Of a DNA stretch of 64,000 bases, positions 1-64,000 are shown piece after piece. The notes below the pieces were generated by a model. That model was not told the origin of the DNA. It ran no database searches and saw nothing but the letters and a program-made list of their open reading frames with translations. Each line of letters starts with the position of its first letter. Position 1 is the stretch's first letter. Made by a program: the position numbers and the translations under genes. Source of the stretch: Haemophilus influenzae (lineage in GTDB: Bacteria; Pseudomonadota; Gammaproteobacteria; Enterobacterales; Pasteurellaceae). The DNA is taken from positions 1,612,001 through 1,676,000 of the forward strand of contig NZ_LS483411.1 in assembly GCF_900475755.1 (NCBI RefSeq), read 5' to 3'.

Positions 1-1
1 A

Positions 2-253
2 CTGTGCGAGCCTTATACATCATTAGTAGATTTATTTGAATCGGCATTACCTGATATTTTAATGCTCGAATTTTCTATACCAAGAGCGGGAGAATTAAGT
101 TCGTTATTAGAAAGTAAAATCTTAAGACAAAAATGTATTTTAGGCTTAGGCGTTATCAATCCTCGTTCTGATGAGGTAGAAACCGTAGATCAGATTGTTC
201 AACGAGCAGAAAAAGCCTTTCCTTTAAATATAGAATTTGAGCAAGTGCTTTGA
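2..253 (+). CDS. C-terminal end of a MetE-like (cobalamin-independent methionine synthase family) protein, partial
   Basis: The reading frame is open from base 2, so the gene starts before the window; 83 residues remain. The tail contains LEFSIPRAGEL and LGLGVINPRSDEVE, which resemble the C-terminal barrel of the MetE/UROD-like family, where a similar segment sits near the substrate and zinc site. The protein stops soon after the AFPLNIEF stretch, so the usual C-terminal CG-rich metal-binding segment is not visible. It could be a truncated MetE paralogue rather than a full methionine synthase. Family assignment is from motif memory; the upstream part would decide it. Confidence 0.5.
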   Translation: MCEPYTSLVDLFESALPDILMLEFSIPRAGELSSLLESKILRQKCILGLGVINPRSDEVETVDQIVQRAEKAFPLNIEFEQVL

Positions 254-288
254 TTAGCATCAGATTGTTTCTCAAAATATCAGATAAA

Positions 289-315
289 AAAATTGCCCCA
301 TTAAGGGGCAATCTT
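289..315 (-). terminator. Rho-independent terminator of the thioredoxin gene
   Basis: An 8-bp perfect stem (ATTGCCCC / GGGGCAAT) with a 5-base loop is followed by TTTTTT on the minus strand, about 40 bases after the trx stop codon. It may also help end the convergent gene on the left. Confidence 0.85.
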
Positions 316-353
316 ATCAATGCTCTAAAGTTACTTATAACTTTAAGCAACGA

Positions 354-677
354 TTAAATATGTTGGTTAATGAAGTTAGCCAATTGAGTTTTTGGTAATG
401 CACCAACTTGAGTTGCAACAACTTGACCATTTTTAATCAATAATAATGTTGGGATACTACGAACACCAAATTGTGCTGGGGTTGCTTGGTTGTCATCCAC
501 ATTCATTTTCACGATTTTAACTTTACCTGCAAATTCAGGCGCAAGTTCATCTAACACTGGAGCAATCATTTTGCAAGGACCACACCAAGGTGCCCAAAAG
601 TCTAATAAAACGGGGATATTTGAATTAACTACAACACTTTCAAAATCTGCGTCATTAATGTGTAATACTTCGCTCAT
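354..677 (-). CDS. trxA: Thioredoxin
   Basis: A small thiol-disulfide oxidoreductase that passes electrons from thioredoxin reductase to cytosolic proteins. The 107-residue length is usual for thioredoxin 1. The active site WCGPC is at residues 31-35, followed by K36, and the conserved cis-proline lies in RSIPTLL near residue 75. There is no signal peptide. A ribosome site (AAGGAAAAC) precedes the ATG. It appears to be a single-gene unit ending in the hairpin at 289-315. In H. influenzae literature it is sometimes called trxM. Confidence 0.95.
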
Positions 678-796
678 TTTGTTTTCCTTATTTTGTGAAT
701 GGAATCCCTATATAAGGGCTTTTTTTAAACTTACAAGTGCGGTGCAGAATAACACCGTTTAAAAAAATGTAAACTAATCGTTTTAATTGCCAAAAG

Positions 797-1792
797 CTAA
801 GACGGCAAAACAATATTTTCACACACTTTGCCCAATTTCAATTTATAAACATTTGATAAAATCACATCCGCAATATTCGTTAGTGCCTCTTCGGTTAAAA
901 ACGCTTGGTGACCTGTTAGCAACACATTATGGCAAGAAGATAAACGGCGGAAAATATCATCTTGAATCACTTCGTTAGACTTATCTTCAAAGAACAAATC
1001 TCGTTCATTCTCATAAACGTCCATACCTAACGCCCCGATTTTACGCTGTTTTAACGCATCAATTGCAGCTTGAGTATCAATCAAAGAGCCACGACTAGTA
1101 TTAACTATCATCACGCCATCTTTCATTTTTGCAAAAGCCTCGCGATTTAATAAATGATAGTTTTCTGGCGTTGCTGGGCAATGGAGCGTAATCACATGAG
1201 ATTTAGCATAAAGCTCATCCAATTCAACATATTGTCCACCAAAGTCTTCCACCACTGGATTTTTGAAAGGATCGTACGCCAAGATATTCATGCCAAAACC
1301 TTTCAAAATGCCCATCACTGCGATCCCGATTTTTCCTGTCCCGATCACGCCGACCGTGCGTCCGTGCATATTGAAACCAATTAACCCCTCAAGAGAGAAA
1401 TTCGCTTCTCGGGTACGCTGATAAGCACGATGAATTCGACGGTTCAGTGTCATCATCAAACCGATGGTATGCTCTGCCACTGCTTCAGGCGAATAAGCGG
1501 GAACGCGTACAACTTGAATGCCCAATTCTTGAGCGGCTTTTAAATCAACATTATTGAAACCCGCACAGCGCAAAGCCACGATTTTCACACCAAGTGCGGC
1601 TAATTTTTCTAATACTTTTCTACTACCATTATCATTCACGAAAATGCATACTACTTCGCAATGCTCTGCCAAACGTGCAGTACTCTCGTTCAACATAAAA
1701 TCAAAAAATTCTAAATCGAAATTATATTTCGCGTTAATGAGCTCAATATATTTTCTGTCATAGCTTTTAGTGCTATAGATTGCAATTTTCAT
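797..1792 (-). CDS. ldhA: D-lactate dehydrogenase (fermentative, NAD-dependent)
   Basis: Reduces pyruvate to D-lactate to recycle NADH during fermentation. The protein has the D-2-hydroxyacid dehydrogenase layout: N-terminal substrate domain, then the Rossmann motif GVIGTGKIG near residue 150, the catalytic Arg in VNTSRGSLID, the Glu in DVYENERDLFF and the His in LTGHQAFLT. I start at MKIAIYSTKSYD, with GGAG about 6 bases upstream; a longer frame would need a TTG start four codons earlier. It lies just downstream of metB on the same strand, but the two functions are unrelated. Length (331 aa) is normal for LdhA. Confidence 0.92.
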   Translation of the reverse strand: MKIAIYSTKSYDRKYIELINAKYNFDLEFFDFMLNESTARLAEHCEVVCIFVNDNGSRKVLEKLAALGVKIVALRCAGFNNVDLKAAQELGIQVVRVPAYSPEAVAEHTIGLMMTLNRRIHRAYQRTREANFSLEGLIGFNMHGRTVGVIGTGKIGIAVMGILKGFGMNILAYDPFKNPVVEDFGGQYVELDELYAKSHVITLHCPATPENYHLLNREAFAKMKDGVMIVNTSRGSLIDTQAAIDALKQRKIGALGMDVYENERDLFFEDKSNEVIQDDIFRRLSSCHNVLLTGHQAFLTEEALTNIADVILSNVYKLKLGKVCENIVLPS

Positions 1793-1804
1793 GGTTTGCT
1801 CCAA

Positions 1805-2914
1805 TTATTTTAAGTTTGCAAAAGCCTGTAATAAATCCGCTTTAATATCTTCTACATCTTCAATACCGACTGAAAAACGCAGCAAGGTATTAGTAATCCC
1901 ACGAGCTACACGCTCGGATTCTGGAATATCCATATGGGTTTGAGTGGCAGGATAAGTAATAAAACTTTCTGTGCCGCCTAGACTTTCTGCAAAAGTAATC
2001 AATTTGATGGATTTTAAGAATGTATTAACCCAAGCTTCATCTTGCAAACGGAAAGACAGCATCCCACCTTTATTCGGATAAAGCACTGATTCCACTTGTG
2101 GTTGAGCTTTTAAAAATTCCGCAATGGCTTGTGCATTTTCTTGATGGCGTTTCATACGCAAAGAAAGTGTCTTCATACCACGAATAGTCAGCCAAGAATC
2201 AAACGGAGAAAGTACTGCACCCGCACCATTTTGAATATAAGCAATGCGATCACAAAGTTCTTGCCCTTTTGCAACAATCAACCCGACAAGTACATCATTA
2301 TGACCAGCAATATATTTAGTCCCGCTGTGAATCACCACATCAGCGCCTAAATCTAATGGGCGAGAAAGCACAGGCGTTAAAAACGTATTATCCACGATCA
2401 ACATCAAATTATATTTTTTCGCAAGTTTTGCAATTTCAACTACATCACATTCTTCCATTAAAGGATTTGATGGGGTTTCAATAAAAATCGCTTTCGTATT
2501 TGGGTTAATGGCAGATTCAATTTCTGAAGCAGATGCTGTATTAACATAAACAGGTTTTACACTATTGTTATTTTTATAAGAAAAATCTAATAGTCGATAA
2601 GTACCACCATACACATCGCTAGAAACAATCCATTCATCTGGTGCAGTGAAAAGCGTCATCAAAACTTGAATTGCCGCCATCCCAGAAGAAAACGCAAAAC
2701 CACGATCTCCATTTTCTAATTTAGCTATCGTTTCTTCTAATACTGTACGAGTTGGGTTTTTGGTACGTGTGTAATCAAATCCCGTACTTTCACCGATACC
2801 ATAATGACCATAAGCCGTAGAAAGAAAAATTGGTGCAGAAACCGCGCCCGTACGCTCATCACTGCGATTGCCTGCTTGAGCTAATAAAGTATCGATAGCA
2901 TATTGTTGTGTCAT
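1805..2914 (-). CDS. metB: Cystathionine gamma-synthase
   Basis: Joins an activated homoserine ester with cysteine to give cystathionine in methionine synthesis, with pyridoxal phosphate. The 369-residue protein has the Cys/Met metabolism PLP fold; the Schiff-base lysine is in HSGTKYIAGHNDVL and the conserved SSGMAAI phosphate-binding stretch is upstream. Start chosen at MTQQYAIDTLL because GAGG lies just before it; the frame stays open 24 codons further without a good start. Closely related PLP enzymes (MetC, MetZ) cannot be fully excluded from motifs alone, but the overall sequence fits MetB. Confidence 0.88.
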   Translation of the reverse strand: MTQQYAIDTLLAQAGNRSDERTGAVSAPIFLSTAYGHYGIGESTGFDYTRTKNPTRTVLEETIAKLENGDRGFAFSSGMAAIQVLMTLFTAPDEWIVSSDVYGGTYRLLDFSYKNNNSVKPVYVNTASASEIESAINPNTKAIFIETPSNPLMEECDVVEIAKLAKKYNLMLIVDNTFLTPVLSRPLDLGADVVIHSGTKYIAGHNDVLVGLIVAKGQELCDRIAYIQNGAGAVLSPFDSWLTIRGMKTLSLRMKRHQENAQAIAEFLKAQPQVESVLYPNKGGMLSFRLQDEAWVNTFLKSIKLITFAESLGGTESFITYPATQTHMDIPESERVARGITNTLLRFSVGIEDVEDIKADLLQAFANLK

Positions 2915-3112
2915 AACATCCTCTAAAAATAATGAAAAAATCAACCGCACTTTACGTGCTAAAAAACGTTTAACATTTTGGCACAAAGGAAAAAGTGATA
3001 AAAGTAGAAATTAGAAAATTACATAAAATTCCATTTTTCCATCATTTTCTGTAATTTATTTAAACAAAATGAACTTTTTTTAAACGGTTAGACAATTTTT
3101 TTAAATCTGTAA

Positions 3113-3140
3113 TTGACAGTTATCTGAATTTCCGTAAAAT
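3113..3140 (+). promoter_or_regulatory. Promoter of the tRNA operon
   Basis: TTGACA at 3113-3118 and TAAAAT at 3135-3140 with a 16-bp spacer, followed by a GC-rich discriminator (GCGCACC), as usual for stringently controlled stable RNA promoters. The first tRNA begins 20 bases further on. Confidence 0.8.
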
Positions 3141-3160
3141 GCGCACCACTAACAGCGAAT

Positions 3161-3236
<76 letters not shown>

Positions 3237-3242
3237 ATTCGT

Positions 3243-3316
3243 GGCGTGTTAGCAAAGCGGTTATGCACTGGATTGCAAATCCATGTAGCTCGGTTCGACT
3301 CCGGGACACGCCTCCA
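3243..3316 (+). tRNA. tRNA-Cys (anticodon GCA)
   Basis: A 74-base cloverleaf with acceptor GGCGTGT paired to ACACGCC, GCA anticodon in GATTGCAAATC, discriminator T and encoded CCA. It sits 6 bases after tRNA-Gly. Confidence 0.95.
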
Positions 3317-3343
3317 TAATACGCAAATGTTAGTTGTCTATAT

Positions 3344-3430
3344 GCCCGAGTGGTGGAATCGGTAGACACAAGGGATTTAAAATCCCTCGCCTTTCGAGGC
3401 GTGCCAGTTCAAGTCTGGCTTCGGGCACCA
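3344..3430 (+). tRNA. tRNA-Leu (anticodon TAA)
   Basis: An 87-base class II tRNA with acceptor GCCCGAG paired to TTCGGGC, TAA anticodon in GGATTTAAAATCC, a long variable arm (CTCGCCTTTCGAGGCG) and encoded CCA. Confidence 0.95.
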
Positions 3431-3480
3431 TTTAAATACCAATCTAAAGGTTTTAAAATTCACTTTAAAATCATCTAATT

Positions 3481-3556
3481 GGGTCGTTAGCTCAGTCGGT
3501 AGAGCAGCGGACTTTTAATCCGTTGGTCGAAGGTTCGAATCCTTCACGACCCACCA
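3481..3556 (+). tRNA. tRNA-Lys (anticodon TTT)
   Basis: A 76-base cloverleaf with acceptor GGGTCGT paired to ACGACCC, TTT anticodon in GACTTTTAATC, TTCGAAT T-loop and encoded CCA. Last tRNA of the cluster. Confidence 0.96.
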
Positions 3557-3573
3557 TTTATTAAAATAAAGCA

Positions 3574-3597
3574 AGCACCGAAAGGTCTTTTTTTATC
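3574..3597 (+). terminator. Probable terminator of the tRNA operon
   Basis: A short stem (ACC / GGT around GAAA) is followed by CTTTTTTT, 18 bases after tRNA-Lys. The stem is short, so the call rests mainly on position and the T run. Confidence 0.5.
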
Positions 3598-3721
3598 GCC
3601 TAAATTTAATACTACTTTTTCAAATCACTGTCTTATTGATAAATAGCTATTCTTTCTATTAATGTAAAACTAATTAGTTAATACATCCTTATTTTTTATC
3701 TTAATACCCTATTTCTAAAAA

Positions 3722-3751
3722 TAAAATAGCACCTGAAAATCAGATGCTATC
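3722..3751 (-). terminator. Terminator of the thr operon
   Basis: On the minus strand ATAGCATCTG pairs with CAGGTGCTAT and is followed by TTTTATTTTT, about 30 bases after the thrC stop codon. Confidence 0.75.
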
Positions 3752-3778
3752 CAAAACACAATAAAAATTTACCGCACT

Positions 3779-5056
3779 TTATGACTTCAATAAGTAAGCC
3801 CGTAGTTGTGCAAAATCATTATCCATTTCATCAGAAAGCAATGGTAGCTGATTATGTTTATCCAGTGCTTCAGGTAATGAAAGCTGAATACCAAGAATAC
3901 GTTCTACGGATTCTTTAAATTTCGCTGGATGTGCTGTACATAGGAAGATTCCTGTTTCACCCGCTTTAAGTTGATCTTTCAGCACTTGGTAAGCTATCGC
4001 ACCGTGAGGTTCACATAAATAACCTTTCGCCTGCATCGCTTTTAAGGTATCTTCTGTTTCACTATCACTTAGCATATCCGAACCTAAATCAGTTAAATTC
4101 CAATCATTTCGTTTAAACAATTCTTCCACTCTCGGCCAGTTATTTGGGCGACTGACATCCATTGCATTAGAAAGGGTTGCCACTGTCGTTTTAGGCTGCC
4201 AATTGCCCGATTTCAAATAACGTGGCACAGTATCATTTGCGTTTGTTGAGGCGATAAAGCGTTTTATCGGCAAGCCTAAGGTTTTTGCAATTAACCCTGC
4301 AGTTAAGTTACCAAAATTACCACTTGGCACAGAAACCACAACATTATCACGTTTTTCTTTTGGTAATTGTGCGACGGCCTCAAAGTAATAACAAACTTGA
4401 GCTAACAAACGGCTAATATTAATAGAATTTGCGGAATTGAGCCCTATAGTTTGGCGTAATTCAACATCATCAAAGGCTTGCTTAACTAAAGCCTGACACG
4501 CATCGAAATCAGCGTTAATAGCAACAGTACGAATATTCCCACCTAAAGTACAGAATAGCTTTTCTTGCAATGGGCTGATTTTGCCTTTTGGATAAAGGAT
4601 AACCACATTAATATTTTCTAATCCATAAAACGCATGTGCTACAGCGGCTCCAGTATCGCCAGACGTTGCCGTTAAAATAGTGATTTTGCCATCACCACGA
4701 ACTGCTGCAAGTGCCTGAGCCATAAAACGCCCACCAAAATCTTTAAATGCTAGCGTTGGGCCATGAAATAATTCAAGTGCATAAATATTATTTTCCACTT
4801 TTTCCAATGGCGCGGTAAAAGTAAACGCATTTTTTACCATTGCATCTAACGTTGCTTGTGGTAACTCGCCATCAATTAATGCACCTAGAATTTTTTGACT
4901 ACGCTCAACAAGAGGTAATTCAAGTAATTCATTAATGTTATTAAGTTGAGGAATAACTTCTGGAAAGAATAAACCTTGATCCCGCCCAAGACCTTGACGA
5001 ACAGCCTGAGAAAAAGTGACTTGTTCTTCTGGGTGTTTGATATTGTATAAATTCAT
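3779..5056 (-). CDS. thrC: Threonine synthase
   Basis: Converts O-phosphohomoserine to threonine with pyridoxal phosphate, the last step of threonine synthesis. The 425-residue protein has the PLP lysine in LAFKDFGGRFM, the TATSGDTGAA motif and the phosphate-binding SVPSGNFGN glycine loop. It is the third gene of thrA-thrB-thrC, 42 bases after thrB, so it is probably co-transcribed and under the attenuator at 8541-8580. Length matches the enterobacterial enzyme. Confidence 0.96.
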   Translation of the reverse strand: MNLYNIKHPEEQVTFSQAVRQGLGRDQGLFFPEVIPQLNNINELLELPLVERSQKILGALIDGELPQATLDAMVKNAFTFTAPLEKVENNIYALELFHGPTLAFKDFGGRFMAQALAAVRGDGKITILTATSGDTGAAVAHAFYGLENINVVILYPKGKISPLQEKLFCTLGGNIRTVAINADFDACQALVKQAFDDVELRQTIGLNSANSINISRLLAQVCYYFEAVAQLPKEKRDNVVVSVPSGNFGNLTAGLIAKTLGLPIKRFIASTNANDTVPRYLKSGNWQPKTTVATLSNAMDVSRPNNWPRVEELFKRNDWNLTDLGSDMLSDSETEDTLKAMQAKGYLCEPHGAIAYQVLKDQLKAGETGIFLCTAHPAKFKESVERILGIQLSLPEALDKHNQLPLLSDEMDNDFAQLRAYLLKS

Positions 5057-5098
5057 ATTTAATCCGTTTTTAATCTGATTTCATCTATTTAAATTAAC

Positions 5099-6043
5099 TT
5101 ATTTAATTTCTCTTGTGCCTTCGTTATCGACCTTACATACATGCACAAAACCTTCATTATTTTGTAAATAATGATTCTCTAAATAAGTTGAAAGTTTAAT
5201 TGCAGTTTGTAAATCAGGGGCAATAGAGAAAATTGTTGGTCCAGAGCCTGAAATACCTGTGGCAAGTGCGCCTAAGTCTCGCGTAGCTTGTTTTACTTCA
5301 ACAAAATTAGGTAACAGAGATTCACGATAAGGCTCGGCAATGACATCTTTCATCATAATCGCCGCAAGGTTTTCCTGATGGGTATGGCAAGCATGCACAA
5401 AGCCACCTAAATGACGACCATGGGCAATCACGTCTTGTCGAGTATAGCTTTTCGGTAAAATTGCACGAGCTTCGGCAGTAGAAACTTCAATTCCTGGATA
5501 CGCCAACACCCAATACCAATTATCAAAAAATGGAAGCTTTTGACAAATATTGCCTAACGATTGCACCATAAATTGCACACCGCCAAGATAGCAAGGTGCG
5601 ACGTTATCATAATGGATTGAACCAGAAATACGACCTTCCAATTCTCCCATCATTTCAAGCAATTCCATTTTCGAAAAAGGTTCATTATGAAACTGATTTA
5701 ATGCCACTAATGCAGCAACAATAGAACAAGCACTAGAGCCTAAACCAGAGCCAATAGGCATATTTTTTTCCAGCGTTAAACGCAAAGGTTTTACATTTGC
5801 TCCGCATAATTTTAATTGCTCAGTAAATAGCACATAAGCTTGGTAAACAATATTTTTTTGCGGTTCTTTCGGTAATTTACGAACAAAATAGCCCGCACTT
5901 TCTAACTCAAAACCACTTGAAATAGATTCTATTTGAACCACATCGCCTAACAAAGAACCATCAATTGGAGAGATCGCAGCACCTAAAGTATCGAATCCTA
6001 CACTAATATTTGCGCTAGATGCTGGAGCATAAATTCTTAACAT
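5099..6043 (-). CDS. thrB: Homoserine kinase
   Basis: Phosphorylates homoserine with ATP. The 314-residue protein is a GHMP kinase, with the ATP-binding loop in [12 protein letters not shown] near residue 95 and the C-terminal [12 protein letters not shown] motif. It follows thrA by 12 bases and precedes thrC, so translation is probably linked. Nothing unusual in length or motifs. Confidence 0.96.
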
Positions 6044-6055
6044 CTGAAATCCTTA

Positions 6056-8503
6056 TTAATGTTGTAATGTTCTTAAAATATCTGCAAAGATACCTGCCGC
6101 AGTAACTGCATTGCCTGCGCCATAACCACGTAATAAAAGTGGGATAGGTTGGTAATAACGAGTATAAAATGCCAAAGCATTTTCGCCATCTTTTACTTTG
6201 TAAAGTGGGTTATTCTGATCCACTGCAACAATAGATACTTTACATTTACCTTCACGAATTTTTCCAACATAACGCAATACTTTGCCTTCAGCTTTAGCGG
6301 TGGAAACACGAGCTTTAAACTCTTCATCAAGCTGCGGCAACATTGCCATAAATTCATCTGCAGATTTTCCTTCAGAAAAGCCTTTCGGCAATACACCTTC
6401 AACTTCAACATCGGAAAGTTCAAGTTCAATTCCTGCTTCACGAGCCAGAATTAATAATTTACGCGCTACATCTTGTCCTGAAAGGTCATCACGGGGATCT
6501 GGCTCAGTAAAGCCTTTTTCTCGCGCAAGTGCGGTGACTTCTGAAAGAGAAAGTCCCTCTTCTAATTTACCAAAAATAAAGGAAAGCGAGCCAGATAAAA
6601 TACCTTCAAAATATTCAAGTTCATCGCCTGCGGCAAGTAAGTTTTGAAGATTTTCAATAACTGGTAAACCTGCGCCCACATTGGTTTCATACAAAAACTT
6701 ATGGTGGCTTGCTTGAGCATTTTGACGTAATTCATTGTAATATGCTAATTCTCGTGTATTCGCTTTTTTATTTGGTGTAACCACATGGAAACCTTCTTTT
6801 AACGCACGAGCATAAAGCCCTGCAACAGACTCCGCCGAAGTACAATCTACAAATACAGGGTTTACCACATGATGTAATTTAATGAAAGAAAGCAATACAT
6901 CAAAATCTGATGGCTGAGTCGCATTTTCTAAATCGGTTTTCCAATCCTCTAAATTTAATCCATTTTCATCAAGCAACATACGATTAGAATTTGCTATAGC
7001 GCAGACACGAATTTCAACATTCTTCTTTGCTAAATACTCCTTTTGGCTCTTTACCTGCTCTATTAATTCTCCGCCTACTCCACCAACGCCCACTAAAAAC
7101 ATATCCACGACTTTTTTATTATTGAAAAGTGCCTGATGGGTAGCTTTTACGGCTTCGATCGCTTTATTTTGTGGCACAACTGCAGAAATTGAACGTTCAC
7201 TAGAACCCTGTGCAATCGCTACAATGCTAATATTTGCCTGTGCTAACGCAGAGAAGAAACGAGCAGCAATGCCCTTCGCTTGTTTCATTCCATCGCCCAC
7301 AACAGAAATAATGGATAAATCTTTAATCACTTCAATTGCTTCTAATTGATGCTCATTTAATTCATTAGCAAACTCAGTTTCTAACACAGTTTTCGCTACT
7401 TCTGCAGATTTCACTGGCACGCAGAAACTAATACTATATTCAGATGAAGACTGAGTAATTAAAATAACTGAAATGCCTGCGCCTGACATAGCTGAAAATA
7501 CACGAGATGCCATACCTACCATGCCTTGCATACCAGGGCCTGATACATTAAACATCGCCAAATTGTCTAAGTTAGTGATACCTTTGACTTGTAAACCTTC
7601 TGATTTCACATTGCCATCAATAATAGAACCTGGTGCAGAAGGATTTCCTGTATTTTTAATGACACAAGGAATATTTTGTGGCAACAATGGGCCAATCGTA
7701 CGAGGATGAATGACTTTCGCGCCGAAATAAGAAAGTTCCATTGCTTCACGATAAGAAAGGGTTGGTAATAAACGGGCATCAGGCACTAAACGCGGATCGC
7801 AAGTATAAACGCCATCCACATCGGTCCAAATTTCGCATACGCTTGCACCTAAACAAGCGGCTAAACAGGCTGCAGAATAGTCTGAGCCATTACGACCGAG
7901 CAGCACCAACTCACCTTTTTCATTACCCGCAGTAAAACCTGCCATCAACACCACTTTATCTTTTTCGATACTTGCTGCATCAACACGTTTTGTTGATTCT
8001 TCAATTTCAACAGAAGACTCAAGATAACCGCCTTTTGCCAATAATTGTTTGACAGGATCCACAATATGTACACTATAGCCACGCGCTTCAAACCAAGCTT
8101 TCATCATTGCGATAGAAAGTTTTTCACCACGGCAATCAATCGTCGCTTTAACTGCATCTTCTACTTTTCCTGCCTGACGAATTTCTTCTAATAATTCTTT
8201 GATTTGAGCAAATTCAGCATCAATAAGCGCCTTGATGCCATTTAAGTCGAATTGATTATTTTCGGTATGCAAGCCATTGATGATATTATAGAAAATTTCG
8301 ATTGCTTCGTTGAAATGTGTATCGGTTGGTTGATTTAATGCAGCTTTTTCAGAAAGGGCGACGAGATGATTAGTTATTTTGGCTGGTGCTGATAAAACAC
8401 CAGCAGCCTGCTCTTCTAAATGAGCTTGCTCGATCAATTTCGCCGCTTGGGAAAAACGTTCTGGATTTGCAAGCGAAGTGCCGCCAAATTTAAGTACGCG
8501 CAT
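6056..8503 (-). CDS. thrA: Bifunctional aspartokinase / homoserine dehydrogenase I
   Basis: The fused enzyme catalyses the first and third steps from aspartate towards threonine. The N-terminal kinase domain starts with [14 protein letters not shown]; paired ACT-like domains lie about residues 310-460 and are the expected site of threonine feedback; the homoserine dehydrogenase half starts with the Rossmann motif [13 protein letters not shown] near residue 470 and contains the catalytic region [18 protein letters not shown] length of 815 aa is typical. It is the first structural gene of the thr operon, with the leader peptide and attenuator directly upstream. Confidence 0.97.
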
Positions 8504-8540
8504 AATTGGTTCTCCTAGAGATATTGTGTTTTTAAATTTA

Positions 8541-8580
8541 TAAAAAAACCCGCTATTCAGTTGAATTGCGGGTTTTCAGT
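8541..8580 (-). terminator. thr operon attenuator
   Basis: On the minus strand AAACCCGC pairs with GCGGGTTT and is followed by a T run (TTTTTTT), between the thr leader peptide and thrA. The leader is rich in Thr and Ile codons, so ribosome stalling when charged tRNAs are scarce should prevent this hairpin. The upstream leader end (GGTGCGGGTTAGTGC) contains GCGGGTT, which could pair with the first arm as antiterminator. Confidence 0.88.
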
Positions 8581-8598
8581 ATCCTGTTTTTTGCTGCA

Positions 8599-8685
8599 CT
8601 AACCCGCACCATTAATTGTAATAATGGTCATCATAATAGTGGTAATTGTGCTAATGATTACGGATAAAGTGCGGTTATTTTTCAT
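8599..8685 (-). CDS. thrL: thr operon leader peptide (28 aa)
   Basis: Reading ATG at 8685 gives a 28-residue peptide, too short for most gene finders, ending in TAG at 8599. It holds 5 Thr codons after the first uptake-signal threonine (6 in all) and 7 Ile codons, concentrated in ISTITTIMMTIITI, exactly the residues expected to control attenuation of thrABC. It lies between a promoter (8717-8745) and the attenuator hairpin. Codons 4-7 (Asn-Arg-Thr-Leu) are encoded by an uptake signal core, which is unusual for a regulatory peptide. Confidence 0.88.
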   Translation of the reverse strand: MKNNRTLSVIISTITTIMMTIITINGAG

Positions 8686-8716
8686 TGTGTTTTATCTTGA
8701 AAAATGAATGCGTAAA

Positions 8717-8745
8717 GAAATACCGAAATTTCCCGAGCTTGTCAA
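8717..8745 (-). promoter_or_regulatory. Promoter of the thr operon
   Basis: On the minus strand TTGACA (8745-8740) and TATTTC (8722-8717) are separated by 17 bases, 32 bases upstream of the leader peptide ATG. The -35 is consensus; the -10 has 4 of 6 matches. Confidence 0.65.
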
Positions 8746-8827
8746 ACAGAAAGTAACAAATTTTTCAGAAATTTTCTCAACCAATAAATTTCGTGTAAAC
8801 TAACCGCACTTTTATAAAGGAGAACCT

Positions 8828-9541
8828 ATGAATATCCAGCATAATCTCAACCTAATTCAGCAAAAAATTGAAATGGCTTGCGAAGAAGCTAAACGCAATC
8901 AAAATACCGTAAAATTACTTGCCGTATCTAAGACCAAACCTATTTCCGCGATTCTTTCGGCTTATCAAGCTGGGCAAATAGCCTTTGGGGAAAATTATGT
9001 GCAAGAAGGTGTAGAAAAGATCCAATATTTTGAATCTCAAGGTATTAACCTTGAATGGCATTTTATTGGTCCATTACAATCGAATAAAACCCGTCTTGTT
9101 GCAGAACATTTTGATTGGATGCAAACACTTGATCGAGCAAAAATTGCAGATCGTTTAAATGAACAACGACCGACCAACAAGGCTCGATTGAATGTATTAA
9201 TTCAGATTAATATCAGCGATGAAGAAAGTAAATCAGGCCTCCAACCTGAAGAAATGCTAACACTGGCAAAACACATCGAAAATTTACCGCACTTATGCCT
9301 ACGTGGCTTAATGGCAATACCCGCACCAACTGATAAAATCGCGGAACAAGAAGCCATTTTCAGAAAAATGTCAGATCTATTTGAACAACTTAAACAAGCC
9401 TTACCAAATCAACAAATAGATACGCTTTCTATGGGAATGACCGATGATATGCCGAGCGCAATAAAATGCGGTTCTACAATGGTACGCATTGGCACTGCGA
9501 TTTTTGGTGCGAGAAATTATTCAACATCACAAAATAAATAA
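8828..9541 (+). CDS. yggS: YggS/PLPBP family pyridoxal phosphate homeostasis protein
   Basis: A single-domain PLP-binding protein of the alanine racemase-like barrel fold, thought to buffer PLP and affect amino acid pools; it is not a classic enzyme. The PLP lysine is in KLLAVSKTKP near residue 36, and the family motifs FGENYVQE, WHFIGPLQSNK and LSMGMTDDM are all present. It is transcribed divergently from the thr operon, with its own uptake signal and a GGAG site before the ATG. A length of 237 aa is normal. Confidence 0.93.
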   Translation: MNIQHNLNLIQQKIEMACEEAKRNQNTVKLLAVSKTKPISAILSAYQAGQIAFGENYVQEGVEKIQYFESQGINLEWHFIGPLQSNKTRLVAEHFDWMQTLDRAKIADRLNEQRPTNKARLNVLIQINISDEESKSGLQPEEMLTLAKHIENLPHLCLRGLMAIPAPTDKIAEQEAIFRKMSDLFEQLKQALPNQQIDTLSMGMTDDMPSAIKCGSTMVRIGTAIFGARNYSTSQNK

Positions 9542-9547
9542 TCATGG

Positions 9548-9578
9548 AATAAGGCTCGAATTTAAAACAAGCCTTATT
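9548..9578. terminator. Bidirectional terminator between yggS and the glycerate kinase gene
   Basis: AATAAGGCT pairs with AGCCTTATT between two convergent genes, with T-rich sequence on the forward side (TTATTTATTAATG) and TTATTCC on the other. Confidence 0.65.
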
Positions 9579-9580
9579 TA

Positions 9581-10717
9581 TTAATGAAATTTAAATGCCA
9601 GTACTCTCGCCACATTTTGAGCGGAAGAAATTAAATTTTGTTCGCCTTGTTTGAGAATATCCGATAAATCGCCAAGTTGGTGAATAATAGGAAACACCGC
9701 ATCAATACCGTGATCAAACACCACATCATAATCTTCACGCAAACACCCTGCGATGGCGATCACTGGCTTATTGAACTGTTTTGCCGTACGCGCCACACCA
9801 ATTGGCGTTTTACCCATAATACTTTGTGCATCTATTCGCCCTTCACCCGTAATCACCACATCAGCATCTTTTACATAGTCGATTAAACGTAACCGGTCTA
9901 ACACAATTTGTATACCTGCTTTCAGTTGTACACTTGGTAATAATAGCAATCCACCACCCATACCACCAGCAGCACCTGCGCCAGCCTGATCACGAATTTG
10001 TTTACCGCAATCGCGTTCGGCAATTTCAGCAAAATGCGAAAGTGCAGCATCAAGTTGTTTCACCATTTCAGACGTTGCACCTTTTTGTGGTCCAAAAATG
10101 GTAGATGCGCCACATTCACCACAGAGCGGATTATTCACATCGCACGCTACTTCAATGTGAACTTGTTGCAAACGTGGATCTAATTGTTGAACGTCAATCT
10201 TCACAATATTTGCTAGCTCTGCTCCACCAAAACCGATAGGCTTATCTTGCGAATCTAAACATTGCATCCCTAGTGCTTGCAACATTCCTACACCACCATC
10301 GTTGGTTGCACTACCGCCAATGCCAAGAATGAAACTCTCCACACCTAAATCTAATGCCAGTTTAATCAACTCCCCTGTGCCGTAACTGGTGGTAAGCAAG
10401 GGATTGCGTTTTTCAGGCGGAACAAGATGTAAACCAGAAGCTGCAGCCATTTCGATAATCGCAGTTTTTCCATCTCCCGATAAACCGAAGAAACTTTTCA
10501 CTTTGTCGCCCAAAGGCGCGGTGACTTCACATTCAATAAGCTTGCCTTGCGTGGCATCCACAAGAGATTGAACTGTACCTTCGCCCCCATCTGCCATTGG
10601 CAATTTTACATAGTCCGCATCAGGGAATACGCGTTTGAAGCCTGTTTCAATGGCAGTAGCTACTTCAAGTGCGGTCAAACTTTCTTTAAAAGAATCAGGT
10701 GCAATCACAAATTTCAT
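9581..10717 (-). CDS. garK: Glycerate kinase
   Basis: Phosphorylates D-glycerate, feeding it into glycolysis. The 378-residue protein is a glycerate kinase type 1 (GarK/GlxK family): it starts KFVIAPDSFKESLTALEVA, has the LPMADGGEGTVQ and GIGGSATNDGG motifs and ends with the TGEGRIDAQSIMGKTP glycine loop. It is the last gene of a cdaR-gntP-garK module, 8 bases after the permease, which suggests uptake and phosphorylation of glycerate or a related acid. The E. coli enzymes differ in the phosphorylated carbon (2- versus 3-phosphoglycerate), which cannot be read here. Confidence 0.9.
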   Translation of the reverse strand: MKFVIAPDSFKESLTALEVATAIETGFKRVFPDADYVKLPMADGGEGTVQSLVDATQGKLIECEVTAPLGDKVKSFFGLSGDGKTAIIEMAAASGLHLVPPEKRNPLLTTSYGTGELIKLALDLGVESFILGIGGSATNDGGVGMLQALGMQCLDSQDKPIGFGGAELANIVKIDVQQLDPRLQQVHIEVACDVNNPLCGECGASTIFGPQKGATSEMVKQLDAALSHFAEIAERDCGKQIRDQAGAGAAGGMGGGLLLLPSVQLKAGIQIVLDRLRLIDYVKDADVVITGEGRIDAQSIMGKTPIGVARTAKQFNKPVIAIAGCLREDYDVVFDHGIDAVFPIIHQLGDLSDILKQGEQNLISSAQNVARVLAFKFH

Positions 10718-10725
10718 AACAACTC

Positions 10726-11985
10726 CTAGAATTTAAATACGCCAAAAATTAAGGTAGCAACGATGGTCATCATCAAACCGACCGCACTTTCATAAGGAAT
10801 AAGTTTTAAACGTTCTTTGATATCCATATTCACACTACCGCCTGTGGCATGGAAGAAAGAACCATGTGGCATATGATCAAATACGGTCGCCCCTGCGTGA
10901 ATCATTGCTGCACCAGCAAGACTGCTAATACCAAGTTCTAACAAGGTACTACTGAACACATTGGATGCCACCGCAGTACCTGCAGTGGTAGAAGCTGTCG
11001 CTAAAGACATCAACGCCCCTGAAATTGGTGCAAGAATATATGATGGCAAACCTGAATGTTCCAAACCTTGAATCAATACTTCTTTTAAACCAGAATTAGC
11101 AATGATGCCAGCAAGCGCACCTGTACCAAGTAACATAATTGCCACGGGTGTCATTTTACTCAATCCATTGATAGCATAACTATTTATATTGCGAAGTTTG
11201 CCCATACAAAGCGCACCAATCAAACCACCTAACGGCAATGCAATTAATGGATCAACTTTAATATCAAACAATGGACGAAGTGCCAATAGCAAAATTGCCA
11301 CTAAAGGTGCGACAAGTGCGGTCAGAAATGAAGGTAAATTTTGCGTTTCAAGCACGATTACCTCTTTGTCAGTTACTTTAGAACCTTTGTTGATTAAGCG
11401 TTTTGCTAAGAAGTAGGTGAGAATCAAACCAAATAGCGCAGGAATTATACCAGCCATTATCACGGAAGTGAGTGGCAAATGAAAAGTATCTGCTGCCGCA
11501 ATGGCATTTGGGTTTGGCGACATAATATTACCAGCTTTACCACCGCCAATCATGGCGAGCAAAATTGCAGCTTTCGATAAATCGCTGCGACGCGCTAACG
11601 CTAAAGCAATTGGTGAAACAGTAATCACTGCTACATCCACGAACACACCTACCGCAGTTAAAATCATCGTCGCCAGTGCCAAGGCGAGTAAAGCTCGAGT
11701 TTCACCCAATTTATTAGTAATGGTTTCCGCGATGGAATTTGCTGCACCCGATTCAATCAACACACCTGCCAACACACCAGCAGCTAAGATACGCATAACC
11801 GCAGTAGTAATACCCTGAGCGCCACCGATCATTAGGCTCACTGTTTGCGATAAATCCGCACCGCCAATTAAGCCTCCAACCAAAGCTCCCACCAACATAC
11901 CATAAGCTGGTGAGACTTTTTTCAAAATGAGGAAGATAGCAACGATTAACGCCACCAACGCACCTATTGCTGAGACTGTTGTCAT
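10726..11985 (-). CDS. GntP family sugar-acid permease
   Basis: A polytopic inner membrane transporter of the gluconate:H+ symporter family (419 aa, about 11-12 hydrophobic spans). Family signatures include GGGKAGNIMSPNPNAIAAADTF and the C-terminal GATVFDHMPHGSFFHATGGSV. Genes of this type carry gluconate, glycerate or related acids. The neighbours, a glycerate kinase downstream and a CdaR/SdaR-like regulator upstream, make glycerate the likeliest substrate, but this is inferred from context. SD (GGAG) precedes the ATG. Confidence 0.85.
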   Translation of the reverse strand: MTTVSAIGALVALIVAIFLILKKVSPAYGMLVGALVGGLIGGADLSQTVSLMIGGAQGITTAVMRILAAGVLAGVLIESGAANSIAETITNKLGETRALLALALATMILTAVGVFVDVAVITVSPIALALARRSDLSKAAILLAMIGGGKAGNIMSPNPNAIAAADTFHLPLTSVIMAGIIPALFGLILTYFLAKRLINKGSKVTDKEVIVLETQNLPSFLTALVAPLVAILLLALRPLFDIKVDPLIALPLGGLIGALCMGKLRNINSYAINGLSKMTPVAIMLLGTGALAGIIANSGLKEVLIQGLEHSGLPSYILAPISGALMSLATASTTAGTAVASNVFSSTLLELGISSLAGAAMIHAGATVFDHMPHGSFFHATGGSVNMDIKERLKLIPYESAVGLMMTIVATLIFGVFKF

Positions 11986-12106
11986 TTTTTCTCTCCTATA
12001 AAAATTAAAACCAAGGAGATTATTTCTGTTTTATAGGGAAAATGCTTTATTAGAGCAAACAAAAAGTGCGGTTAAAAATCATCAAACTTTGTAAAGTTAT
12101 ACAACC

Positions 12107-13213
12107 TCAATGTTCTAACAACGTTCCGAGATAAAGCGTTAATTCATCATCTATCTTATTGAAAAATAAGCCAGTTATTTGCTCTATTTTGTTCAATCGA
12201 TAACGCAAAGTATTCGGGTGAACAAATAATTTTTCCGCAGTGAGATAAAGATCACAATTTGATAAAAAATATTGTTGAAGGGTTTTATAAAGTGTCGCAT
12301 TTTCTTCTGAGAAAAGGGGAGAAAGAGGTTTTATCAATTCGTTCCCTTGCCAAGAATGAGATAATCCAGCAAGTAGCACAGGCAATCGATGCTCATCAAA
12401 CACATAAATACCTTTGCGTGGATGATGTTTTAATCCATAAGAAAGCGTGCTTTGCGCACTTTGAAAAGACAAGGGAAGTTGCTCAAAAAGCGGTAGATTT
12501 AGACAAGCACCTACAGCAATTTTATAATCTTGTTTTGAATAATCTGCAGGTAAAAGCGTTTTCATTTGAGCAGAAAGTACGGTGGAGTTTTGCCAAGTCT
12601 TTAAGACCACAACCTGATCAAGGGACAAAATTGCCACATCCTGTGCAAATTCAGACTGTTCTAAATAATTGATCAGATGCTGTAAATTATCCAGAGCTGG
12701 ATTAAGTAACTTAATCAATACAACCACACGAGATTTATTTAAATCAAAAGAAAAAAATTTCGCCTGCTGTTCCATCTCTTTCCAATTCAAATTGCAATGT
12801 AATAATTGTAAAATAAATTCTTCTTTGTAACGACGATGCCAGCTTTCTTGTTCCAGTAAAGCCTGTTGTTCCACAATAAGTTCTGCCGTCATTTTCACTA
12901 GTTCGGCATATTGTTTCACCTGCGTTGGCTCACCAGAAATCCCCACCACTCCAATATTTTTGCCTAAATAATGAATCGGTAAATTAATCCCTGGTTGTGC
13001 TTCAAAATTCCATTTTTGTGCCAACACTTGATCAATCTCTACCACACGATTTTCCCTCAACGCCAACACCGCTCCTGTGTGCCGTTGATTCAAACGCGTT
13101 GAATTTCCCGACGCAATGATCACACCGTCGTGATCCATTACATTTACAGAGTGATGAATGATCTTCATTGCACGTTTAACAATTTTTTTGGCAGTGTATT
13201 TATCGAGTTGCAT
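12107..13213 (-). CDS. cdaR: CdaR/SdaR-type sugar-diacid regulator
   Basis: A transcriptional activator of carbohydrate diacid or glycerate genes. The N-terminal half carries the sugar-diacid recognition domain (MQLDKYTAKKIVKRAM, NVMDHDGVIIASGN); the C-terminus has a PucR-type helix-turn-helix (DLYLTAEKLFVHPNTLRYRLNKIEQITGL). I start at MQLDKYTAKK because family members begin there; the frame is open 25 codons further and the ribosome site is weak in either case. It probably controls the gntP-garK pair 121 bases downstream on the same strand. Confidence 0.85.
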   Translation of the reverse strand: MQLDKYTAKKIVKRAMKIIHHSVNVMDHDGVIIASGNSTRLNQRHTGAVLALRENRVVEIDQVLAQKWNFEAQPGINLPIHYLGKNIGVVGISGEPTQVKQYAELVKMTAELIVEQQALLEQESWHRRYKEEFILQLLHCNLNWKEMEQQAKFFSFDLNKSRVVVLIKLLNPALDNLQHLINYLEQSEFAQDVAILSLDQVVVLKTWQNSTVLSAQMKTLLPADYSKQDYKIAVGACLNLPLFEQLPLSFQSAQSTLSYGLKHHPRKGIYVFDEHRLPVLLAGLSHSWQGNELIKPLSPLFSEENATLYKTLQQYFLSNCDLYLTAEKLFVHPNTLRYRLNKIEQITGLFFNKIDDELTLYLGTLLEH

Positions 13214-13329
13214 ATTTGTAATAAAGAAGATAAATGAAGATAAAATATTGAGAAAAAGAAAGTTAGTCAAATATTGTTTTATCTGCAAGAAAAGACGCGA
13301 GACTATTCTCCCGCACTGCGTTTTTATCG

Positions 13330-13481
13330 CTATAATGTTTTATTCTGAACTTGAACATATCCCATAATTAATGCCAAAATTCCTAGTGGAAAAATAAGAT
13401 CTATTACAGAACCATCATTTCCCCAAATCAAATTAGCAATAATAACGAGACTACCACTTATCGCCCAAGCCAGAACCTCCA
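13330..13481 (-). pseudogene. C-terminal remnant of an unidentified small membrane protein
   Basis: The minus strand is open for about 50 codons with no upstream start. It encodes two hydrophobic stretches (AISGSLVIIANLIWG and LIFPLGILALIMGYV) ending in VQNKTL. It overlaps in another frame with the end of the otnK remnant, so the two were probably joined by deletion. I do not recognise the family. It may equally be noise, though the two clean membrane segments argue against that. Confidence 0.35.
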
Positions 13482-13540
13482 GTAACTAATTTCAGATCAG
13501 CTACTGCTTCAGCAAGAATCATAAGCTGAGTATTATCTAC
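13451..13540 (-). pseudogene. otnK: Fragment of a four-carbon acid sugar kinase (OtnK, DUF1537 family)
   Basis: A 29-codon stretch reads VDNTQLMILAEAVADLKL then VTGGSGLG, which matches from memory the internal region of the H. influenzae DUF1537 kinase (HI1011; VDNSQLEVLAEAVADFKL). The full protein is about 410 aa, so only some 7% is left. It stops at TAG just after the glycine motif. The matched segment belongs to the middle of the kinase, so both ends are lost. This is a deletion remnant with no expected function. Confidence 0.75.
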
Positions 13541-13551
13541 CGCACTTTATC

Positions 13552-13674
13552 CTACGTTATAGGCTCCATCTGCTTTAATTTTTCAAGGGTTTGCGGATTA
13601 AAATCGACGCCATAAGTGGTTAAACCAACTCTTATACCAATAACGACAACTGAATAAGCTCGACGACCTATCAT
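13552..13674 (-). pseudogene. ltnD: N-terminal fragment of an L-threonate dehydrogenase-like protein (LtnD family)
   Basis: A 40-codon frame has YSVVVIGI, then GLTTYGVDFNPQTLEKLK. LtnD-type 3-hydroxyacid dehydrogenases begin with the same Rossmann strand, but between the two parts they have a GLGSMGMGAA glycine loop; here about ten residues including that loop are missing. The frame then shifts (one A short after EKLK) and stops. It lies head-to-head with the DeoR regulator, as the first gene of a divergent catabolic operon would. Family match is from memory of the HI1010-HI1015 locus. Confidence 0.65.
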
Positions 13675-13740
13675 TATTTTTCCAAAATAAACTTTATTGA
13701 TTTGATGGAATACATTTTGCCGCAGCTAAAAATAAAAAAA

Positions 13741-13756
13741 TGTGACCTTAATCACA
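13741..13756. promoter_or_regulatory. CRP-like binding site between DeoR and the ltnD/otnK remnant
   Basis: TGTGA-CCTTAA-TCACA is a perfect match to both consensus CRP half-sites with the correct 6-base spacing, flanked by A/T. It lies 95 bases before the DeoR start and 66 bases before the ltnD remnant start, so it may once have activated either gene. Confidence 0.7.
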
Positions 13757-13851
13757 AATATTAACAATAATGTTATTTAATGTAAAAATAGTGAAATAAC
13801 AACAAAAATACTCAAGAGAAGTTATAATAAAGAAAATTTTTTGGAGGCATT

Positions 13852-14602
13852 ATGATTCCCGCAGAACGACAAAAATTATTGCTCAATTTGATTAGCCAGA
13901 AAGGCATTACAAGCATTTCACAGCTTGTTGAATCACTTAATGTTTCACATATGACAATTCGGAGAGATATTCAAAAATTAGAAGATATAGGAAAGGTTAT
14001 TTCAGTATCTGGTGGCGTAAAAATGCAAGAACATCTTTCTTTTGAACCGACTCATCAAGATAAATCCTTACTCTTTTGCGATCAAAAAGAAAAAATTGGT
14101 GAAACTGTGGTGCAACTGATTCCTAAGAATACAACTCTTTATCTTGATGCAGGTACAACAACACTTGAAATTGCCTATCACATCATTGAACGCAATGATT
14201 TATTAGTAATCACGAATGATTTCTCTATTGCTCATTTCTTAATGACTAACGGAAAATGTGAATTAATCCATATCGGAGGAACAGTTAATAAGCAAAATCA
14301 TTCTTCTGTTGGTGAATTAGCTGGACAATTTTTTTTCCATTGATATAGCCTTTGTTTCCACATCATCTTGGACATTAAAAGGATTAACAACACCAGACGA
14401 AAATAAATTACCTGTGAAAAAAGCATTAATTAGTGCCAGCAATCAACAAATTTTAATATCAGATTCATCAAAATATGGGAAAGTGGCGACATTCCATATT
14501 TGTCCACTAACAAATTTTGATCACATAATTTGCGACAAAAATCTTGTTGAATCTGCACAGAATGGCATTAGAGAATTAAATATTAATTTAACTATCGTAT
14601 AA
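13852..14602 (+). pseudogene. DeoR family regulator, frameshifted
   Basis: The first frame (13852-14343) gives a DeoR-type helix-turn-helix (ISQLVESLNVSHMTIRRDIQKLE) and the start of the sugar-phosphate sensor domain (LYLDAGTTTLEIA, VITNDF), then stops after GQFFFH. Removing one T from the eight-T run at 14329-14336 restores GQFFSIDIAFVSTSSWTLK and the rest of the domain through DSSKYGKVATF to 14602. The whole repaired protein would be about 250 aa, normal for the family. It resembles the H. influenzae HI1009 regulator that sits beside the four-carbon acid sugar genes. A sequencing error cannot be excluded. Confidence 0.82.
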
Positions 14603-14618
14603 ATAAATTAATATAAAT

Positions 14619-14670
14619 GATCTGCACCCCAAAACTAAACAAATAAGCTTACTCATTAAAGGTGCAAATC
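14619..14670. repeat. TCTGCACC palindromic element, copy 1
   Basis: GATCTGCACC and GGTGCAAATC (one mismatch) bound a 52-base AT-rich segment directly after the DeoR pseudogene. The same ends recur at 53142-53188 and, more diverged, at 58005-58055. Confidence 0.55.
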
Positions 14671-14691
14671 AAAGTGCGGTTCATTTTTATA

Positions 14692-15447
14692 TTATTTTTG
14701 ACTACATACAGCAATAAAATGTAATTTATGTTCAGGATCATTAAAGGTTTTGAACATTCTTTTAAATTGCTCACGATTTTCCGCTTTCATGGCATTACGG
14801 ATGATTTTTAACGTACCGAAAATTCCTTCATCATAAATCATTCCTTTTGGAGAAAGTAATGTCATCTCGCCAGAGAAAGTATCTACATATCTAAAGCCAC
14901 TTTCTTGGAATATGCCTTTCCAGCCATCTTTCGTTAATGGCGTGACAGTCACGTTAATCGCTTTTCGCATATTTTCTAGAATAGTTTGATGATCATTCCC
15001 CACCAGCATAACATCGTGAGTAAGCAATAAACCATTTGGTTTTAACACTCGAAAATATTCTGCAATGGCTTTTTTCTTCGCTTCCACGGGTAACATCGTG
15101 AGCATCGCTTCATTGATGACAATATCAAAACTTTCATCCTCAAAAGGCAACTTCATCGCATTCGATCGCTGCACATGAATTTTTTCTTGCAAGCCATTTG
15201 CTTCGATATTTGCTTGTGCTTTTGCTAACGCATGTTCGTCTAAATCAACACCTTCAATATGGCAACCAAATTGCTTCGCCAATCCAATGGCTGTCGTCCC
15301 CATATTACAAGCAACCTCTAACACTTTTTTATCTTGACTAAAATCGCCATTGGCAATTAACCAATCTGTTGCTTTTTTACCGCCTGGACGCAAACGAGTT
15401 TTACCTAAACGTGCAAGAAAATTATGCCCAACTTCATCTTTTGCCAT
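14692..15447 (-). CDS. Class I SAM-dependent methyltransferase, substrate unknown
   Basis: A soluble 251-residue protein with the Rossmann methyltransferase fold: motif I in VLEVACNMGTTAIGLA near residue 44, the acidic ribose-binding residue in IEGVDLDEHALAKA, and motif IV in FDIVINEAMLTMLP. This is the UbiE/methyltransferase-11 type that acts on small molecules, but no feature reveals the substrate. It stands alone, with an SD (AGGAGATAG) before the ATG. Its H. influenzae relative (HI0095, from memory) is also uncharacterised. Confidence 0.85.
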   Translation of the reverse strand: MAKDEVGHNFLARLGKTRLRPGGKKATDWLIANGDFSQDKKVLEVACNMGTTAIGLAKQFGCHIEGVDLDEHALAKAQANIEANGLQEKIHVQRSNAMKLPFEDESFDIVINEAMLTMLPVEAKKKAIAEYFRVLKPNGLLLTHDVMLVGNDHQTILENMRKAINVTVTPLTKDGWKGIFQESGFRYVDTFSGEMTLLSPKGMIYDEGIFGTLKIIRNAMKAENREQFKRMFKTFNDPEHKLHFIAVCSQK

Positions 15448-15524
15448 ATCTATCTCCTAGTAATTAACTTGGTTTTTATATTATAGATAAAAATGATAAC
15501 TATTAAAATGGCAGATCAAATAAA

Positions 15525-15552
15525 TAAGGCGGAATAATTGTTCCGCCTTTTT
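15525..15552. terminator. Hairpin terminator after the autotransporter gene
   Basis: AAGGCGGAA pairs with TTCCGCCTT around an ATAATTG loop. The forward side is followed by TTTTTCTC and the minus side by ATTTATTT, just past the stop codon at 15556. Confidence 0.7.
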
Positions 15553-15987
15553 CTCTTATTTCTTCAATGCTTTTTTCAATTCAAGTAATTCTCGACGTAA
15601 CTGTTTCAATTCGCTTTCCATTTCAGCTTGTTTATGCAGTTTTTTGTTGGTTTCTACTTGTTGAGAACGCATCATCACTACTTCTTGTCGCAATTGTAAA
15701 ACTTCCGCAGAATTAACCGCACTTTGTGTTGAAACCGCAGGTTTGGATTTGTTACCAAATTTCCAAGAAACACCTGCGCCAAAGGTTTTTTCCGAACCAG
15801 AAAAACTCCCCGCTACATTAAGCAACACATTTTCAACTGGCTTAAACACCGCACCCATTGCCATCGCCTGCGCATTTTTATAACTTCCAACCCCCAAAGA
15901 CAACGCAAATTTATCATCTTCGCCTAATTGTGCAGGTTTTAATGAAGCCAACGCTGCAGCACTTGTGCCAACGCGGTTAATATGTAA

Positions 15988-16263
15988 ATCTGTTCGATTT
16001 AAACGCGTATTTACGTGAGTGAATTGATTATCAATTTGTCCAAGTTTAGTTTCTGTACCATCTAAACGATTATTAACTTGTGTAAAGTTATTATTAACTT
16101 GAGTAAATTGGTTATCAATTTGACCCAGTTTATTTTCTGTACCATCTAAACGATTATTAACTTGTGTAAAGTTATTATTAACTTGAGTAAATTGGTTATC
16201 TATTTGACCCAGTTTAGTTTCTGTGCCATCTAAACGGTTATTGACTTGAGTGAATTTGTTATC
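15988..16263 (-). repeat. Stalk repeats of the autotransporter (84-bp units)
   Basis: Two near-identical 28-codon units (DNQFTQVNNNFTQVNNRLDG followed by TEnKLGQI), flanked by partial copies, encode the coiled-coil stalk. Unit number could change by slippage or recombination and so change stalk length. Confidence 0.9.
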
Positions 16264-17185
16264 AACTAGAGCAAATTGATTATTCACTTGACCAATTTTA
16301 GTTTCTACCGCATTTAACTGACGAACATTTACTGCATCATAATCTTCTGTGCCATCGGCGACATTAACGATTTGGCAGCGGAAATTAGTTGATGAATCAC
16401 CAACAGAAACACTGTTTTCTCGATCCGCAAAGGACATATAACCTACAGCAACAGAATGTTTGGCAACAGACTTAGCATAAGCTCCTAAAGCTGTTGATTC
16501 TTTAGCATATGCTAAAGAACGATTCCCCACCGCAGTACTGTCTTCGTCTACTGCTGTACTGGAACTCCCCAAAGCCGTTGAATATCTGCCTATTGCTGTA
16601 CTATATGTGCCGTAAGCAGAAGCTGTTAGTGCATGTGAAGATGAATGCATCCCAAAAGCTGTTGCAGCATAGGTTTTTCCATAAATTTGTTCTAATTCTT
16701 CTGGTGTTTTTGAAAGAGTTCTTGTTGGGCTAGTAATTGAATTGGATAGAATGGCAGTACTGCCAGATTGTCTAACATAAGATTTCTTTAAGGCTTCAAG
16801 ATCTATTTTTTACTATTTCCATATTCATTATTATACGCCTCAACTGTTTCAACTTTACTAAGCAGACCAATAGCAATAGAACCGTATCCGCCTAGGGCTT
16901 TGCTCCCATGTCCTAAAGCAATACTATATTCTTCATTCGCTTCAGACCATCGACCCAACGCCATACTTCGTTTTCCTAACGCTTTTGCATGCGTGCCAAC
17001 AATGCCTTCCCCATTAACTCCCGTTTCTGAATATGCTCCTATCGCAGTAGAATCCTTACCTAAAGATTTCGCCCCTTCTCCAATGGCAAGACTCAAATAT
17101 TCGCTAGCCTTAGCACTCGCACCTATGGCAAATGAATTTGAACCGGAAGCATTGGCTTCATTTCCTACGGCTATAGCAAGTTGTT

Positions 17186-17199
17186 TAATGGCTAATGGC
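17186..17199. repeat. Tandem 7-bp duplication that breaks the autotransporter frame
   Basis: TAATGGC occurs twice in a row. Removing one copy joins the upstream frame (TVAVGSESKAI) to the downstream frame (KQLAIAVGNEAN) as one continuous head repeat, so the duplication is probably the causal change. Confidence 0.85.
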
Positions 17200-17414
17200 T
17201 TTGGATTCACTTCCAACAGCAACAGTATCCGGTCCCGAGGCATCAGCGTTCAATCCAAATGCAACAGAACGAACGATTGCTTTTGCTCCAGAACCACAAG
17301 CGATACTATCTCCATCTTTTTTAAATATTGACTGATCAATCGCAAAAAACTGAACAGGATAAAAAGAAGTAGAAAGAAGCAGGCTGATTAAAGAAAGTCG
17401 GGTTAGATTATTTT

Positions 17415-17438
17415 GCTTGCTTGCTTGCTTGCTTGCTT
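17415..17438 (-). repeat. Tetranucleotide phase-variation tract (AAGC)6
   Basis: Six GCTT units (AAGC on the coding strand) start 9 bases after the ATG codon of the autotransporter. With six units the frame meets TAA three codons later; with seven, ten or four it continues into the signal peptide. This is the standard Haemophilus on/off switch. Confidence 0.92.
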
Positions 17439-17477
17439 AATGATTTTCATAATATTTTTCCTTTTGTCAAATAAATG

Positions 17478-17483
17478 ATTATC
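17478..17483 (-). promoter_or_regulatory. Candidate -10 element of the autotransporter gene
   Basis: GATAAT on the minus strand lies 28 bases before the ATG. A start about 7 bases on would put the centre of the CRP-like palindrome near -60, the usual class I position. No clear -35, as expected for an activator-dependent promoter. Confidence 0.4.
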
Positions 17484-17514
17484 GAAAGGCTTCCAAAAAT
17501 CACAAAATATTAAT

Positions 17515-17546
17515 AAAAAATCTGTGACGTATATCACAGATTTTTA
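17515..17546. promoter_or_regulatory. CRP-like palindrome that can also act as a terminator
   Basis: TGTGA-CGTATA-TCACA matches both CRP half-sites perfectly. It is nested in a longer inverted repeat (AAAAATCTGTGA / TCACAGATTTTT) with T runs on both strands, directly after nagA and 80 bases before the autotransporter start. It may end nagA transcription, bind CRP, or both. Confidence 0.7.
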
Positions 17547-17571
17547 AATCAATTAGCTATTTAGGCTTTTA

Positions 17572-18720
17572 CTACTTACTCTCTTTCCACTTTCCATTTA
17601 CTACTGTGCCGATCACTTTATAATCTGGCGTAAACACCGCTAAGTTTGCTATCTTACCTTTTTCTACCGAACCTAAACGATCATCTATACCAATTGCACG
17701 AGCTGGGTAAAGGTTACTCATTCTAATGGCTTCCGCAAGAGGAATTTCAACATATTCTACCGCATTTTTAATGGATTCCATCATTGTGATTGATGCCCCT
17801 GCAATCGTGCCATTCGCATCATAGCAACGCCCATCTTTGATATAAATTGTTTTTCCTACAAAGGTAAAACTTTCTAGTTCTGGCGGTGCACCTGCGGCTG
17901 CAATGGAGTCAGTCACAATACAAAGTTTGTCGCCTTTGATTTTTTTATCAATGCGAACATTGCCGTAATTCACGTGAATACCATCAACAATAATACCTGT
18001 GTAAATATCGCTGTCTAGCACAGCTCCCACGACACCCATTGCACGCCCAGAACTAATTGGCGACATTGCATTATGTAAGTGAGTCGCAAAAGTTGCACCT
18101 TTATGGAATGCGGCTTTAGCCACCTCATAGCTTGCGTTGGAATGCCCTACAGAGACAATAATGCCCGCTTCCACAAAATCGGGCGTATAGTTAATAGTTG
18201 GATTTTCTGCGGCAATGGTAATTTTTGTAATGACATCCGAATTTTCACAGAGAAAATCTTTCATTTCTGGCGTAATTTCACGAATATATTCGGGACGGTG
18301 CACGCCTTTTTTCTCAATGCTAAGATAAGGCCCTTCAATATGTAAACCAAGTGCTTGGTTTTTATGCTTGTTTAAATATTCACGCATAATTTTCACCGCA
18401 CTTTTTATGTTTTCATCTGGTGCCGTAATAAAAGTGGGGAGGAAACTTGTACAACCTGATTTTAAGTTAGTTTCCTGCATAATTTCCAAGGTTTCAACGC
18501 TAGTTTGGTCGTTAAACATCACGCCACCGCAGCCATTTAATTGCAAATCAATAAAACCAGCAGTTAAATTATTACCTTGTAAATCAATGGTTTTGATGTC
18601 CTTTTCTAATTCAGTTTGCGGGATCACTGCTTCAATAGTCTCGCCATCAATTACTACCGCATAATCTCGTAGAATTTCGTATTTAGTGTAGATCACACTG
18701 TTGGTTAATGCGTATTTCAT
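17572..18720 (-). CDS. nagA: N-acetylglucosamine-6-phosphate deacetylase
   Basis: Removes the acetyl group from GlcNAc-6-P, giving glucosamine-6-P for NagB. The 382-residue protein has the amidohydrolase metal and substrate motifs GCGGVMFND, LHIEGPYLS, SVGHSNASY, THLHNAMS and IVTDSIAAAG. Start chosen at MKYALTNSVIYTKYE with GGAAGG upstream; family members begin there. Last gene of nanE-nanK-siaR-nanA-nagB-nagA, 53 bases after nagB. Confidence 0.96.
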   Translation of the reverse strand: MKYALTNSVIYTKYEILRDYAVVIDGETIEAVIPQTELEKDIKTIDLQGNNLTAGFIDLQLNGCGGVMFNDQTSVETLEIMQETNLKSGCTSFLPTFITAPDENIKSAVKIMREYLNKHKNQALGLHIEGPYLSIEKKGVHRPEYIREITPEMKDFLCENSDVITKITIAAENPTINYTPDFVEAGIIVSVGHSNASYEVAKAAFHKGATFATHLHNAMSPISSGRAMGVVGAVLDSDIYTGIIVDGIHVNYGNVRIDKKIKGDKLCIVTDSIAAAGAPPELESFTFVGKTIYIKDGRCYDANGTIAGASITMMESIKNAVEYVEIPLAEAIRMSNLYPARAIGIDDRLGSVEKGKIANLAVFTPDYKVIGTVVNGKWKESK

Positions 18721-18772
18721 TCTATACCTTCCAAATGTTTTAAGAAAAACGACTGATTGTAAAAATGATAGG

Positions 18773-19585
18773 TTATTTATCGCTGTAATAAGTCCCAGCA
18801 ACCGCACCTTCTAATTCAGTAAAATATTTCACGGTTTTCACTTTTAACTCTTGTTGAGCAGCTTCATCACAAACGAGCAAGAAATGACGGTGCATTTGTA
18901 ATGCACTGACTGTCCATAAATGGTTAATACTGCCTTCAACGGCAGCTTGCACTGCCAGTGCTTTTTGATGTCCTGTTGCTAAAATCATCACTTCTTCTGC
19001 ATCTAATAATGTGCCAACACCAATGGTTAAAGCATATTTCGGCACTTGAGTAACATCGTTATTAAAGAAGCGTGAATTTGCAATTAATGTATCTTGTGTG
19101 AGTGTTTTAATGCGGGTGCGAGAACTTAATGAAGAGGCAGGTTCATTGAATGCAATATGTCCATCCACACCAACCCCCCCCATAAACAGATGAATTTTGC
19201 CGTAGGATTTAATTTTTTCTTCATAACGACGGCATTCTGCATTATGGTCATCGGTATTGCCGTTAAGAATATTGATATTTTCAGGTAAAATATCGATATG
19301 ATTGAAAAAATTGTTATACATAAAGCTGTGGTAACTTTCAGGGTGTTCCTCTGGTAAACCCACATATTCATCCATATTGAAAGTCACTACGTGTTTGAAA
19401 CTCACTTTGCCTGCTTGATAAAGTCGAATCAGTTCTTGATAAGTTTTTAGTGGTGTACCACCAGTAGGTAACCCCAATACAAAAGGACGCTCGGCGGTAG
19501 GTTTAAAATCATTGATACGATTGATGATATGTTGTGCAGCCCAACAACTGACTTGTTGTTCTGTTTGTAGCGGAATAAAACGCAT
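18773..19585 (-). CDS. nagB: Glucosamine-6-phosphate deaminase
   Basis: Converts glucosamine-6-P to fructose-6-P and ammonia, joining sialic acid breakdown to glycolysis. The 270-residue protein carries the family motifs [27 protein letters not shown] and [15 protein letters not shown]. Glucosamine-6-P, its substrate, is reported to act as co-activator with SiaR in H. influenzae. The 5' end of this gene is partly duplicated 257 bases upstream. Confidence 0.97.
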
Positions 19586-19629
19586 ATTAGCCTTCCTTTA
19601 TTATTGACCGTAATGATCCTATTCATATC

Positions 19630-19655
19630 GTAGGCTGGACTTTAGCCCACCCTAC
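19630..19655. repeat. Short palindromic repeat in the nagB-nanA gap
   Basis: GTAGGCTGGACT and AGCCCACCCTAC face each other with a 2-base centre. Very similar GTAGGGTGGGCT...AGCCCACC palindromes are scattered in many bacterial genomes, so this looks like a small dispersed repeat. Confidence 0.55.
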
Positions 19656-19748
19656 ACCAAAGGATCATTATAAGTGCGGTAATTTTCTATCTTGTTTTTA
19701 AAAAGAAATTCTTTTGCTCCAATAATTTACGACAAAGCAATAGAAGTT

Positions 19749-19797
19749 GCCCCCTTCCGCTCTTCGGGCACCTTCCCCCGTAAACAGGGGAAGGGAA
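19749..19797. repeat. C/G-rich dispersed repeat in the nagB-nanA gap
   Basis: A C-rich block (CCCCCTTCCGC, CTTCCCCCG) faces CAGGGGAAGGG, giving a stable hairpin at 19772-19793. It is much richer in G+C than its surroundings. This part of the 285-base gap has no gene. Confidence 0.5.
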
Positions 19798-19804
19798 GTT
19801 CTTG

Positions 19805-19838
19805 CTGACTTGCTGTTCTGTTTGTAACGGAATAAAAC
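19805..19838. repeat. Partial duplication of the 5' end of nagB
   Basis: 34 bases match 19548-19581 inside nagB with two mismatches (CTGACTTGCTGTTCTG versus CTGACTTGTTGTTCTG, and one further on). The copy ends one codon short of where the nagB start would be and has no ribosome site. Probably left from a local duplication around the repeats. Confidence 0.8.
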
Positions 19839-19870
19839 AGGGGGAGGTAAGTTTTTTCTAATTTAAATAT

Positions 19871-20752
19871 TTATGACAAAAATTTCGCTTTCAATTCTTT
19901 TGCTTTTGCAACCTGTTCTTCTGTTGCTTTTGCTGTCATTGGCTCACGGCAATAACCTGCATCCACCCCTTCTAATTTAAGCAATTCTTTGATAGTTAAA
20001 TATAAACCGTTCGCTAAAATGCCTTCGATTAAATCATTGGTTACGTGTTGAATTTCTAATGCTTCAGCTAATTTACCCGCTTTGGTTAATTCAAAAATTT
20101 GACGAGCACGAACGCCGTTTACGTTGAAAGTTGAACCGATAGCACCATCTACGCCTAAAGAGGCAGCAGGTAACATCATTTCATCAAAACCTGCCCAAAT
20201 TAAGTGGTTTGGATAAGCTTTTTTCAAACGTTCTAATAAGTAGAAATCACCTGCTGTGAATTTCACACCCAATACTTTCGGATTTTTGTAAAGCTCGCCA
20301 AATTGTTCAATGCCCATATTCACGCCAGTTAAGAACGGAATAGAGTACACGATCATATTATTGCCCGTTTCTGCAATAATGGTGTCGTAATAATGTTTAA
20401 TTTCAGGGAAACTAAATTTGTAGTAGAACGGAGTAACAGCAGATAAGCAATCATAGCCTAATTCTGTTGCATATTTACCTAATTCAACTGCTTCTTTTAG
20501 GTTTACGCTGCCCACTTGAGCGATTAATGCGATTTGATCTTTTGCTTCATCTTTTGCAATACGGAAGATTTCTTTTTTCTCTTCCGTTGAAAGCATAAAG
20601 TTTTCGCCTGTTGAACCGCCCACATATAAGCCGTCCACTTTCATTTTGTCGATGTTGTGGCGGATGATTTGGCGTAAACCTTTTTCATTAATGGTGCCAT
20701 CTTCATTAAATGACACTAATAATGCACTGAAAATACCTTTTAAATCACGCAT
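19871..20752 (-). CDS. nanA: N-acetylneuraminate lyase
   Basis: Splits sialic acid (Neu5Ac) into N-acetylmannosamine and pyruvate, the first catabolic step. The 293-residue protein is a DHDPS/NAL-type aldolase: [10 protein letters not shown] near residue 47, the tyrosine in [10 protein letters not shown] near 137 and the Schiff-base lysine in [11 protein letters not shown] near 164. Fourth gene of the leftward nan-nag operon, 10 bases after siaR. Confidence 0.97.
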
Positions 20753-20762
20753 AAGTTTTCTC

Positions 20763-21629
20763 CTATTTTATACGTTGTTCAAGAATTACATTGAGAGTTT
20801 TTTGTTTAGTTTGAGCGGCAATTTCTTCTTCGCCCTGCACTAACAAAGCATAAATTAAATCTAATACAAAAAGCTGTGCGATCTTGGTGCCAATAGAATC
20901 TCCTTGTAACTTGCCTTGTTTATTACCATTTACCAAAACATAATCAGCATATTCTGTCACAGGGGAACGCAAACTATGCGTCAATGCCACTGTTGTTGCA
21001 CCATTTTGTTTTGCAATTTTGATGGTATGTGCCGTTTCAGCAGAATAACCAGAATGGCTTAAACCAATTGCCACATCAGAAGATGTAAGTAATGCTGCCT
21101 GCATATACATAAAATGATTATTACCTGAAGCATCCACTTGAAAACCAATACGCATCAGCTTATTTTTAGCATCTTCCGCCGTTACGCCAGATGAACCCAC
21201 ACCAAATAAAAAAATACGACGTGCTTTTTTAAGTACTTTAACGACTTCTTCAAGCTGTTTTAAATCAAGTAAATTAATCGTTTCTTCCATTACATTAGCA
21301 ACTGCGGCTTGCAATTTTTGTGCAATAGTGAGCGAATCATCACTTGGCATAATTTCTGTTTCAAGTACGCTTTCATCTTGATTATCTTTCGTCGCAAGTT
21401 CAATAGAAAGCTCTAATTTAAAATCGCTGAAACCTTTAAAGCCAACGGTTCGACAAAAACGGACAAGCGTAGCCTCTCCCACTTCTAAGTGTTTTGCAAT
21501 TTCAGAAAGGGGACATTGCGATACCAAATCAGGCGAACGCAAAATCGTATCAGCAATTTTTTTCTCTGATTTAGTTAAACTCTGGTAAAGCAAGCCAATT
21601 CTGTTTAACACATTTCCCGATTTAGCCAT
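20763..21629 (-). CDS. siaR: RpiR family repressor of sialic acid genes
   Basis: The regulator of the nan-nag and siaPT operons in H. influenzae (also called nanR). The N-terminal RpiR helix-turn-helix spans about residues 1-77 ([24 protein letters not shown]) and a C-terminal SIS sugar-phosphate domain follows ([34 protein letters not shown]). The start at [11 protein letters not shown] is preceded by AAGGAA and overlaps the end of nanK by 8 bases (ATGGCTAA), so translation is probably coupled. Glucosamine-6-P is the reported effector. Confidence 0.93.
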
Positions 21630-22524
21630 AAATTGTTCCTTCAGGCTTATCCAGTAAAACATCTTTTACCCAATAAGCCGCACCAATTAAACCTGCATCT
21701 TGTCCAAATTTAGCGGATTCAATTTCACAACAATATATCGAAGGAAAATCTTGTAAATATTTTTCGACCAAAGGTAAATATCCCTCAGCTAATCCTACAC
21801 TACCACCAATCGCGATTTTTTGAATATCTAAACTAATCACTAAATCTGCAATTAAATTAGCAATGGCTTTCGCAGAACGCTCGACAAGTGCGGTCGCTTT
21901 TTCATCATTTTTTCTAAAACGCTCAAACACTTCTTTTGGCTCGCACGGATCTTCCCATTGGGAAGAAACTGCTTCAATTGCTCGCCCTGAAGCAATCGCT
22001 TCGACACAACCTCGACGCCCACAACCACAGATCGCACCATTTGGATCAGCTAATGTATGACCAATATGCCCAGCAATACCACGAGAACCTGTCTGCAAAA
22101 TTTGGTTTAGCACAATCCCTCCGCCAACTCCTGTTGAAACGGTAATAAAAACAAAATTTGATACCTGTTCAGAATTTTGCAATTGATATTCCGCATAAGT
22201 CGCAGCTTGTGCATCATTTAATAAACCAATCGGTTTATCCGTATGTTTTGCAATACTAGCTTTAAGTGGAAATTCCGCCAAGCCGCCTAAGTTTTTCGGA
22301 TTTAATGCACTTAAAATGCCATTATTGATGATCCCCGTAGATGCCACCGCTACATAGTCAAACTGCCCTTCATAATCAGCAAGTAATTTGCCTAACGCTT
22401 GGTGCATTCCCTCCACCACATTTTCACGTGGTGTATGAATTTGCTGACGTTGCTCAATTTCGCCATTTTTTACAATCGCCGCAGCAATTTTTGTCCCGCC
22501 AATGTCTAGTGCTAAACAACGCAT
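21622..22524 (-). CDS. nanK: N-acetylmannosamine kinase
   Basis: Phosphorylates ManNAc at the 6 position before epimerisation. The 300-residue ROK family kinase has the ATP loop ALDIGGTKIAAAI at the N-terminus, the VSTGVGGGIVL motif and the zinc site GHTLADPNGAICGCGRRGC. It lies between nanE and siaR in the operon, overlapping the latter by 8 bases. Confidence 0.95.
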   Translation of the reverse strand: MRCLALDIGGTKIAAAIVKNGEIEQRQQIHTPRENVVEGMHQALGKLLADYEGQFDYVAVASTGIINNGILSALNPKNLGGLAEFPLKASIAKHTDKPIGLLNDAQAATYAEYQLQNSEQVSNFVFITVSTGVGGGIVLNQILQTGSRGIAGHIGHTLADPNGAICGCGRRGCVEAIASGRAIEAVSSQWEDPCEPKEVFERFRKNDEKATALVERSAKAIANLIADLVISLDIQKIAIGGSVGLAEGYLPLVEKYLQDFPSIYCCEIESAKFGQDAGLIGAAYWVKDVLLDKPEGTIYG

Positions 22525-22568
22525 AACTTATCCTTATAGTATAAAGTCTTTTCTCACACGTCTTACGA

Positions 22569-23255
22569 CTATCTTGCAGATTTCACTGAATTAGCAAACC
22601 AACTCACAATATGTTCAAGACGAGTTAAAGCTGAACCTACAGTCACGCAATCTGCGCCAATTTCAATTGCCACTTTTGCTAATTCAGGCGTGTTATAACG
22701 CCCCTCAGCCATCACAAAACAACCCGCTGCTTTTAAATCTTTTACTAATTGATAATCAGGTTCTTTTGGCACTGAGCCACCTGTATAACCCGACATCGTA
22801 CTACCGACAATATCAAAACCAAGTGCTTTACAATACAGGCCTTCTTCTAAATTAGAACAATCTGCCATTGCCAAACAGCCCATTTCGTGGATTTTTTTCA
22901 CCGCACTTTCAATATCCACAGGACGCGGACGGCTCGTGCCATCTACTGCAATAATATCCGCGCCTGCATTGGCTAGATCTTCAATATCTTGTAAAAACGG
23001 CGTAATACGCACGGGACTATCAGGCAAATCACGTTTTACAATTCCGATAATCGGAACATTCACAAAAGGACGGGTTGCTTTAAGGTTATCAACACCCTCA
23101 ATACGTAAGCCAGAAGCTCCGCCCATAACCGAAGCCTGAGCCATAGCAGAAACGATTTCAGGTTTATCCATTGGGCCATCATCGACAGGTTGGCAAGAAG
23201 AAATAAGACCATATTGAATTTGAGAAAGCACTTCTTGATAAGATAATTTAGACAT
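22569..23255 (-). CDS. nanE: N-acetylmannosamine-6-phosphate 2-epimerase
   Basis: Converts ManNAc-6-P to GlcNAc-6-P. The 228-residue TIM barrel has [27 protein letters not shown] and [13 protein letters not shown], all typical. Start at [14 protein letters not shown] with GAGGGG upstream; an ATG 11 codons earlier lacks a good ribosome site. First gene of the leftward operon, facing the control region shared with siaP. Confidence 0.95.
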
Positions 23256-24594
<1,339 letters not shown>

Positions 24595-24658
24595 TCCCTC
24601 TTTAGTGTGCCGTAATGGCACACTACATTCCCTTATTCTTCATCAAGCGGAGTGAAGT

Positions 24659-26509
24659 ATGAAATATATTAATAAGCTTGAGGAATGGCTGGGTGGCACA
24701 TTATTTATCGCCATTTTCGGTATTCTTATCGCTCAAATTCTTTCACGCCAAGTTTTTCATTCTCCGTTAATCTGGAGTGAAGAACTCGCCAAGCTCTTAT
24801 TTGTTTACGTGGGTATGTTAGGTATCAGCGTTGCTGTGAGAAAACAAGAACACGTATTTATTGATTTTTTAACTAATCTAATGCCAGAAAAAATCAGAAA
24901 ATTCACAAATACTTTTGTACAATTATTAGTCTTTGTATGTATTTTCTTGTTTATTCATTTCGGGATTCGTACTTTTAATGGCGCATCATTCCCCATTGAT
25001 GCCTTAGGGGGCATTTCTGAAAAATGGATTTTCGCTGCACTACCTGTTATCGCAATATTAATGATGTTTCGCTTTATCCAAGCGCAAACCGTAAACTTTA
25101 AGACAGGGAAAAGCTATTTACCTGCGACTTTCTTTATCATAAGTGCGGTCATTTTATTTGCAATTTTATTTTTCGCGCCAGATTGGTTCAAAGTATTGCG
25201 AATTAGCAATTATATAAAGCTCGGTTCAAGTTCAGTCTATGTTGCCTTACTCGTTTGGCTAATCATTATGTTTATCGGTGTCCCTGTAGGTTGGTCCTTA
25301 TTTATTGCTACCCTACTTTATTTTTCTATGACACGTTGGAATGTCGTAAATGCCGCAACTGAAAAATTAGTCTATAGCCTAGACAGCTTTCCATTACTTG
25401 CCGTGCCGTTTTATATTTTAACAGGTATTCTAATGAATACTGGTGGGATTACCGAACGTATTTTTAATTTCGCTAAATCCTTACTCGGTCATTACACAGG
25501 AGGAATGGGGCACGTTAATATCGGCGCAAGTTTATTGTTCTCTGGTATGTCAGGTTCAGCACTTGCTGATGCGGGGGGCTTAGGTCAGCTTGAGATTAAA
25601 GCAATGCGTGATGCTGGTTATGACGACGATATTTGCGGAGGAATTACTGCTGCTTCTTGTATTATTGGGCCATTAGTTCCGCCAAGTATTGCAATGATTA
25701 TTTACGGTGTAATCGCCAATGAATCTATCGCAAAACTCTTTATTGCAGGTTTTATTCCCGGTGTATTAATTACTTTAGCTTTAATGGCAATGAATTATCG
25801 CATTGCAAAAAAACGAGGTTATCCACGTACACCAAAAACCACGAGAGAACAACTTTGCAGCAGCTTTAAACAATCTTTTTGGGCAATCTTAACGCCGTTA
25901 TTAATTATCGGTGGTATTTTTTCAGGCTTATTCAGTCCAACAGAATCTGCCATTGTTGCAGCAGCATACTCTGTAATTATTGGTAAATTTGTGTATAAAG
26001 AATTAACCTTAAAAACCTTATTTAATAGTTGCATAGAAGCAATGGCAATTACAGGCGTAGTCGCCTTAATGATTATGACCGTGACTTTCTTTGGCGATAT
26101 GATTGCCCGTGAACAAGTCGCAATGCGTGTTGCTGATGTATTTGTTGCCGTTGCCGATTCGCCTTTAACCGTATTGGTAATGATTAACGCACTGTTACTT
26201 TTTCTTGGAATGTTCATTGATGCCCTAGCATTACAATTTTTAGTATTACCAATGCTTATTCCTATCGCAATGCAATTCAATATTGACTTAATCTTCTTTG
26301 GTGTAATGACCACATTAAATATGATGATTGGTATTCTTACCCCACCAATGGGAATGGCTCTCTTTGTTGTTGCTCGTGTAGGAAATATGTCGGTTTCCAC
26401 GGTTACCAAAGGCGTATTACCGTTCTTGATTCCCGTTTTCGTCACATTAGTATTAATTACGATTTTCCCACAAATCATCACATTTGTGCCAAATCTATTG
26501 ATACCATAA
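24659..26509 (+). CDS. siaT: Fused TRAP sialic acid permease (small and large membrane subunits)
   Basis: Sodium-driven inner membrane permease. The 616-residue protein joins the four-span Q subunit (residues 1 to about 165, [17 protein letters not shown]) to the large M subunit from about 185 on, which has the repeated TRAP-M features [19 protein letters not shown] and [14 protein letters not shown], and [15 protein letters not shown] near the end. The fusion (siaQM) is usual for Haemophilus. It follows siaP by 64 bases. Confidence 0.97.
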
Positions 26510-26511
26510 TA

Positions 26512-26554
26512 AAAAGTGCGGTTGAAAAACATTAAATTTTTTAACCGCACTTTT
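26512..26554. terminator. Inverted pair of uptake signals after siaT
   Basis: AAAAGTGCGGTT and AACCGCACTTTT form a perfect 12-bp stem with a 19-base loop, followed by ATCTTTCT. This is the usual Haemophilus way of making a terminator from two uptake signals; here it could reduce nanM expression. Confidence 0.75.
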
Positions 26555-26684
26555 ATCTTTCTCGTAAGTTACATCTGCCGTACCTTACAATACAAAAAGG
26601 TGCAATAACTGCACTTTATCAACGCCTATTCAATGCCGTTTAATGAATAGAAAACTGTAAACACAACTAAAAATGGGGTTTATT

Positions 26685-27812
26685 ATGAAACTAACCAAAA
26701 CAGCATTATGCACCGCACTTTTTGCCACTTTTACTTTTTCAGCGAACGCACAAACTTATCCTGATTTGCCAGTGGGAATCAAAGGAGGAACAGGCGCATT
26801 AATTGGCGACACCGTTTATGTGGGATTAGGCTCTGGTGGCGATAAATTCTATACTTTAGACCTAAAAGATCCTTCAGCACAATGGAAAGAAATTGCTACA
26901 TTTCCAGGTGGCGAACGCAATCAACCTGTTGCAGCCGCAGTGGATGGAAAACTTTATGTATTCGGTGGTTTACAAAAAAATGAAAAAGGCGAACTTCAAC
27001 TCGTTAATGACGCTTATCGCTATAACCCAAGCGATAATACTTGGATGAAACTTCCTACTCGTTCTCCCCGTGGTTTAGTAGGATCAAGTGGTGCATCTCA
27101 CGGAGATAAAGTTTATATTTTAGGCGGCTCTAATCTCTCTATATTTAATGGTTTCTTCCAAGACACTGTGGCAGCAGGAGAAGATAAAGAGAAAAAAGAT
27201 GAAATCGCAGCAGCTTACTTCGATCAACGTCCAGAAGATTATTTCTTTACAACAGAATTATTGAGCTATGAACCCTCAACCAACAAATGGCACAATGAAG
27301 GTCGCATTCCATTCTCTGGTCGTGCTGGTGCAGCCTTTACAATTCAAGGTAATGATCTCGTGGTTGTCAATGGCGAAATTAAACCAGGACTTCGCACCGC
27401 TGAAACCCATCAAGGTAAATTCACTGCTAAAGGTGTGCAATGGAAAAACTTACCTGACTTGCCCGCACCAAAAGGCAAATCACAAGATGGTTTAGCTGGT
27501 GCACTTGCAGGCTATAGTAACGGTCATTATTTAGTCACTGGTGGCGCAAATTTTCCAGGTTCAATCAAACAATTCAAAGAAGGAAAACTTCACGCACATA
27601 AAGGTTTAAGCAAAGCTTGGCATAACGAAGTTTATACGTTGAATAATGGTAAATGGCGCATCGTTGGGGAATTACCAATGAATATTGGCTATGGTTTTTC
27701 TGTATCTTACAACAATAAAGTTTTACTGATTGGCGGTGAAACTGACGGAGGTAAGGCTTTAACTAGCGTCAAAGCAATAAGCTATGACGGTAAAAAATTA
27801 ACCATCGAATAA
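26685..27812 (+). CDS. nanM: N-acetylneuraminate epimerase (sialic acid mutarotase)
   Basis: A periplasmic beta-propeller that speeds interconversion of alpha and beta Neu5Ac, so helping uptake by SiaP. The signal peptide ends at FSANA, followed by Kelch repeats ([48 protein letters not shown]). Start chosen at [13 protein letters not shown] lies 7 bases before. It follows the siaT hairpin, so it may have its own promoter. Confidence 0.93.
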
Positions 27813-27848
27813 TTTATCACAGAATAGTGCATAAAATTTATAATAATC

Positions 27849-27876
27849 AAAAGCGGCGAAATTTATCGCCGCTTTA
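27849..27876 (+). terminator. Hairpin after nanM
   Basis: AAAGCGGCGA pairs with TCGCCGCTTT just past the nanM stop. The T run after it is weak (TTTATG), so termination may be partial. Confidence 0.55.
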
Positions 27877-27973
27877 TGCAAAATAAAAGTAATTAAAGCA
27901 AAATTAACACAAATTTTGACCGCACTTTAAATGCTCTATAAAGAGCTGGCATTTTTATTAATAAGATTTAGCG

Positions 27974-28408
27974 ATGTTATTTATTCCACCACCACTACTC
28001 TGTTTATTCATTGCCATAGCAATGTATTTTTTGCCAAAGATTGCTAGTTATTCTGTCCATTTTTCAGTGATTGTTTTTGTTATTTCCCTTTCATTTTTGA
28101 TTGCTTTAAGCAGCGTTATGCAATTCTTTATATGTAAAACCTCCATTAATCCTCGTGACTTTAAAGGCACAACAAAATTAGTTTGCACAGGCATATTTCG
28201 ATTTAGCCGTAACCCAATGTATTTAAGTTTGCTGTTAATTTTGCTTGCTTGGACGCTTTGGTTAGGTAATAGTTTAGCTTGGTTAGGCGTAATTATCTTT
28301 ATATTAGTGATAAACCAGTTTCAAATAGCCCGAGAAGAAACCTATTTGGAAAATAAATTTGGCGATGAATATCGTCGTTATAAACAAAAAGTAAGACGTT
28401 GGCTATAA
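27974..28408 (+). CDS. Small membrane protein of the isoprenylcysteine/phospholipid methyltransferase-like family
   Basis: A 144-residue inner membrane protein with about four hydrophobic spans. The C-terminal half carries the family pattern TGIFRFSRNPMYLSLLLILL and ends ENKFGDEYRRYKQKVRRWL, as in ICMT/PEMT-type bacterial membrane methyltransferases. The substrate is unknown and the gene stands alone between nanM and the convergent hflC. The ribosome site is poor, so the ATG is the best guess. Confidence 0.75.
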   Translation: MLFIPPPLLCLFIAIAMYFLPKIASYSVHFSVIVFVISLSFLIALSSVMQFFICKTSINPRDFKGTTKLVCTGIFRFSRNPMYLSLLLILLAWTLWLGNSLAWLGVIIFILVINQFQIAREETYLENKFGDEYRRYKQKVRRWL

Positions 28409-28437
28409 AAAAACACCTTCACGAGGAAGGTGTTTTT
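28408..28437. terminator. Bidirectional terminator between convergent genes
   Basis: AAAAACACCTTC pairs with GAAGGTGTTTTT around ACGAG. It serves both the rightward membrane protein gene and leftward hflC. Confidence 0.88.
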
Positions 28438-28450
28438 ATCAAATTAAAAT

Positions 28451-29338
28451 CTATTTTTTCGGTGCCTGCATAAAGCGGAAGAAATCACTATCTGGTTTTA
28501 AAATCATTATATTGTCAGAATTTGCAAAACTCGCTTCATAGGCTTTTAAGCTACGCACAAACGTAAAGAATTGTGGTTCTTGAGCAAAAGCATCTGAATA
28601 TAATTTTGCCGCCGCTGCATCGCCTGAACCTCGTAATTCTTGTGCAGTTTTATTTGCATTAGCAAGAATTAACGTCACTCTGCGATCTACATCAGCTTGA
28701 ATAAATGCTGCTTTTTCTTTCCCTTGAGAACGATGTTCACGCGCCACTGCATCACGTTCTGCACGCATACGTTGGTAAATCGAAGAAGAGACTTCGTCTG
28801 GTAAATTAATTTGTTTTACACGCACATCGATCACTTCAATACCTAATTCTGCCGTACTGTCTTGTCCTGAACTTAAAGCTTTTTTTGCCCCTTCCATTAA
28901 TTCTCCACGTGTACCAGAAACAATATCTTTAATCGTGCGTGAACCAATTTCAGAACGTAAACGGTCATTTACTTTACGACTTAATAAATTTGCAGCTTGG
29001 GCATAATCGCCACCGCCAGTAGACGTGTAGAATCGACCAAAATCACTGATTTTCCATTTCACATAAGAATCCACTAGCAAATCTTTTTTCTCAACAGTAA
29101 CAAAACGTGTTGCAGATCCATCTAAAGTACGAATACGCGCATCTAAAACTTTGATGCTATCAATTAAAGGCACTTTAAAATGCAAGCCCGGTTCATATAC
29201 AACCACTTTGTTATCGGCATCACGCTGTACTTTGTTAAATCGTAACATAATGCCACGCGTACCTTCCGTTACAACGACGATGCTAGAATAAACCACTGCC
29301 GCAATCACGAAAATAACAGGTAATAAAAATCTACGCAT
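28451..29338 (-). CDS. hflC: HflC, regulator of membrane protease FtsH
   Basis: With HflK forms a large complex around FtsH on the periplasmic side and restrains its activity on membrane proteins. The 295-residue protein has an N-terminal membrane anchor (FLLPVIFVIAAVVYSSIVVV) and an SPFH/band-7 domain (TEGTRGIMLRFNKV to about residue 200), then helices ending AASFANSDNIMIL. The start overlaps the hflK stop by one base (TAATG). Confidence 0.95.
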   Translation of the reverse strand: MRRFLLPVIFVIAAVVYSSIVVVTEGTRGIMLRFNKVQRDADNKVVVYEPGLHFKVPLIDSIKVLDARIRTLDGSATRFVTVEKKDLLVDSYVKWKISDFGRFYTSTGGGDYAQAANLLSRKVNDRLRSEIGSRTIKDIVSGTRGELMEGAKKALSSGQDSTAELGIEVIDVRVKQINLPDEVSSSIYQRMRAERDAVAREHRSQGKEKAAFIQADVDRRVTLILANANKTAQELRGSGDAAAAKLYSDAFAQEPQFFTFVRSLKAYEASFANSDNIMILKPDSDFFRFMQAPKK

Positions 29339-30558
29339 TAGTTAAATCTCCCTTGACGAATCGGCGCAACGGTAGTCGGCTGAGGCTGATAAGAATTTTG
29401 ACGTTCTGGCGCAGTAAAAGCAGGCGAAGAATTGACCGCACTTGGCGCACTTGTTACCGATTTTTTGCCCATAATTTGCTCTAGCGGTAACACAGTTAAA
29501 TTATTACCATTATTGCCATCAAGCATTACTTTTGGGGTATTTGCCATCACTTTTTCCATCGTCTGAATATATAAACGCTCACGCAGTAAATCTGGTGCAG
29601 CCTTAAATTCTGGCAACAAGCGTTGCAAACGTTCCACTTCACCTTTTGCATCTAACACGATACGATCTTTATAAGCTGTTGCTTCTTCAAGAATACGTTG
29701 CGCATCACCGCGTGCAATCGGTTCTTTCTCACGCGCATAGGCTTCCGCTTCACGAATAAAACGTTGTTCATCTTCCTGTGCTTTAATTGCATCATCAAAC
29801 GCATCCTTTACTTCTTCAGGTGGGCGCGCAGATTGGAAGTTCACATCAATAACCTCAAGTCCCATATCATAGGATTTGATAATTTCATTCAAAGCTTTCC
29901 AAGTATTTTCACGCACGACAGAGCGACCTGTGGTTAAAATATCATTCATAGACATATGCCCAACAACATAACGTAATGCACTATCTGTCGCTTGATTCAA
30001 ACTATCATCTGCATTTGTTACGCTAAAACGATATTTTGCAGGATCTTGCACGCGATATTGCACGGTCATTTCCACTTTTACCATATTTTCATCTTGAGTC
30101 AGCATTGCACCTTGTGTACGCAACTCTTTTACTTGCTCCACATTTACTGGCAATACTTTATCTACAAATGTTGGTTTCCAGTTCAAACCGGGTTGAACAA
30201 TAGAATGTAACTCGCCAAAACGAAGCACCACACCGCGTTCAGCCTCTTTAATAGTATAAAAACCGCTTACGCCCCAAATAATCGCACCAATCGCTACAGC
30301 AAGTGGAATAACTTTGCCAAAATTAAATGGAGTACTGTTTTGAGAACTACCATTGTTTTGACCGCTCTTTTTATTTCCACCGCCTAATTTTTTAAGCAGA
30401 TTATTAAAAATCTCCTCAATATCTGGCGGAGATTGCTCTTGATTTCCACGATTTTGGTTATTATTCCATCCATTATTGTTGGATGAATTTCCCGGCTGTT
30501 GGTCGTTGCTCTGCCCTGGTTTACTCCAAGGATCGCGATCTGAACCGTTCTGTGACAT
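29338..30558 (-). CDS. hflK: HflK, regulator of membrane protease FtsH
   Basis: Partner of HflC. The 406-residue protein has a Gly/Asn/Gln-rich N-terminus (residues 1 to about 65), one membrane span (VIPLAVAIGAIIWGVSGFY), an SPFH domain (EAERGVVLRFGEL) and a long helical part. Start at MSQNGSDRDPW because GGAG lies just before; the frame has an ATG four codons earlier that overlaps that site. First gene of a two-gene unit. Confidence 0.95.
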   Translation of the reverse strand: MSQNGSDRDPWSKPGQSNDQQPGNSSNNNGWNNNQNRGNQEQSPPDIEEIFNNLLKKLGGGNKKSGQNNGSSQNSTPFNFGKVIPLAVAIGAIIWGVSGFYTIKEAERGVVLRFGELHSIVQPGLNWKPTFVDKVLPVNVEQVKELRTQGAMLTQDENMVKVEMTVQYRVQDPAKYRFSVTNADDSLNQATDSALRYVVGHMSMNDILTTGRSVVRENTWKALNEIIKSYDMGLEVIDVNFQSARPPEEVKDAFDDAIKAQEDEQRFIREAEAYAREKEPIARGDAQRILEEATAYKDRIVLDAKGEVERLQRLLPEFKAAPDLLRERLYIQTMEKVMANTPKVMLDGNNGNNLTVLPLEQIMGKKSVTSAPSAVNSSPAFTAPERQNSYQPQPTTVAPIRQGRFN

Positions 30559-30644
30559 TTCATTCTCCATTTGTCAAAAAATTGTTAAGAGTTTAGCTAA
30601 ATAAATGGGGCACGTCTATGAAAATACAAGAATTTTTAGGCAAT

Positions 30645-30676
30645 AAAAAATCCTTGATTTTACACAAGGATTTTCT
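30645..30676 (-). terminator. Terminator of the phosphopantetheinyl transferase gene
   Basis: AAAATCCTTG pairs with CAAGGATTTT, followed on the minus strand by TTATTG. It lies right after the gene's stop and before hflK. Confidence 0.75.
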
Positions 30677-30679
30677 TGA

Positions 30680-31387
30680 TTAATTCACATCATAAAAAAC
30701 GCATTTTTGAAGTTCTTTTATCTGTAAACTTTCCCCACTCCATTCATAAAAGTGCGGTAATTTTTCTTGATGATTGACAAACGCAGCTAAATAAATAGAG
30801 AGTTCATCAGTAAACCACAACTGCCCCTGCGGACAATAATCCGAAAAAATTTTTTGTTGTTCAGGGAAATGACGAACATTGGATAATTTTACGATCCCAA
30901 ATCCTTGAGATTTCAATACAGCTTCTCGTAAACACCAACAACGATAAAAAGCGTTCAAAGAATCCTGCTGATGATGAAACCAATCAATTTCTTCTTTTGG
31001 TGCAATATGTTCCATCAACGCCGTAAAATTTCTTATTTTAGGAAATTCAATATCAATTCCCACCGCACTTTTTTCTTCATTTCTAATATCTAATATTACC
31101 GCCACCCAATCACCAGAATGACTAATATTAAAATCTATTCGCTCATCAAGAAAATAAGGTCTGCCACTTTCAGTACGATGAATTTGAGATAAAAGTGCGG
31201 TGGATTTTCTAGATATTTTTAAAAGTTGGAAAAGTAATAAGTGAGCAAGCCGACGGCACTGATGACGCTGAAAAACACGCGAGCTATCCGTTTCAGTTTG
31301 ATATAGATTTTCTGGAATCAGTTCATCGGGTAAGGATTCCAAAGAAAAAGGTTGATTTATATTGCCGTAGGCGATGTAGGTTGTCAT
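30680..31387 (-). CDS. Sfp/AcpT-type 4'-phosphopantetheinyl transferase
   Basis: Attaches the phosphopantetheine arm to carrier proteins. The 235-residue protein has the double-domain Sfp pattern: FNISHSGDWVAV, the magnesium-binding VGIDIEF near residue 120 and the WCLREAVLKSQGFG motif near 175. Its partner is uncertain; acpP lies 1.6 kb away and no AcpS-type gene is visible in the window, but one may be elsewhere. Start at MTTYIAYGNI is a choice: an earlier in-frame ATG lies inside the dcuB terminator and there is no clear ribosome site. Confidence 0.85.
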   Translation of the reverse strand: MTTYIAYGNINQPFSLESLPDELIPENLYQTETDSSRVFQRHQCRRLAHLLLFQLLKISRKSTALLSQIHRTESGRPYFLDERIDFNISHSGDWVAVILDIRNEEKSAVGIDIEFPKIRNFTALMEHIAPKEEIDWFHHQQDSLNAFYRCWCLREAVLKSQGFGIVKLSNVRHFPEQQKIFSDYCPQGQLWFTDELSIYLAAFVNHQEKLPHFYEWSGESLQIKELQKCVFYDVN

Positions 31388-31393
31388 AAAAAT

Positions 31394-31418
31394 AAAAGCA
31401 CCATTCAAAGGTGCTTTT
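31394..31418 (-). terminator. Terminator of dcuB
   Basis: AAAAGCACC pairs with GGTGCTTTT about 30 bases after the dcuB stop, followed on the minus strand by TATTTTTATG. The following gene begins almost immediately. Confidence 0.75.
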
Positions 31419-31447
31419 ATATTAAAAGGATTTAGTTTGTGTGTAAA

Positions 31448-32779
31448 TTAGCGAATCACTAATTCCGCTACAGAAACACCGACCAAGCAAGCAACAACAA
31501 CCCCAATTAAACCCGGCACCATAAAACTGTGGTTAAAATAATATTTACCAATTTTTGTTGTACCCGTTACGTCAAAGTTTACTGTTGCAATGTCTGATGG
31601 ATAATTTGGAATAAAGAAATAGGCATAAGTTGCAGGCATTAAACCAACCAAGATTGGTGCTGGAATACCTAAGCCAATACCCACAGGTAATAACATGACT
31701 GCAGTCGCAGCTTGGCTATTAATTACGACAGAAACTGCAAATAATGCCAATGCGAATGTCCAAGGATAAGTTTGCACCATATCAGTAATCGCAGCTTTAA
31801 ATTCTGGCATTGCATATTTGAAGTAAGTGTCGCTCATCCACGCAATACCATAAATTGCAATCGCTGCTACCATACCAGATTTAAATACCACGCCATTTGG
31901 CACAATTTGAGGATTTGTTTTCGTTGCGAGTAAAATCACACCACCAAAGCAAAGCATCATCATTTGAATGATAAGTGACATTGAAATTGCTTTTCCGCTA
32001 CCGATAGTGCGAATTTCAGGAATCATCGCAATCGCAACAATCACAACTAAAGCAAGTAAAAATAGGTAAACAGATTTTTTTGCCCCTTGCGGAAGGGTTT
32101 CATTCAATGTTGTGCTTGTGGTATTTAAAATACGTTCACGCCATACGGGATCTTGTAAACGACTTTGATATTCAGGATCTTGTTCCAACTCTTTGCCACG
32201 ACGCATACTGTATAAGGAAAGCGCAATCGTACCTGCTAAGGTTGCAGGAACAGTCACAGAAATAATGTCTAATAAACTAATGTTTTCAAATCCCGGCATT
32301 GCAGTAATTTTTCCCAAATAGAATACAACTGCAGCAGAAAGTGGGCTAGATGTGATGGCTAATTGAGATGCCACTGAAGATGCAGCCATTGGACGTTCTG
32401 GACGAATTTTATTTTTCAATGCAATGTCACCGATAATTGGCATAATTGTGTAAACAGAGTGACCAGTACCGAGCATAAAGGTTAATAAATAGACGACTAA
32501 TGGGCCAAGTAAAGTGACACGTTTTGGATTTTTACGGAGAATGCGTTCAGCAATTTGTAACATAAATTTCAAACCGCCAGCAGCTTCAAGCACCGATGCA
32601 CAAGTCACTACCGCAAGAATGATAAGCATAACATCAATCGGCGCTTTCCCTACTGGCATACGAAAAACAAAGACTTCAATTGCTAATCCAATACCAGAAA
32701 CCACACCTAAACCAATACCGCCGTAACGGCTACCGATATAGAGCATTAATAGTAAAAATAAAAATTCTAAGTAAAGCAT
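31448..32779 (-). CDS. dcuB: Anaerobic C4-dicarboxylate antiporter (Dcu family)
   Basis: Exchanges fumarate or other C4 acids for succinate at the inner membrane during anaerobic growth. The 443-residue protein has about 11 spans with the Dcu motifs PVGKAPIDVMLIILAVV, LGTGHSVYTIMPIIGDIAL and RPERPMAASSVASQLAI. DcuA and DcuB are hard to separate by motif; DcuB is chosen by overall resemblance. GAGG precedes the ATG used here; a GTG two codons earlier is possible. Confidence 0.88.
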   Translation of the reverse strand: MLYLEFLFLLLMLYIGSRYGGIGLGVVSGIGLAIEVFVFRMPVGKAPIDVMLIILAVVTCASVLEAAGGLKFMLQIAERILRKNPKRVTLLGPLVVYLLTFMLGTGHSVYTIMPIIGDIALKNKIRPERPMAASSVASQLAITSSPLSAAVVFYLGKITAMPGFENISLLDIISVTVPATLAGTIALSLYSMRRGKELEQDPEYQSRLQDPVWRERILNTTSTTLNETLPQGAKKSVYLFLLALVVIVAIAMIPEIRTIGSGKAISMSLIIQMMMLCFGGVILLATKTNPQIVPNGVVFKSGMVAAIAIYGIAWMSDTYFKYAMPEFKAAITDMVQTYPWTFALALFAVSVVINSQAATAVMLLPVGIGLGIPAPILVGLMPATYAYFFIPNYPSDIATVNFDVTGTTKIGKYYFNHSFMVPGLIGVVVACLVGVSVAELVIR

Positions 32780-32944
32780 AAACACCTCAAAAATGAAAAA
32801 CTATGCAAATAATACTTCTTTTTAGGCATATAACTAAATAATTTTTTAAAGTTTAAACCAAGATTTTAAGTAAAAGATAATTTAGATCAATTTTTTATAA
32901 AAGAGAAAAGTGCGGTAATTTTAAAGAGGATTTTTGGGAAAAAA

Positions 32945-32968
32945 TTAGGCGACTTAAAACGTCGCCCA
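32945..32968 (-). terminator. Terminator of acpP
   Basis: GGCGAC and GTCGCC enclose TTAAAAC, followed on the minus strand by TAATTTTTT, 9 bases beyond the acpP stop. Confidence 0.75.
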
Positions 32969-32976
32969 ACTTAAAA

Positions 32977-33207
32977 TTATTGATTGTTTTGCACGTAATC
33001 AATCGCAGATTGAACAGTGGTAATTTTTTCAGCTTCTTCATCTGGAATTTCGATATCGAATTCTTCTTCTAAAGCCATTACTAATTCAACTGTGTCTAAA
33101 GAGTCCGCACCTAAATCTTCAACGAAAGAAGCTTCAGATTTAACATCTTCTTCTTTAACACCTAATTGTTCAACGATGATTTTTTTCACGCGTTCTTCAA
33201 TACTCAT
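32977..33207 (-). CDS. acpP: Acyl carrier protein
   Basis: Carries growing acyl chains on a phosphopantetheine arm. The 76-residue acidic protein has the attachment serine in [15 protein letters not shown] (residue 37) and the typical [15 protein letters not shown] helix. It lies 257 bases after fabG with no gene between, so it probably also has its own promoter, as in other gammaproteobacteria. Confidence 0.98.
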
Positions 33208-33464
33208 TTGTTTTTCCTATTTTGTTGGTTTTAACTCATAAAAGAGCGGTTAGTGTATGTATTTTTTATTAACTTGCAACTATTTTATGGTCTGGTCGCA
33301 CCACAAAATGGGCAATCTAAATACACACATTAAAAATAGTTACGTACCTTTGCATACGCTCAAGGCGTAACCAAGTTACATTGCACTTAGGATTCTAACA
33401 TTATCTAAAATCTTTGGCTATGATTTTGTTATTCAAAATCTATCAACATAATGCCAAAACGACA

Positions 33465-34193
33465 TTAACTTAAGTACAAGCCACCATTAACGTGTAATGT
33501 TGTTCCCGTAATGTAAGCTGCATCATCAGAAGCTAAGAAAGCAACCGCTTTAGCTATGTCTTTTGCTTCGCCTAAACGACCTGCGGGAACATTAGATAAA
33601 ATGCCTGCTTTTTGTTCATCAGTAAGCACTTCTGTCATATCCGTTGCAATAAAACCAGGTGCAACCACATTTACAGTAATACCGCGCGCAGCCACTTCTT
33701 TCGCTAAAGATTTAGAAAAACCAATCACACCCGCTTTTGCCGCACAATAGTTGGTTTGACCGGGGTTCCCCATTGAACCGACTACTGAACCAATATTGAT
33801 GATACGACCAAAACGTTTTTTCATCATCGAACGTAACATTGCTTTAGAAAGATGATACACCGAAGTTAAGTTAGTTTGCATAATATCAAACCACTCATCA
33901 TCTTTCATACGCATCAATAAATTATCGCGAGTAATACCTGCGTTATTCACGAGAATATCAATATCGCCAAAATCATTTTTAATTTGCTCAAGTAAAGTTT
34001 CAATAGATTCTTTATCGGTTACATTTAACACTAAACCTTTACCTTTATCCCCTAAATATGCAGAAATTGTTTCTGCACCTTTTTCAGAGGTTGCAGTACC
34101 GATAACAAACGCACCTTTTGAACTAAGTTCTTCTGCAATCGCACGACCGATACCACGAGTAGCTCCAGTGACTAAAGCAATTTTACCTTGCAT
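33465..34193 (-). CDS. fabG: 3-oxoacyl-ACP reductase
   Basis: NADPH-dependent reduction of 3-ketoacyl-ACP in fatty acid elongation. The 242-residue short-chain dehydrogenase has the cofactor loop GATRGIGRAIA, NNAGITRD, catalytic Ser in INIGSVVGS and Tyr-xxx-Lys in TNYCAAKAG. It follows fabD by 13 bases. Confidence 0.98.
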   Translation of the reverse strand: MQGKIALVTGATRGIGRAIAEELSSKGAFVIGTATSEKGAETISAYLGDKGKGLVLNVTDKESIETLLEQIKNDFGDIDILVNNAGITRDNLLMRMKDDEWFDIMQTNLTSVYHLSKAMLRSMMKKRFGRIINIGSVVGSMGNPGQTNYCAAKAGVIGFSKSLAKEVAARGITVNVVAPGFIATDMTEVLTDEQKAGILSNVPAGRLGEAKDIAKAVAFLASDDAAYITGTTLHVNGGLYLS

Positions 34194-34206
34194 TTTTTTC
34201 TCCTTT

Positions 34207-35145
34207 TTACGCTAAAAATTCTTCTACGGCATTGAATGATGCAACATCATTTACAGATATCGCTTGTAAATCACTCACAATGCGTTTGGTTAAACCATTT
34301 AATACTTTACTCGGTCCCACTTCAACAAGCACTTGAACGCCATCTTGTGCCATTTTTTCAACTGTTTCAGTCCAACGAACTGGGCTATATAACTGACGAA
34401 TAAGTGCGGTACGAATTTCTGTACCTGCAGTTTCTGCTTTCACATCAACGTTATTTAATACCGATGTTGTTGGTGTATTAATTTGAATATTCTCAAGTGT
34501 TATCGCTAATTGCTCCGCTGCTGGTTTCATCAAGGCACAGTGAGAAGGCACACTCACAGCTAATGGCAAGGCACGTTTTGCCCCAGCTTCTTTACATAAT
34601 ACAGCTGCACGTTCTACCGCCGCTTTCGCACCCGCAATAACGACTTGACCTGGAGAGTTGAAATTCACCGCTGATACAACTTCGCTTTCCTCTGCTTGTT
34701 TACAAGCATTAATAATCGCTTCATTATCCAAACCAATGATCGCATACATAGCACCAGTGCCTTCAGGCACAGCTTGTTGCATTAATTTTCCGCGCAATTC
34801 CACTAATTTAATCGCATCTTGGAAATCCAACACACCAGCACAAACTAGTGCGGAATATTCCCCCAAGCTATGCCCAGCCATCACTTCTGGTTTTAATTGA
34901 GGAAACTTCTCTTGCCATACGCGATAAATAGCGACTGAAGCTGCCAAAAGTGCGGGCTGAGTTTGCCAAGTTTTATTGAGTTCTTCAGCTGGGCCTTGTT
35001 GAACAAGATGCCATAAATCATAACCAAGCGCATCAGATGCTTGTTTAAATGTTTCAGTAATGATTGGATATTCGGTGGCAAGATCAGCAAGCATACCGAC
35101 AGTTTGGGAGCCTTGGCCTGGGAATACCATTGCGAATTTTTTCAT
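34207..35145 (-). CDS. fabD: Malonyl-CoA:ACP transacylase
   Basis: Loads malonyl groups onto ACP. The 312-residue protein begins FAMVFPGQGSQTVGM and has the catalytic serine in AGHSLGEYSAL near residue 92 and the histidine in SVPSHCALM near 201. It is separated from fabH by a 240-base gap containing repeats, longer than in the usual tight fab cluster. Confidence 0.97.
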   Translation of the reverse strand: MKKFAMVFPGQGSQTVGMLADLATEYPIITETFKQASDALGYDLWHLVQQGPAEELNKTWQTQPALLAASVAIYRVWQEKFPQLKPEVMAGHSLGEYSALVCAGVLDFQDAIKLVELRGKLMQQAVPEGTGAMYAIIGLDNEAIINACKQAEESEVVSAVNFNSPGQVVIAGAKAAVERAAVLCKEAGAKRALPLAVSVPSHCALMKPAAEQLAITLENIQINTPTTSVLNNVDVKAETAGTEIRTALIRQLYSPVRWTETVEKMAQDGVQVLVEVGPSKVLNGLTKRIVSDLQAISVNDVASFNAVEEFLA

Positions 35146-35194
35146 TATGTTTTGTCCTATTGTTTTTTAATTGAGAATTCTTCTTCGGTAATTA

Positions 35195-35272
35195 AAATCG
35201 GATTTCGCCGATGGCGACTTACTTTTTCTTTGCCTCGCCAAAGAAAAATTAAGCAAAAAGAAGGAAACCCAA
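35195..35272. repeat. Dispersed repeat fragment between fabH and fabD
   Basis: The stretch GCCGATGGCGACTTACTTTT, then CTTTGCCTCGCCAAAG and AGCAAAAAGAAGG resembles from memory a widespread proteobacterial intergenic repeat (GGCGACTTACTTTCTTTG...CAAAGAAAGTAAGC). It contains an inverted pair TTTTTCTTTG / CAAAGAAAAA. Confidence 0.5.
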
Positions 35273-35291
35273 TTTGTGCTTTATCCGATTT

Positions 35292-35355
35292 AAAGTGCGG
35301 TTAAAACTCAAAATATTTTTTATTCTTAAAATGAATTCAAAACTAACCGCACTTT
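35292..35355. terminator. Inverted pair of uptake signals between fabH and fabD
   Basis: AAAGTGCGGTTA and TAACCGCACTTT form a 12-bp stem with a 40-base AT-rich loop, inside the fab cluster. It may reduce transcription from fabH into fabD. Confidence 0.55.
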
Positions 35356-35385
35356 TTAAACCGCTTACATATTCTAACAAACTAA

Positions 35386-36336
35386 TTAGAAACGCACTAA
35401 TGCTGAACCCCAAGTCCAACCACCGCCAAAGGCTTCTAATAATAGTAACTGCCCACGTTGAATACGGCCATCTCGAACAGCCTCATCTAAGGCAACAGGC
35501 ACAGTAGCTGCACTGTTGTTAGCATATTTATCTAACGTAACCACCACTTGTGACATATCCATTTCTAACTTCTTAGCCGTTGCCGTGATAATACGTAAAT
35601 TTGCTTGGTGTGGCACAAGCCAGTCTAAATCTTTTTTATCTAAATTATTTGCTAAAAGAGTTTCTTCCACTACATTTGAAAGTTCACGAACTGCCAATTT
35701 GAACGTTTCGTTACCTTGCATCTCGATATATCCAGATTTTTCTACGCCACGTTCAGGCTGAGCTAAAACAAGGGCATTATGCTTATCTGCTGAAGCGTGT
35801 AAATGTGTAGAAATAATCCCTTCTTGTTCACTCGCTTCAAGAATGACCGCTCCCGCACCATCACCAAATAGCACAACGGTGCTGCGATCTGTTTCATCTA
35901 ATTTACGAGAATTGAGATCTGAGCCTATCACTAAGGCTTTTTTCACCTTGCCTGCACGAATAAATTGATCGGCTACGCTCAAGGCATAGACAAAACCAGT
36001 ACAAGCTGCGGCTAAATCAAAAGAAATCGCATCATCAATATTTAATAAACCTTGCACTTGGCAAGCAGCACTTGGATAAGCGTGTGAATGACTTGTTGTT
36101 GCAACAATAACCAGTTCAATATCTTGAGGATTAATCTGGGCAGCTTCGATCGCATTTTTTGCCGCTTCAAATCCCATTGTTGCAACAGTTTCATCTGCTG
36201 CTGCGATACGACGTTCACGGATACCAGAACGAGTGACAATCCATTCATCTGATGTATCAACCATTTTTTCTAAATCCGCATTTGTGCGAATATGGCTCGG
36301 CAAATAGCTACCGGTGGATAAAATTCTACTATTCAT
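35386..36336 (-). CDS. fabH: 3-oxoacyl-ACP synthase III
   Basis: Starts fatty acid synthesis by condensing acetyl-CoA with malonyl-ACP. The 316-residue thiolase-fold enzyme has the catalytic cysteine in [13 protein letters not shown], histidine in VPHQANLRI and asparagine in [14 protein letters not shown]. Start at [13 protein letters not shown] by family alignment; an ATG 6 codons earlier is also in frame. No plsX gene lies between rpmF and fabH here. Confidence 0.96.
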
Positions 36337-36521
36337 ACTCAATAAGATAAGCAATTAAAAAGGAAAAAAATCTATGGACTATCGCCAAGTAAGAGAAAAG
36401 ACGACACCGGATTATTTTCCGATGTTAAAGGAATGCAGATAGTAATACGGGGACCTACGTCCCCGCCCATCACATCTAACACTAAGGTTAGACGACCCAA
36501 GTGAACACCTATAAGTAAAAA

Positions 36522-36692
36522 TTACTTATTGATCACCTTACGACCACGATAGTAACCGTCTGCAGTTACGTGGTGACGTAAGTGAGTTTCACCACTTGCT
36601 TTATCTACTGATACAGCAGCAGTTGTTAAAGCATCGTGTGAACGACGCATATCACGACGTGAACGAGATTTTTTGTTTTGTTGAACAGCCAT
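36522..36692 (-). CDS. rpmF: Ribosomal protein L32
   Basis: A 56-residue component of the large ribosomal subunit. It starts [20 protein letters not shown] and ends [13 protein letters not shown], as in other gammaproteobacterial L32 proteins that lack the zinc cysteines. An AGGAG site precedes the ATG. It sits 22 bases after yceD, the standard arrangement. A perfect hairpin (CGGGGA / TCCCCG, 36448-36465) lies 56 bases downstream of its stop. Confidence 0.97.
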
Positions 36693-36714
36693 TGGCTATA
36701 CTCCTAAATTTAAT

Positions 36715-37239
36715 TTACTTTTGCTTTAAATTAGCTAATACAGCGAACGGGTTCGGTTTTTTTGCCAATTCTTCAGGCAATTCGCCAAAAACCTGTTCCT
36801 GCGCGGACACTTCACAGTGTTCAGATGAATGCATTGGGACAAGCGGTAGAGCTAAAATAAGTTCGTCTTCCACTGCACCAATTAAATCTATTTCGCCAAA
36901 CGCATTAAATTCGATTGGTTCATAAATTTCGGGCAAGTCATCAGCCTGATCCCAATTAGCCACTGGACTATAAGTAAACTCACATTCCAATGTTTGTTTG
37001 TAAGGCAAATTACACCGCTGACATTCAAGCTCGACATCAACCTGTACTTTACCTTTCATCACCACTAATTTTTGTGGATCAACATAAAACGATAATGTTA
37101 CCTGTGCATCGCTAAGCACATTTACTACTGATTCCGCCAAACGCTCAAGCTGATTTGCAGCATAATAGCCAACATAATCAAGCCGTCTTTGAGCATCTTT
37201 TACGGGATCAACAGTGAGGGGTAGTTTTACCTTTTGCAT
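36715..37239 (-). CDS. yceD: YceD family (DUF177) protein
   Basis: A 174-residue soluble protein of the DUF177 family, almost always next to rpmF and in some organisms tied to 23S rRNA processing; its exact role in this group is unclear. It has a C-x-x-C pair in [18 protein letters not shown] and the acidic middle [20 protein letters not shown]. First gene of the yceD-rpmF-fab cluster. Confidence 0.9.
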
Positions 37240-37394
37240 AGGGCGTGAATATTACCTGTTGTTGCGAAGATAGTCAAAGGGAAATCACATTTTTTATTGG
37301 ATAACTCAATAAAGGAAATTATCCAGTAACTAAAAAGGTTGGAACTATAACAAAAATTGCTATAATCACGCCTCTTTTTTAACAAGGAAAGATA

Positions 37395-38267
37395 ATGATG
37401 ACTTCAAATTCTTATTGGCAACGCCTAAAAGTTGCCTTTCAATATGTGATGCCACAAATTTATTTAACTCAAATTGCAGGCTGGTTTGCTAAACAAAAAT
37501 GGGGAAAAATAACACGTTTTGTAATTAAAGCCTTTGCAAAAAAATATAACATTGATATGAGCATTGCGCAAAAAGAACAATTTTCTGATTACGCAAGTTT
37601 TAATGAATTTTTTATTCGTCCGTTAAAAGAAAACGCACGCCCAATCAATCAAAATCCTACCGCACTTTGTTTACCCGCAGACGGTCGCATTAGCGAGTGC
37701 GGTCATATTGACGATACTCTTTTATTACAAGCTAAAGGGCATTTTTTCAGCCTAGAAGACTTACTGGCAGAAGATAAAGAATTAGTGGAAACCTTTAAAA
37801 ATGGGGAATTTGCCACTACTTATCTTTCTCCCCGTGATTATCATCGAGTGCATATGCCGTGCGATGGCACGCTACGCAAGATGGTTTATGTACCGGGCGA
37901 TTTGTTCTCTGTGAATCCATTTTTAGCCCAACATATACCCAATTTATTTGCGCGTAATGAACGTGTGATTTGTGTTTTTGATACTGAGTTTGGCACAATG
38001 GTACAAGTATTAGTTGGTGCAACAATTACCGCAAGTATTGGCACAACTTGGGCGGGCGTGATTAATCCACCGCGCCACAACGAAGTGAAAACTTGGACTT
38101 ATGAAGGCGAAAGTGCGGTCAAATTATTGAAAGGTCAAGAAATGGGTTGGTTCCAACTTGGTTCGACAGTAATTAATTTATTCCAAGCAAATCAAGTGCG
38201 TTTGGCCGATCACTTAAGCGTCAACGAACCTGTTCGCATGGGCGAAATCTTGGCATATAAAAAATAA
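37395..38267 (+). CDS. psd: Phosphatidylserine decarboxylase proenzyme
   Basis: Makes phosphatidylethanolamine at the inner membrane. The 290-residue proenzyme cleaves itself in LGST (residues in WFQLGSTVINLF), leaving a pyruvoyl group on the new alpha chain N-terminus. Other motifs are LPADGRIS, YLSPRDYHRVHMPCDG and VGATITASIGTTW. Two ATG codons occur in a row after AAGGA; either is possible. Confidence 0.97.
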   Translation: MMTSNSYWQRLKVAFQYVMPQIYLTQIAGWFAKQKWGKITRFVIKAFAKKYNIDMSIAQKEQFSDYASFNEFFIRPLKENARPINQNPTALCLPADGRISECGHIDDTLLLQAKGHFFSLEDLLAEDKELVETFKNGEFATTYLSPRDYHRVHMPCDGTLRKMVYVPGDLFSVNPFLAQHIPNLFARNERVICVFDTEFGTMVQVLVGATITASIGTTWAGVINPPRHNEVKTWTYEGESAVKLLKGQEMGWFQLGSTVINLFQANQVRLADHLSVNEPVRMGEILAYKK

Positions 38268-38268
38268 A

Positions 38269-38305
38269 CAGGATTTATTTCCATAAATGACGGAAACAAA
38301 TCCTG
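38269..38305. terminator. Hairpin between psd and gor
   Basis: CAGGATTTATTTCC pairs imperfectly with GGAAACAAATCCTG between two convergent genes. The forward T run is absent, so its strength is uncertain. Confidence 0.55.
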
Positions 38306-38375
38306 AAAGTAGATATTTTTTACTTATTTAAAGGCAGAATAACCTTACTGCCTTTTTCTTCTTTCATTTGAACAA

Positions 38376-39746
38376 TTAACGCATTGTTACAAATTCCTCT
38401 GAACCTGTTGGATGAATTGCCACCGTATTGTCAAAATCAGCTTTTGTTGCACCCATTTTGATTGCTACAGCAAATCCTTGGATCATTTCATCTACACCGA
38501 AACCAATACCATGTAAACCCACAACTTTTTCATCTTTACCCACACAAACTAATTTCATTTTGCACGGTTGGCGATGTTGAGTTACCGCAGTGTACATTGC
38601 TGTGAAAGAGGATTTATATATCTTAACATTTTCTGCGCCGTACTGCTCAATCGCTTGCGGTTCAGTTAAACCTACTGTGCCAATTGGTGGATGGCTGAAT
38701 ACAACGGTTGGAACTAAACTGTAATCTAAATATTCAGTCGATTTATTATTAAATAAACGCTCTGAAAGGCGACGACCTGCTGCAACTGCAACTGGTGTCA
38801 ATTCAATACCGTTTTCGATAATATCGCCTACCGCATAAATGCCTTTCACATTAGTATTTTGATATTTATCTACTTTGACATAGCCGCGTTCGTTCGTTTC
38901 TACGCCTGCATTTTCTAAGCCAATTTTATCTGTCGCTGGCACACGACCCGCAGCCCAAATAACGCAATCTACGGTAACATCAGATTGACCATCACATTTT
39001 ACTGTAAGTGAACCATCTGCATTTTTTACAATTTCAGATGGGGTAGAATTGGTATGTAATTGAATACCATCTTGCTCAAGCACTTCCACTAATGTTTCTA
39101 CGATTAATGGATCTTGATTACGCATTGGCGCATGGCGACGCACTAATAAATGTGTTTCCACGCCTAAGCTGTTTAATACGCCAGAAAGTTCAACAGCAAT
39201 ATAGCCTGCACCGATAACAGCAGCACGTTTTGGTAATTCGGTTAATGCAAAAAAACCATCTGAATCAATGCCATATTCTTGTCCTTTAATATTTGGACGA
39301 TATGGACGCCCACCAGTTGCGATTAAAATATGATCTGCGGTTACTTGTTCTGTTGTACCATCAGCAAGTGTTACTTCGACGGTATGCGCATCGACAAATT
39401 TTCCGAAACCATTAATTACATCAATATTATTTTTCGCTAATACATTATTATAAGATGTATGAATACGACCAATATAGGCTTGTCGGCTTTCAATTAGTTT
39501 TGAAAAATCAAATTTTTTCACTTCAACATCAAAACCATAATCTGGCGCATAATTGTTGATTGCTTCTGCAATATGTGCGCCATAAAACATCACTTTTTTA
39601 GGTACGCAACCGACATTTACACAAGTGCCGCCAAGATATTTTGCTTCAATGATTGCACATTTTTTTCCATAGCTTGCAGCACGATTTAGAGACGCAATAC
39701 CGCCACTGCCACCGCCAATAGCAATATAATCATAATGTTTAGCCAT
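38376..39746 (-). CDS. gor: Glutathione reductase
   Basis: Reduces oxidised glutathione with NADPH; H. influenzae imports glutathione rather than making it. The 456-residue flavoprotein has the FAD loop [11 protein letters not shown], redox cysteines in [18 protein letters not shown] site [13 protein letters not shown] followed by arginines (LVRRHAPMR) that favour NADPH, and the C-terminal catalytic His-Glu in [13 protein letters not shown]. An AGGAG site precedes the ATG. Confidence 0.97.
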
Positions 39747-39919
39747 AATTTGCTCCTTTTTTTTAAACTGAAAGTTTTTGTATTCTGCCTAATTTTTATA
39801 AAGAATGCTATAAATTGATGTAATTGGTTTTATGAATATTTTTTATTCTTTTAAACAGATAATTAGTCCGAAATGATTTTATGTGGAGCCCAGTATGTAG
39901 AATGAAATGGCATCATAGA

Positions 39920-39948
39920 AAAAGAGGAAGATTGTTTTAATCTTCCTC
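39920..39948 (-). terminator. Terminator of the YajG-like lipoprotein gene
   Basis: GAGGAAGATT pairs with AATCTTCCTC, followed on the minus strand by TTTTTC. It lies 16 bases past the stop codon. Confidence 0.8.
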
Positions 39949-39963
39949 ACTGTAGATATGCGA

Positions 39964-40563
39964 TTAATTAGAATATTGGTTAATCGCAACCGCAACTTCT
40001 TGATCTTGATAAATATTGTTCACAATATCATTAAAAGTTTGAGATAGCACTTTATGAATTTCATCATTGTCCGCATTAAATACGCCCTCTTGTGAGCGCG
40101 TGACATTAAATGATTTATTATACGAACCTTTCGCACCTTGTACATAAACTGTCGCTTGAATTTTGGTATTGAGTTTATAACGAAGATTACCTTGTTCTAC
40201 TTGCGTAGCAAATTCACGCACATCCACTGTTACCCACGCATTTGAACCATTTAATTGCCCAATTCTAAAACCTTTACTAATTAAATTTTGCTGCATCACT
40301 TGCTGAAATAATTGTGTAACACTTGGGGATGCATTTAATTTAATCAGTTCCCCGTATTTTGTATAACTCGCAATCTCTTGTATTGCGCGGCTATCTTTTG
40401 TTGTAACAGATACAACAGCAGTTCGATTAACATTCATTGAAGCACTTGGCGCAGGAGGTGTGAATGCTAATATATTTGATTGTGCTTGGCAGCCTGCAAG
40501 AAATAATGTAGCCGCTAGAATACATACTGATGATAATGTTTTAATTTTGTTTACTAATGTCAT
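39964..40563 (-). CDS. YajG family lipoprotein
   Basis: A 199-residue predicted lipoprotein of unknown function. The signal sequence ends in the lipobox LFLAGCQ, and the mature part starts [16 protein letters not shown], as in YajG. The rest is a soluble domain with beta-strands ([27 protein letters not shown]). The start at [11 protein letters not shown] follows GGGG; an earlier in-frame ATG lacks a good site. It is divergent from the BolA gene. Confidence 0.82.
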
Positions 40564-40656
40564 GATTTCCCCATAAATCAATTAGAATTGTGCTATTCTT
40601 ACAAACTTCCTTATTAATGTATAGCGTTTCATTGTAGTTTTTGTGGAGAACTTATA

Positions 40657-40968
40657 ATGTCAATTCAACAAATTATTGAGCAAAAAATTCAACAAGAATT
40701 TCAACCGCACTTTTTAGCAATAGAAAATGAAAGCCATTTACATCACTCTAATCGAGGTTCTGAATCACATTTTAAATGTGTTATTGTCAGCGCAGACTTT
40801 AAAAATATTCGAAAAGTACAACGTCATCAGCGTATTTATCAATTATTGAACGAAGAATTAAATCATAGTATTCACGCATTAGCATTACATTTATTCACTC
40901 CAGAAGAATGGAAAGCACAAAATGAAACTGTACCGCACTCAACAAAATGTGCAGGTATTGGTCGCTAA
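40657..40968 (+). CDS. bolA: BolA family protein
   Basis: A small (103 aa) partner of monothiol glutaredoxins in iron-sulfur handling. The BolA fold signature is visible in HHSNRGSESHFKCVIVSADF, then RQRHQRIYQLLNEEL-like sequence and HALALHLFTPEEW with the conserved C-terminal histidine region. An uptake signal lies in the coding sequence (codons for QPHF). GGAG precedes the ATG. BolA versus IbaG assignment is by length and motif only. Confidence 0.9.
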   Translation: MSIQQIIEQKIQQEFQPHFLAIENESHLHHSNRGSESHFKCVIVSADFKNIRKVQRHQRIYQLLNEELNHSIHALALHLFTPEEWKAQNETVPHSTKCAGIGR

Positions 40969-41025
40969 TTTTGTTATAAAAATGTAACATTTTTGATATA
41001 TCGCAAAAAGTTCTAACAAAAAACC

Positions 41026-41053
41026 CTCTGTTTAAGTAGCGAAAAACAGAGAT
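41026..41053 (+). terminator. Hairpin after bolA
   Basis: CTCTGTTT pairs with AAACAGAG in the bolA-nqrA gap (290 bases without a gene). No strong T run follows, so it is a weak terminator at best. I see no other clear element in this gap. Confidence 0.45.
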
Positions 41054-41258
41054 TTTCGCTAGAATAAGGCGTTTAATTTAGTCCAAATTCGATTTCTCGG
41101 TAAAATTATTAACTGTGAAATCAATCCATTTGAGTTTTTTATTTTGTGACATTAATGTTTTTTTAGCGGTTTGTCACACTCAAACGTGAGATTGCTTCTA
41201 GGGTATTTTTACTATATTAGCAATTGTATTTTTAACCTTGAAAAGTAGTGCAAATAGT

Positions 41259-42602
41259 ATGATTACAATTAAGAAAGGTTTGGATCTCCCAATCGCGGGA
41301 AAACCAGCACAAGTAATCCATAGCGGCAACGCTGTGAATCAAGTTGCGATTCTAGGTGAGGAGTATGTGGGGATGCGTCCTTCAATGAAAGTGCGCGAAG
41401 GCGATGTTGTGAAAAAAGGTCAAGTACTTTTTGAAGACAAAAAAAATCCTGGTGTAATTTTTACAGCCCCTGCAAGCGGTACCATCACTGCAATCAATCG
41501 TGGCGAAAAACGTGTATTACAATCTGTTGTTATTAATGTAGAAGGTGATGAAAAAATCACTTTTGCAAAATATAGCACAGAACAATTGAATACACTTTCT
41601 TCTGAACAAGTAAAACAAAACTTGATAGAATCTGGCTTGTGGACGGCATTACGTACTCGTCCATTTAGTAAAGTTCCATCCATTGAAAGTGAACCATCTT
41701 CTATTTTTGTAAACGCGATGGATACCAATCCATTAGCAGCCGATCCTGCTGTCGCATTAAAAGAATATTCGCAAGACTTCACTAACGGTTTAACAGTATT
41801 AAGTCGTTTATTCCCTTCAAAACCATTACACTTATGTAAAGCGAGCGATTCTAATATTCCAACTGCTGATCTTGAAAATTTACAGATTCATGATTTTACT
41901 GGTGTTCATCCAGCTGGTCTTGTAGGGACACATATTCACTTTATTGATCCTGTCGGTATTCAAAAAACTGTATGGCATATCAATTATCAAGATGTGATCG
42001 CTGTAGGTAAATTATTTACAACAGGCGAACTTTATGCAGAACGAGTAATTTCTCTTGCGGGTCCTCAAGTGAAAGAACCTCGTTTAGTACGTACAATAAT
42101 CGGTGCTAATCTTTCTCAATTAACCCAAAATGAATTAAGTGCGGGTAAAAATCGTGTAATTTCTGGCTCGGTGCTTTGTGGTCAAATAGCAAAAGATTCA
42201 CATGATTATTTAGGTCGCTATGCTTTGCAAGTATCAGTAATCACTGAAGGTAATGAAAAAGAATTTTTTGGTTGGATTATGCCACAAGCCAATAAATATT
42301 CTTTGACTCGTACCGTATTAGGCCACTTCAGTAAAAAATTGTTTAATTTTACTACTTCAGAAAATGGTGGCGAACGTGCAATGGTGCCAATCGGTAGCTA
42401 TGAGCGCGTAATGCCGTTGGATATTTTACCGACATTGTTATTACGTGATTTAATCGTGGGCGATACTGATGGCGCGCAAGCATTAGGTTGTCTGGAATTA
42501 GACGAAGAAGACTTGGCGTTATGCTCTTTCGTTTGCCCAGGCAAATATGAATACGGTTCAATCTTGCGTCAAGTCTTAGATAAGATTGAGAAGGAAGGTT
42601 AA
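41259..42602 (+). CDS. nqrA: Na+-translocating NADH:quinone reductase subunit A
   Basis: First subunit of the sodium-pumping respiratory complex I substitute. The 447-residue protein begins [18 protein letters not shown] and has the barrel-sandwich motif [17 protein letters not shown]. Start chosen at MITIKK by family; an ATG 7 codons earlier is in frame. First of six nqr genes, followed by apbE and nqrM. Confidence 0.97.
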
Positions 42603-42604
42603 AA

Positions 42605-43840
42605 ATGGGTTTGAAAAATCTTTTTGAAAAAATGGAACCCGCGTTTTTACCCGGTGGTAAATACAGCAAACTTTATCCGATCTTTGAATCGATTTATACC
42701 TTGCTTTATACACCTGGTACGGTAACGCACAAAAACACTCACGTTCGTGATGCGTTAGATTCAAAACGTATGATGATTACGGTTTTCCTTGCGTTGTTCC
42801 CTGCTATTTTCTACGGGATGTACAATGTGGGTAACCAAGCGATCCCCGCTTTAAATCAATTAGGCAATTTAGATCAACTAATTGCTAACGATTGGCACTA
42901 TGCTCTTGCTAATTCATTAGGTTTAGATTTAACTGCCAATGCAACTTGGGGCTCAAAAATAGCACTTGGGGCAATTTTCTTTTTACCAATTTACTTAGTG
43001 GTATTTACCGTTTGTACTATTTGGGAATTATTATTCTCTGTGGTTCGTGGTCACGAAGTAAATGAAGGTATGTTTGTATCAACCATTTTATTTGCATTGA
43101 TCGTTCCACCAACATTGCCACTATGGCAAGCCGCATTAGGTATTACTTTTGGTATCGTTGTTGCAAAAGAAATTTTTGGTGGTGTTGGTCGTAACTTTAT
43201 GAACCCTGCACTTGCGGGTCGAGCTTTCTTATTCTTCGCATATCCAGCTCAAATTTCAGGCGATACGGTTTGGACTGCCGCGGATGGTTTTTCTGGTGCA
43301 ACCGCACTTTCACAGTGGTCACAAGGTGGTCAAGGTGCATTGCAACATACCGTAACAGGTGCTCCAATTACTTGGATGGATGCTTTTGTTGGTAACTTAC
43401 CTGGTTCAATGGGGGAAGTTTCTACCCTTGCAATTTTAATTGGCGGTGCTGTTATTGTATTCACTCGCATTGCATCTTGGCGCATTATTGCTGGTGTAAT
43501 GATTGGCATGATTGCAACCTCAACCTTGTTTAACCTAATTGGCTCAGAGACTAACCCTATGTTCTCAATGCCTTGGCATTGGCACTTTGTTTTAGGTGGA
43601 TTTGCATTGGGTATGGTATTTATGGCGACCGATCCTGTTTCAGCATCTTTTACTAATACTGGTAAATGGTGGTACGGTGCATTAATTGGTGTAATGGCTG
43701 TATTAATTCGTACTATAAACCCAGCCTATCCAGAAGGAATGATGTTAGCGATTTTATTTGCAAATTTATTTGCACCGATTTTCGACTACATCGTTGTTCA
43801 AGCAAATATCAAACGTCGGAGAGCGAGAACAAATGGCTAA
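42605..43840 (+). CDS. nqrB: Na+-translocating NADH:quinone reductase subunit B
   Basis: Membrane subunit carrying covalent FMN and riboflavin. The 411-residue protein has about ten spans; the threonine that binds FMN lies in [12 protein letters not shown] near residue 236. The gene starts 2 bases after nqrA and its end overlaps nqrC by 8 bases. Confidence 0.97.
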
Positions 43841-44567
43841 ATTTAATAAAGACAGTGTAGGCGGCACAATCCTTGTTGTGCTACTACTGAGTTTAGTTTG
43901 TTCCATTATTGTTGCTGGTTCCGCAGTAATGTTAAAACCTGCACAAGAAGAACAAAAATTGCTCGATAAACAAAAAAATATTTTAAATGTAGCTGGTCTT
44001 TTACAAGCAAATACGAATGTAAAAGAAACTTATGCAAAATTTATTGAGCCGCGTTTCGTTGATTTAGCAACAGGCGAATACACACAACAAGCAGATGATA
44101 GCCAACAAGCAATTCCTGCTGATTCGGATAAAGCACGTATTCGTTCTCGTAGCAAAACAACTGAAGTTTATCTTGTAAAAGATGAACAGGGTCAAACTCA
44201 ACAAGTTATTTTACCAATTTATGGCACTGGCTTGTGGTCAGTGATGTATGGCTTAGTATCTGTTCAACCAGATGGTAATACTATTAATGGAATTACTTAC
44301 TATCAACACGGCGAAACACCAGGATTGGGCGGAGAAATTGAAAATCCAAACTGGGCAAGTCTATTTAAAGGTAAAAAATTATTTGATGAGCAACATCAAC
44401 CTGCCATTCATATTGTGAAAGGTCAAGCTCCACAAGATGAGCATAGTATTGATGGTTTATCTGGTGCAACTTTAACAGGTAATGGTGTTCAAGGTACCTT
44501 TAATTATTGGTTCAGCAAAGATGGCTTTGGTCCATATCTTGAAAAACTTCATTCAGGAGCAAACTAA
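43833..44567 (+). CDS. nqrC: Na+-translocating NADH:quinone reductase subunit C
   Basis: Membrane-anchored subunit with covalent FMN on a threonine in the SGAT motif ([14 protein letters not shown] near residue 223). It has one N-terminal span ([20 protein letters not shown]). The 244-residue reading starts at [11 protein letters not shown], overlapping nqrB by 8 bases; a longer frame upstream lies wholly inside nqrB and is not used. Flavin is attached by ApbE, encoded downstream. Confidence 0.97.
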
Positions 44568-45193
44568 TGTCTGGAAAAACAAGTTATAAAGATCTGTTGT
44601 TAGCGCCAATTGCTAAAAACAACCCTATTGCATTGCAAATCTTAGGGATTTGTTCTGCATTAGCTGTAACAACAAAATTAGAAACTGCTTTTGTTATGGC
44701 AATTGCAGTTACCTTAGTAACTGGATTATCAAACTTATTTGTTTCCCTAATCCGCAATTATATCCCTAACAGCATTCGTATTATTGTACAGCTCGCAATC
44801 ATCGCTTCGCTTGTTATCGTAGTGGATCAAATTCTAAAAGCCTATGCTTATGGTTTATCTAAACAGCTTTCGGTATTCGTTGGTTTGATTATTACTAACT
44901 GTATCGTAATGGGACGTGCCGAAGCATTTGCGATGAAATCCCCTCCCGTTGAAAGTTTTGTAGATGGTATCGGAAATGGCTTAGGTTATGGTTCGATGTT
45001 AATTATCGTAGCATTTTTCCGTGAACTTATCGGTTCAGGTAAATTATTTGGTATTACTATTTTTGAAACTATTCAAAATGGTGGCTGGTATCAAGCAAAT
45101 GGTTTATTCCTACTTGCACCAAGTGCATTCTTTATTATCGGATTTGTGATCTGGGGATTAAGAACTTGGAAACCAGAGCAACAGGAGAAGTAA
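44567..45193 (+). CDS. nqrD: Na+-translocating NADH:quinone reductase subunit D
   Basis: A 208-residue polytopic subunit (about six spans) with the conserved cysteine motif [15 protein letters not shown]. The start overlaps the nqrC stop by one base (TAATG). NqrD and NqrE are related and form an inverted pair in the membrane. Confidence 0.97.
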
Positions 45194-45196
45194 TCA

Positions 45197-45793
45197 ATGG
45201 AACATTATATTAGCCTATTTGTTAAGGCAGTCTTCATTGAAAATATGGCACTTTCTTTCTTCTTGGGGATGTGTACTTTCTTAGCGGTATCTAAAAAGGT
45301 ATCAACTGCGTTCGGTCTTGGGATTGCGGTAACTTTCGTTCTTGGTATCGCAGTGCCAGTAAACCAATTAATTTACGCAAATGTACTAAAAGAAAATGCT
45401 TTAATTGAAGGTGTAGATTTATCATTCTTAAACTTTATCACTTTCATTGGGGTTATTGCAGGTTTGGTACAAATACTCGAAATGGTATTAGATAAATTTA
45501 TGCCGTCACTTTATAACGCATTAGGGATTTTCTTACCTTTAATCGCAGTAAACTGTGCGATCTTTGGTGGCGTATCTTTCATGGTTCAACGTGATTACAA
45601 TTTCCCTGAATCTATCGTGTATGGTTTCGGCTCAGGTTTAGGTTGGATGTTAGCGATTGTGGCGCTTGCTGGCTTAACGGAAAAAATGAAATACGCTGAT
45701 ATTCCTGCTGGATTAAAAGGTTTAGGTATTACCTTTATCTCTGTTGGTTTAATGGCGCTAGGCTTTATGTCTTTCTCTGGTATTCAATTATAA
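45197..45793 (+). CDS. nqrE: Na+-translocating NADH:quinone reductase subunit E
   Basis: A 198-residue six-span subunit homologous to NqrD, with cysteine motifs [12 protein letters not shown] and [12 protein letters not shown] that co-ordinate an iron-sulfur centre between NqrD and NqrE. It lies 3 bases after nqrD. Confidence 0.97.
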
Positions 45794-45805
45794 GGAGTGT
45801 AATCA

Positions 45806-47041
45806 ATGAGCGATTCAGTAATTCTTGCACTCGGTATTGCCGCATTCACGGTTATTGTATTAGTATTAGTGGCGATCATCTTATTTGCGAAATCAAAATT
45901 AGTCGATTCTGGCGATATCATTATCGGTATCAATGACGATCCTGAAAAAGCCATCACATTACCTGCAGGTGGTAAATTATTAGGTGCTTTAGCAAGTAAA
46001 GGTATTTTCGTATCTTCTGCTTGTGGCGGTGGTGGCTCTTGTGGTCAATGTATTGTTAAAGTGAAAAATGGTGGTGGAGAAATTCTTCCCACAGAACTTT
46101 CTCACATTAACAAACGTGAAGCAAAAGAGGGCTATCGCTTAGCTTGCCAAGTTAATGTAAAAGGCAATATGGACGTTGAACTTCCAGAAGAAATCTTCGG
46201 CGTTAAAAAATGGGAATGCACCGTTATTTCTAATGATAACAAAGCAACCTTTATTAAAGAGCTTAAATTGGCTATTCCTGAAGGCGAGGAAGTACCTTTC
46301 CGCGCAGGTGGCTATATCCAAATCGAAGCTGATCCACATGTGGTAAACTATAAAGATTTTGATATTCCAGAAGAATACCACGAAGACTGGGATAAATATG
46401 ATTTATGGCGTTATGTCTCTAAAGTGGACGAACATATTATCCGTGCTTACTCAATGGCTTCATACCCTGAAGAGAAAGGTATCATTATGCTTAACGTGCG
46501 TATTGCAACACCTCCTCCACGCCAACCTGATGCACCTCCGGGTCAAATGTCTTCTTACATTTGGTCATTAAAAGCAGGAGATAAAGTCACAATTTCTGGC
46601 CCATTTGGGGAATTCTTTGCGAAAGAAACCGATGCAGAAATGGTATTTATCGGTGGTGGTGCAGGTATGGCTCCAATGCGTTCGCATATCTTCGACCAAT
46701 TAAAACGTTTACATTCTAAACGTAAAATGTCGTTCTGGTATGGCGCACGTTCTAAACGTGAAATCTTCTATCAAGAAGATTTTGACCAATTACAAGCTGA
46801 AAATGATAATTTCGTATGGCATGTTGCATTATCAGATGCGCTACCTGAAGATAATTGGACTGGCTACACAGGCTTTATTCACAATGTACTTTATGAAAAC
46901 TACTTGAAAAATCATGAAGCACCAGAAGACTGTGAATACTATATGTGTGGGCCTCCAGTGATGAATGCAGCTGTAATTAAAATGTTGAAAGATCTTGGTG
47001 TTGAAGATGAAAACATTTTATTAGATGACTTTGGTGGCTGA
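45806..47041 (+). CDS. nqrF: Na+-translocating NADH:quinone reductase subunit F
   Basis: The NADH-oxidising subunit. The 411-residue protein has an N-terminal span, a 2Fe-2S domain with cysteines in [12 protein letters not shown] and RLACQV, then the ferredoxin reductase unit with the FAD motif RAYSMASYP, the nucleotide motif [13 protein letters not shown] and the C-terminal [10 protein letters not shown]. Confidence 0.97.
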
Positions 47042-47070
47042 TTTTAGTTAATCAATTCATTATAAAAGCT

Positions 47071-47096
47071 GACCGCACTTTGTGATAAGTGCGGTC
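47071..47096. terminator. Inverted uptake signals after nqrF
   Basis: GACCGCACTT and AAGTGCGGTC form a perfect 10-bp stem with a 6-base loop, between nqrF and apbE. No T run follows on the forward strand, so it may stabilise or thin the transcript rather than end it. Confidence 0.55.
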
Positions 47097-47183
47097 AAAA
47101 TTTAAGATGTTTTTAGAAATTTTCTATGATTACAGGTAAGTTTTGTTGAGTTTGCCAGTAATTCACACATTTAGGAAATCCAG

Positions 47184-48224
47184 ATGAAAAAATTAATAAG
47201 CGGTATTATGGCTGTAGCAATGGCATTAAGTCTTGCAGCTTGTCAAAAAGAAACAAAAGTTATCTCTTTAAGCGGTAAAACAATGGGGACAACTTATCAT
47301 GTTAAATACCTTGATGATGGTTCAATAAAAGCAACATCTGAAAAGACGCATGAAGAAATTGAAGCAATCTTAAAAGATGTGAACGCTAAAATGTCCACTT
47401 ACAAAAAAGATTCGGAACTGAGTCGTTTCAATCAAAATACCCAAGTGAATACACCGATTGATATTTCAGCAGATTTTGCCAAAGTATTAGCTGAAGCAAT
47501 TCGTTTAAATAAAGTGACTGAAGGCGCATTAGATGTAACTGTTGGCCCAGTTGTAAATTTATGGGGATTTGGTCCTGAAAAACGCCCAGAAAAACAACCT
47601 ACACCAGAACAATTAGCTGAACGTCAAGCTTGGGTTGGCATTGATAAAATTACCCTAGATACTAACAAAGAAAAAGCTACATTAAGTAAAGCTCTTCCTC
47701 AAGTTTATGTTGATTTATCATCGATTGCTAAAGGCTTTGGCGTTGATCAGGTCGCTGAAAAGTTAGAACAATTAAATGCTCAGAATTACATGGTTGAAAT
47801 CGGCGGTGAAATTCGCGCGAAAGGAAAAAATATTGAAGGCAAACCTTGGCAGATCGCAATTGAAAAACCAATTACAACAGGCGAAAGAGCGGTTGAAGCT
47901 GTTATTGGATTAGACAATATGGGAATGGCAAGTTCTGGCGATTACCGTATTTACTTTGAAGAAAATGGTAAACGCTTTGCGCACGAGATTGATCCGAAAA
48001 CTGGTTACCCAATTCAACATCATTTAGCCTCAATTACGGTACTTGCACCAACTTCAATGACTGCAGATGGTCTATCAACAGGGTTATTTGTGCTAGGTGA
48101 AGACAAGGCGTTAGAAGTGGCAGAGAAAAATAATCTTGCCGTCTACTTAATCATTAAAACAGATAATGGTTTTGTCGCAAAATCATCCTCTGCGTTCAAA
48201 AAATTAACAGAAACAAAAGAATAG
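47184..48224 (+). CDS. apbE: FMN transferase (ApbE), lipoprotein
   Basis: Attaches FMN from FAD to threonines of NqrB and NqrC on the periplasmic side. The 346-residue protein has the lipobox LSLAACQ, the GKTMGTTYHVKY start, YVDLSSIAKGFGVDQVA, VEIGGEIRAKGKN and the magnesium/FAD region MTADGLSTGLFVLG. It follows the nqr genes and precedes nqrM by 2 bases, consistent with a maturation role. Confidence 0.95.
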   Translation: MKKLISGIMAVAMALSLAACQKETKVISLSGKTMGTTYHVKYLDDGSIKATSEKTHEEIEAILKDVNAKMSTYKKDSELSRFNQNTQVNTPIDISADFAKVLAEAIRLNKVTEGALDVTVGPVVNLWGFGPEKRPEKQPTPEQLAERQAWVGIDKITLDTNKEKATLSKALPQVYVDLSSIAKGFGVDQVAEKLEQLNAQNYMVEIGGEIRAKGKNIEGKPWQIAIEKPITTGERAVEAVIGLDNMGMASSGDYRIYFEENGKRFAHEIDPKTGYPIQHHLASITVLAPTSMTADGLSTGLFVLGEDKALEVAEKNNLAVYLIIKTDNGFVAKSSSAFKKLTETKE

Positions 48225-48226
48225 TT

Positions 48227-48487
48227 ATGCAAACTTTATTTTTTACTTTAATCGCTTTCGTCGCAATTATATTGTTGATGTCTATCGGATTTATTATCAA
48301 AAAACAAAGTTTAAAAGGCAGCTGCGGTGGTTTATCTACCCTTGGTATTGCCAAAGCTTGCGATTGTGATAAACCGTGTGACACGCTTCAATCAAAATTA
48401 GATGCAGGCGATGAACAAGCGAAAGCTGAATATGAGCAAAAATTCGCGAAAAAAGATGATGATTCGCAATTTTATGAAGTGAAATAA
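48227..48487 (+). CDS. nqrM: NqrM, Na+-NQR maturation protein
   Basis: A small (86 aa) membrane protein needed for NqrDE iron-sulfur assembly. One N-terminal span (FFTLIAFVAIILLMSIGF) is followed by a cysteine-rich motif SCGGLSTLGIAKACDCDKPC. Position right after apbE is standard. Confidence 0.92.
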   Translation: MQTLFFTLIAFVAIILLMSIGFIIKKQSLKGSCGGLSTLGIAKACDCDKPCDTLQSKLDAGDEQAKAEYEQKFAKKDDDSQFYEVK

Positions 48488-48551
48488 CTTGCTCAAAACT
48501 GACCGCTCTTTTGATGATAGGGCGTTATTGACGCCCTCTTGAGGATGAACT

Positions 48552-48968
48552 ATGCGATCAAATAATCGTTGGCTACAACGTTTCCAAAATTATCAACAAT
48601 CCCTTTTTCATTTAAAAAATGAAGTAACTCAATATGGAAATACCAATATTGATGTGATTAAAAAAGGAATTATTCAAAGTTTTGAAATCACTCACGAATT
48701 GTCGTGGAAATTGATGCAAGATATTCTTCGAGAAGAAGGCGAATCTGAGCTTTATGGTTCAAAATCAGCAACTCGTTTAGCTTTTAACCGTGGACTAATT
48801 AGTCAGGGAGAAATTTGGTTAGAAATGATCAAAAGTCGTAATCTAACAGTCCATACTTATGATCAGCAAATGATTAATGAAGAATTTAATAAAATTATTC
48901 ATCTATATTTACCTGCATTTACTAGTTTTGAGCAAAAAGTGAATATGATATGCAGCAATTTGGATTAA
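48552..48968 (+). CDS. HepT-type HEPN toxin of a MntA/HepT pair
   Basis: A 138-residue helical protein of the nucleotidyltransferase substrate-binding/HEPN family. It carries the RX4HXY motif in SRNLTVHTYDQ near residue 100, the RNase active site of HepT toxins and the tyrosine modified by the partner. GAGG precedes the ATG. It overlaps the MntA gene by 19 bases. The pair resembles H. influenzae HI0074/HI0073, whose structures are known, though in Rd that pair lies elsewhere (from memory). Toxicity is inferred from the family. Confidence 0.87.
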   Translation: MRSNNRWLQRFQNYQQSLFHLKNEVTQYGNTNIDVIKKGIIQSFEITHELSWKLMQDILREEGESELYGSKSATRLAFNRGLISQGEIWLEMIKSRNLTVHTYDQQMINEEFNKIIHLYLPAFTSFEQKVNMICSNLD

Positions 48969-49255
48969 GTGATAAACAGCAGATAATTATAAAAAATATT
49001 TTAGCTCACTACCCAGAGGTTGAGCTTGCGATTATTTATGGCTCTCGTGCTCAAAACACTTTTAGAGAGGGCTCTGATATTGATTTAACACTGAAAGGTA
49101 AACATTTAACCCAAGATATTTTAGGAAAAATTTGGCTTGAACTTGATGATTCCGATTCACCCTATTTATTTGATTTATCAATTTATCAGCATTTGACTCA
49201 TTCTCAACTGGCTGAAAATATAGAACGAACTGGCAAGGTTTTTTATCAACGATAA
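48950..49255 (+). CDS. MntA-type minimal nucleotidyltransferase antitoxin
   Basis: A 101-residue minimal nucleotidyltransferase. The GSX10DXD signature is intact (GSRAQNTFREGSDID near residues 31-45) and a third acidic residue lies in YLFDLSIYQ. In studied systems this protein AMPylates the HepT tyrosine and blocks its RNase activity. The gene begins inside hepT, so the two are translated together. Complete, with no visible damage. Confidence 0.87.
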   Translation: MQQFGLSDKQQIIIKNILAHYPEVELAIIYGSRAQNTFREGSDIDLTLKGKHLTQDILGKIWLELDDSDSPYLFDLSIYQHLTHSQLAENIERTGKVFYQR

Positions 49256-49313
49256 TCAACTATCTTAACAACTAACCAATGTGCTTCGCCTTAACCGAAG
49301 TTACGGGAGAAAT

Positions 49314-50465
49314 ATGTTAATTTCAAATACTTATAATCAACACTTTCCTCAACTGACGCAAGAACAGCTTGCGAGAAATGCTACCAAAAAAGTGATTTGT
49401 GGTATGTCTGGCGGCGTGGATTCTTCTGTGTCAGCTTTTATTCTTCAACAGCAAGGCTATCAGGTGGAAGGCCTGTTTATGAAAAACTGGGAAGAAGATG
49501 ATGATACGGATTACTGTACTGCTGCAGCTGATCTTGCAGATGCTCAAGCAGTATGTGATAAATTGGGTATCAAACTACATAAAATTAATTTTGCTGCAGA
49601 ATATTGGGATAATGTTTTTGAGCATTTTTTAACTGAATATAAAGCAGGGCGCACGCCGAACCCAGATATTCTGTGTAATAAAGAAATTAAATTTAAAGCA
49701 TTTTTAGAATATGCAGCTGAAGATCTTGGTGCCCATTACATTGCAACAGGGCATTATGTACGTAGAGCTGGTGATGATGAAAATGCAAAATTATTACGTG
49801 GTTTAGATACTAATAAAGATCAAAGTTATTTTCTTTATACCTTAAGCCATAAACAAGTAGGGCAAAGTTTATTCCCTGTTGGTGAAATTGAGAAGCCCAT
49901 TGTTCGCTCTATTGCTGAAGATCTTGGTTTAATTACAGCGAAGAAAAAAGACTCTACCGGTATTTGTTTTATTGGAGAGCGTAAATTTAAGGATTTCTTA
50001 GCACGCTATTTACCTGCTCAACCGGGTAATATTCGCACTGTAGATGACGAAATTATTGGTCGTCATGATGGTTTGATGTATCACACGTTGGGACAGCGTA
50101 AAGGATTAGGCATCGGTGGTTTAAAAAATGCAGGAGATGAAGCTTGGTATGTAGTAGATAAGGATGTAGAAAATAATGAACTTATTGTTGCGCAAGGTCA
50201 TGATCATCCTCGTTTATTTTCAAAAGGTTTAATTGCCAGCCAATTACATTGGGTTGATCGCCAACCAATTCGAGAGTTATTACGTTGCACGGTAAAAACA
50301 CGCTATCGCCAACAAGATATTTCTTGTGTGATTGAACCGATTGATGATGAAACTATTCGAGTGATTTTCGATGAACCTCAATCAGCAGTAACACCAGGAC
50401 AATCTGCCGTATTTTACCTTGGTGAAGTTTGTTTGGGCGGTGGTATTATCGAAAAAAGAATATAA
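49314..50465 (+). CDS. mnmA: tRNA 2-thiouridine(34) synthase
   Basis: Adds sulfur to uridine 34 of tRNA Lys, Glu and Gln. The 383-residue protein has the ATP-pyrophosphatase loop [14 protein letters not shown] near residue 33, the nucleophilic cysteine in [12 protein letters not shown] and the persulfide cysteine in [18 protein letters not shown]. Start at [10 protein letters not shown] after GGGAG; a frame 11 codons longer is not needed. Confidence 0.96.
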
Positions 50466-50507
50466 AACAAAGATACTAAAAGTGCATTTTATGCGCTTTT
50501 AAACTAT

Positions 50508-51242
50508 TTATTCAAACCAAATGACACTTGCCATTCGTCCCGTTTGATTATCCCTGCGATAAGAAAAGAACTTTTCTTTTTCGTTAAATGTACAGTGATT
50601 TCCACCATAAATTTGCGTAATGCCTAGATTGTTTAATCGTTGAGTCGCGATTTGGTAAAGATTACCTAGGTATTTACCTTCTTCGATTGCATCGGGTTGA
50701 AAGGCGAGTTTGGCTTTTTCATCTACCGCAACAAATTGTTTTACAACATCAATTCCAACTTGAAATGCTGTTGGGCCAATTGCTGGGCCAAACCAGGCGA
50801 TAATATCTTCAGGTTTGGTCTGAAAGCATCTGACAGTTTTTTCCAATACGCCATCACATAAACCACGCCAGCCAGCATGTGCAGCAGCCACTTCATTTCC
50901 AGATATTGTAGAAAATAAAACAGGCAAACAGTCTGCAGTCATAACAACGCAAACTTGATTGGGAATATTTGTATAAACAGCATCCGCTTCAAGATTTTCT
51001 CCTGAATAAGGTAATTGAAGTACTCTAGTGCTGTGTGTTTGCGTTAAAAATACAGGTTTTTGTGGCAAGCCAAATTTTTCGACTAATAAAGTGCGGTTGG
51101 TTTTTACCGCACTTTTGTTATCACCCACATGATCGCCTAAGTTGAAACTCAAATAAGGCTCTAAGCTCACGCCCCCTTCACGAGTGGTGGTAAAGGCATG
51201 AATATTATTTGGAACGTTCCAATTGGGGTTAATCGCTTGCAT
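50508..51242 (-). CDS. pgeF: PgeF/YfiH family purine nucleoside phosphorylase (multicopper polyphenol oxidase-like)
   Basis: A 244-residue protein of the DUF152/YfiH family, reported as a peptidoglycan editing factor and a purine nucleoside hydrolase/phosphorylase. Metal-binding motifs are TQTHSTRV, CVVMTADCLPVLF and AAAHAGWRGLCDG. It follows rluD by one base, the usual order. Its coding sequence contains two inverted uptake signals that make a hairpin at 51088-51115. Confidence 0.9.
   Translation of the reverse strand: MQAINPNWNVPNNIHAFTTTREGGVSLEPYLSFNLGDHVGDNKSAVKTNRTLLVEKFGLPQKPVFLTQTHSTRVLQLPYSGENLEADAVYTNIPNQVCVVMTADCLPVLFSTISGNEVAAAHAGWRGLCDGVLEKTVRCFQTKPEDIIAWFGPAIGPTAFQVGIDVVKQFVAVDEKAKLAFQPDAIEEGKYLGNLYQIATQRLNNLGITQIYGGNHCTFNEKEKFFSYRRDNQTGRMASVIWFE
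51088..51115. repeat. Inverted uptake signal pair inside pgeF
   Basis: AAAGTGCGGT and ACCGCACTTT form a perfect 10-bp stem with an 8-base loop within the coding region. On the coding strand the two signals encode Lys-Ser-Ala-Val and Asn-Arg-Thr-Leu. Such pairs usually lie between genes. Confidence 0.9.
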
Positions 51243-51243
51243 A

Positions 51244-52218
51244 TTAATAATCTAACTCATCTTGATGTTCGAGATAGTCGGCTTTGAGGGCATTGAGCAA
51301 TTCAACGAAATCATCAGGCAATGGTGCATACCATTCCATCATCTCCCCTGTAATTGGATGAGCTAAACGTAACATGACCGCATGTAAAGCTTGGCGTTTG
51401 AAATTACGCAATACTTCCATAAAGTCTTCACTTGCATTCTTGGGTGGACGAGGGCGTCCGCCATAGGTTTGATCGCCTAGTAATGGATGGGCAATATGTG
51501 CCATATGAACACGGATTTGATGTGTACGACCCGTTTCCAAACGTAAACGTAAACGGGTGTAGTTACGGTAATTCTCCATAATACGATAATGGGTCACAGC
51601 TGGTTTTCCCATTGGATGAACCGCCATTAAAGTGCGTTTGGTTGCATGACGAGCCATAGGTTGATCTACCGTGCCACCTTTAGTCATAATGCCTGAAGCG
51701 ACGGCTTCATATTCACGCGTAATTTTGCGTTTTTGTAAGTCGCGTACTAACTTAGTTTGTGCTGGAATAGTTTTCGCAACAACCATTAGACCTGTCGTAT
51801 CTTTATCTAATCGATGCACAATTCCTGCTCTAGGTACTTCTGCAATTGGCGGATAATGATAGAGTAACGCATTGAGTACGGTTCCATTTGGATTGCCAGC
51901 ACCAGGGTGTACCACAAGATCTTTTGGCTTGTTAATCACAATAATATCATCATCTTCATACACGATATTCAATGGAATATTTTCTGCTTCAAAACGTGTT
52001 TCATCTTCCACTTCAACAATAATCTCTATTCTCTCTCCTCCAAGCACTTTCTCTCGTGGAATATTGGCAATGCGATCATTTAATTTTACGAGATCGGCTT
52101 CAATCCACGTTTTTAATCGGGAGCGAGAATATTCAGGGAACAACTCTGCAAGTGTTTGGTCTAAACGCTGTCCCATTTGTTCTGGCTGCACTTCAGCCGA
52201 AAGGGTAATTTGTGGCAT
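51244..52218 (-). CDS. rluD: 23S rRNA pseudouridine synthase D
   Basis: Makes pseudouridines 1911, 1915 and 1917 in helix 69 of 23S rRNA. The 324-residue protein has an N-terminal S4 domain (GQRLDQTLAELFPEYSRSRLKTWIE), the catalytic aspartate in GIVHRLDKDTTGLMVVAKT and the GRTHQIRVHMAHI motif. First gene of rluD-pgeF, opposite bamD, the conserved arrangement in gammaproteobacteria. Confidence 0.95.
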   Translation of the reverse strand: MPQITLSAEVQPEQMGQRLDQTLAELFPEYSRSRLKTWIEADLVKLNDRIANIPREKVLGGERIEIIVEVEDETRFEAENIPLNIVYEDDDIIVINKPKDLVVHPGAGNPNGTVLNALLYHYPPIAEVPRAGIVHRLDKDTTGLMVVAKTIPAQTKLVRDLQKRKITREYEAVASGIMTKGGTVDQPMARHATKRTLMAVHPMGKPAVTHYRIMENYRNYTRLRLRLETGRTHQIRVHMAHIAHPLLGDQTYGGRPRPPKNASEDFMEVLRNFKRQALHAVMLRLAHPITGEMMEWYAPLPDDFVELLNALKADYLEHQDELDY

Positions 52219-52325
52219 AAATAGCTCTCAAAAATTTTAAAAGTTGGCTTATTGATTAATGTTCTATACAATAGCCAACAATTGTATCTTATTTATTGGT
52301 TTTCGTAAAAATTAAGGAAAAAACA

Positions 52326-53114
52326 ATGCGTAAAATAAAATCTTTGGCGTTGCTTGCCGTGGCAGCATTGGTTATTGGATGTTCAAGTGGTTCAAAAGAT
52401 GTTGAACAAGCATCGGTAAATGAATTATACACAAAAGGTACAACATCATTACAAGAAGGTAGCTACTCTGAAGCCATTCGCTATTTAAAAGCGACGACTG
52501 AACGTTTCCCTGGTAGTATTTATCAAGAACAAGCAATGTTAGATTTAATTTATGCAAACTATAAAGCACAAGATTATACGCAAGTATTATTGACGGTAGA
52601 TAGCTTTTTACATCAATTTCCACAAAGCCCAAATCAAGCCTATGCGGTATATATGGCTGGCTTAACTAATGCAGCAACAGGCGATAATGTTATCCAAGAT
52701 TTTTTTGGAATTGACCGTGCAACACGTGAAACAACCTCTATGCGTACCGCTTTTTCTAATTTCCAAAACTTAGTTCGTGCATTCCCTAATAGCCCTTACT
52801 CACAAGATGCTTTAGCTCGTATGGCTTATATTAAAGATGCACTAGCTCGTCACGAATTAGATATTGCAAAATTCTATACAAAACGTAAAGCTTGGGTAGC
52901 AGTTGCAAATCGTGTGGTAGGAATGTTAAAACAATATCCTGATACTAAAGCAACTTATGAAGGATTATTTCTAATGCAGGAGGCTTATGAAAAAATGGGT
53001 TTAACCGAATTAGCAAATGATACTCAAAAAATTATTGATGCGAATAAAGATAAAACTTTTGCACCAATTGAAAAACCAAACGAACCAGACTTAAAAGTGC
53101 CAGCAGTTAAATAA
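52326..53114 (+). CDS. bamD: BamD (ComL), outer membrane assembly lipoprotein
   Basis: Essential part of the BAM complex that inserts beta-barrel proteins. The 262-residue lipoprotein has the lipobox VIGCSS and TPR repeats (NELYTKGTTSLQEGSYSEAI, QEQAMLDLIYANYKAQDYTQ, FPNSPYSQDALARMAYIKD). The start at MRKIKSLAL follows AAGGA; ten codons upstream in frame have a poorer site. BamD would serve the autotransporter in this window, among others. Confidence 0.95.
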   Translation: MRKIKSLALLAVAALVIGCSSGSKDVEQASVNELYTKGTTSLQEGSYSEAIRYLKATTERFPGSIYQEQAMLDLIYANYKAQDYTQVLLTVDSFLHQFPQSPNQAYAVYMAGLTNAATGDNVIQDFFGIDRATRETTSMRTAFSNFQNLVRAFPNSPYSQDALARMAYIKDALARHELDIAKFYTKRKAWVAVANRVVGMLKQYPDTKATYEGLFLMQEAYEKMGLTELANDTQKIIDANKDKTFAPIEKPNEPDLKVPAVK

Positions 53115-53141
53115 CAATAACTGCAGAAAAATCAAATACTC

Positions 53142-53194
53142 TCTGCACCCTAAAAGTTGAATAAAATTTAAACTAATTAAGGTGCAGATTTTTT
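53142..53194 (+). terminator. TCTGCACC palindromic element, copy 2; terminator of bamD
   Basis: TCTGCACC and GGTGCAGA (perfect 8-bp ends, 31 bases between) are followed by TTTTTT. It lies 27 bases after bamD and overlaps the end of the convergent Protein E gene, so this repeat doubles as a terminator. Confidence 0.65.
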
Positions 53195-53668
53195 ATCAAC
53201 TGAAAATACTTTGCCATAATTAGCACAAATAATCTGAGCAGCATTATAAAGCGTTGTATCAGGTGTTAAACTTAACGTATGTTTCTTTTGCTTTTTAGGT
53301 GCAGCACGTAAACCCTGTCCCCAAAACTCATCATAGAAATCAGTTCGCACTTGAGTTAAATGATAATTTGCACAATTTAAAATCTTATACTGACGAACAG
53401 AACGTGCATAACGTTTAGGCTCAGGATAAACATACAATCCCTTATCTAAATTCACCACTGCATCAAAATGCACAATTTGTGGCTCTTGGTTATCCACCCA
53501 AATAGATTCACTATCGATGTAATAATTTGCATTCTTCACTAAACGTACATATCCGCTTCGCACATCAGTCGGCACTGTCAGCTTCACATCATTTTGTTCA
53601 GCCTTTTGAGTTTGAGCAGAACAGGCGGTAAGCAACCCAAGTGATAATGTTAAAATAATTTTTTTCAT
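53177..53668 (-). CDS. pe: Surface adhesin Protein E (lipoprotein)
   Basis: A Haemophilus outer membrane lipoprotein reported to bind host vitronectin, laminin and plasminogen, and haemin. The 163-residue precursor has the lipobox LLTACS, then the mature domain; the vitronectin-binding lysine-arginine pair sits in PEPKRYARSVRQYK (residues 85-86 by counting the precursor). Paired cysteines are in LNCANY and IICANY. The C-terminus reads VDKKSAP, with three residues beyond the lysines. Single gene with GGAG before ATG. Confidence 0.92.
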   Translation of the reverse strand: MKKIILTLSLGLLTACSAQTQKAEQNDVKLTVPTDVRSGYVRLVKNANYYIDSESIWVDNQEPQIVHFDAVVNLDKGLYVYPEPKRYARSVRQYKILNCANYHLTQVRTDFYDEFWGQGLRAAPKKQKKHTLSLTPDTTLYNAAQIICANYGKVFSVDKKSAP

Positions 53669-53699
53669 TATTTACTCCTTATGTTAGCTAGCATTTATT

Positions 53700-54440
53700 C
53701 TAGAATTTTACAGTGTGTCCATAACCTTCTAGGATTATTTTAATATGCTCTAACGATTCTTTGGTTGGCGGTAATACATCTTCAAGCTCATAATCTAACC
53801 CAAGGGTTTTCCATTTATGCGCACCTAATCGATGATAAGGAAGAAGTTCAACTTTTTCAATATTGGTCATACCTTCAATAAACTGACCTAATAAATGCAC
53901 ATCGTGATCGCTATCGGTATAACCAGGAACAACAACATAACGAATCCATGTGCGTTGATTACGTTTTTGCAAATATTTTGCAAACTCAAGGGTACGTTTA
54001 TTGGGTACCCCAATAAGATTTTGATGAACTTGATCATTAAGCTCTTTTAAATCGAGTAAAACAAGATCTGTTACATCCAATAATTCATCAATAATATGAT
54101 CATAATGACGCACAAAACCATTTGTATCCAAGCAGGTATTAATCCCTTCTGCTTTACAAGCACGGAACCAATCACGTACGAACTCAGCTTGTAGCACGGC
54201 CTCGCCACCAGATGCCGTAACACCACCACCTGTAGCATTCATAAAATGGCGATAAGTCACGACTTCTTTCATTAAATCTTCGACACTGATTTCTTTGCCA
54301 CCTTCAAGATCCCAAGTATCACGATTGTGGCAATATTTGCAACGCATCAAGCAACCTTGCATAAATAAAATAAAACGAATACCTGGCCCATCTACAGTGC
54401 CACAGGATTCAAAAGAGTGAATTCGTCCAAGAACTGACAT
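53700..54440 (-). CDS. pflA: Pyruvate formate-lyase activating enzyme
   Basis: A radical SAM enzyme that makes the glycyl radical on PflB. The 246-residue protein has the iron-sulfur motif [12 protein letters not shown] (C-x3-C-x2-C) near residue 30 and the SAM motif [14 protein letters not shown]. It follows pflB by 130 bases, with a terminator between, so part of its expression may be separate. Confidence 0.96.
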
Positions 54441-54494
54441 ATATAAATTTCCTAAAATTAGATATAGCTAAATTTTACCAAAGATCTAGTCTAT

Positions 54495-54526
54495 AAAAAA
54501 TGAGCCTGATTTAAATCAGGCTCATA
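54495..54526 (-). terminator. Terminator between pflB and pflA
   Basis: TGAGCCTGAT and ATCAGGCTCA form a perfect 10-bp stem, followed on the minus strand by TTTTTTATAG. It should end most pflB transcripts before pflA. Confidence 0.85.
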
Positions 54527-54570
54527 CATATTATGTTTCCGCCAAAGTGCGGTCAAAAATAAAAATGTTT

Positions 54571-56883
<2,313 letters not shown>

Positions 56884-56920
56884 AGTCATTTCCTTTGTTA
56901 ATTAATAAATAAGTAAATCT

Positions 56921-57775
56921 TTAATGCGTTTTGGTTAAATAACGTTGGAATACACCAATACAAATTGCCCCGCCGACAATATTTCCCAACGTTACAGGGA
57001 TTAAATTCTTCACGATGAAATGGTACAAATCTAAATCTGCGTATTTCATCGGATCAACACCGATTTGTTGCCAAAATTCAGGTGTACTAAAATGAGCGGT
57101 AATAATTCCCATTGGAATCATAAACATATTAGCCACACAGTGTTCAAATCCTGATGCAACAAACAAACTAATCGGCATAATCATAATAAATGCTTTGTCT
57201 GTAACAGTCTTACCAGAATAAGACATCCAAACCGCCACACACACCATAATGTTACATAAAATACCTAGGTTAAAAGCTTCAAACCACGTGTGATGAATTT
57301 TATGTTGGGCGGTTGCAAGAATCGTTAAACCCCATTGGCCATTTGCTGCCATTGTTTGTCCACCAAACCAAATAACAGCGGCAATAAACAAACCACCAAC
57401 GAAGTTGCCTAAATACACCACGATCCAATTTCGAATCATTTGTGTCGTAGTGATTCTACCGCCCACTCGAGCGACTAAAGTTAAAGTAGAAGAGGTGAAT
57501 AATTCAGATCCTAAAATCACCACCATAATTACGCCCAAGGAGAAGACTAATCCACCTACTAACTTGGTTAATCCCCAAGGTGCACCTGCACTAGCAGTTT
57601 GTGTTGTTGTGTAAAATACAAAGGCTAAGGCAATACAAGCACCGGCACTAATGCCGGACATAAACGATAAAAATGGACGTTTATTTGCTTTATACGTCGC
57701 TGTATTTTCTGCATAATCCGTTGCTTCAACTGGCGTGAGAGCAACAGAAGATAATTTTTGATTTTCTGATGCCAT
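56921..57775 (-). CDS. focA: Formate/nitrite channel FocA
   Basis: Moves formate across the inner membrane. The 284-residue protein has six spans and FNT signatures FLSFMSGISAGACIALAFV, LGNFVGGLFIAAVIW and ASGFEHCVANMFMIP, with the central histidine in the last. First gene of focA-pflB-pflA. The start at MASENQKL follows GGAG. Confidence 0.96.
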   Translation of the reverse strand: MASENQKLSSVALTPVEATDYAENTATYKANKRPFLSFMSGISAGACIALAFVFYTTTQTASAGAPWGLTKLVGGLVFSLGVIMVVILGSELFTSSTLTLVARVGGRITTTQMIRNWIVVYLGNFVGGLFIAAVIWFGGQTMAANGQWGLTILATAQHKIHHTWFEAFNLGILCNIMVCVAVWMSYSGKTVTDKAFIMIMPISLFVASGFEHCVANMFMIPMGIITAHFSTPEFWQQIGVDPMKYADLDLYHFIVKNLIPVTLGNIVGGAICIGVFQRYLTKTH

Positions 57776-57923
57776 AATCAAACTCCAACTATTGAAATTG
57801 AAAAAGTTGATGAAAATTTAATACTTTTAACAAGTTTACGGCTACAAATACTTCTATAATTGGCGTTATTTTACTCTCCTCCCCTTTCATTGCAAAGAAA
57901 AGCAAAAATTATTTCAACAAAAT

Positions 57924-57937
57924 TTGATATTTTGCAA
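57924..57937. promoter_or_regulatory. Possible FNR site upstream of focA
   Basis: TTGAT-ATTT-TGCAA matches 8 of 10 bases of the FNR consensus, 149 bases before focA. Position and the anaerobic role of the operon support it; the match is imperfect. The rest of the 314-base gap holds an uptake signal and the palindrome at 58005. Confidence 0.4.
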
Positions 57938-58004
57938 TGTTTGTTCAATTAAACAAAAAACAAACTAAATTTTTACCGCACTTTTATATCTTAATAAATA
58001 AAAA

Positions 58005-58055
58005 ATCTGCACTCAAATTAGTTAAATATTTTCTTTAACTAATTCAAGAGCAGAT
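58005..58055. terminator. TCTGC palindromic element, copy 3; terminator of talB
   Basis: ATCTGC..TC and GAGCAGAT enclose AATTAGTTAA and TTAACTAATT, giving a long hairpin. On the minus strand it is followed by TTTTTATTTATT, 35 bases past the talB stop. Its ends resemble the elements at 14619 and 53142. Confidence 0.6.
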
Positions 58056-58089
58056 TGAAGTGCGGTTATTTTTTATATTGAATTATGGA

Positions 58090-59043
58090 TTAAAGTTTTG
58101 CTGAAAGCATGGCTTCCAATTTTTCTTGGTCAACAGCAAATTTACGAATACCCTCTGCTAATTTTTCAACAGCCATAGCATCGCTGTTATGTTGCCAGTA
58201 GAACTCAGCTTCTGTTAATGGTTGTGGTTTCGCTTTTACTTCGCCTTTATATTCTAGTTTGCGTACAAGTGCGGTTGAATTTTCTTGTAATTCTTTCAGT
58301 AATGCTGGTGCAATGGTTAAACGATCGCAACCTGCAAGTTCAGTAATTTCGCCTACATTACGGAAACTTGCGCCCATCACAACGGTGTTGTAGCCATATT
58401 CTTTGTAGTAATTGTAAATTTTGGTGACCGAAATAACGCCTGGATCTTCTGCTGGCGCATATTCTTTTTTGTCGGAGTTTGCTTTGTACCAGTCTAAAAT
58501 ACGACCTACAAATGGCGAAATTAAGTAAACGCCTGCTTCTGCACAAGCACGAGCTTGAGCTTCAGAGAATAATAAGGTTAAGTTACAGTTAATGCCTTCT
58601 TTTTCAAGGATTTCTGCAGCTCGGATCCCTTGCCATGTCGAAGCGATTTTAATCAAAATACGATCATTTGAAATGCCTGCTGCATTATAAAGTGCGATTA
58701 ATTTACGCGCTTTTTCAACCGTTGCTTGGGTATCGTAAGAAAGGCGAGCATCTACTTCTGTTGAAATGCGTCCTGGAACAATTTTTAAAATTTCTAAGCC
58801 GATGTTTACCGCTAATTTATCTTCTGCATCAATTAATTGTTGCACCTTGTCTGCACTTTGTGCTTTTGCATAAGCAAGCGCTTCATCAATTAATGGGGCG
58901 TATTGTGGTAATGCTGAAGCACTTAGAATTAATGATGGGTTAGTAGTCGCATCTTGTGGTTGGTATTTTTTGATTGCATCAATATCGCCAGTATCAGCTA
59001 CGACGACGGTCATATTACGAAGTGAATCTAACTGTGTTGTCAT
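58090..59043 (-). CDS. talB: Transaldolase
   Basis: Moves a three-carbon unit between sugar phosphates in the pentose phosphate pathway. The 317-residue barrel has [10 protein letters not shown] near residue 33 and the Schiff-base lysine in [13 protein letters not shown] near residue 132. It is divergent from the opp operon. AAGGAG precedes the ATG. Confidence 0.97.
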
Positions 59044-59261
59044 TGTATTCTCCTTGAATGGACTTGTTTAAATCTAATCGGGTTACGATAGCACAATTAG
59101 CATTAAAAGGGTAATTTATGTAGGAAAATATTTACAATAGGAAAAATCAATATATCCTAGATTCCCCCCTCTCATATCATCACTTTTAGCAATTTTTTTA
59201 GCGATTTATTAGACACAACTCACAAAACTCAATTTTTCTTCAAATAATTTCCTGACAAATC

Positions 59262-59290
59262 TTTACAAAAATGAATTTTTGAGCTAATAA
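59262..59290 (+). promoter_or_regulatory. Probable promoter of the opp operon
   Basis: TTTACA (59262-59267) and TAATAA (59285-59290) are 17 bases apart, 47 bases before oppA. A strong AAGGAGG ribosome site follows at 59326. Nothing else is clear in this 294-base divergent gap. Confidence 0.55.
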
Positions 59291-59337
59291 GTAGAAGACT
59301 TTTTATAAAAATATCGCCTAATGACAAGGAGGCTCAA

Positions 59338-60963
59338 ATGCAACACAAACTACTCTTCTCTGCAATCGCTCTTGCTCTTTCCTATTCTGCGCAAGCAGTT
59401 ATAGTGCCTGAAGGAACACAATTAGATGAAAAACAGCATATCGTGTTCAATAATGGGGCTGAACCACAAAGTTTTGACCCACACAAAACCGAAGGTGTGC
59501 CAGAATCTAACGTTGCTTATCAATTACTTGAAGGCTTAGTCACCTCAGACTCTGAAGGTAAACTTCAACCAGGTGTGGCTGAAAGCTGGGAAAATACACC
59601 TGACTTCAAAACCTGGACATTCCATTTACGTAAAGATGCTAAATGGTCAAACGGAGATCCTGTTACTGCACATGATTTCGTGTTTGCGTGGCGTCGTTTA
59701 GTGGATCCTGCAACTGCTGCACCTTATGCGAGTTACTTAAGTTATTTACAAGTTGAAAATGCGCAAGACATTATTGACGGTAAGAAAAAACCGGCTGAAT
59801 TAGGCGTGGAAGCAAAAGATGATTACACCTTTGTGGTTCATGCAACCAATCCTGTGCCTTATGCGGTTAGTTTAACGACTCACCAATCCTTATTGCCATT
59901 ACCACAAAAAGTAGTCGAAAAATTGGGTGATGCATGGGTGAAAAAAGAAAACTACGTGGGTAACGGTGCGTATAAGCTGGCTAACCACATCATTAACGAA
60001 AAAATCGAATTTGAACGTAACCCACTTTATTGGAACGATAAAGAAACCGTAATCAATAGCGCGACATTCCTCGCCATTGAAAACCCAAGTACCGATGTAG
60101 CGCGTTATCGTGCGGGCGATTTAGACATGACCAGTTATGGTTTACCGCCAGAACAATTCGCTAAATTACAAAAAGAATTGCCAGGCGAAGTATACGTTAC
60201 TCGTACCCTAGCAACTTATTCTTATGAATTAAACAATAAGAAAGCACCTTTTGATAACGTGAATATTCGTAAAGCCTTGAACTTATCCCTTGATCGTAAT
60301 GTGATCACCGATAAAGTATTGGGCCAAGGTCAAACACCAACCTATGTGTTTACCCCAACTTACATCGAAGAAGGTCATCTCATTCAACAACCTGCTTATT
60401 CAAAAGAACCGATGGCACAACGTAATGAAGAAGCCATTAAACTCTTAGAAGAAGCTGGTTACAGTAAAGCGAATCCGTTGAAATTCAGCATTCTTTACAA
60501 TACCAATGAAAACCACAAAAAAGTGGCTATTGCTGCAGCTTCTATGTGGAAAGCTAACACCAAAGGTTTGATTGATGTGAAATTAGAAAACCAAGAGTGG
60601 AAAACTTACATTGATAGCCGTCGTGCAGGTCGTTACGATGTGGCGCGTGCTGGATGGAATGCGGATTACAACCAAGCAACAACATTCGGCAACTATTTCT
60701 TATCTAATTCTAGTAACAATACCGCGAAATACGCGAATCCAGAATATGATAAAGCGATGGCAGAATCTTACGCAGCAACTGATGCAGAAGGTCGTGCAAA
60801 AGCTTATGCGAAAGCCGAAGAAATTCTTGCAAAAGATTACGGTATCGTACCAATCTTTAACTATGTGAATCCACGCTTAGTGAAACATTACGTAAAAGGT
60901 TATTCAGGCAAAGATCCACAAGATCATATTTACTTACGCAATCTTTATATTATTAAACATTAA
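59338..60963 (+). CDS. oppA: Oligopeptide-binding periplasmic protein
   Basis: Binds peptides for the Opp ABC importer. The 541-residue protein has a signal peptide (MQHKLLFSAIALALSYSAQA), then the SBP_bac_5 fold: GAEPQSFDPHKTEG, LLEGLVTSDSEGKLQPGVAESW and WRRLVDPATAAPYASYL. It lacks a lipobox, as expected in gram-negatives. First gene of oppABCDF. Confidence 0.95.
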   Translation: MQHKLLFSAIALALSYSAQAVIVPEGTQLDEKQHIVFNNGAEPQSFDPHKTEGVPESNVAYQLLEGLVTSDSEGKLQPGVAESWENTPDFKTWTFHLRKDAKWSNGDPVTAHDFVFAWRRLVDPATAAPYASYLSYLQVENAQDIIDGKKKPAELGVEAKDDYTFVVHATNPVPYAVSLTTHQSLLPLPQKVVEKLGDAWVKKENYVGNGAYKLANHIINEKIEFERNPLYWNDKETVINSATFLAIENPSTDVARYRAGDLDMTSYGLPPEQFAKLQKELPGEVYVTRTLATYSYELNNKKAPFDNVNIRKALNLSLDRNVITDKVLGQGQTPTYVFTPTYIEEGHLIQQPAYSKEPMAQRNEEAIKLLEEAGYSKANPLKFSILYNTNENHKKVAIAAASMWKANTKGLIDVKLENQEWKTYIDSRRAGRYDVARAGWNADYNQATTFGNYFLSNSSNNTAKYANPEYDKAMAESYAATDAEGRAKAYAKAEEILAKDYGIVPIFNYVNPRLVKHYVKGYSGKDPQDHIYLRNLYIIKH

Positions 60964-60979
60964 TTCGTTGCTCGTATTT

Positions 60980-61018
60980 AAGTGCGGTTAAAAATCGTCG
61001 TATTTTTTGACCGCACTT
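60980..61018. terminator. Inverted uptake signals between oppA and oppB
   Basis: AAGTGCGGT and ACCGCACTT enclose a 21-base loop, followed by TTCGCCC. Placed inside the operon, it would let OppA be made in excess of the membrane parts, as is usual for binding proteins. Confidence 0.65.
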
Positions 61019-61043
61019 TTCGCCCATTTTGGTTGGAGTTGTT

Positions 61044-61964
61044 ATGCTCAAGTTTATTTTTAAACGGCTGTTGGAAGCCTTACCGACGCTGTTTATTTTG
61101 ATTACTTTTTCTTTCTTTTTGATGCGTCTTGCCCCTGGCAGCCCCTTCACTTCTGAACGCGCTTATCCGCCAGAAGTCATGGCTAATATCGAAGCGAAGT
61201 ATCATTTAAATGAACCATTATATAAACAATATTTCCTTTATTTAGAAAATCTTTCCAAAGGAGATTTTGGTCCCTCTTTTAAATATAAAGACCAATCAGT
61301 CAATGATTTAATCGCGTCAGCTTTCCCTGTTTCCATAAAATTGGGAATGGCTGCCTTCGCCTTTGCAGTCGTGCTAGGAGTAACAGCAGGTACGCTCGCC
61401 GCTCTCAATCAAAATAGCCGTTGGGATTATATTTTGATGAGTTTCTCGATGCTTGGGGTCATTATGCCAAGCTTCGTATTTGCACCTGTTTTAGTGCTAA
61501 TTTTCGCCATTTATCTAGGATGGCTGCCAGCTGGCGGTTGGAACGGCGGTACCGCCATGTACATGATCTTACCTGTAGCCTCCTTAACTATCGCTTATGT
61601 TGCAGGGATTGCGCGTATCATGCGTGGTTCAATGATTGAAGTGTTACATTCCAACTTTATTCGAACCGCCAAAGCTAAAGGACTTTCCATGTCGAGAATC
61701 ATTTTAAAACATGCTTTGCGTCCCGCACTTTTACCCGTGATAACCTATTTAGGACCTGCTTTCGTAGGGATTATTACCGGCTCAATGGTCATCGAAAGCG
61801 TATTTGGTTTACCTGGCATGGGATTATTATTTGTAAACGGCGCATTGAACCGCGATTACTCTTTAGTTTTGAGCCTCACCATTTTAGTGGGGACATTAAC
61901 CATTTTATTTAATGCGATTGTGGATATTTTATACGCCATCATCGATCCAAAAATTCGTTATTAA
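61044..61964 (+). CDS. oppB: Oligopeptide ABC transporter permease OppB
   Basis: Inner membrane subunit, 306 aa with six spans. It starts MLKFIFKRLLEALPTLF and has the permease EAA loop (FIRTAKAKGLSMSRIILKHA). The start follows GGAG; a longer frame is open 5 codons upstream. Second gene of opp. Confidence 0.95.
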   Translation: MLKFIFKRLLEALPTLFILITFSFFLMRLAPGSPFTSERAYPPEVMANIEAKYHLNEPLYKQYFLYLENLSKGDFGPSFKYKDQSVNDLIASAFPVSIKLGMAAFAFAVVLGVTAGTLAALNQNSRWDYILMSFSMLGVIMPSFVFAPVLVLIFAIYLGWLPAGGWNGGTAMYMILPVASLTIAYVAGIARIMRGSMIEVLHSNFIRTAKAKGLSMSRIILKHALRPALLPVITYLGPAFVGIITGSMVIESVFGLPGMGLLFVNGALNRDYSLVLSLTILVGTLTILFNAIVDILYAIIDPKIRY

Positions 61965-61973
61965 GGATAAATT

Positions 61974-62909
61974 ATGACAGATTATCGTACTCAGCCGATT
62001 AATCAGAAAAATGCGGATTTTGTGGAACAAGTGGCTGACCGTATTGAAGAAATGCAACTGGAAGGCCGCAGCCTATGGCAAGATGCGAAACGCCGTTTTT
62101 TCCGAAACAAAGCTGCTGTTGCCAGTCTGATTATTTTGGCGTTTATTATTATATTTATCACCGTAGCGCCTTGGTTCTTCCCATTTACCTATGAAGATAC
62201 CGATTGGAATATGATGAGCGCCGCACCAACAATGGAAGGCTATCACTTCTTCGGTACCGACGCATCGGGTCGAGATTTATTGGTACGCACTGCTATCGGT
62301 GGACGGATTTCATTATTGGTCGGTATTGCTGGTGCTTTCATTTCCGTGACTATCGGCACAATTTATGGAGCGATTTCTGGCTATGTAGGCGGTAAAACAG
62401 ATATGCTGATGATGCGCTTTTTAGAGATTCTCAGCTCATTTCCATTTATGTTTTTCGTGATTTTGTTGGTGACCCTTTTTGGCCAAAACATTTTCTTAAT
62501 TTTTATCGCTATCGGGGCCATTGCTTGGCTTGGTCTTGCACGTATTGTACGCGGACAAACCCTCAGCCTAAAAAATAAAGAATTCGTCGAAGCCGCCATC
62601 GTTTGTGGCGTACCTCGTCGCCAAATCATTTTGAAACACATTATTCCAAATGTATTAGGCTTAGTGGCAGTTTATGCCTCGCTTGAAGTGCCTGGGCTCA
62701 TTCTATTTGAATCATTCTTAAGCTTCTTAGGATTAGGAACTCAAGAACCGATGAGTAGCTGGGGTGCACTCTTAAGTGATGGTGCTGCACAAATGGAAGT
62801 GTCGCCTTGGTTATTAATTTTCCCGGCATTTTTCCTTTGCCTTACCCTATTTTGTTTTAACTTTATCGGTGACGGGTTGCGTGATGCGCTCGATCCGAAA
62901 GATAGATAG
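61974..62909 (+). CDS. oppC: Oligopeptide ABC transporter permease OppC
   Basis: Second membrane subunit, 311 aa. The soluble N-terminus (residues 1-40) precedes six spans; the family motifs FFGTDASGRDLLVR and the EAA loop (FVEAAIVCGVPRRQIILKHI) are present. It lies 9 bases after oppB. Confidence 0.95.
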   Translation: MTDYRTQPINQKNADFVEQVADRIEEMQLEGRSLWQDAKRRFFRNKAAVASLIILAFIIIFITVAPWFFPFTYEDTDWNMMSAAPTMEGYHFFGTDASGRDLLVRTAIGGRISLLVGIAGAFISVTIGTIYGAISGYVGGKTDMLMMRFLEILSSFPFMFFVILLVTLFGQNIFLIFIAIGAIAWLGLARIVRGQTLSLKNKEFVEAAIVCGVPRRQIILKHIIPNVLGLVAVYASLEVPGLILFESFLSFLGLGTQEPMSSWGALLSDGAAQMEVSPWLLIFPAFFLCLTLFCFNFIGDGLRDALDPKDR

Positions 62910-62918
62910 GAGCGAATA

Positions 62919-63890
62919 ATGAATCCTTTATTAGATGTAAAAAATCTCTACGTTCGCTTCAAAACACCAGATGGCGTCGTCACAGCAGTGAATGACTTAA
63001 ACTTCACGCTGAATGCAGGAAGCACGCTGGGCATCGTAGGCGAAAGTGGATCAGGCAAGTCACAAACAGCCTTTGCTTTAATGGGTTTATTGGCAGCCAA
63101 CGGTGAAGTGGAAGGCTCTGCCATTTTTGAAGGGAAAGAATTAGTTAATTTACCGAATGCTGAATTGAATAAAATCCGCGCCGAGCAAATTTCCATGATT
63201 TTCCAAGATCCAATGACGTCACTAAATCCTTACATGAAAATCGGTGAACAACTCATGGAAGTGCTGCAATTGCACAAGGGCTATGATAAACAAACTGCCT
63301 TTGCCGAATCCGTGAAAATGTTAGACGCAGTTAAAATGCCAGAAGCTAAAAAACGCATGGGCATGTATCCGCACGAGTTTTCTGGCGGTATGCGTCAACG
63401 GGTGATGATTGCGATGGCCTTATTATGCCGTCCCAAACTACTCATTGCAGATGAACCAACAACCGCTTTGGATGTGACCGTTCAAGCACAAATCATGACC
63501 TTGTTAAATGAGTTAAAACACGAATTTAATACTGCGATTATTATGATTACCCATGATCTTGGGGTAGTGGCTGGTATCTGCGATCAAGTTATGGTGATGT
63601 ATGCTGGACGAACCATGGAATACGGCACAGCGGAACAAATTTTCTATCATCCAACCCATCCCTATTCCATAGGCTTAATGGATGCGATTCCTCGCTTAGA
63701 CGGCAATGAAGAACACTTGGTAACCATTCCTGGCAATCCACCGAATTTATTGCATTTGCCAAAAGGTTGTCCATTCTCACCTCGTTGCCAATTTGCTACC
63801 GAACAATGCCAAATTGCGCCAAAACTGACTACATTTAATCACGGTCAATTACGTAATTGTTGGTTACCAGCGGAGAAATTTAACCTATGA
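62919..63890 (+). CDS. oppD: Oligopeptide ABC transporter ATPase OppD
   Basis: One of two ATPases driving import. The 323-residue protein has Walker A GESGSGKS near residue 43, signature SGGMRQR, Walker B LLIADEPTTALD, the switch histidine in MITHDLG, and the C-terminal Opp/Dpp domain with cysteines (KGCPFSPRC, EQC, NCW) that hold an iron-sulfur cluster in some members. Its stop overlaps the oppF start. Confidence 0.96.
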   Translation: MNPLLDVKNLYVRFKTPDGVVTAVNDLNFTLNAGSTLGIVGESGSGKSQTAFALMGLLAANGEVEGSAIFEGKELVNLPNAELNKIRAEQISMIFQDPMTSLNPYMKIGEQLMEVLQLHKGYDKQTAFAESVKMLDAVKMPEAKKRMGMYPHEFSGGMRQRVMIAMALLCRPKLLIADEPTTALDVTVQAQIMTLLNELKHEFNTAIIMITHDLGVVAGICDQVMVMYAGRTMEYGTAEQIFYHPTHPYSIGLMDAIPRLDGNEEHLVTIPGNPPNLLHLPKGCPFSPRCQFATEQCQIAPKLTTFNHGQLRNCWLPAEKFNL

Positions 63891-64000
63891 CAGTCTCAAA
63901 CAACAAAGAATTACTCCTTGAAGTCAATCACTTAGGCGTCAGTTTTAAAATTAAAAATGATAAATCCCTTTTCTTCGCCAAACCGCAAACCTTAAAAGCG
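63887..64000 (+). CDS. oppF: Oligopeptide ABC transporter ATPase OppF, N-terminal part
   Basis: The first 38 codons of the second ATPase, cut by the window end. ATG at 63887 overlaps the oppD stop (ATGA). It reads MTVSNNKELLLEVNHLGVSF, then KIKNDKSLFFAKPQTLKA, the usual OppF N-terminus before Walker A. Identity rests on position and this short match. Confidence 0.9.
   Translation, partial: MTVSNNKELLLEVNHLGVSFKIKNDKSLFFAKPQTLKA

What the first reader, a model, noticed from the sequence alone, without database searches (positions are those of the whole stretch)
15556..17450. Phase-variable trimeric autotransporter switched off by an AAGC tract
Seen directly: six AAGC units follow ATG-AAA-ATC-ATT, and the frame stops three codons later. 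With seven units the frame continues through a clear signal peptide into YadA-type head repeats. Translation is therefore predicted to flip on with gain of one unit, the known Haemophilus way of controlling surface proteins. In this isolate the later lesions would still block the product.
Basis: partly seen in the sequence, partly recalled or inferred. Interest (0 to 1): 0.75.

Follow-up and report, generated by a model that had tools for sequence, protein, structure and literature searches.

The report
Decayed phase-variable trimeric autotransporter, Haemophilus
A Haemophilus surface-adhesin gene of a known on/off-switching kind is out of frame at its short AAGC repeat and also broken in two later places, so here it looks like a dead copy; its relatives carry an unusual helical tail after the membrane anchor.

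Summary
On the minus strand, ATG 17450 runs into six AAGC units (17415-17438) and stops at 17405. The signal-peptide frame is different, and no ATG/GTG/TTG start bypasses the tract. Two later frame breaks (about 17.19-17.25 and 16.81 kb) also disrupt the gene. Pieces searched apart show YadA head, stalk and anchor.

It is a decayed allele of a known kind: repeat-switched trimeric autotransporters of Haemophilus (PMC2651432, PMC3309571). It lies between nagA and a methyltransferase gene, on that side matching a published H. aegyptius-group locus, probably tahA8. Tracts: 6 units here, 11 in H. haemolyticus M19501, 21 in H. aegyptius NCTC8502. All 13 tracts read are OFF. A switch is supported for the family (switching not measured), not for this copy.

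Less expected: 7 of 76 Haemophilus anchors read, all in this family, continue into a 66- or 42-residue tail, 66 beside the methyltransferase; the other 69 end at the barrel. Such tails are described for Veillonella (PMC7549365); in the listings and passages opened I saw none for Haemophilus.

The parts
17459..17463 (-). Shine-Dalgarno-like AAGGA before the ATG
   Evidence: sequence read; AAGGA also stands before the ATG in 12 of the 13 tracts listed
17448..17450 (-). ATG start codon that feeds the repeat; the two other frames are closed by stops at 17449 and 17439
17415..17438 (-). six AAGC units (phase-variation-type tract)
17403..17405 (-). TAA that ends the ATG frame after 15 codons
17188..17406 (-). 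open piece in the other frame: signal peptide (LTRLSLISLL...) and start of the head, 73 aa
16803..17243 (-). second open piece, YadA head repeats (PF05658, 79 bits), in a different frame from the pieces on either side
15556..16650 (-). third open piece: last head repeats, stalk (PF05662), anchor (PF03895), tail
16008..16306 (-). 84-bp (28-codon) stalk repeat, 3.6 copies
   Evidence: count of a stalk motif differs between related proteins
15757..15930 (-). YadA membrane anchor domain
   Evidence: 55 bits, cut-off 22.7
15559..15756 (-). 66-aa tail after the anchor
   Evidence: helix 315-362 in the AlphaFold2 model, pLDDT under 50 for its first six residues, then block means 52-83
15526..15549 (-). 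terminator-like hairpin after the gene
   Evidence: 3 such sites found in the region, 1.4 expected in shuffles
17572..18807 (-). nagA (upstream neighbour)
14692..15447 (-). SAM-methyltransferase-like gene (downstream neighbour)

Best explanation
This is a decayed, translationally OFF allele of a phase-variable trimeric autotransporter locus between nagA and a methyltransferase gene. In intact members the ATG and the (AAGC)n tract would encode a variable, positively charged KQAS leader ahead of the signal peptide; gain or loss of a unit by slippage moves the signal peptide and head in or out of frame (established mechanism for Haemophilus tetranucleotide tracts, inferred here). When in frame, the product would be exported by Sec, trimerise, insert its barrel and display a YadA-type head on a stalk (inferred from domains). 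In this isolate the tract is short and out of frame, and two later frame breaks have accumulated, so no full product is expected. The most likely history (inference) is a locus that stayed OFF, lost selection and decayed; the site holds a longer tract in H. haemolyticus M19501 and, on the methyltransferase side, in H. aegyptius NCTC8502, and only a 3' remnant in G006.
For: Domains in separate pieces. Tract, frames, no bypass start. Relatives with the tract at the same place after the same or a similar leader. Same nagA-TAA-methyltransferase order in G001 (H. haemolyticus M19501) with 11 units; family member beside the methyltransferase in G007 (H. aegyptius NCTC8502) with 21 units; 3' remnant with terminator in G006; in five of ten genomes an empty gap, 132 nt from stop to start. 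Relatives P0001 and P0002 run unbroken across the 16.81-kb break. C-terminal piece dN/dS 0.19-0.54 against six aligned stretches from five relative loci, so the frame was under constraint in the past. Published kin: YadA-domain loci 20-23 and 25 in the table of PMC2651432; Table 2 of PMC3309571.
Against: No read-level or colony data, so a sequencing error at any break cannot be excluded (one assembly). No ON copy with this exact leader was found: 0 of 13. The order of events (tract loss first or other breaks first) is not shown.
Confidence: 0.86

Rival explanations
1. A live contingency locus caught in the OFF phase, with the later frame breaks being assembly errors or themselves reversible.
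For: Tract is real and its length varies across isolates; one break lies close to a short direct repeat (17186-17200); the C-terminal frame shows past constraint.
Against: Two breaks besides the tract; six units is shorter than nine of the twelve other tracts read; the close relatives P0001, P0002 and P0005 are annotated without a signal peptide, and P0002 also loses its tail, which suggests decay or OFF states are common for this allele type.
Confidence: 0.1
2. The short ATG-tract reading frame is itself the product (a KQAS micro-peptide or leader peptide), and the autotransporter pieces are irrelevant to it.
For: The 15-codon frame has a ribosome-binding-like site, and its first four codons are the same or nearly so in most relatives.
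Against: The frame ends at codons 9 to 52 depending on the tract (13 tracts). A signal peptide follows in all 13, but 12 of them were found by a pattern that demands it, so that part is no independent evidence.
Confidence: 0.02
3. A chance repeat in an ordinary pseudogene, never a switch.
For: All 13 tracts are OFF.
Against: Repeat far beyond chance; the tract-plus-signal pattern occurs in six of ten genomes; published as phase-variation candidates (PMC2651432, PMC3309571).
Confidence: 0.02

Closest known systems
F3043-1499724 YadA-domain locus of Power et al. 2009 (PMC2651432), probably tahA8/tabA8 of Strouts et al. 2012 (PMC3309571)
   Same: CAAG/GCAA (= AAGC) tract in the 5' coding region of a YadA-domain gene. 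The H. aegyptius NCTC8502 copy (L010) has a CAAT tract 369 nt from its AAGC tract. Power's table puts CAAG(19) at 1499724 and CAAT at 1500170, which gives the same spacing to within about 1 nt (my arithmetic). tahA8 is listed with GCAA(19).
   Different: In this window nagA lies upstream instead; the tract has 6 units; two additional frame breaks. The link to tahA8 rests on repeat number and size, not on that strain's DNA.
tabA6/tahA6, tahA7 (PMC3309571) and the PittII/F3031/F3043 CAAG YadA locus (PMC2651432)
   Same: GCAA tract in the coding region, trimeric autotransporter.
   Different: Other loci. Which of the tailed copies read here corresponds to which of these was not established.
Lav (PMC9022572)
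   Same: Autotransporter switched by a GCAA tract in the reading frame; predominantly OFF in isolates (14/16 carriage, 49/50 invasive where present; passages read).
   Different: Described there as a homologue of AutB; not called trimeric in the passages read; switching shown by Western blot there, not here.
Veillonella parvula trimeric autotransporters (PMC7549365)
   Same: Coiled-coil or SLH domain after the YadA anchor.
   Different: Diderm Firmicute; no phase-variation tract mentioned in the passages read; those passages say the anchor is usually at the very end in Proteobacteria.

Membership tests
Trimeric (type Vc) autotransporter adhesin | YadA anchor PF03895 | tested here: met
   55.2 bits, cut-off 22.7
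Trimeric (type Vc) autotransporter adhesin | Passenger of head repeats and coiled stalk | tested here: met
   PF05658 in the second and third pieces, PF05662 in the third; sequence matches to solved YadA (2lme), BpaC (7o23) and EibD (2xqh) chains
Trimeric (type Vc) autotransporter adhesin | Anchor is the last element, ending in an aromatic residue (typical, recalled; not treated as strictly defining) | tested here: not met
   66-aa tail follows; 69 of 76 genus anchors read do end there. Tailed Veillonella proteins are still classed as trimeric autotransporters (PMC7549365)
Trimeric (type Vc) autotransporter adhesin | Forms trimers on the surface | not testable with these tools
   -
Tetranucleotide phase-variable (contingency) locus | Tract at the 5' end of the coding region, beyond chance | tested here: met
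Tetranucleotide phase-variable (contingency) locus | Repeat number differs among isolates at the same locus | tested here: met
   6 (window), 11 (L009, same two flanks), 21 (L010, methyltransferase flank only); published 19 and probably 3 (PMC3309571)
Tetranucleotide phase-variable (contingency) locus | Both ON and OFF states occur | tested here: inconclusive
   0 of 13 ON: 12 out of frame, one (L010) in register but stopped in a variant unit. P0108 reads two repeat units in frame from another leader; the partial record P0026 begins inside the repeat, in frame with the signal peptide
Tetranucleotide phase-variable (contingency) locus | Reversible switching in culture | not testable with these tools
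   -
Working phase-variable gene (this copy) | Single open frame downstream of the tract | tested here: not met
   two further frame changes
tabA8/tahA8 locus | Same flanking genes | tested here: inconclusive
   Methyltransferase side shared with L010, whose tract spacing matches Power's F3043 locus; nagA side differs in L010; F3031/F3047 DNA not available

The most novel reading that the evidence does not exclude
The family combines a phase-switched leader with a periplasmic tail: after the barrel, 42 or 66 residues form a helix that would hang into the periplasm and might tie the adhesin to the cell wall or stabilise the trimer, as suggested for tailed Veillonella autotransporters. Tail length goes with the site, and the tail shows signs of constraint: between this copy and H. 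haemolyticus M19501 it differs at 7 nucleotides in synonymous codons and none in nonsynonymous codons over 66 codons, though other pairs are less clear.
Probability: 0.27. Interest if true: 0.55.

Novelty: new member of a known kind. Interest (0 to 1): 0.36.

Why it matters
It shows what the end of a contingency locus can look like: one chromosomal site seen with long tracts, with a short tract and a broken gene, as a 3' remnant, or without the gene across one genus. It also warns that annotated proteins of this kind often start downstream of the tract: 62 of the 120 relatives listed begin with M and show none of the signal peptides I looked for. The tail after the barrel, if it works in the periplasm, would be unusual for Proteobacteria and is easy to test.

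Tried and rejected
Bypass start in the signal frame: none found. Chance repeat: rejected. Promoter: 11 promoter-like sites against 6.6 in shuffles, so no promoter is claimed. Tail match in the PDB: only insignificant hits, best E 0.11. Heptad test: the 42-aa form is strongly heptad (1 of 5000 shuffles reach it), the 66-aa form is not significant in a single register (397 of 5000), so the coiled-coil call for the window's own tail rests on homology and on the predicted helix. Search for natural in-frame leaders: residues 1-80 of P0108 gave 5 proteins among 85 candidates, none showing an MKII(KQAS)n leader; a further search could not be made. The AlphaFold2 model is a monomer, mean pLDDT 65.6 and pTM 0.29, with an anchor under 50; it was used only for secondary structure, and no fold search was run. 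The published in-frame label of tahA6 was not checked, because that strain's DNA is not held.

Limits of counts. 0 of 13 has probability 0.005 if each tract had one chance in three, but G006 and G007 share a look-alike two-unit copy, and L010 is OFF through a stop in a variant unit, so this is only suggestive. For the nine tracts of 11 or more units the same sum gives 0.026 (my arithmetic). Of 77 anchors over the cut-off one (L032) was left out of the tail count. Of 156 related proteins 120 were listed, and those came from a capped candidate set. Tails were measured by a motif in 108 of the 120: 82 of 42 aa, 18 of 66 aa, 8 of other lengths.

Papers. Passages: PMC2651432 (also section 19), PMC3309571 (also section 12 part 1), PMC9022572, PMC7549365, PMC7247746, PMC7688925, PMC11868660. 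Others: search listings only. De Bolle 2000 was seen only as a reference title.

Full report
Observation. The region was read base by base. On the minus strand the ATG at 17450 is followed by AAA ATC ATT and six perfect AAGC units (17415-17438), and the frame ends at TAA 17405. The tract is far beyond chance. The stretch that encodes a signal peptide and the first head residues lies in another frame, open between stops at 17439 and 17187. A scan of the three frames for ATG, GTG, TTG and stops shows that only the ATG's own frame (which also holds a GTG at 17537) enters the tract, and that no such start enters the signal frame between the tract and 17300. The coordinates in the finding (15556-17450) are right.

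Anatomy. The gene lies in three open pieces that use two frames: 17406-17188 (signal, early head), 17243-16803 (head repeats), 16650-15556 (last head repeats, stalk, anchor, tail). Pfam finds YadA head in the second and third pieces, and stalk and anchor in the third. Two natural proteins named H. influenzae, P0001 and P0002, run unbroken across the join near 16.81 kb; neither is annotated with a signal peptide, and P0002 departs from the family after the anchor. The stalk contains an 84-bp repeat, 3.6 copies; a count of a stalk motif gives 4 in this copy and 1 to 4 in eleven related proteins examined.

Whose genome. The window lies in a 1,834,484-base single contig. A 2,654-base stretch beside it (19871-22524) is 95-96% identical to G005, G006 and G007 and 87-88% to the six other Haemophilus genomes held. 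So the strain is close to the H. aegyptius side of the genus; no name was given.

Relatives of the tract. A pattern for tract plus signal-peptide DNA found matches in six of ten Haemophilus genomes; these are twelve distinct tracts, and a thirteenth is in a record labelled Neisseria gonorrhoeae DSM 9188 with another leader (L012). Units: 29, 11, 25, 32, 21, 2, 15, 2, 21, 2, 14, 6 (window) and 14. Twelve are out of frame with the signal peptide; one (L010/L129) is in register but stopped inside a variant unit. Published work on the similar autotransporter Lav reports predominantly OFF isolates (PMC9022572, passages).

Proteins. Of 156 related proteins 120 were listed. None of the 120 has a KQAS repeat after MKII. 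Sixty-two begin with M and show none of the signal peptides I looked for; 46 have a leader MEITKQTT (or close to it) with its own signal and no KQAS repeat; 9 show the TRLSLI-type signal; 3 are other. P0108 reads two repeat units in frame from a different leader, and the partial record P0026 begins inside the repeat in frame with the signal peptide, so in-frame forms exist in the wider family. A search with the first 80 residues of P0108 returned five proteins, none showing MKII(KQAS)n. An ON copy with this exact leader was therefore not seen, which counts against calling the switch demonstrated.

The locus. nagA and the methyltransferase gene are neighbours in seven of ten genomes. In two (G000, G001) the autotransporter lies between them; in five (G002, G003, G004, G008, G009) the gap is 132 nt and empty; in three (G005, G006, G007) the two genes lie apart. 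In G007 a family member with 21 units, 247 codons open from the signal peptide, sits beside the methyltransferase. In G006 the last codons of the tail and the terminator remain upstream of the methyltransferase. In G005 the protein search with the third piece found nothing. Thus the same site is seen open downstream of the tract (G001: 478 codons), broken, reduced to a remnant, and without the gene.

Link to print. Power et al. 2009 (PMC2651432, passages and section 19) list CAAG YadA-domain loci, among them F3043-1499724 (19 units), with a CAAT methyltransferase locus at 1500170. In L010 (H. aegyptius NCTC8502) the AAGC tract (from 4779) and a CAAT tract (4354-4409) are 369 nt apart; 19 units plus that gap reproduces the published 446-base offset to within about 1 nt (my arithmetic). 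Strouts et al. 2012 (PMC3309571, passages and section 12 part 1) list tahA8 with GCAA(19) and tabA8 with GCAA(3), both as out of frame, and call other family members pseudogenes; their running text, unlike the table, excepts tabA8/tahA8 from the repeat-bearing genes. I infer that this window holds the counterpart of that locus. Phase variation of this family is therefore already proposed; this is a new, decayed member.

Mechanism. Shown: tract, frames, absence of a bypass start, variation of repeat number between isolates, further breaks. Established for Haemophilus tetranucleotide tracts and inferred here: slippage changes the number of units and so the reading frame. Inferred: the short tract and extra breaks mean this copy is no longer a working switch; a locus long OFF lost selection. 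The C-terminal piece has dN/dS 0.19-0.54 against six aligned stretches from five relative loci, so the frame was constrained in the past.

The tail. The third piece does not end at the last barrel strand. In ten Haemophilus genomes 77 anchors pass the Pfam cut-off; I read the end of 76 (L032 was skipped). Sixty-nine stop at a final W or F. Seven carry a tail, and all seven have the AAGC tract: 66 residues in the three copies beside the methyltransferase (window, G001:C16, G007:1943 kb) and 42 in four copies elsewhere (G001:C11, G002, G003:C2, G007:145 kb). Two tract-bearing genes (G000:1129 kb, G003:C1:297 kb) have untailed anchors, and tailed proteins without the repeat exist in the database (P0058 and its kind), so leader and anchor can be combined differently. 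By a motif, 108 of the 120 listed proteins could be measured: 82 have 42 residues after the strand, 18 have 66, 8 other lengths. Constraint on the tail: nucleotide differences in synonymous and nonsynonymous codons are 7 and 0 (window, G001), 6 and 4 (window, G007), 3 and 4 (G001, G007) for the 66-residue form, and between 3-7 and 1-5 in five pairs of the 42-residue form; so the first pair is the clearest, not the rule. The 42-residue form has a clear heptad pattern (1 of 5000 shuffles reach it), the 66-residue form does not in a single register (397 of 5000). AlphaFold2 on the third piece with 31 relatives gives one helix over residues 315-362, pLDDT under 50 at its first six residues and 52-83 by block after that, with an uncertain anchor. 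Veillonella trimeric autotransporters carry SLH or coiled-coil tails, and that paper says the anchor is usually at the very end in Proteobacteria (PMC7549365, passages). I saw no description of such a tail in Haemophilus in the listings of three searches or in the passages of three papers opened from them; most listed papers were not opened and many papers are not in the library.

Verdict. Observation confirmed; interpretation right for the family and only partly for this copy. Interest is moderate to low for the switch, somewhat higher for the tail.

Noticed in passing
15559-15756 (minus); L165, L171, L166, L164, L172, L173: Helical tail after the YadA anchor, 66 or 42 aa depending on the site, in 7 of 76 Haemophilus anchors read.
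   Followed up: partly
G000:C1:804069 (L121), G006:C1:1240059 (L119), G007:C1:1730806 (L125): Three further genes with the same leader and only two AAGC units, all out of frame; L119 and L125 stop 39 codons into the signal frame.
   Followed up: partly
G000:C1:1129114 (L005/L126) and G003:C1:297450 (L118): Same kind of tract and leader joined to autotransporters with a different, untailed anchor: the leader looks like an exchangeable module.
   Followed up: partly
13852-14602 (plus): DeoR-family regulator apparently split into two open pieces in different frames.
   Followed up: no
L010 5700-5830 and 4354-4409: In H. aegyptius NCTC8502 the adjacent methyltransferase gene is frame-broken near its start, and a CAAT(14) tract lies 369 nt from the AAGC tract on the other side.
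   Followed up: partly
L012: A record labelled Neisseria gonorrhoeae DSM 9188 carries a relative with 14 AAGC units, a different leader and a broken frame; proteins named Neisseria also appear among the relatives.
   Followed up: no
G000:C1:1290232 (L096): A 24-unit AAGC tract after another leader (MSYYNSASKQ); possibly the published cryptic yadA-like tract upstream of a tolC-like gene, not checked.
   Followed up: no
16008-16306: In-frame 84-bp stalk repeat; the number of stalk motifs differs between relatives, a possible second source of variation.
   Followed up: partly
P0011, P0044, P0058 and others (46 of 120 listed): A common related protein begins MEITKQTT or MKIIKQTT, close to the tract leader but without the repeat: possibly a form that lost or never had the switch.
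   Followed up: no
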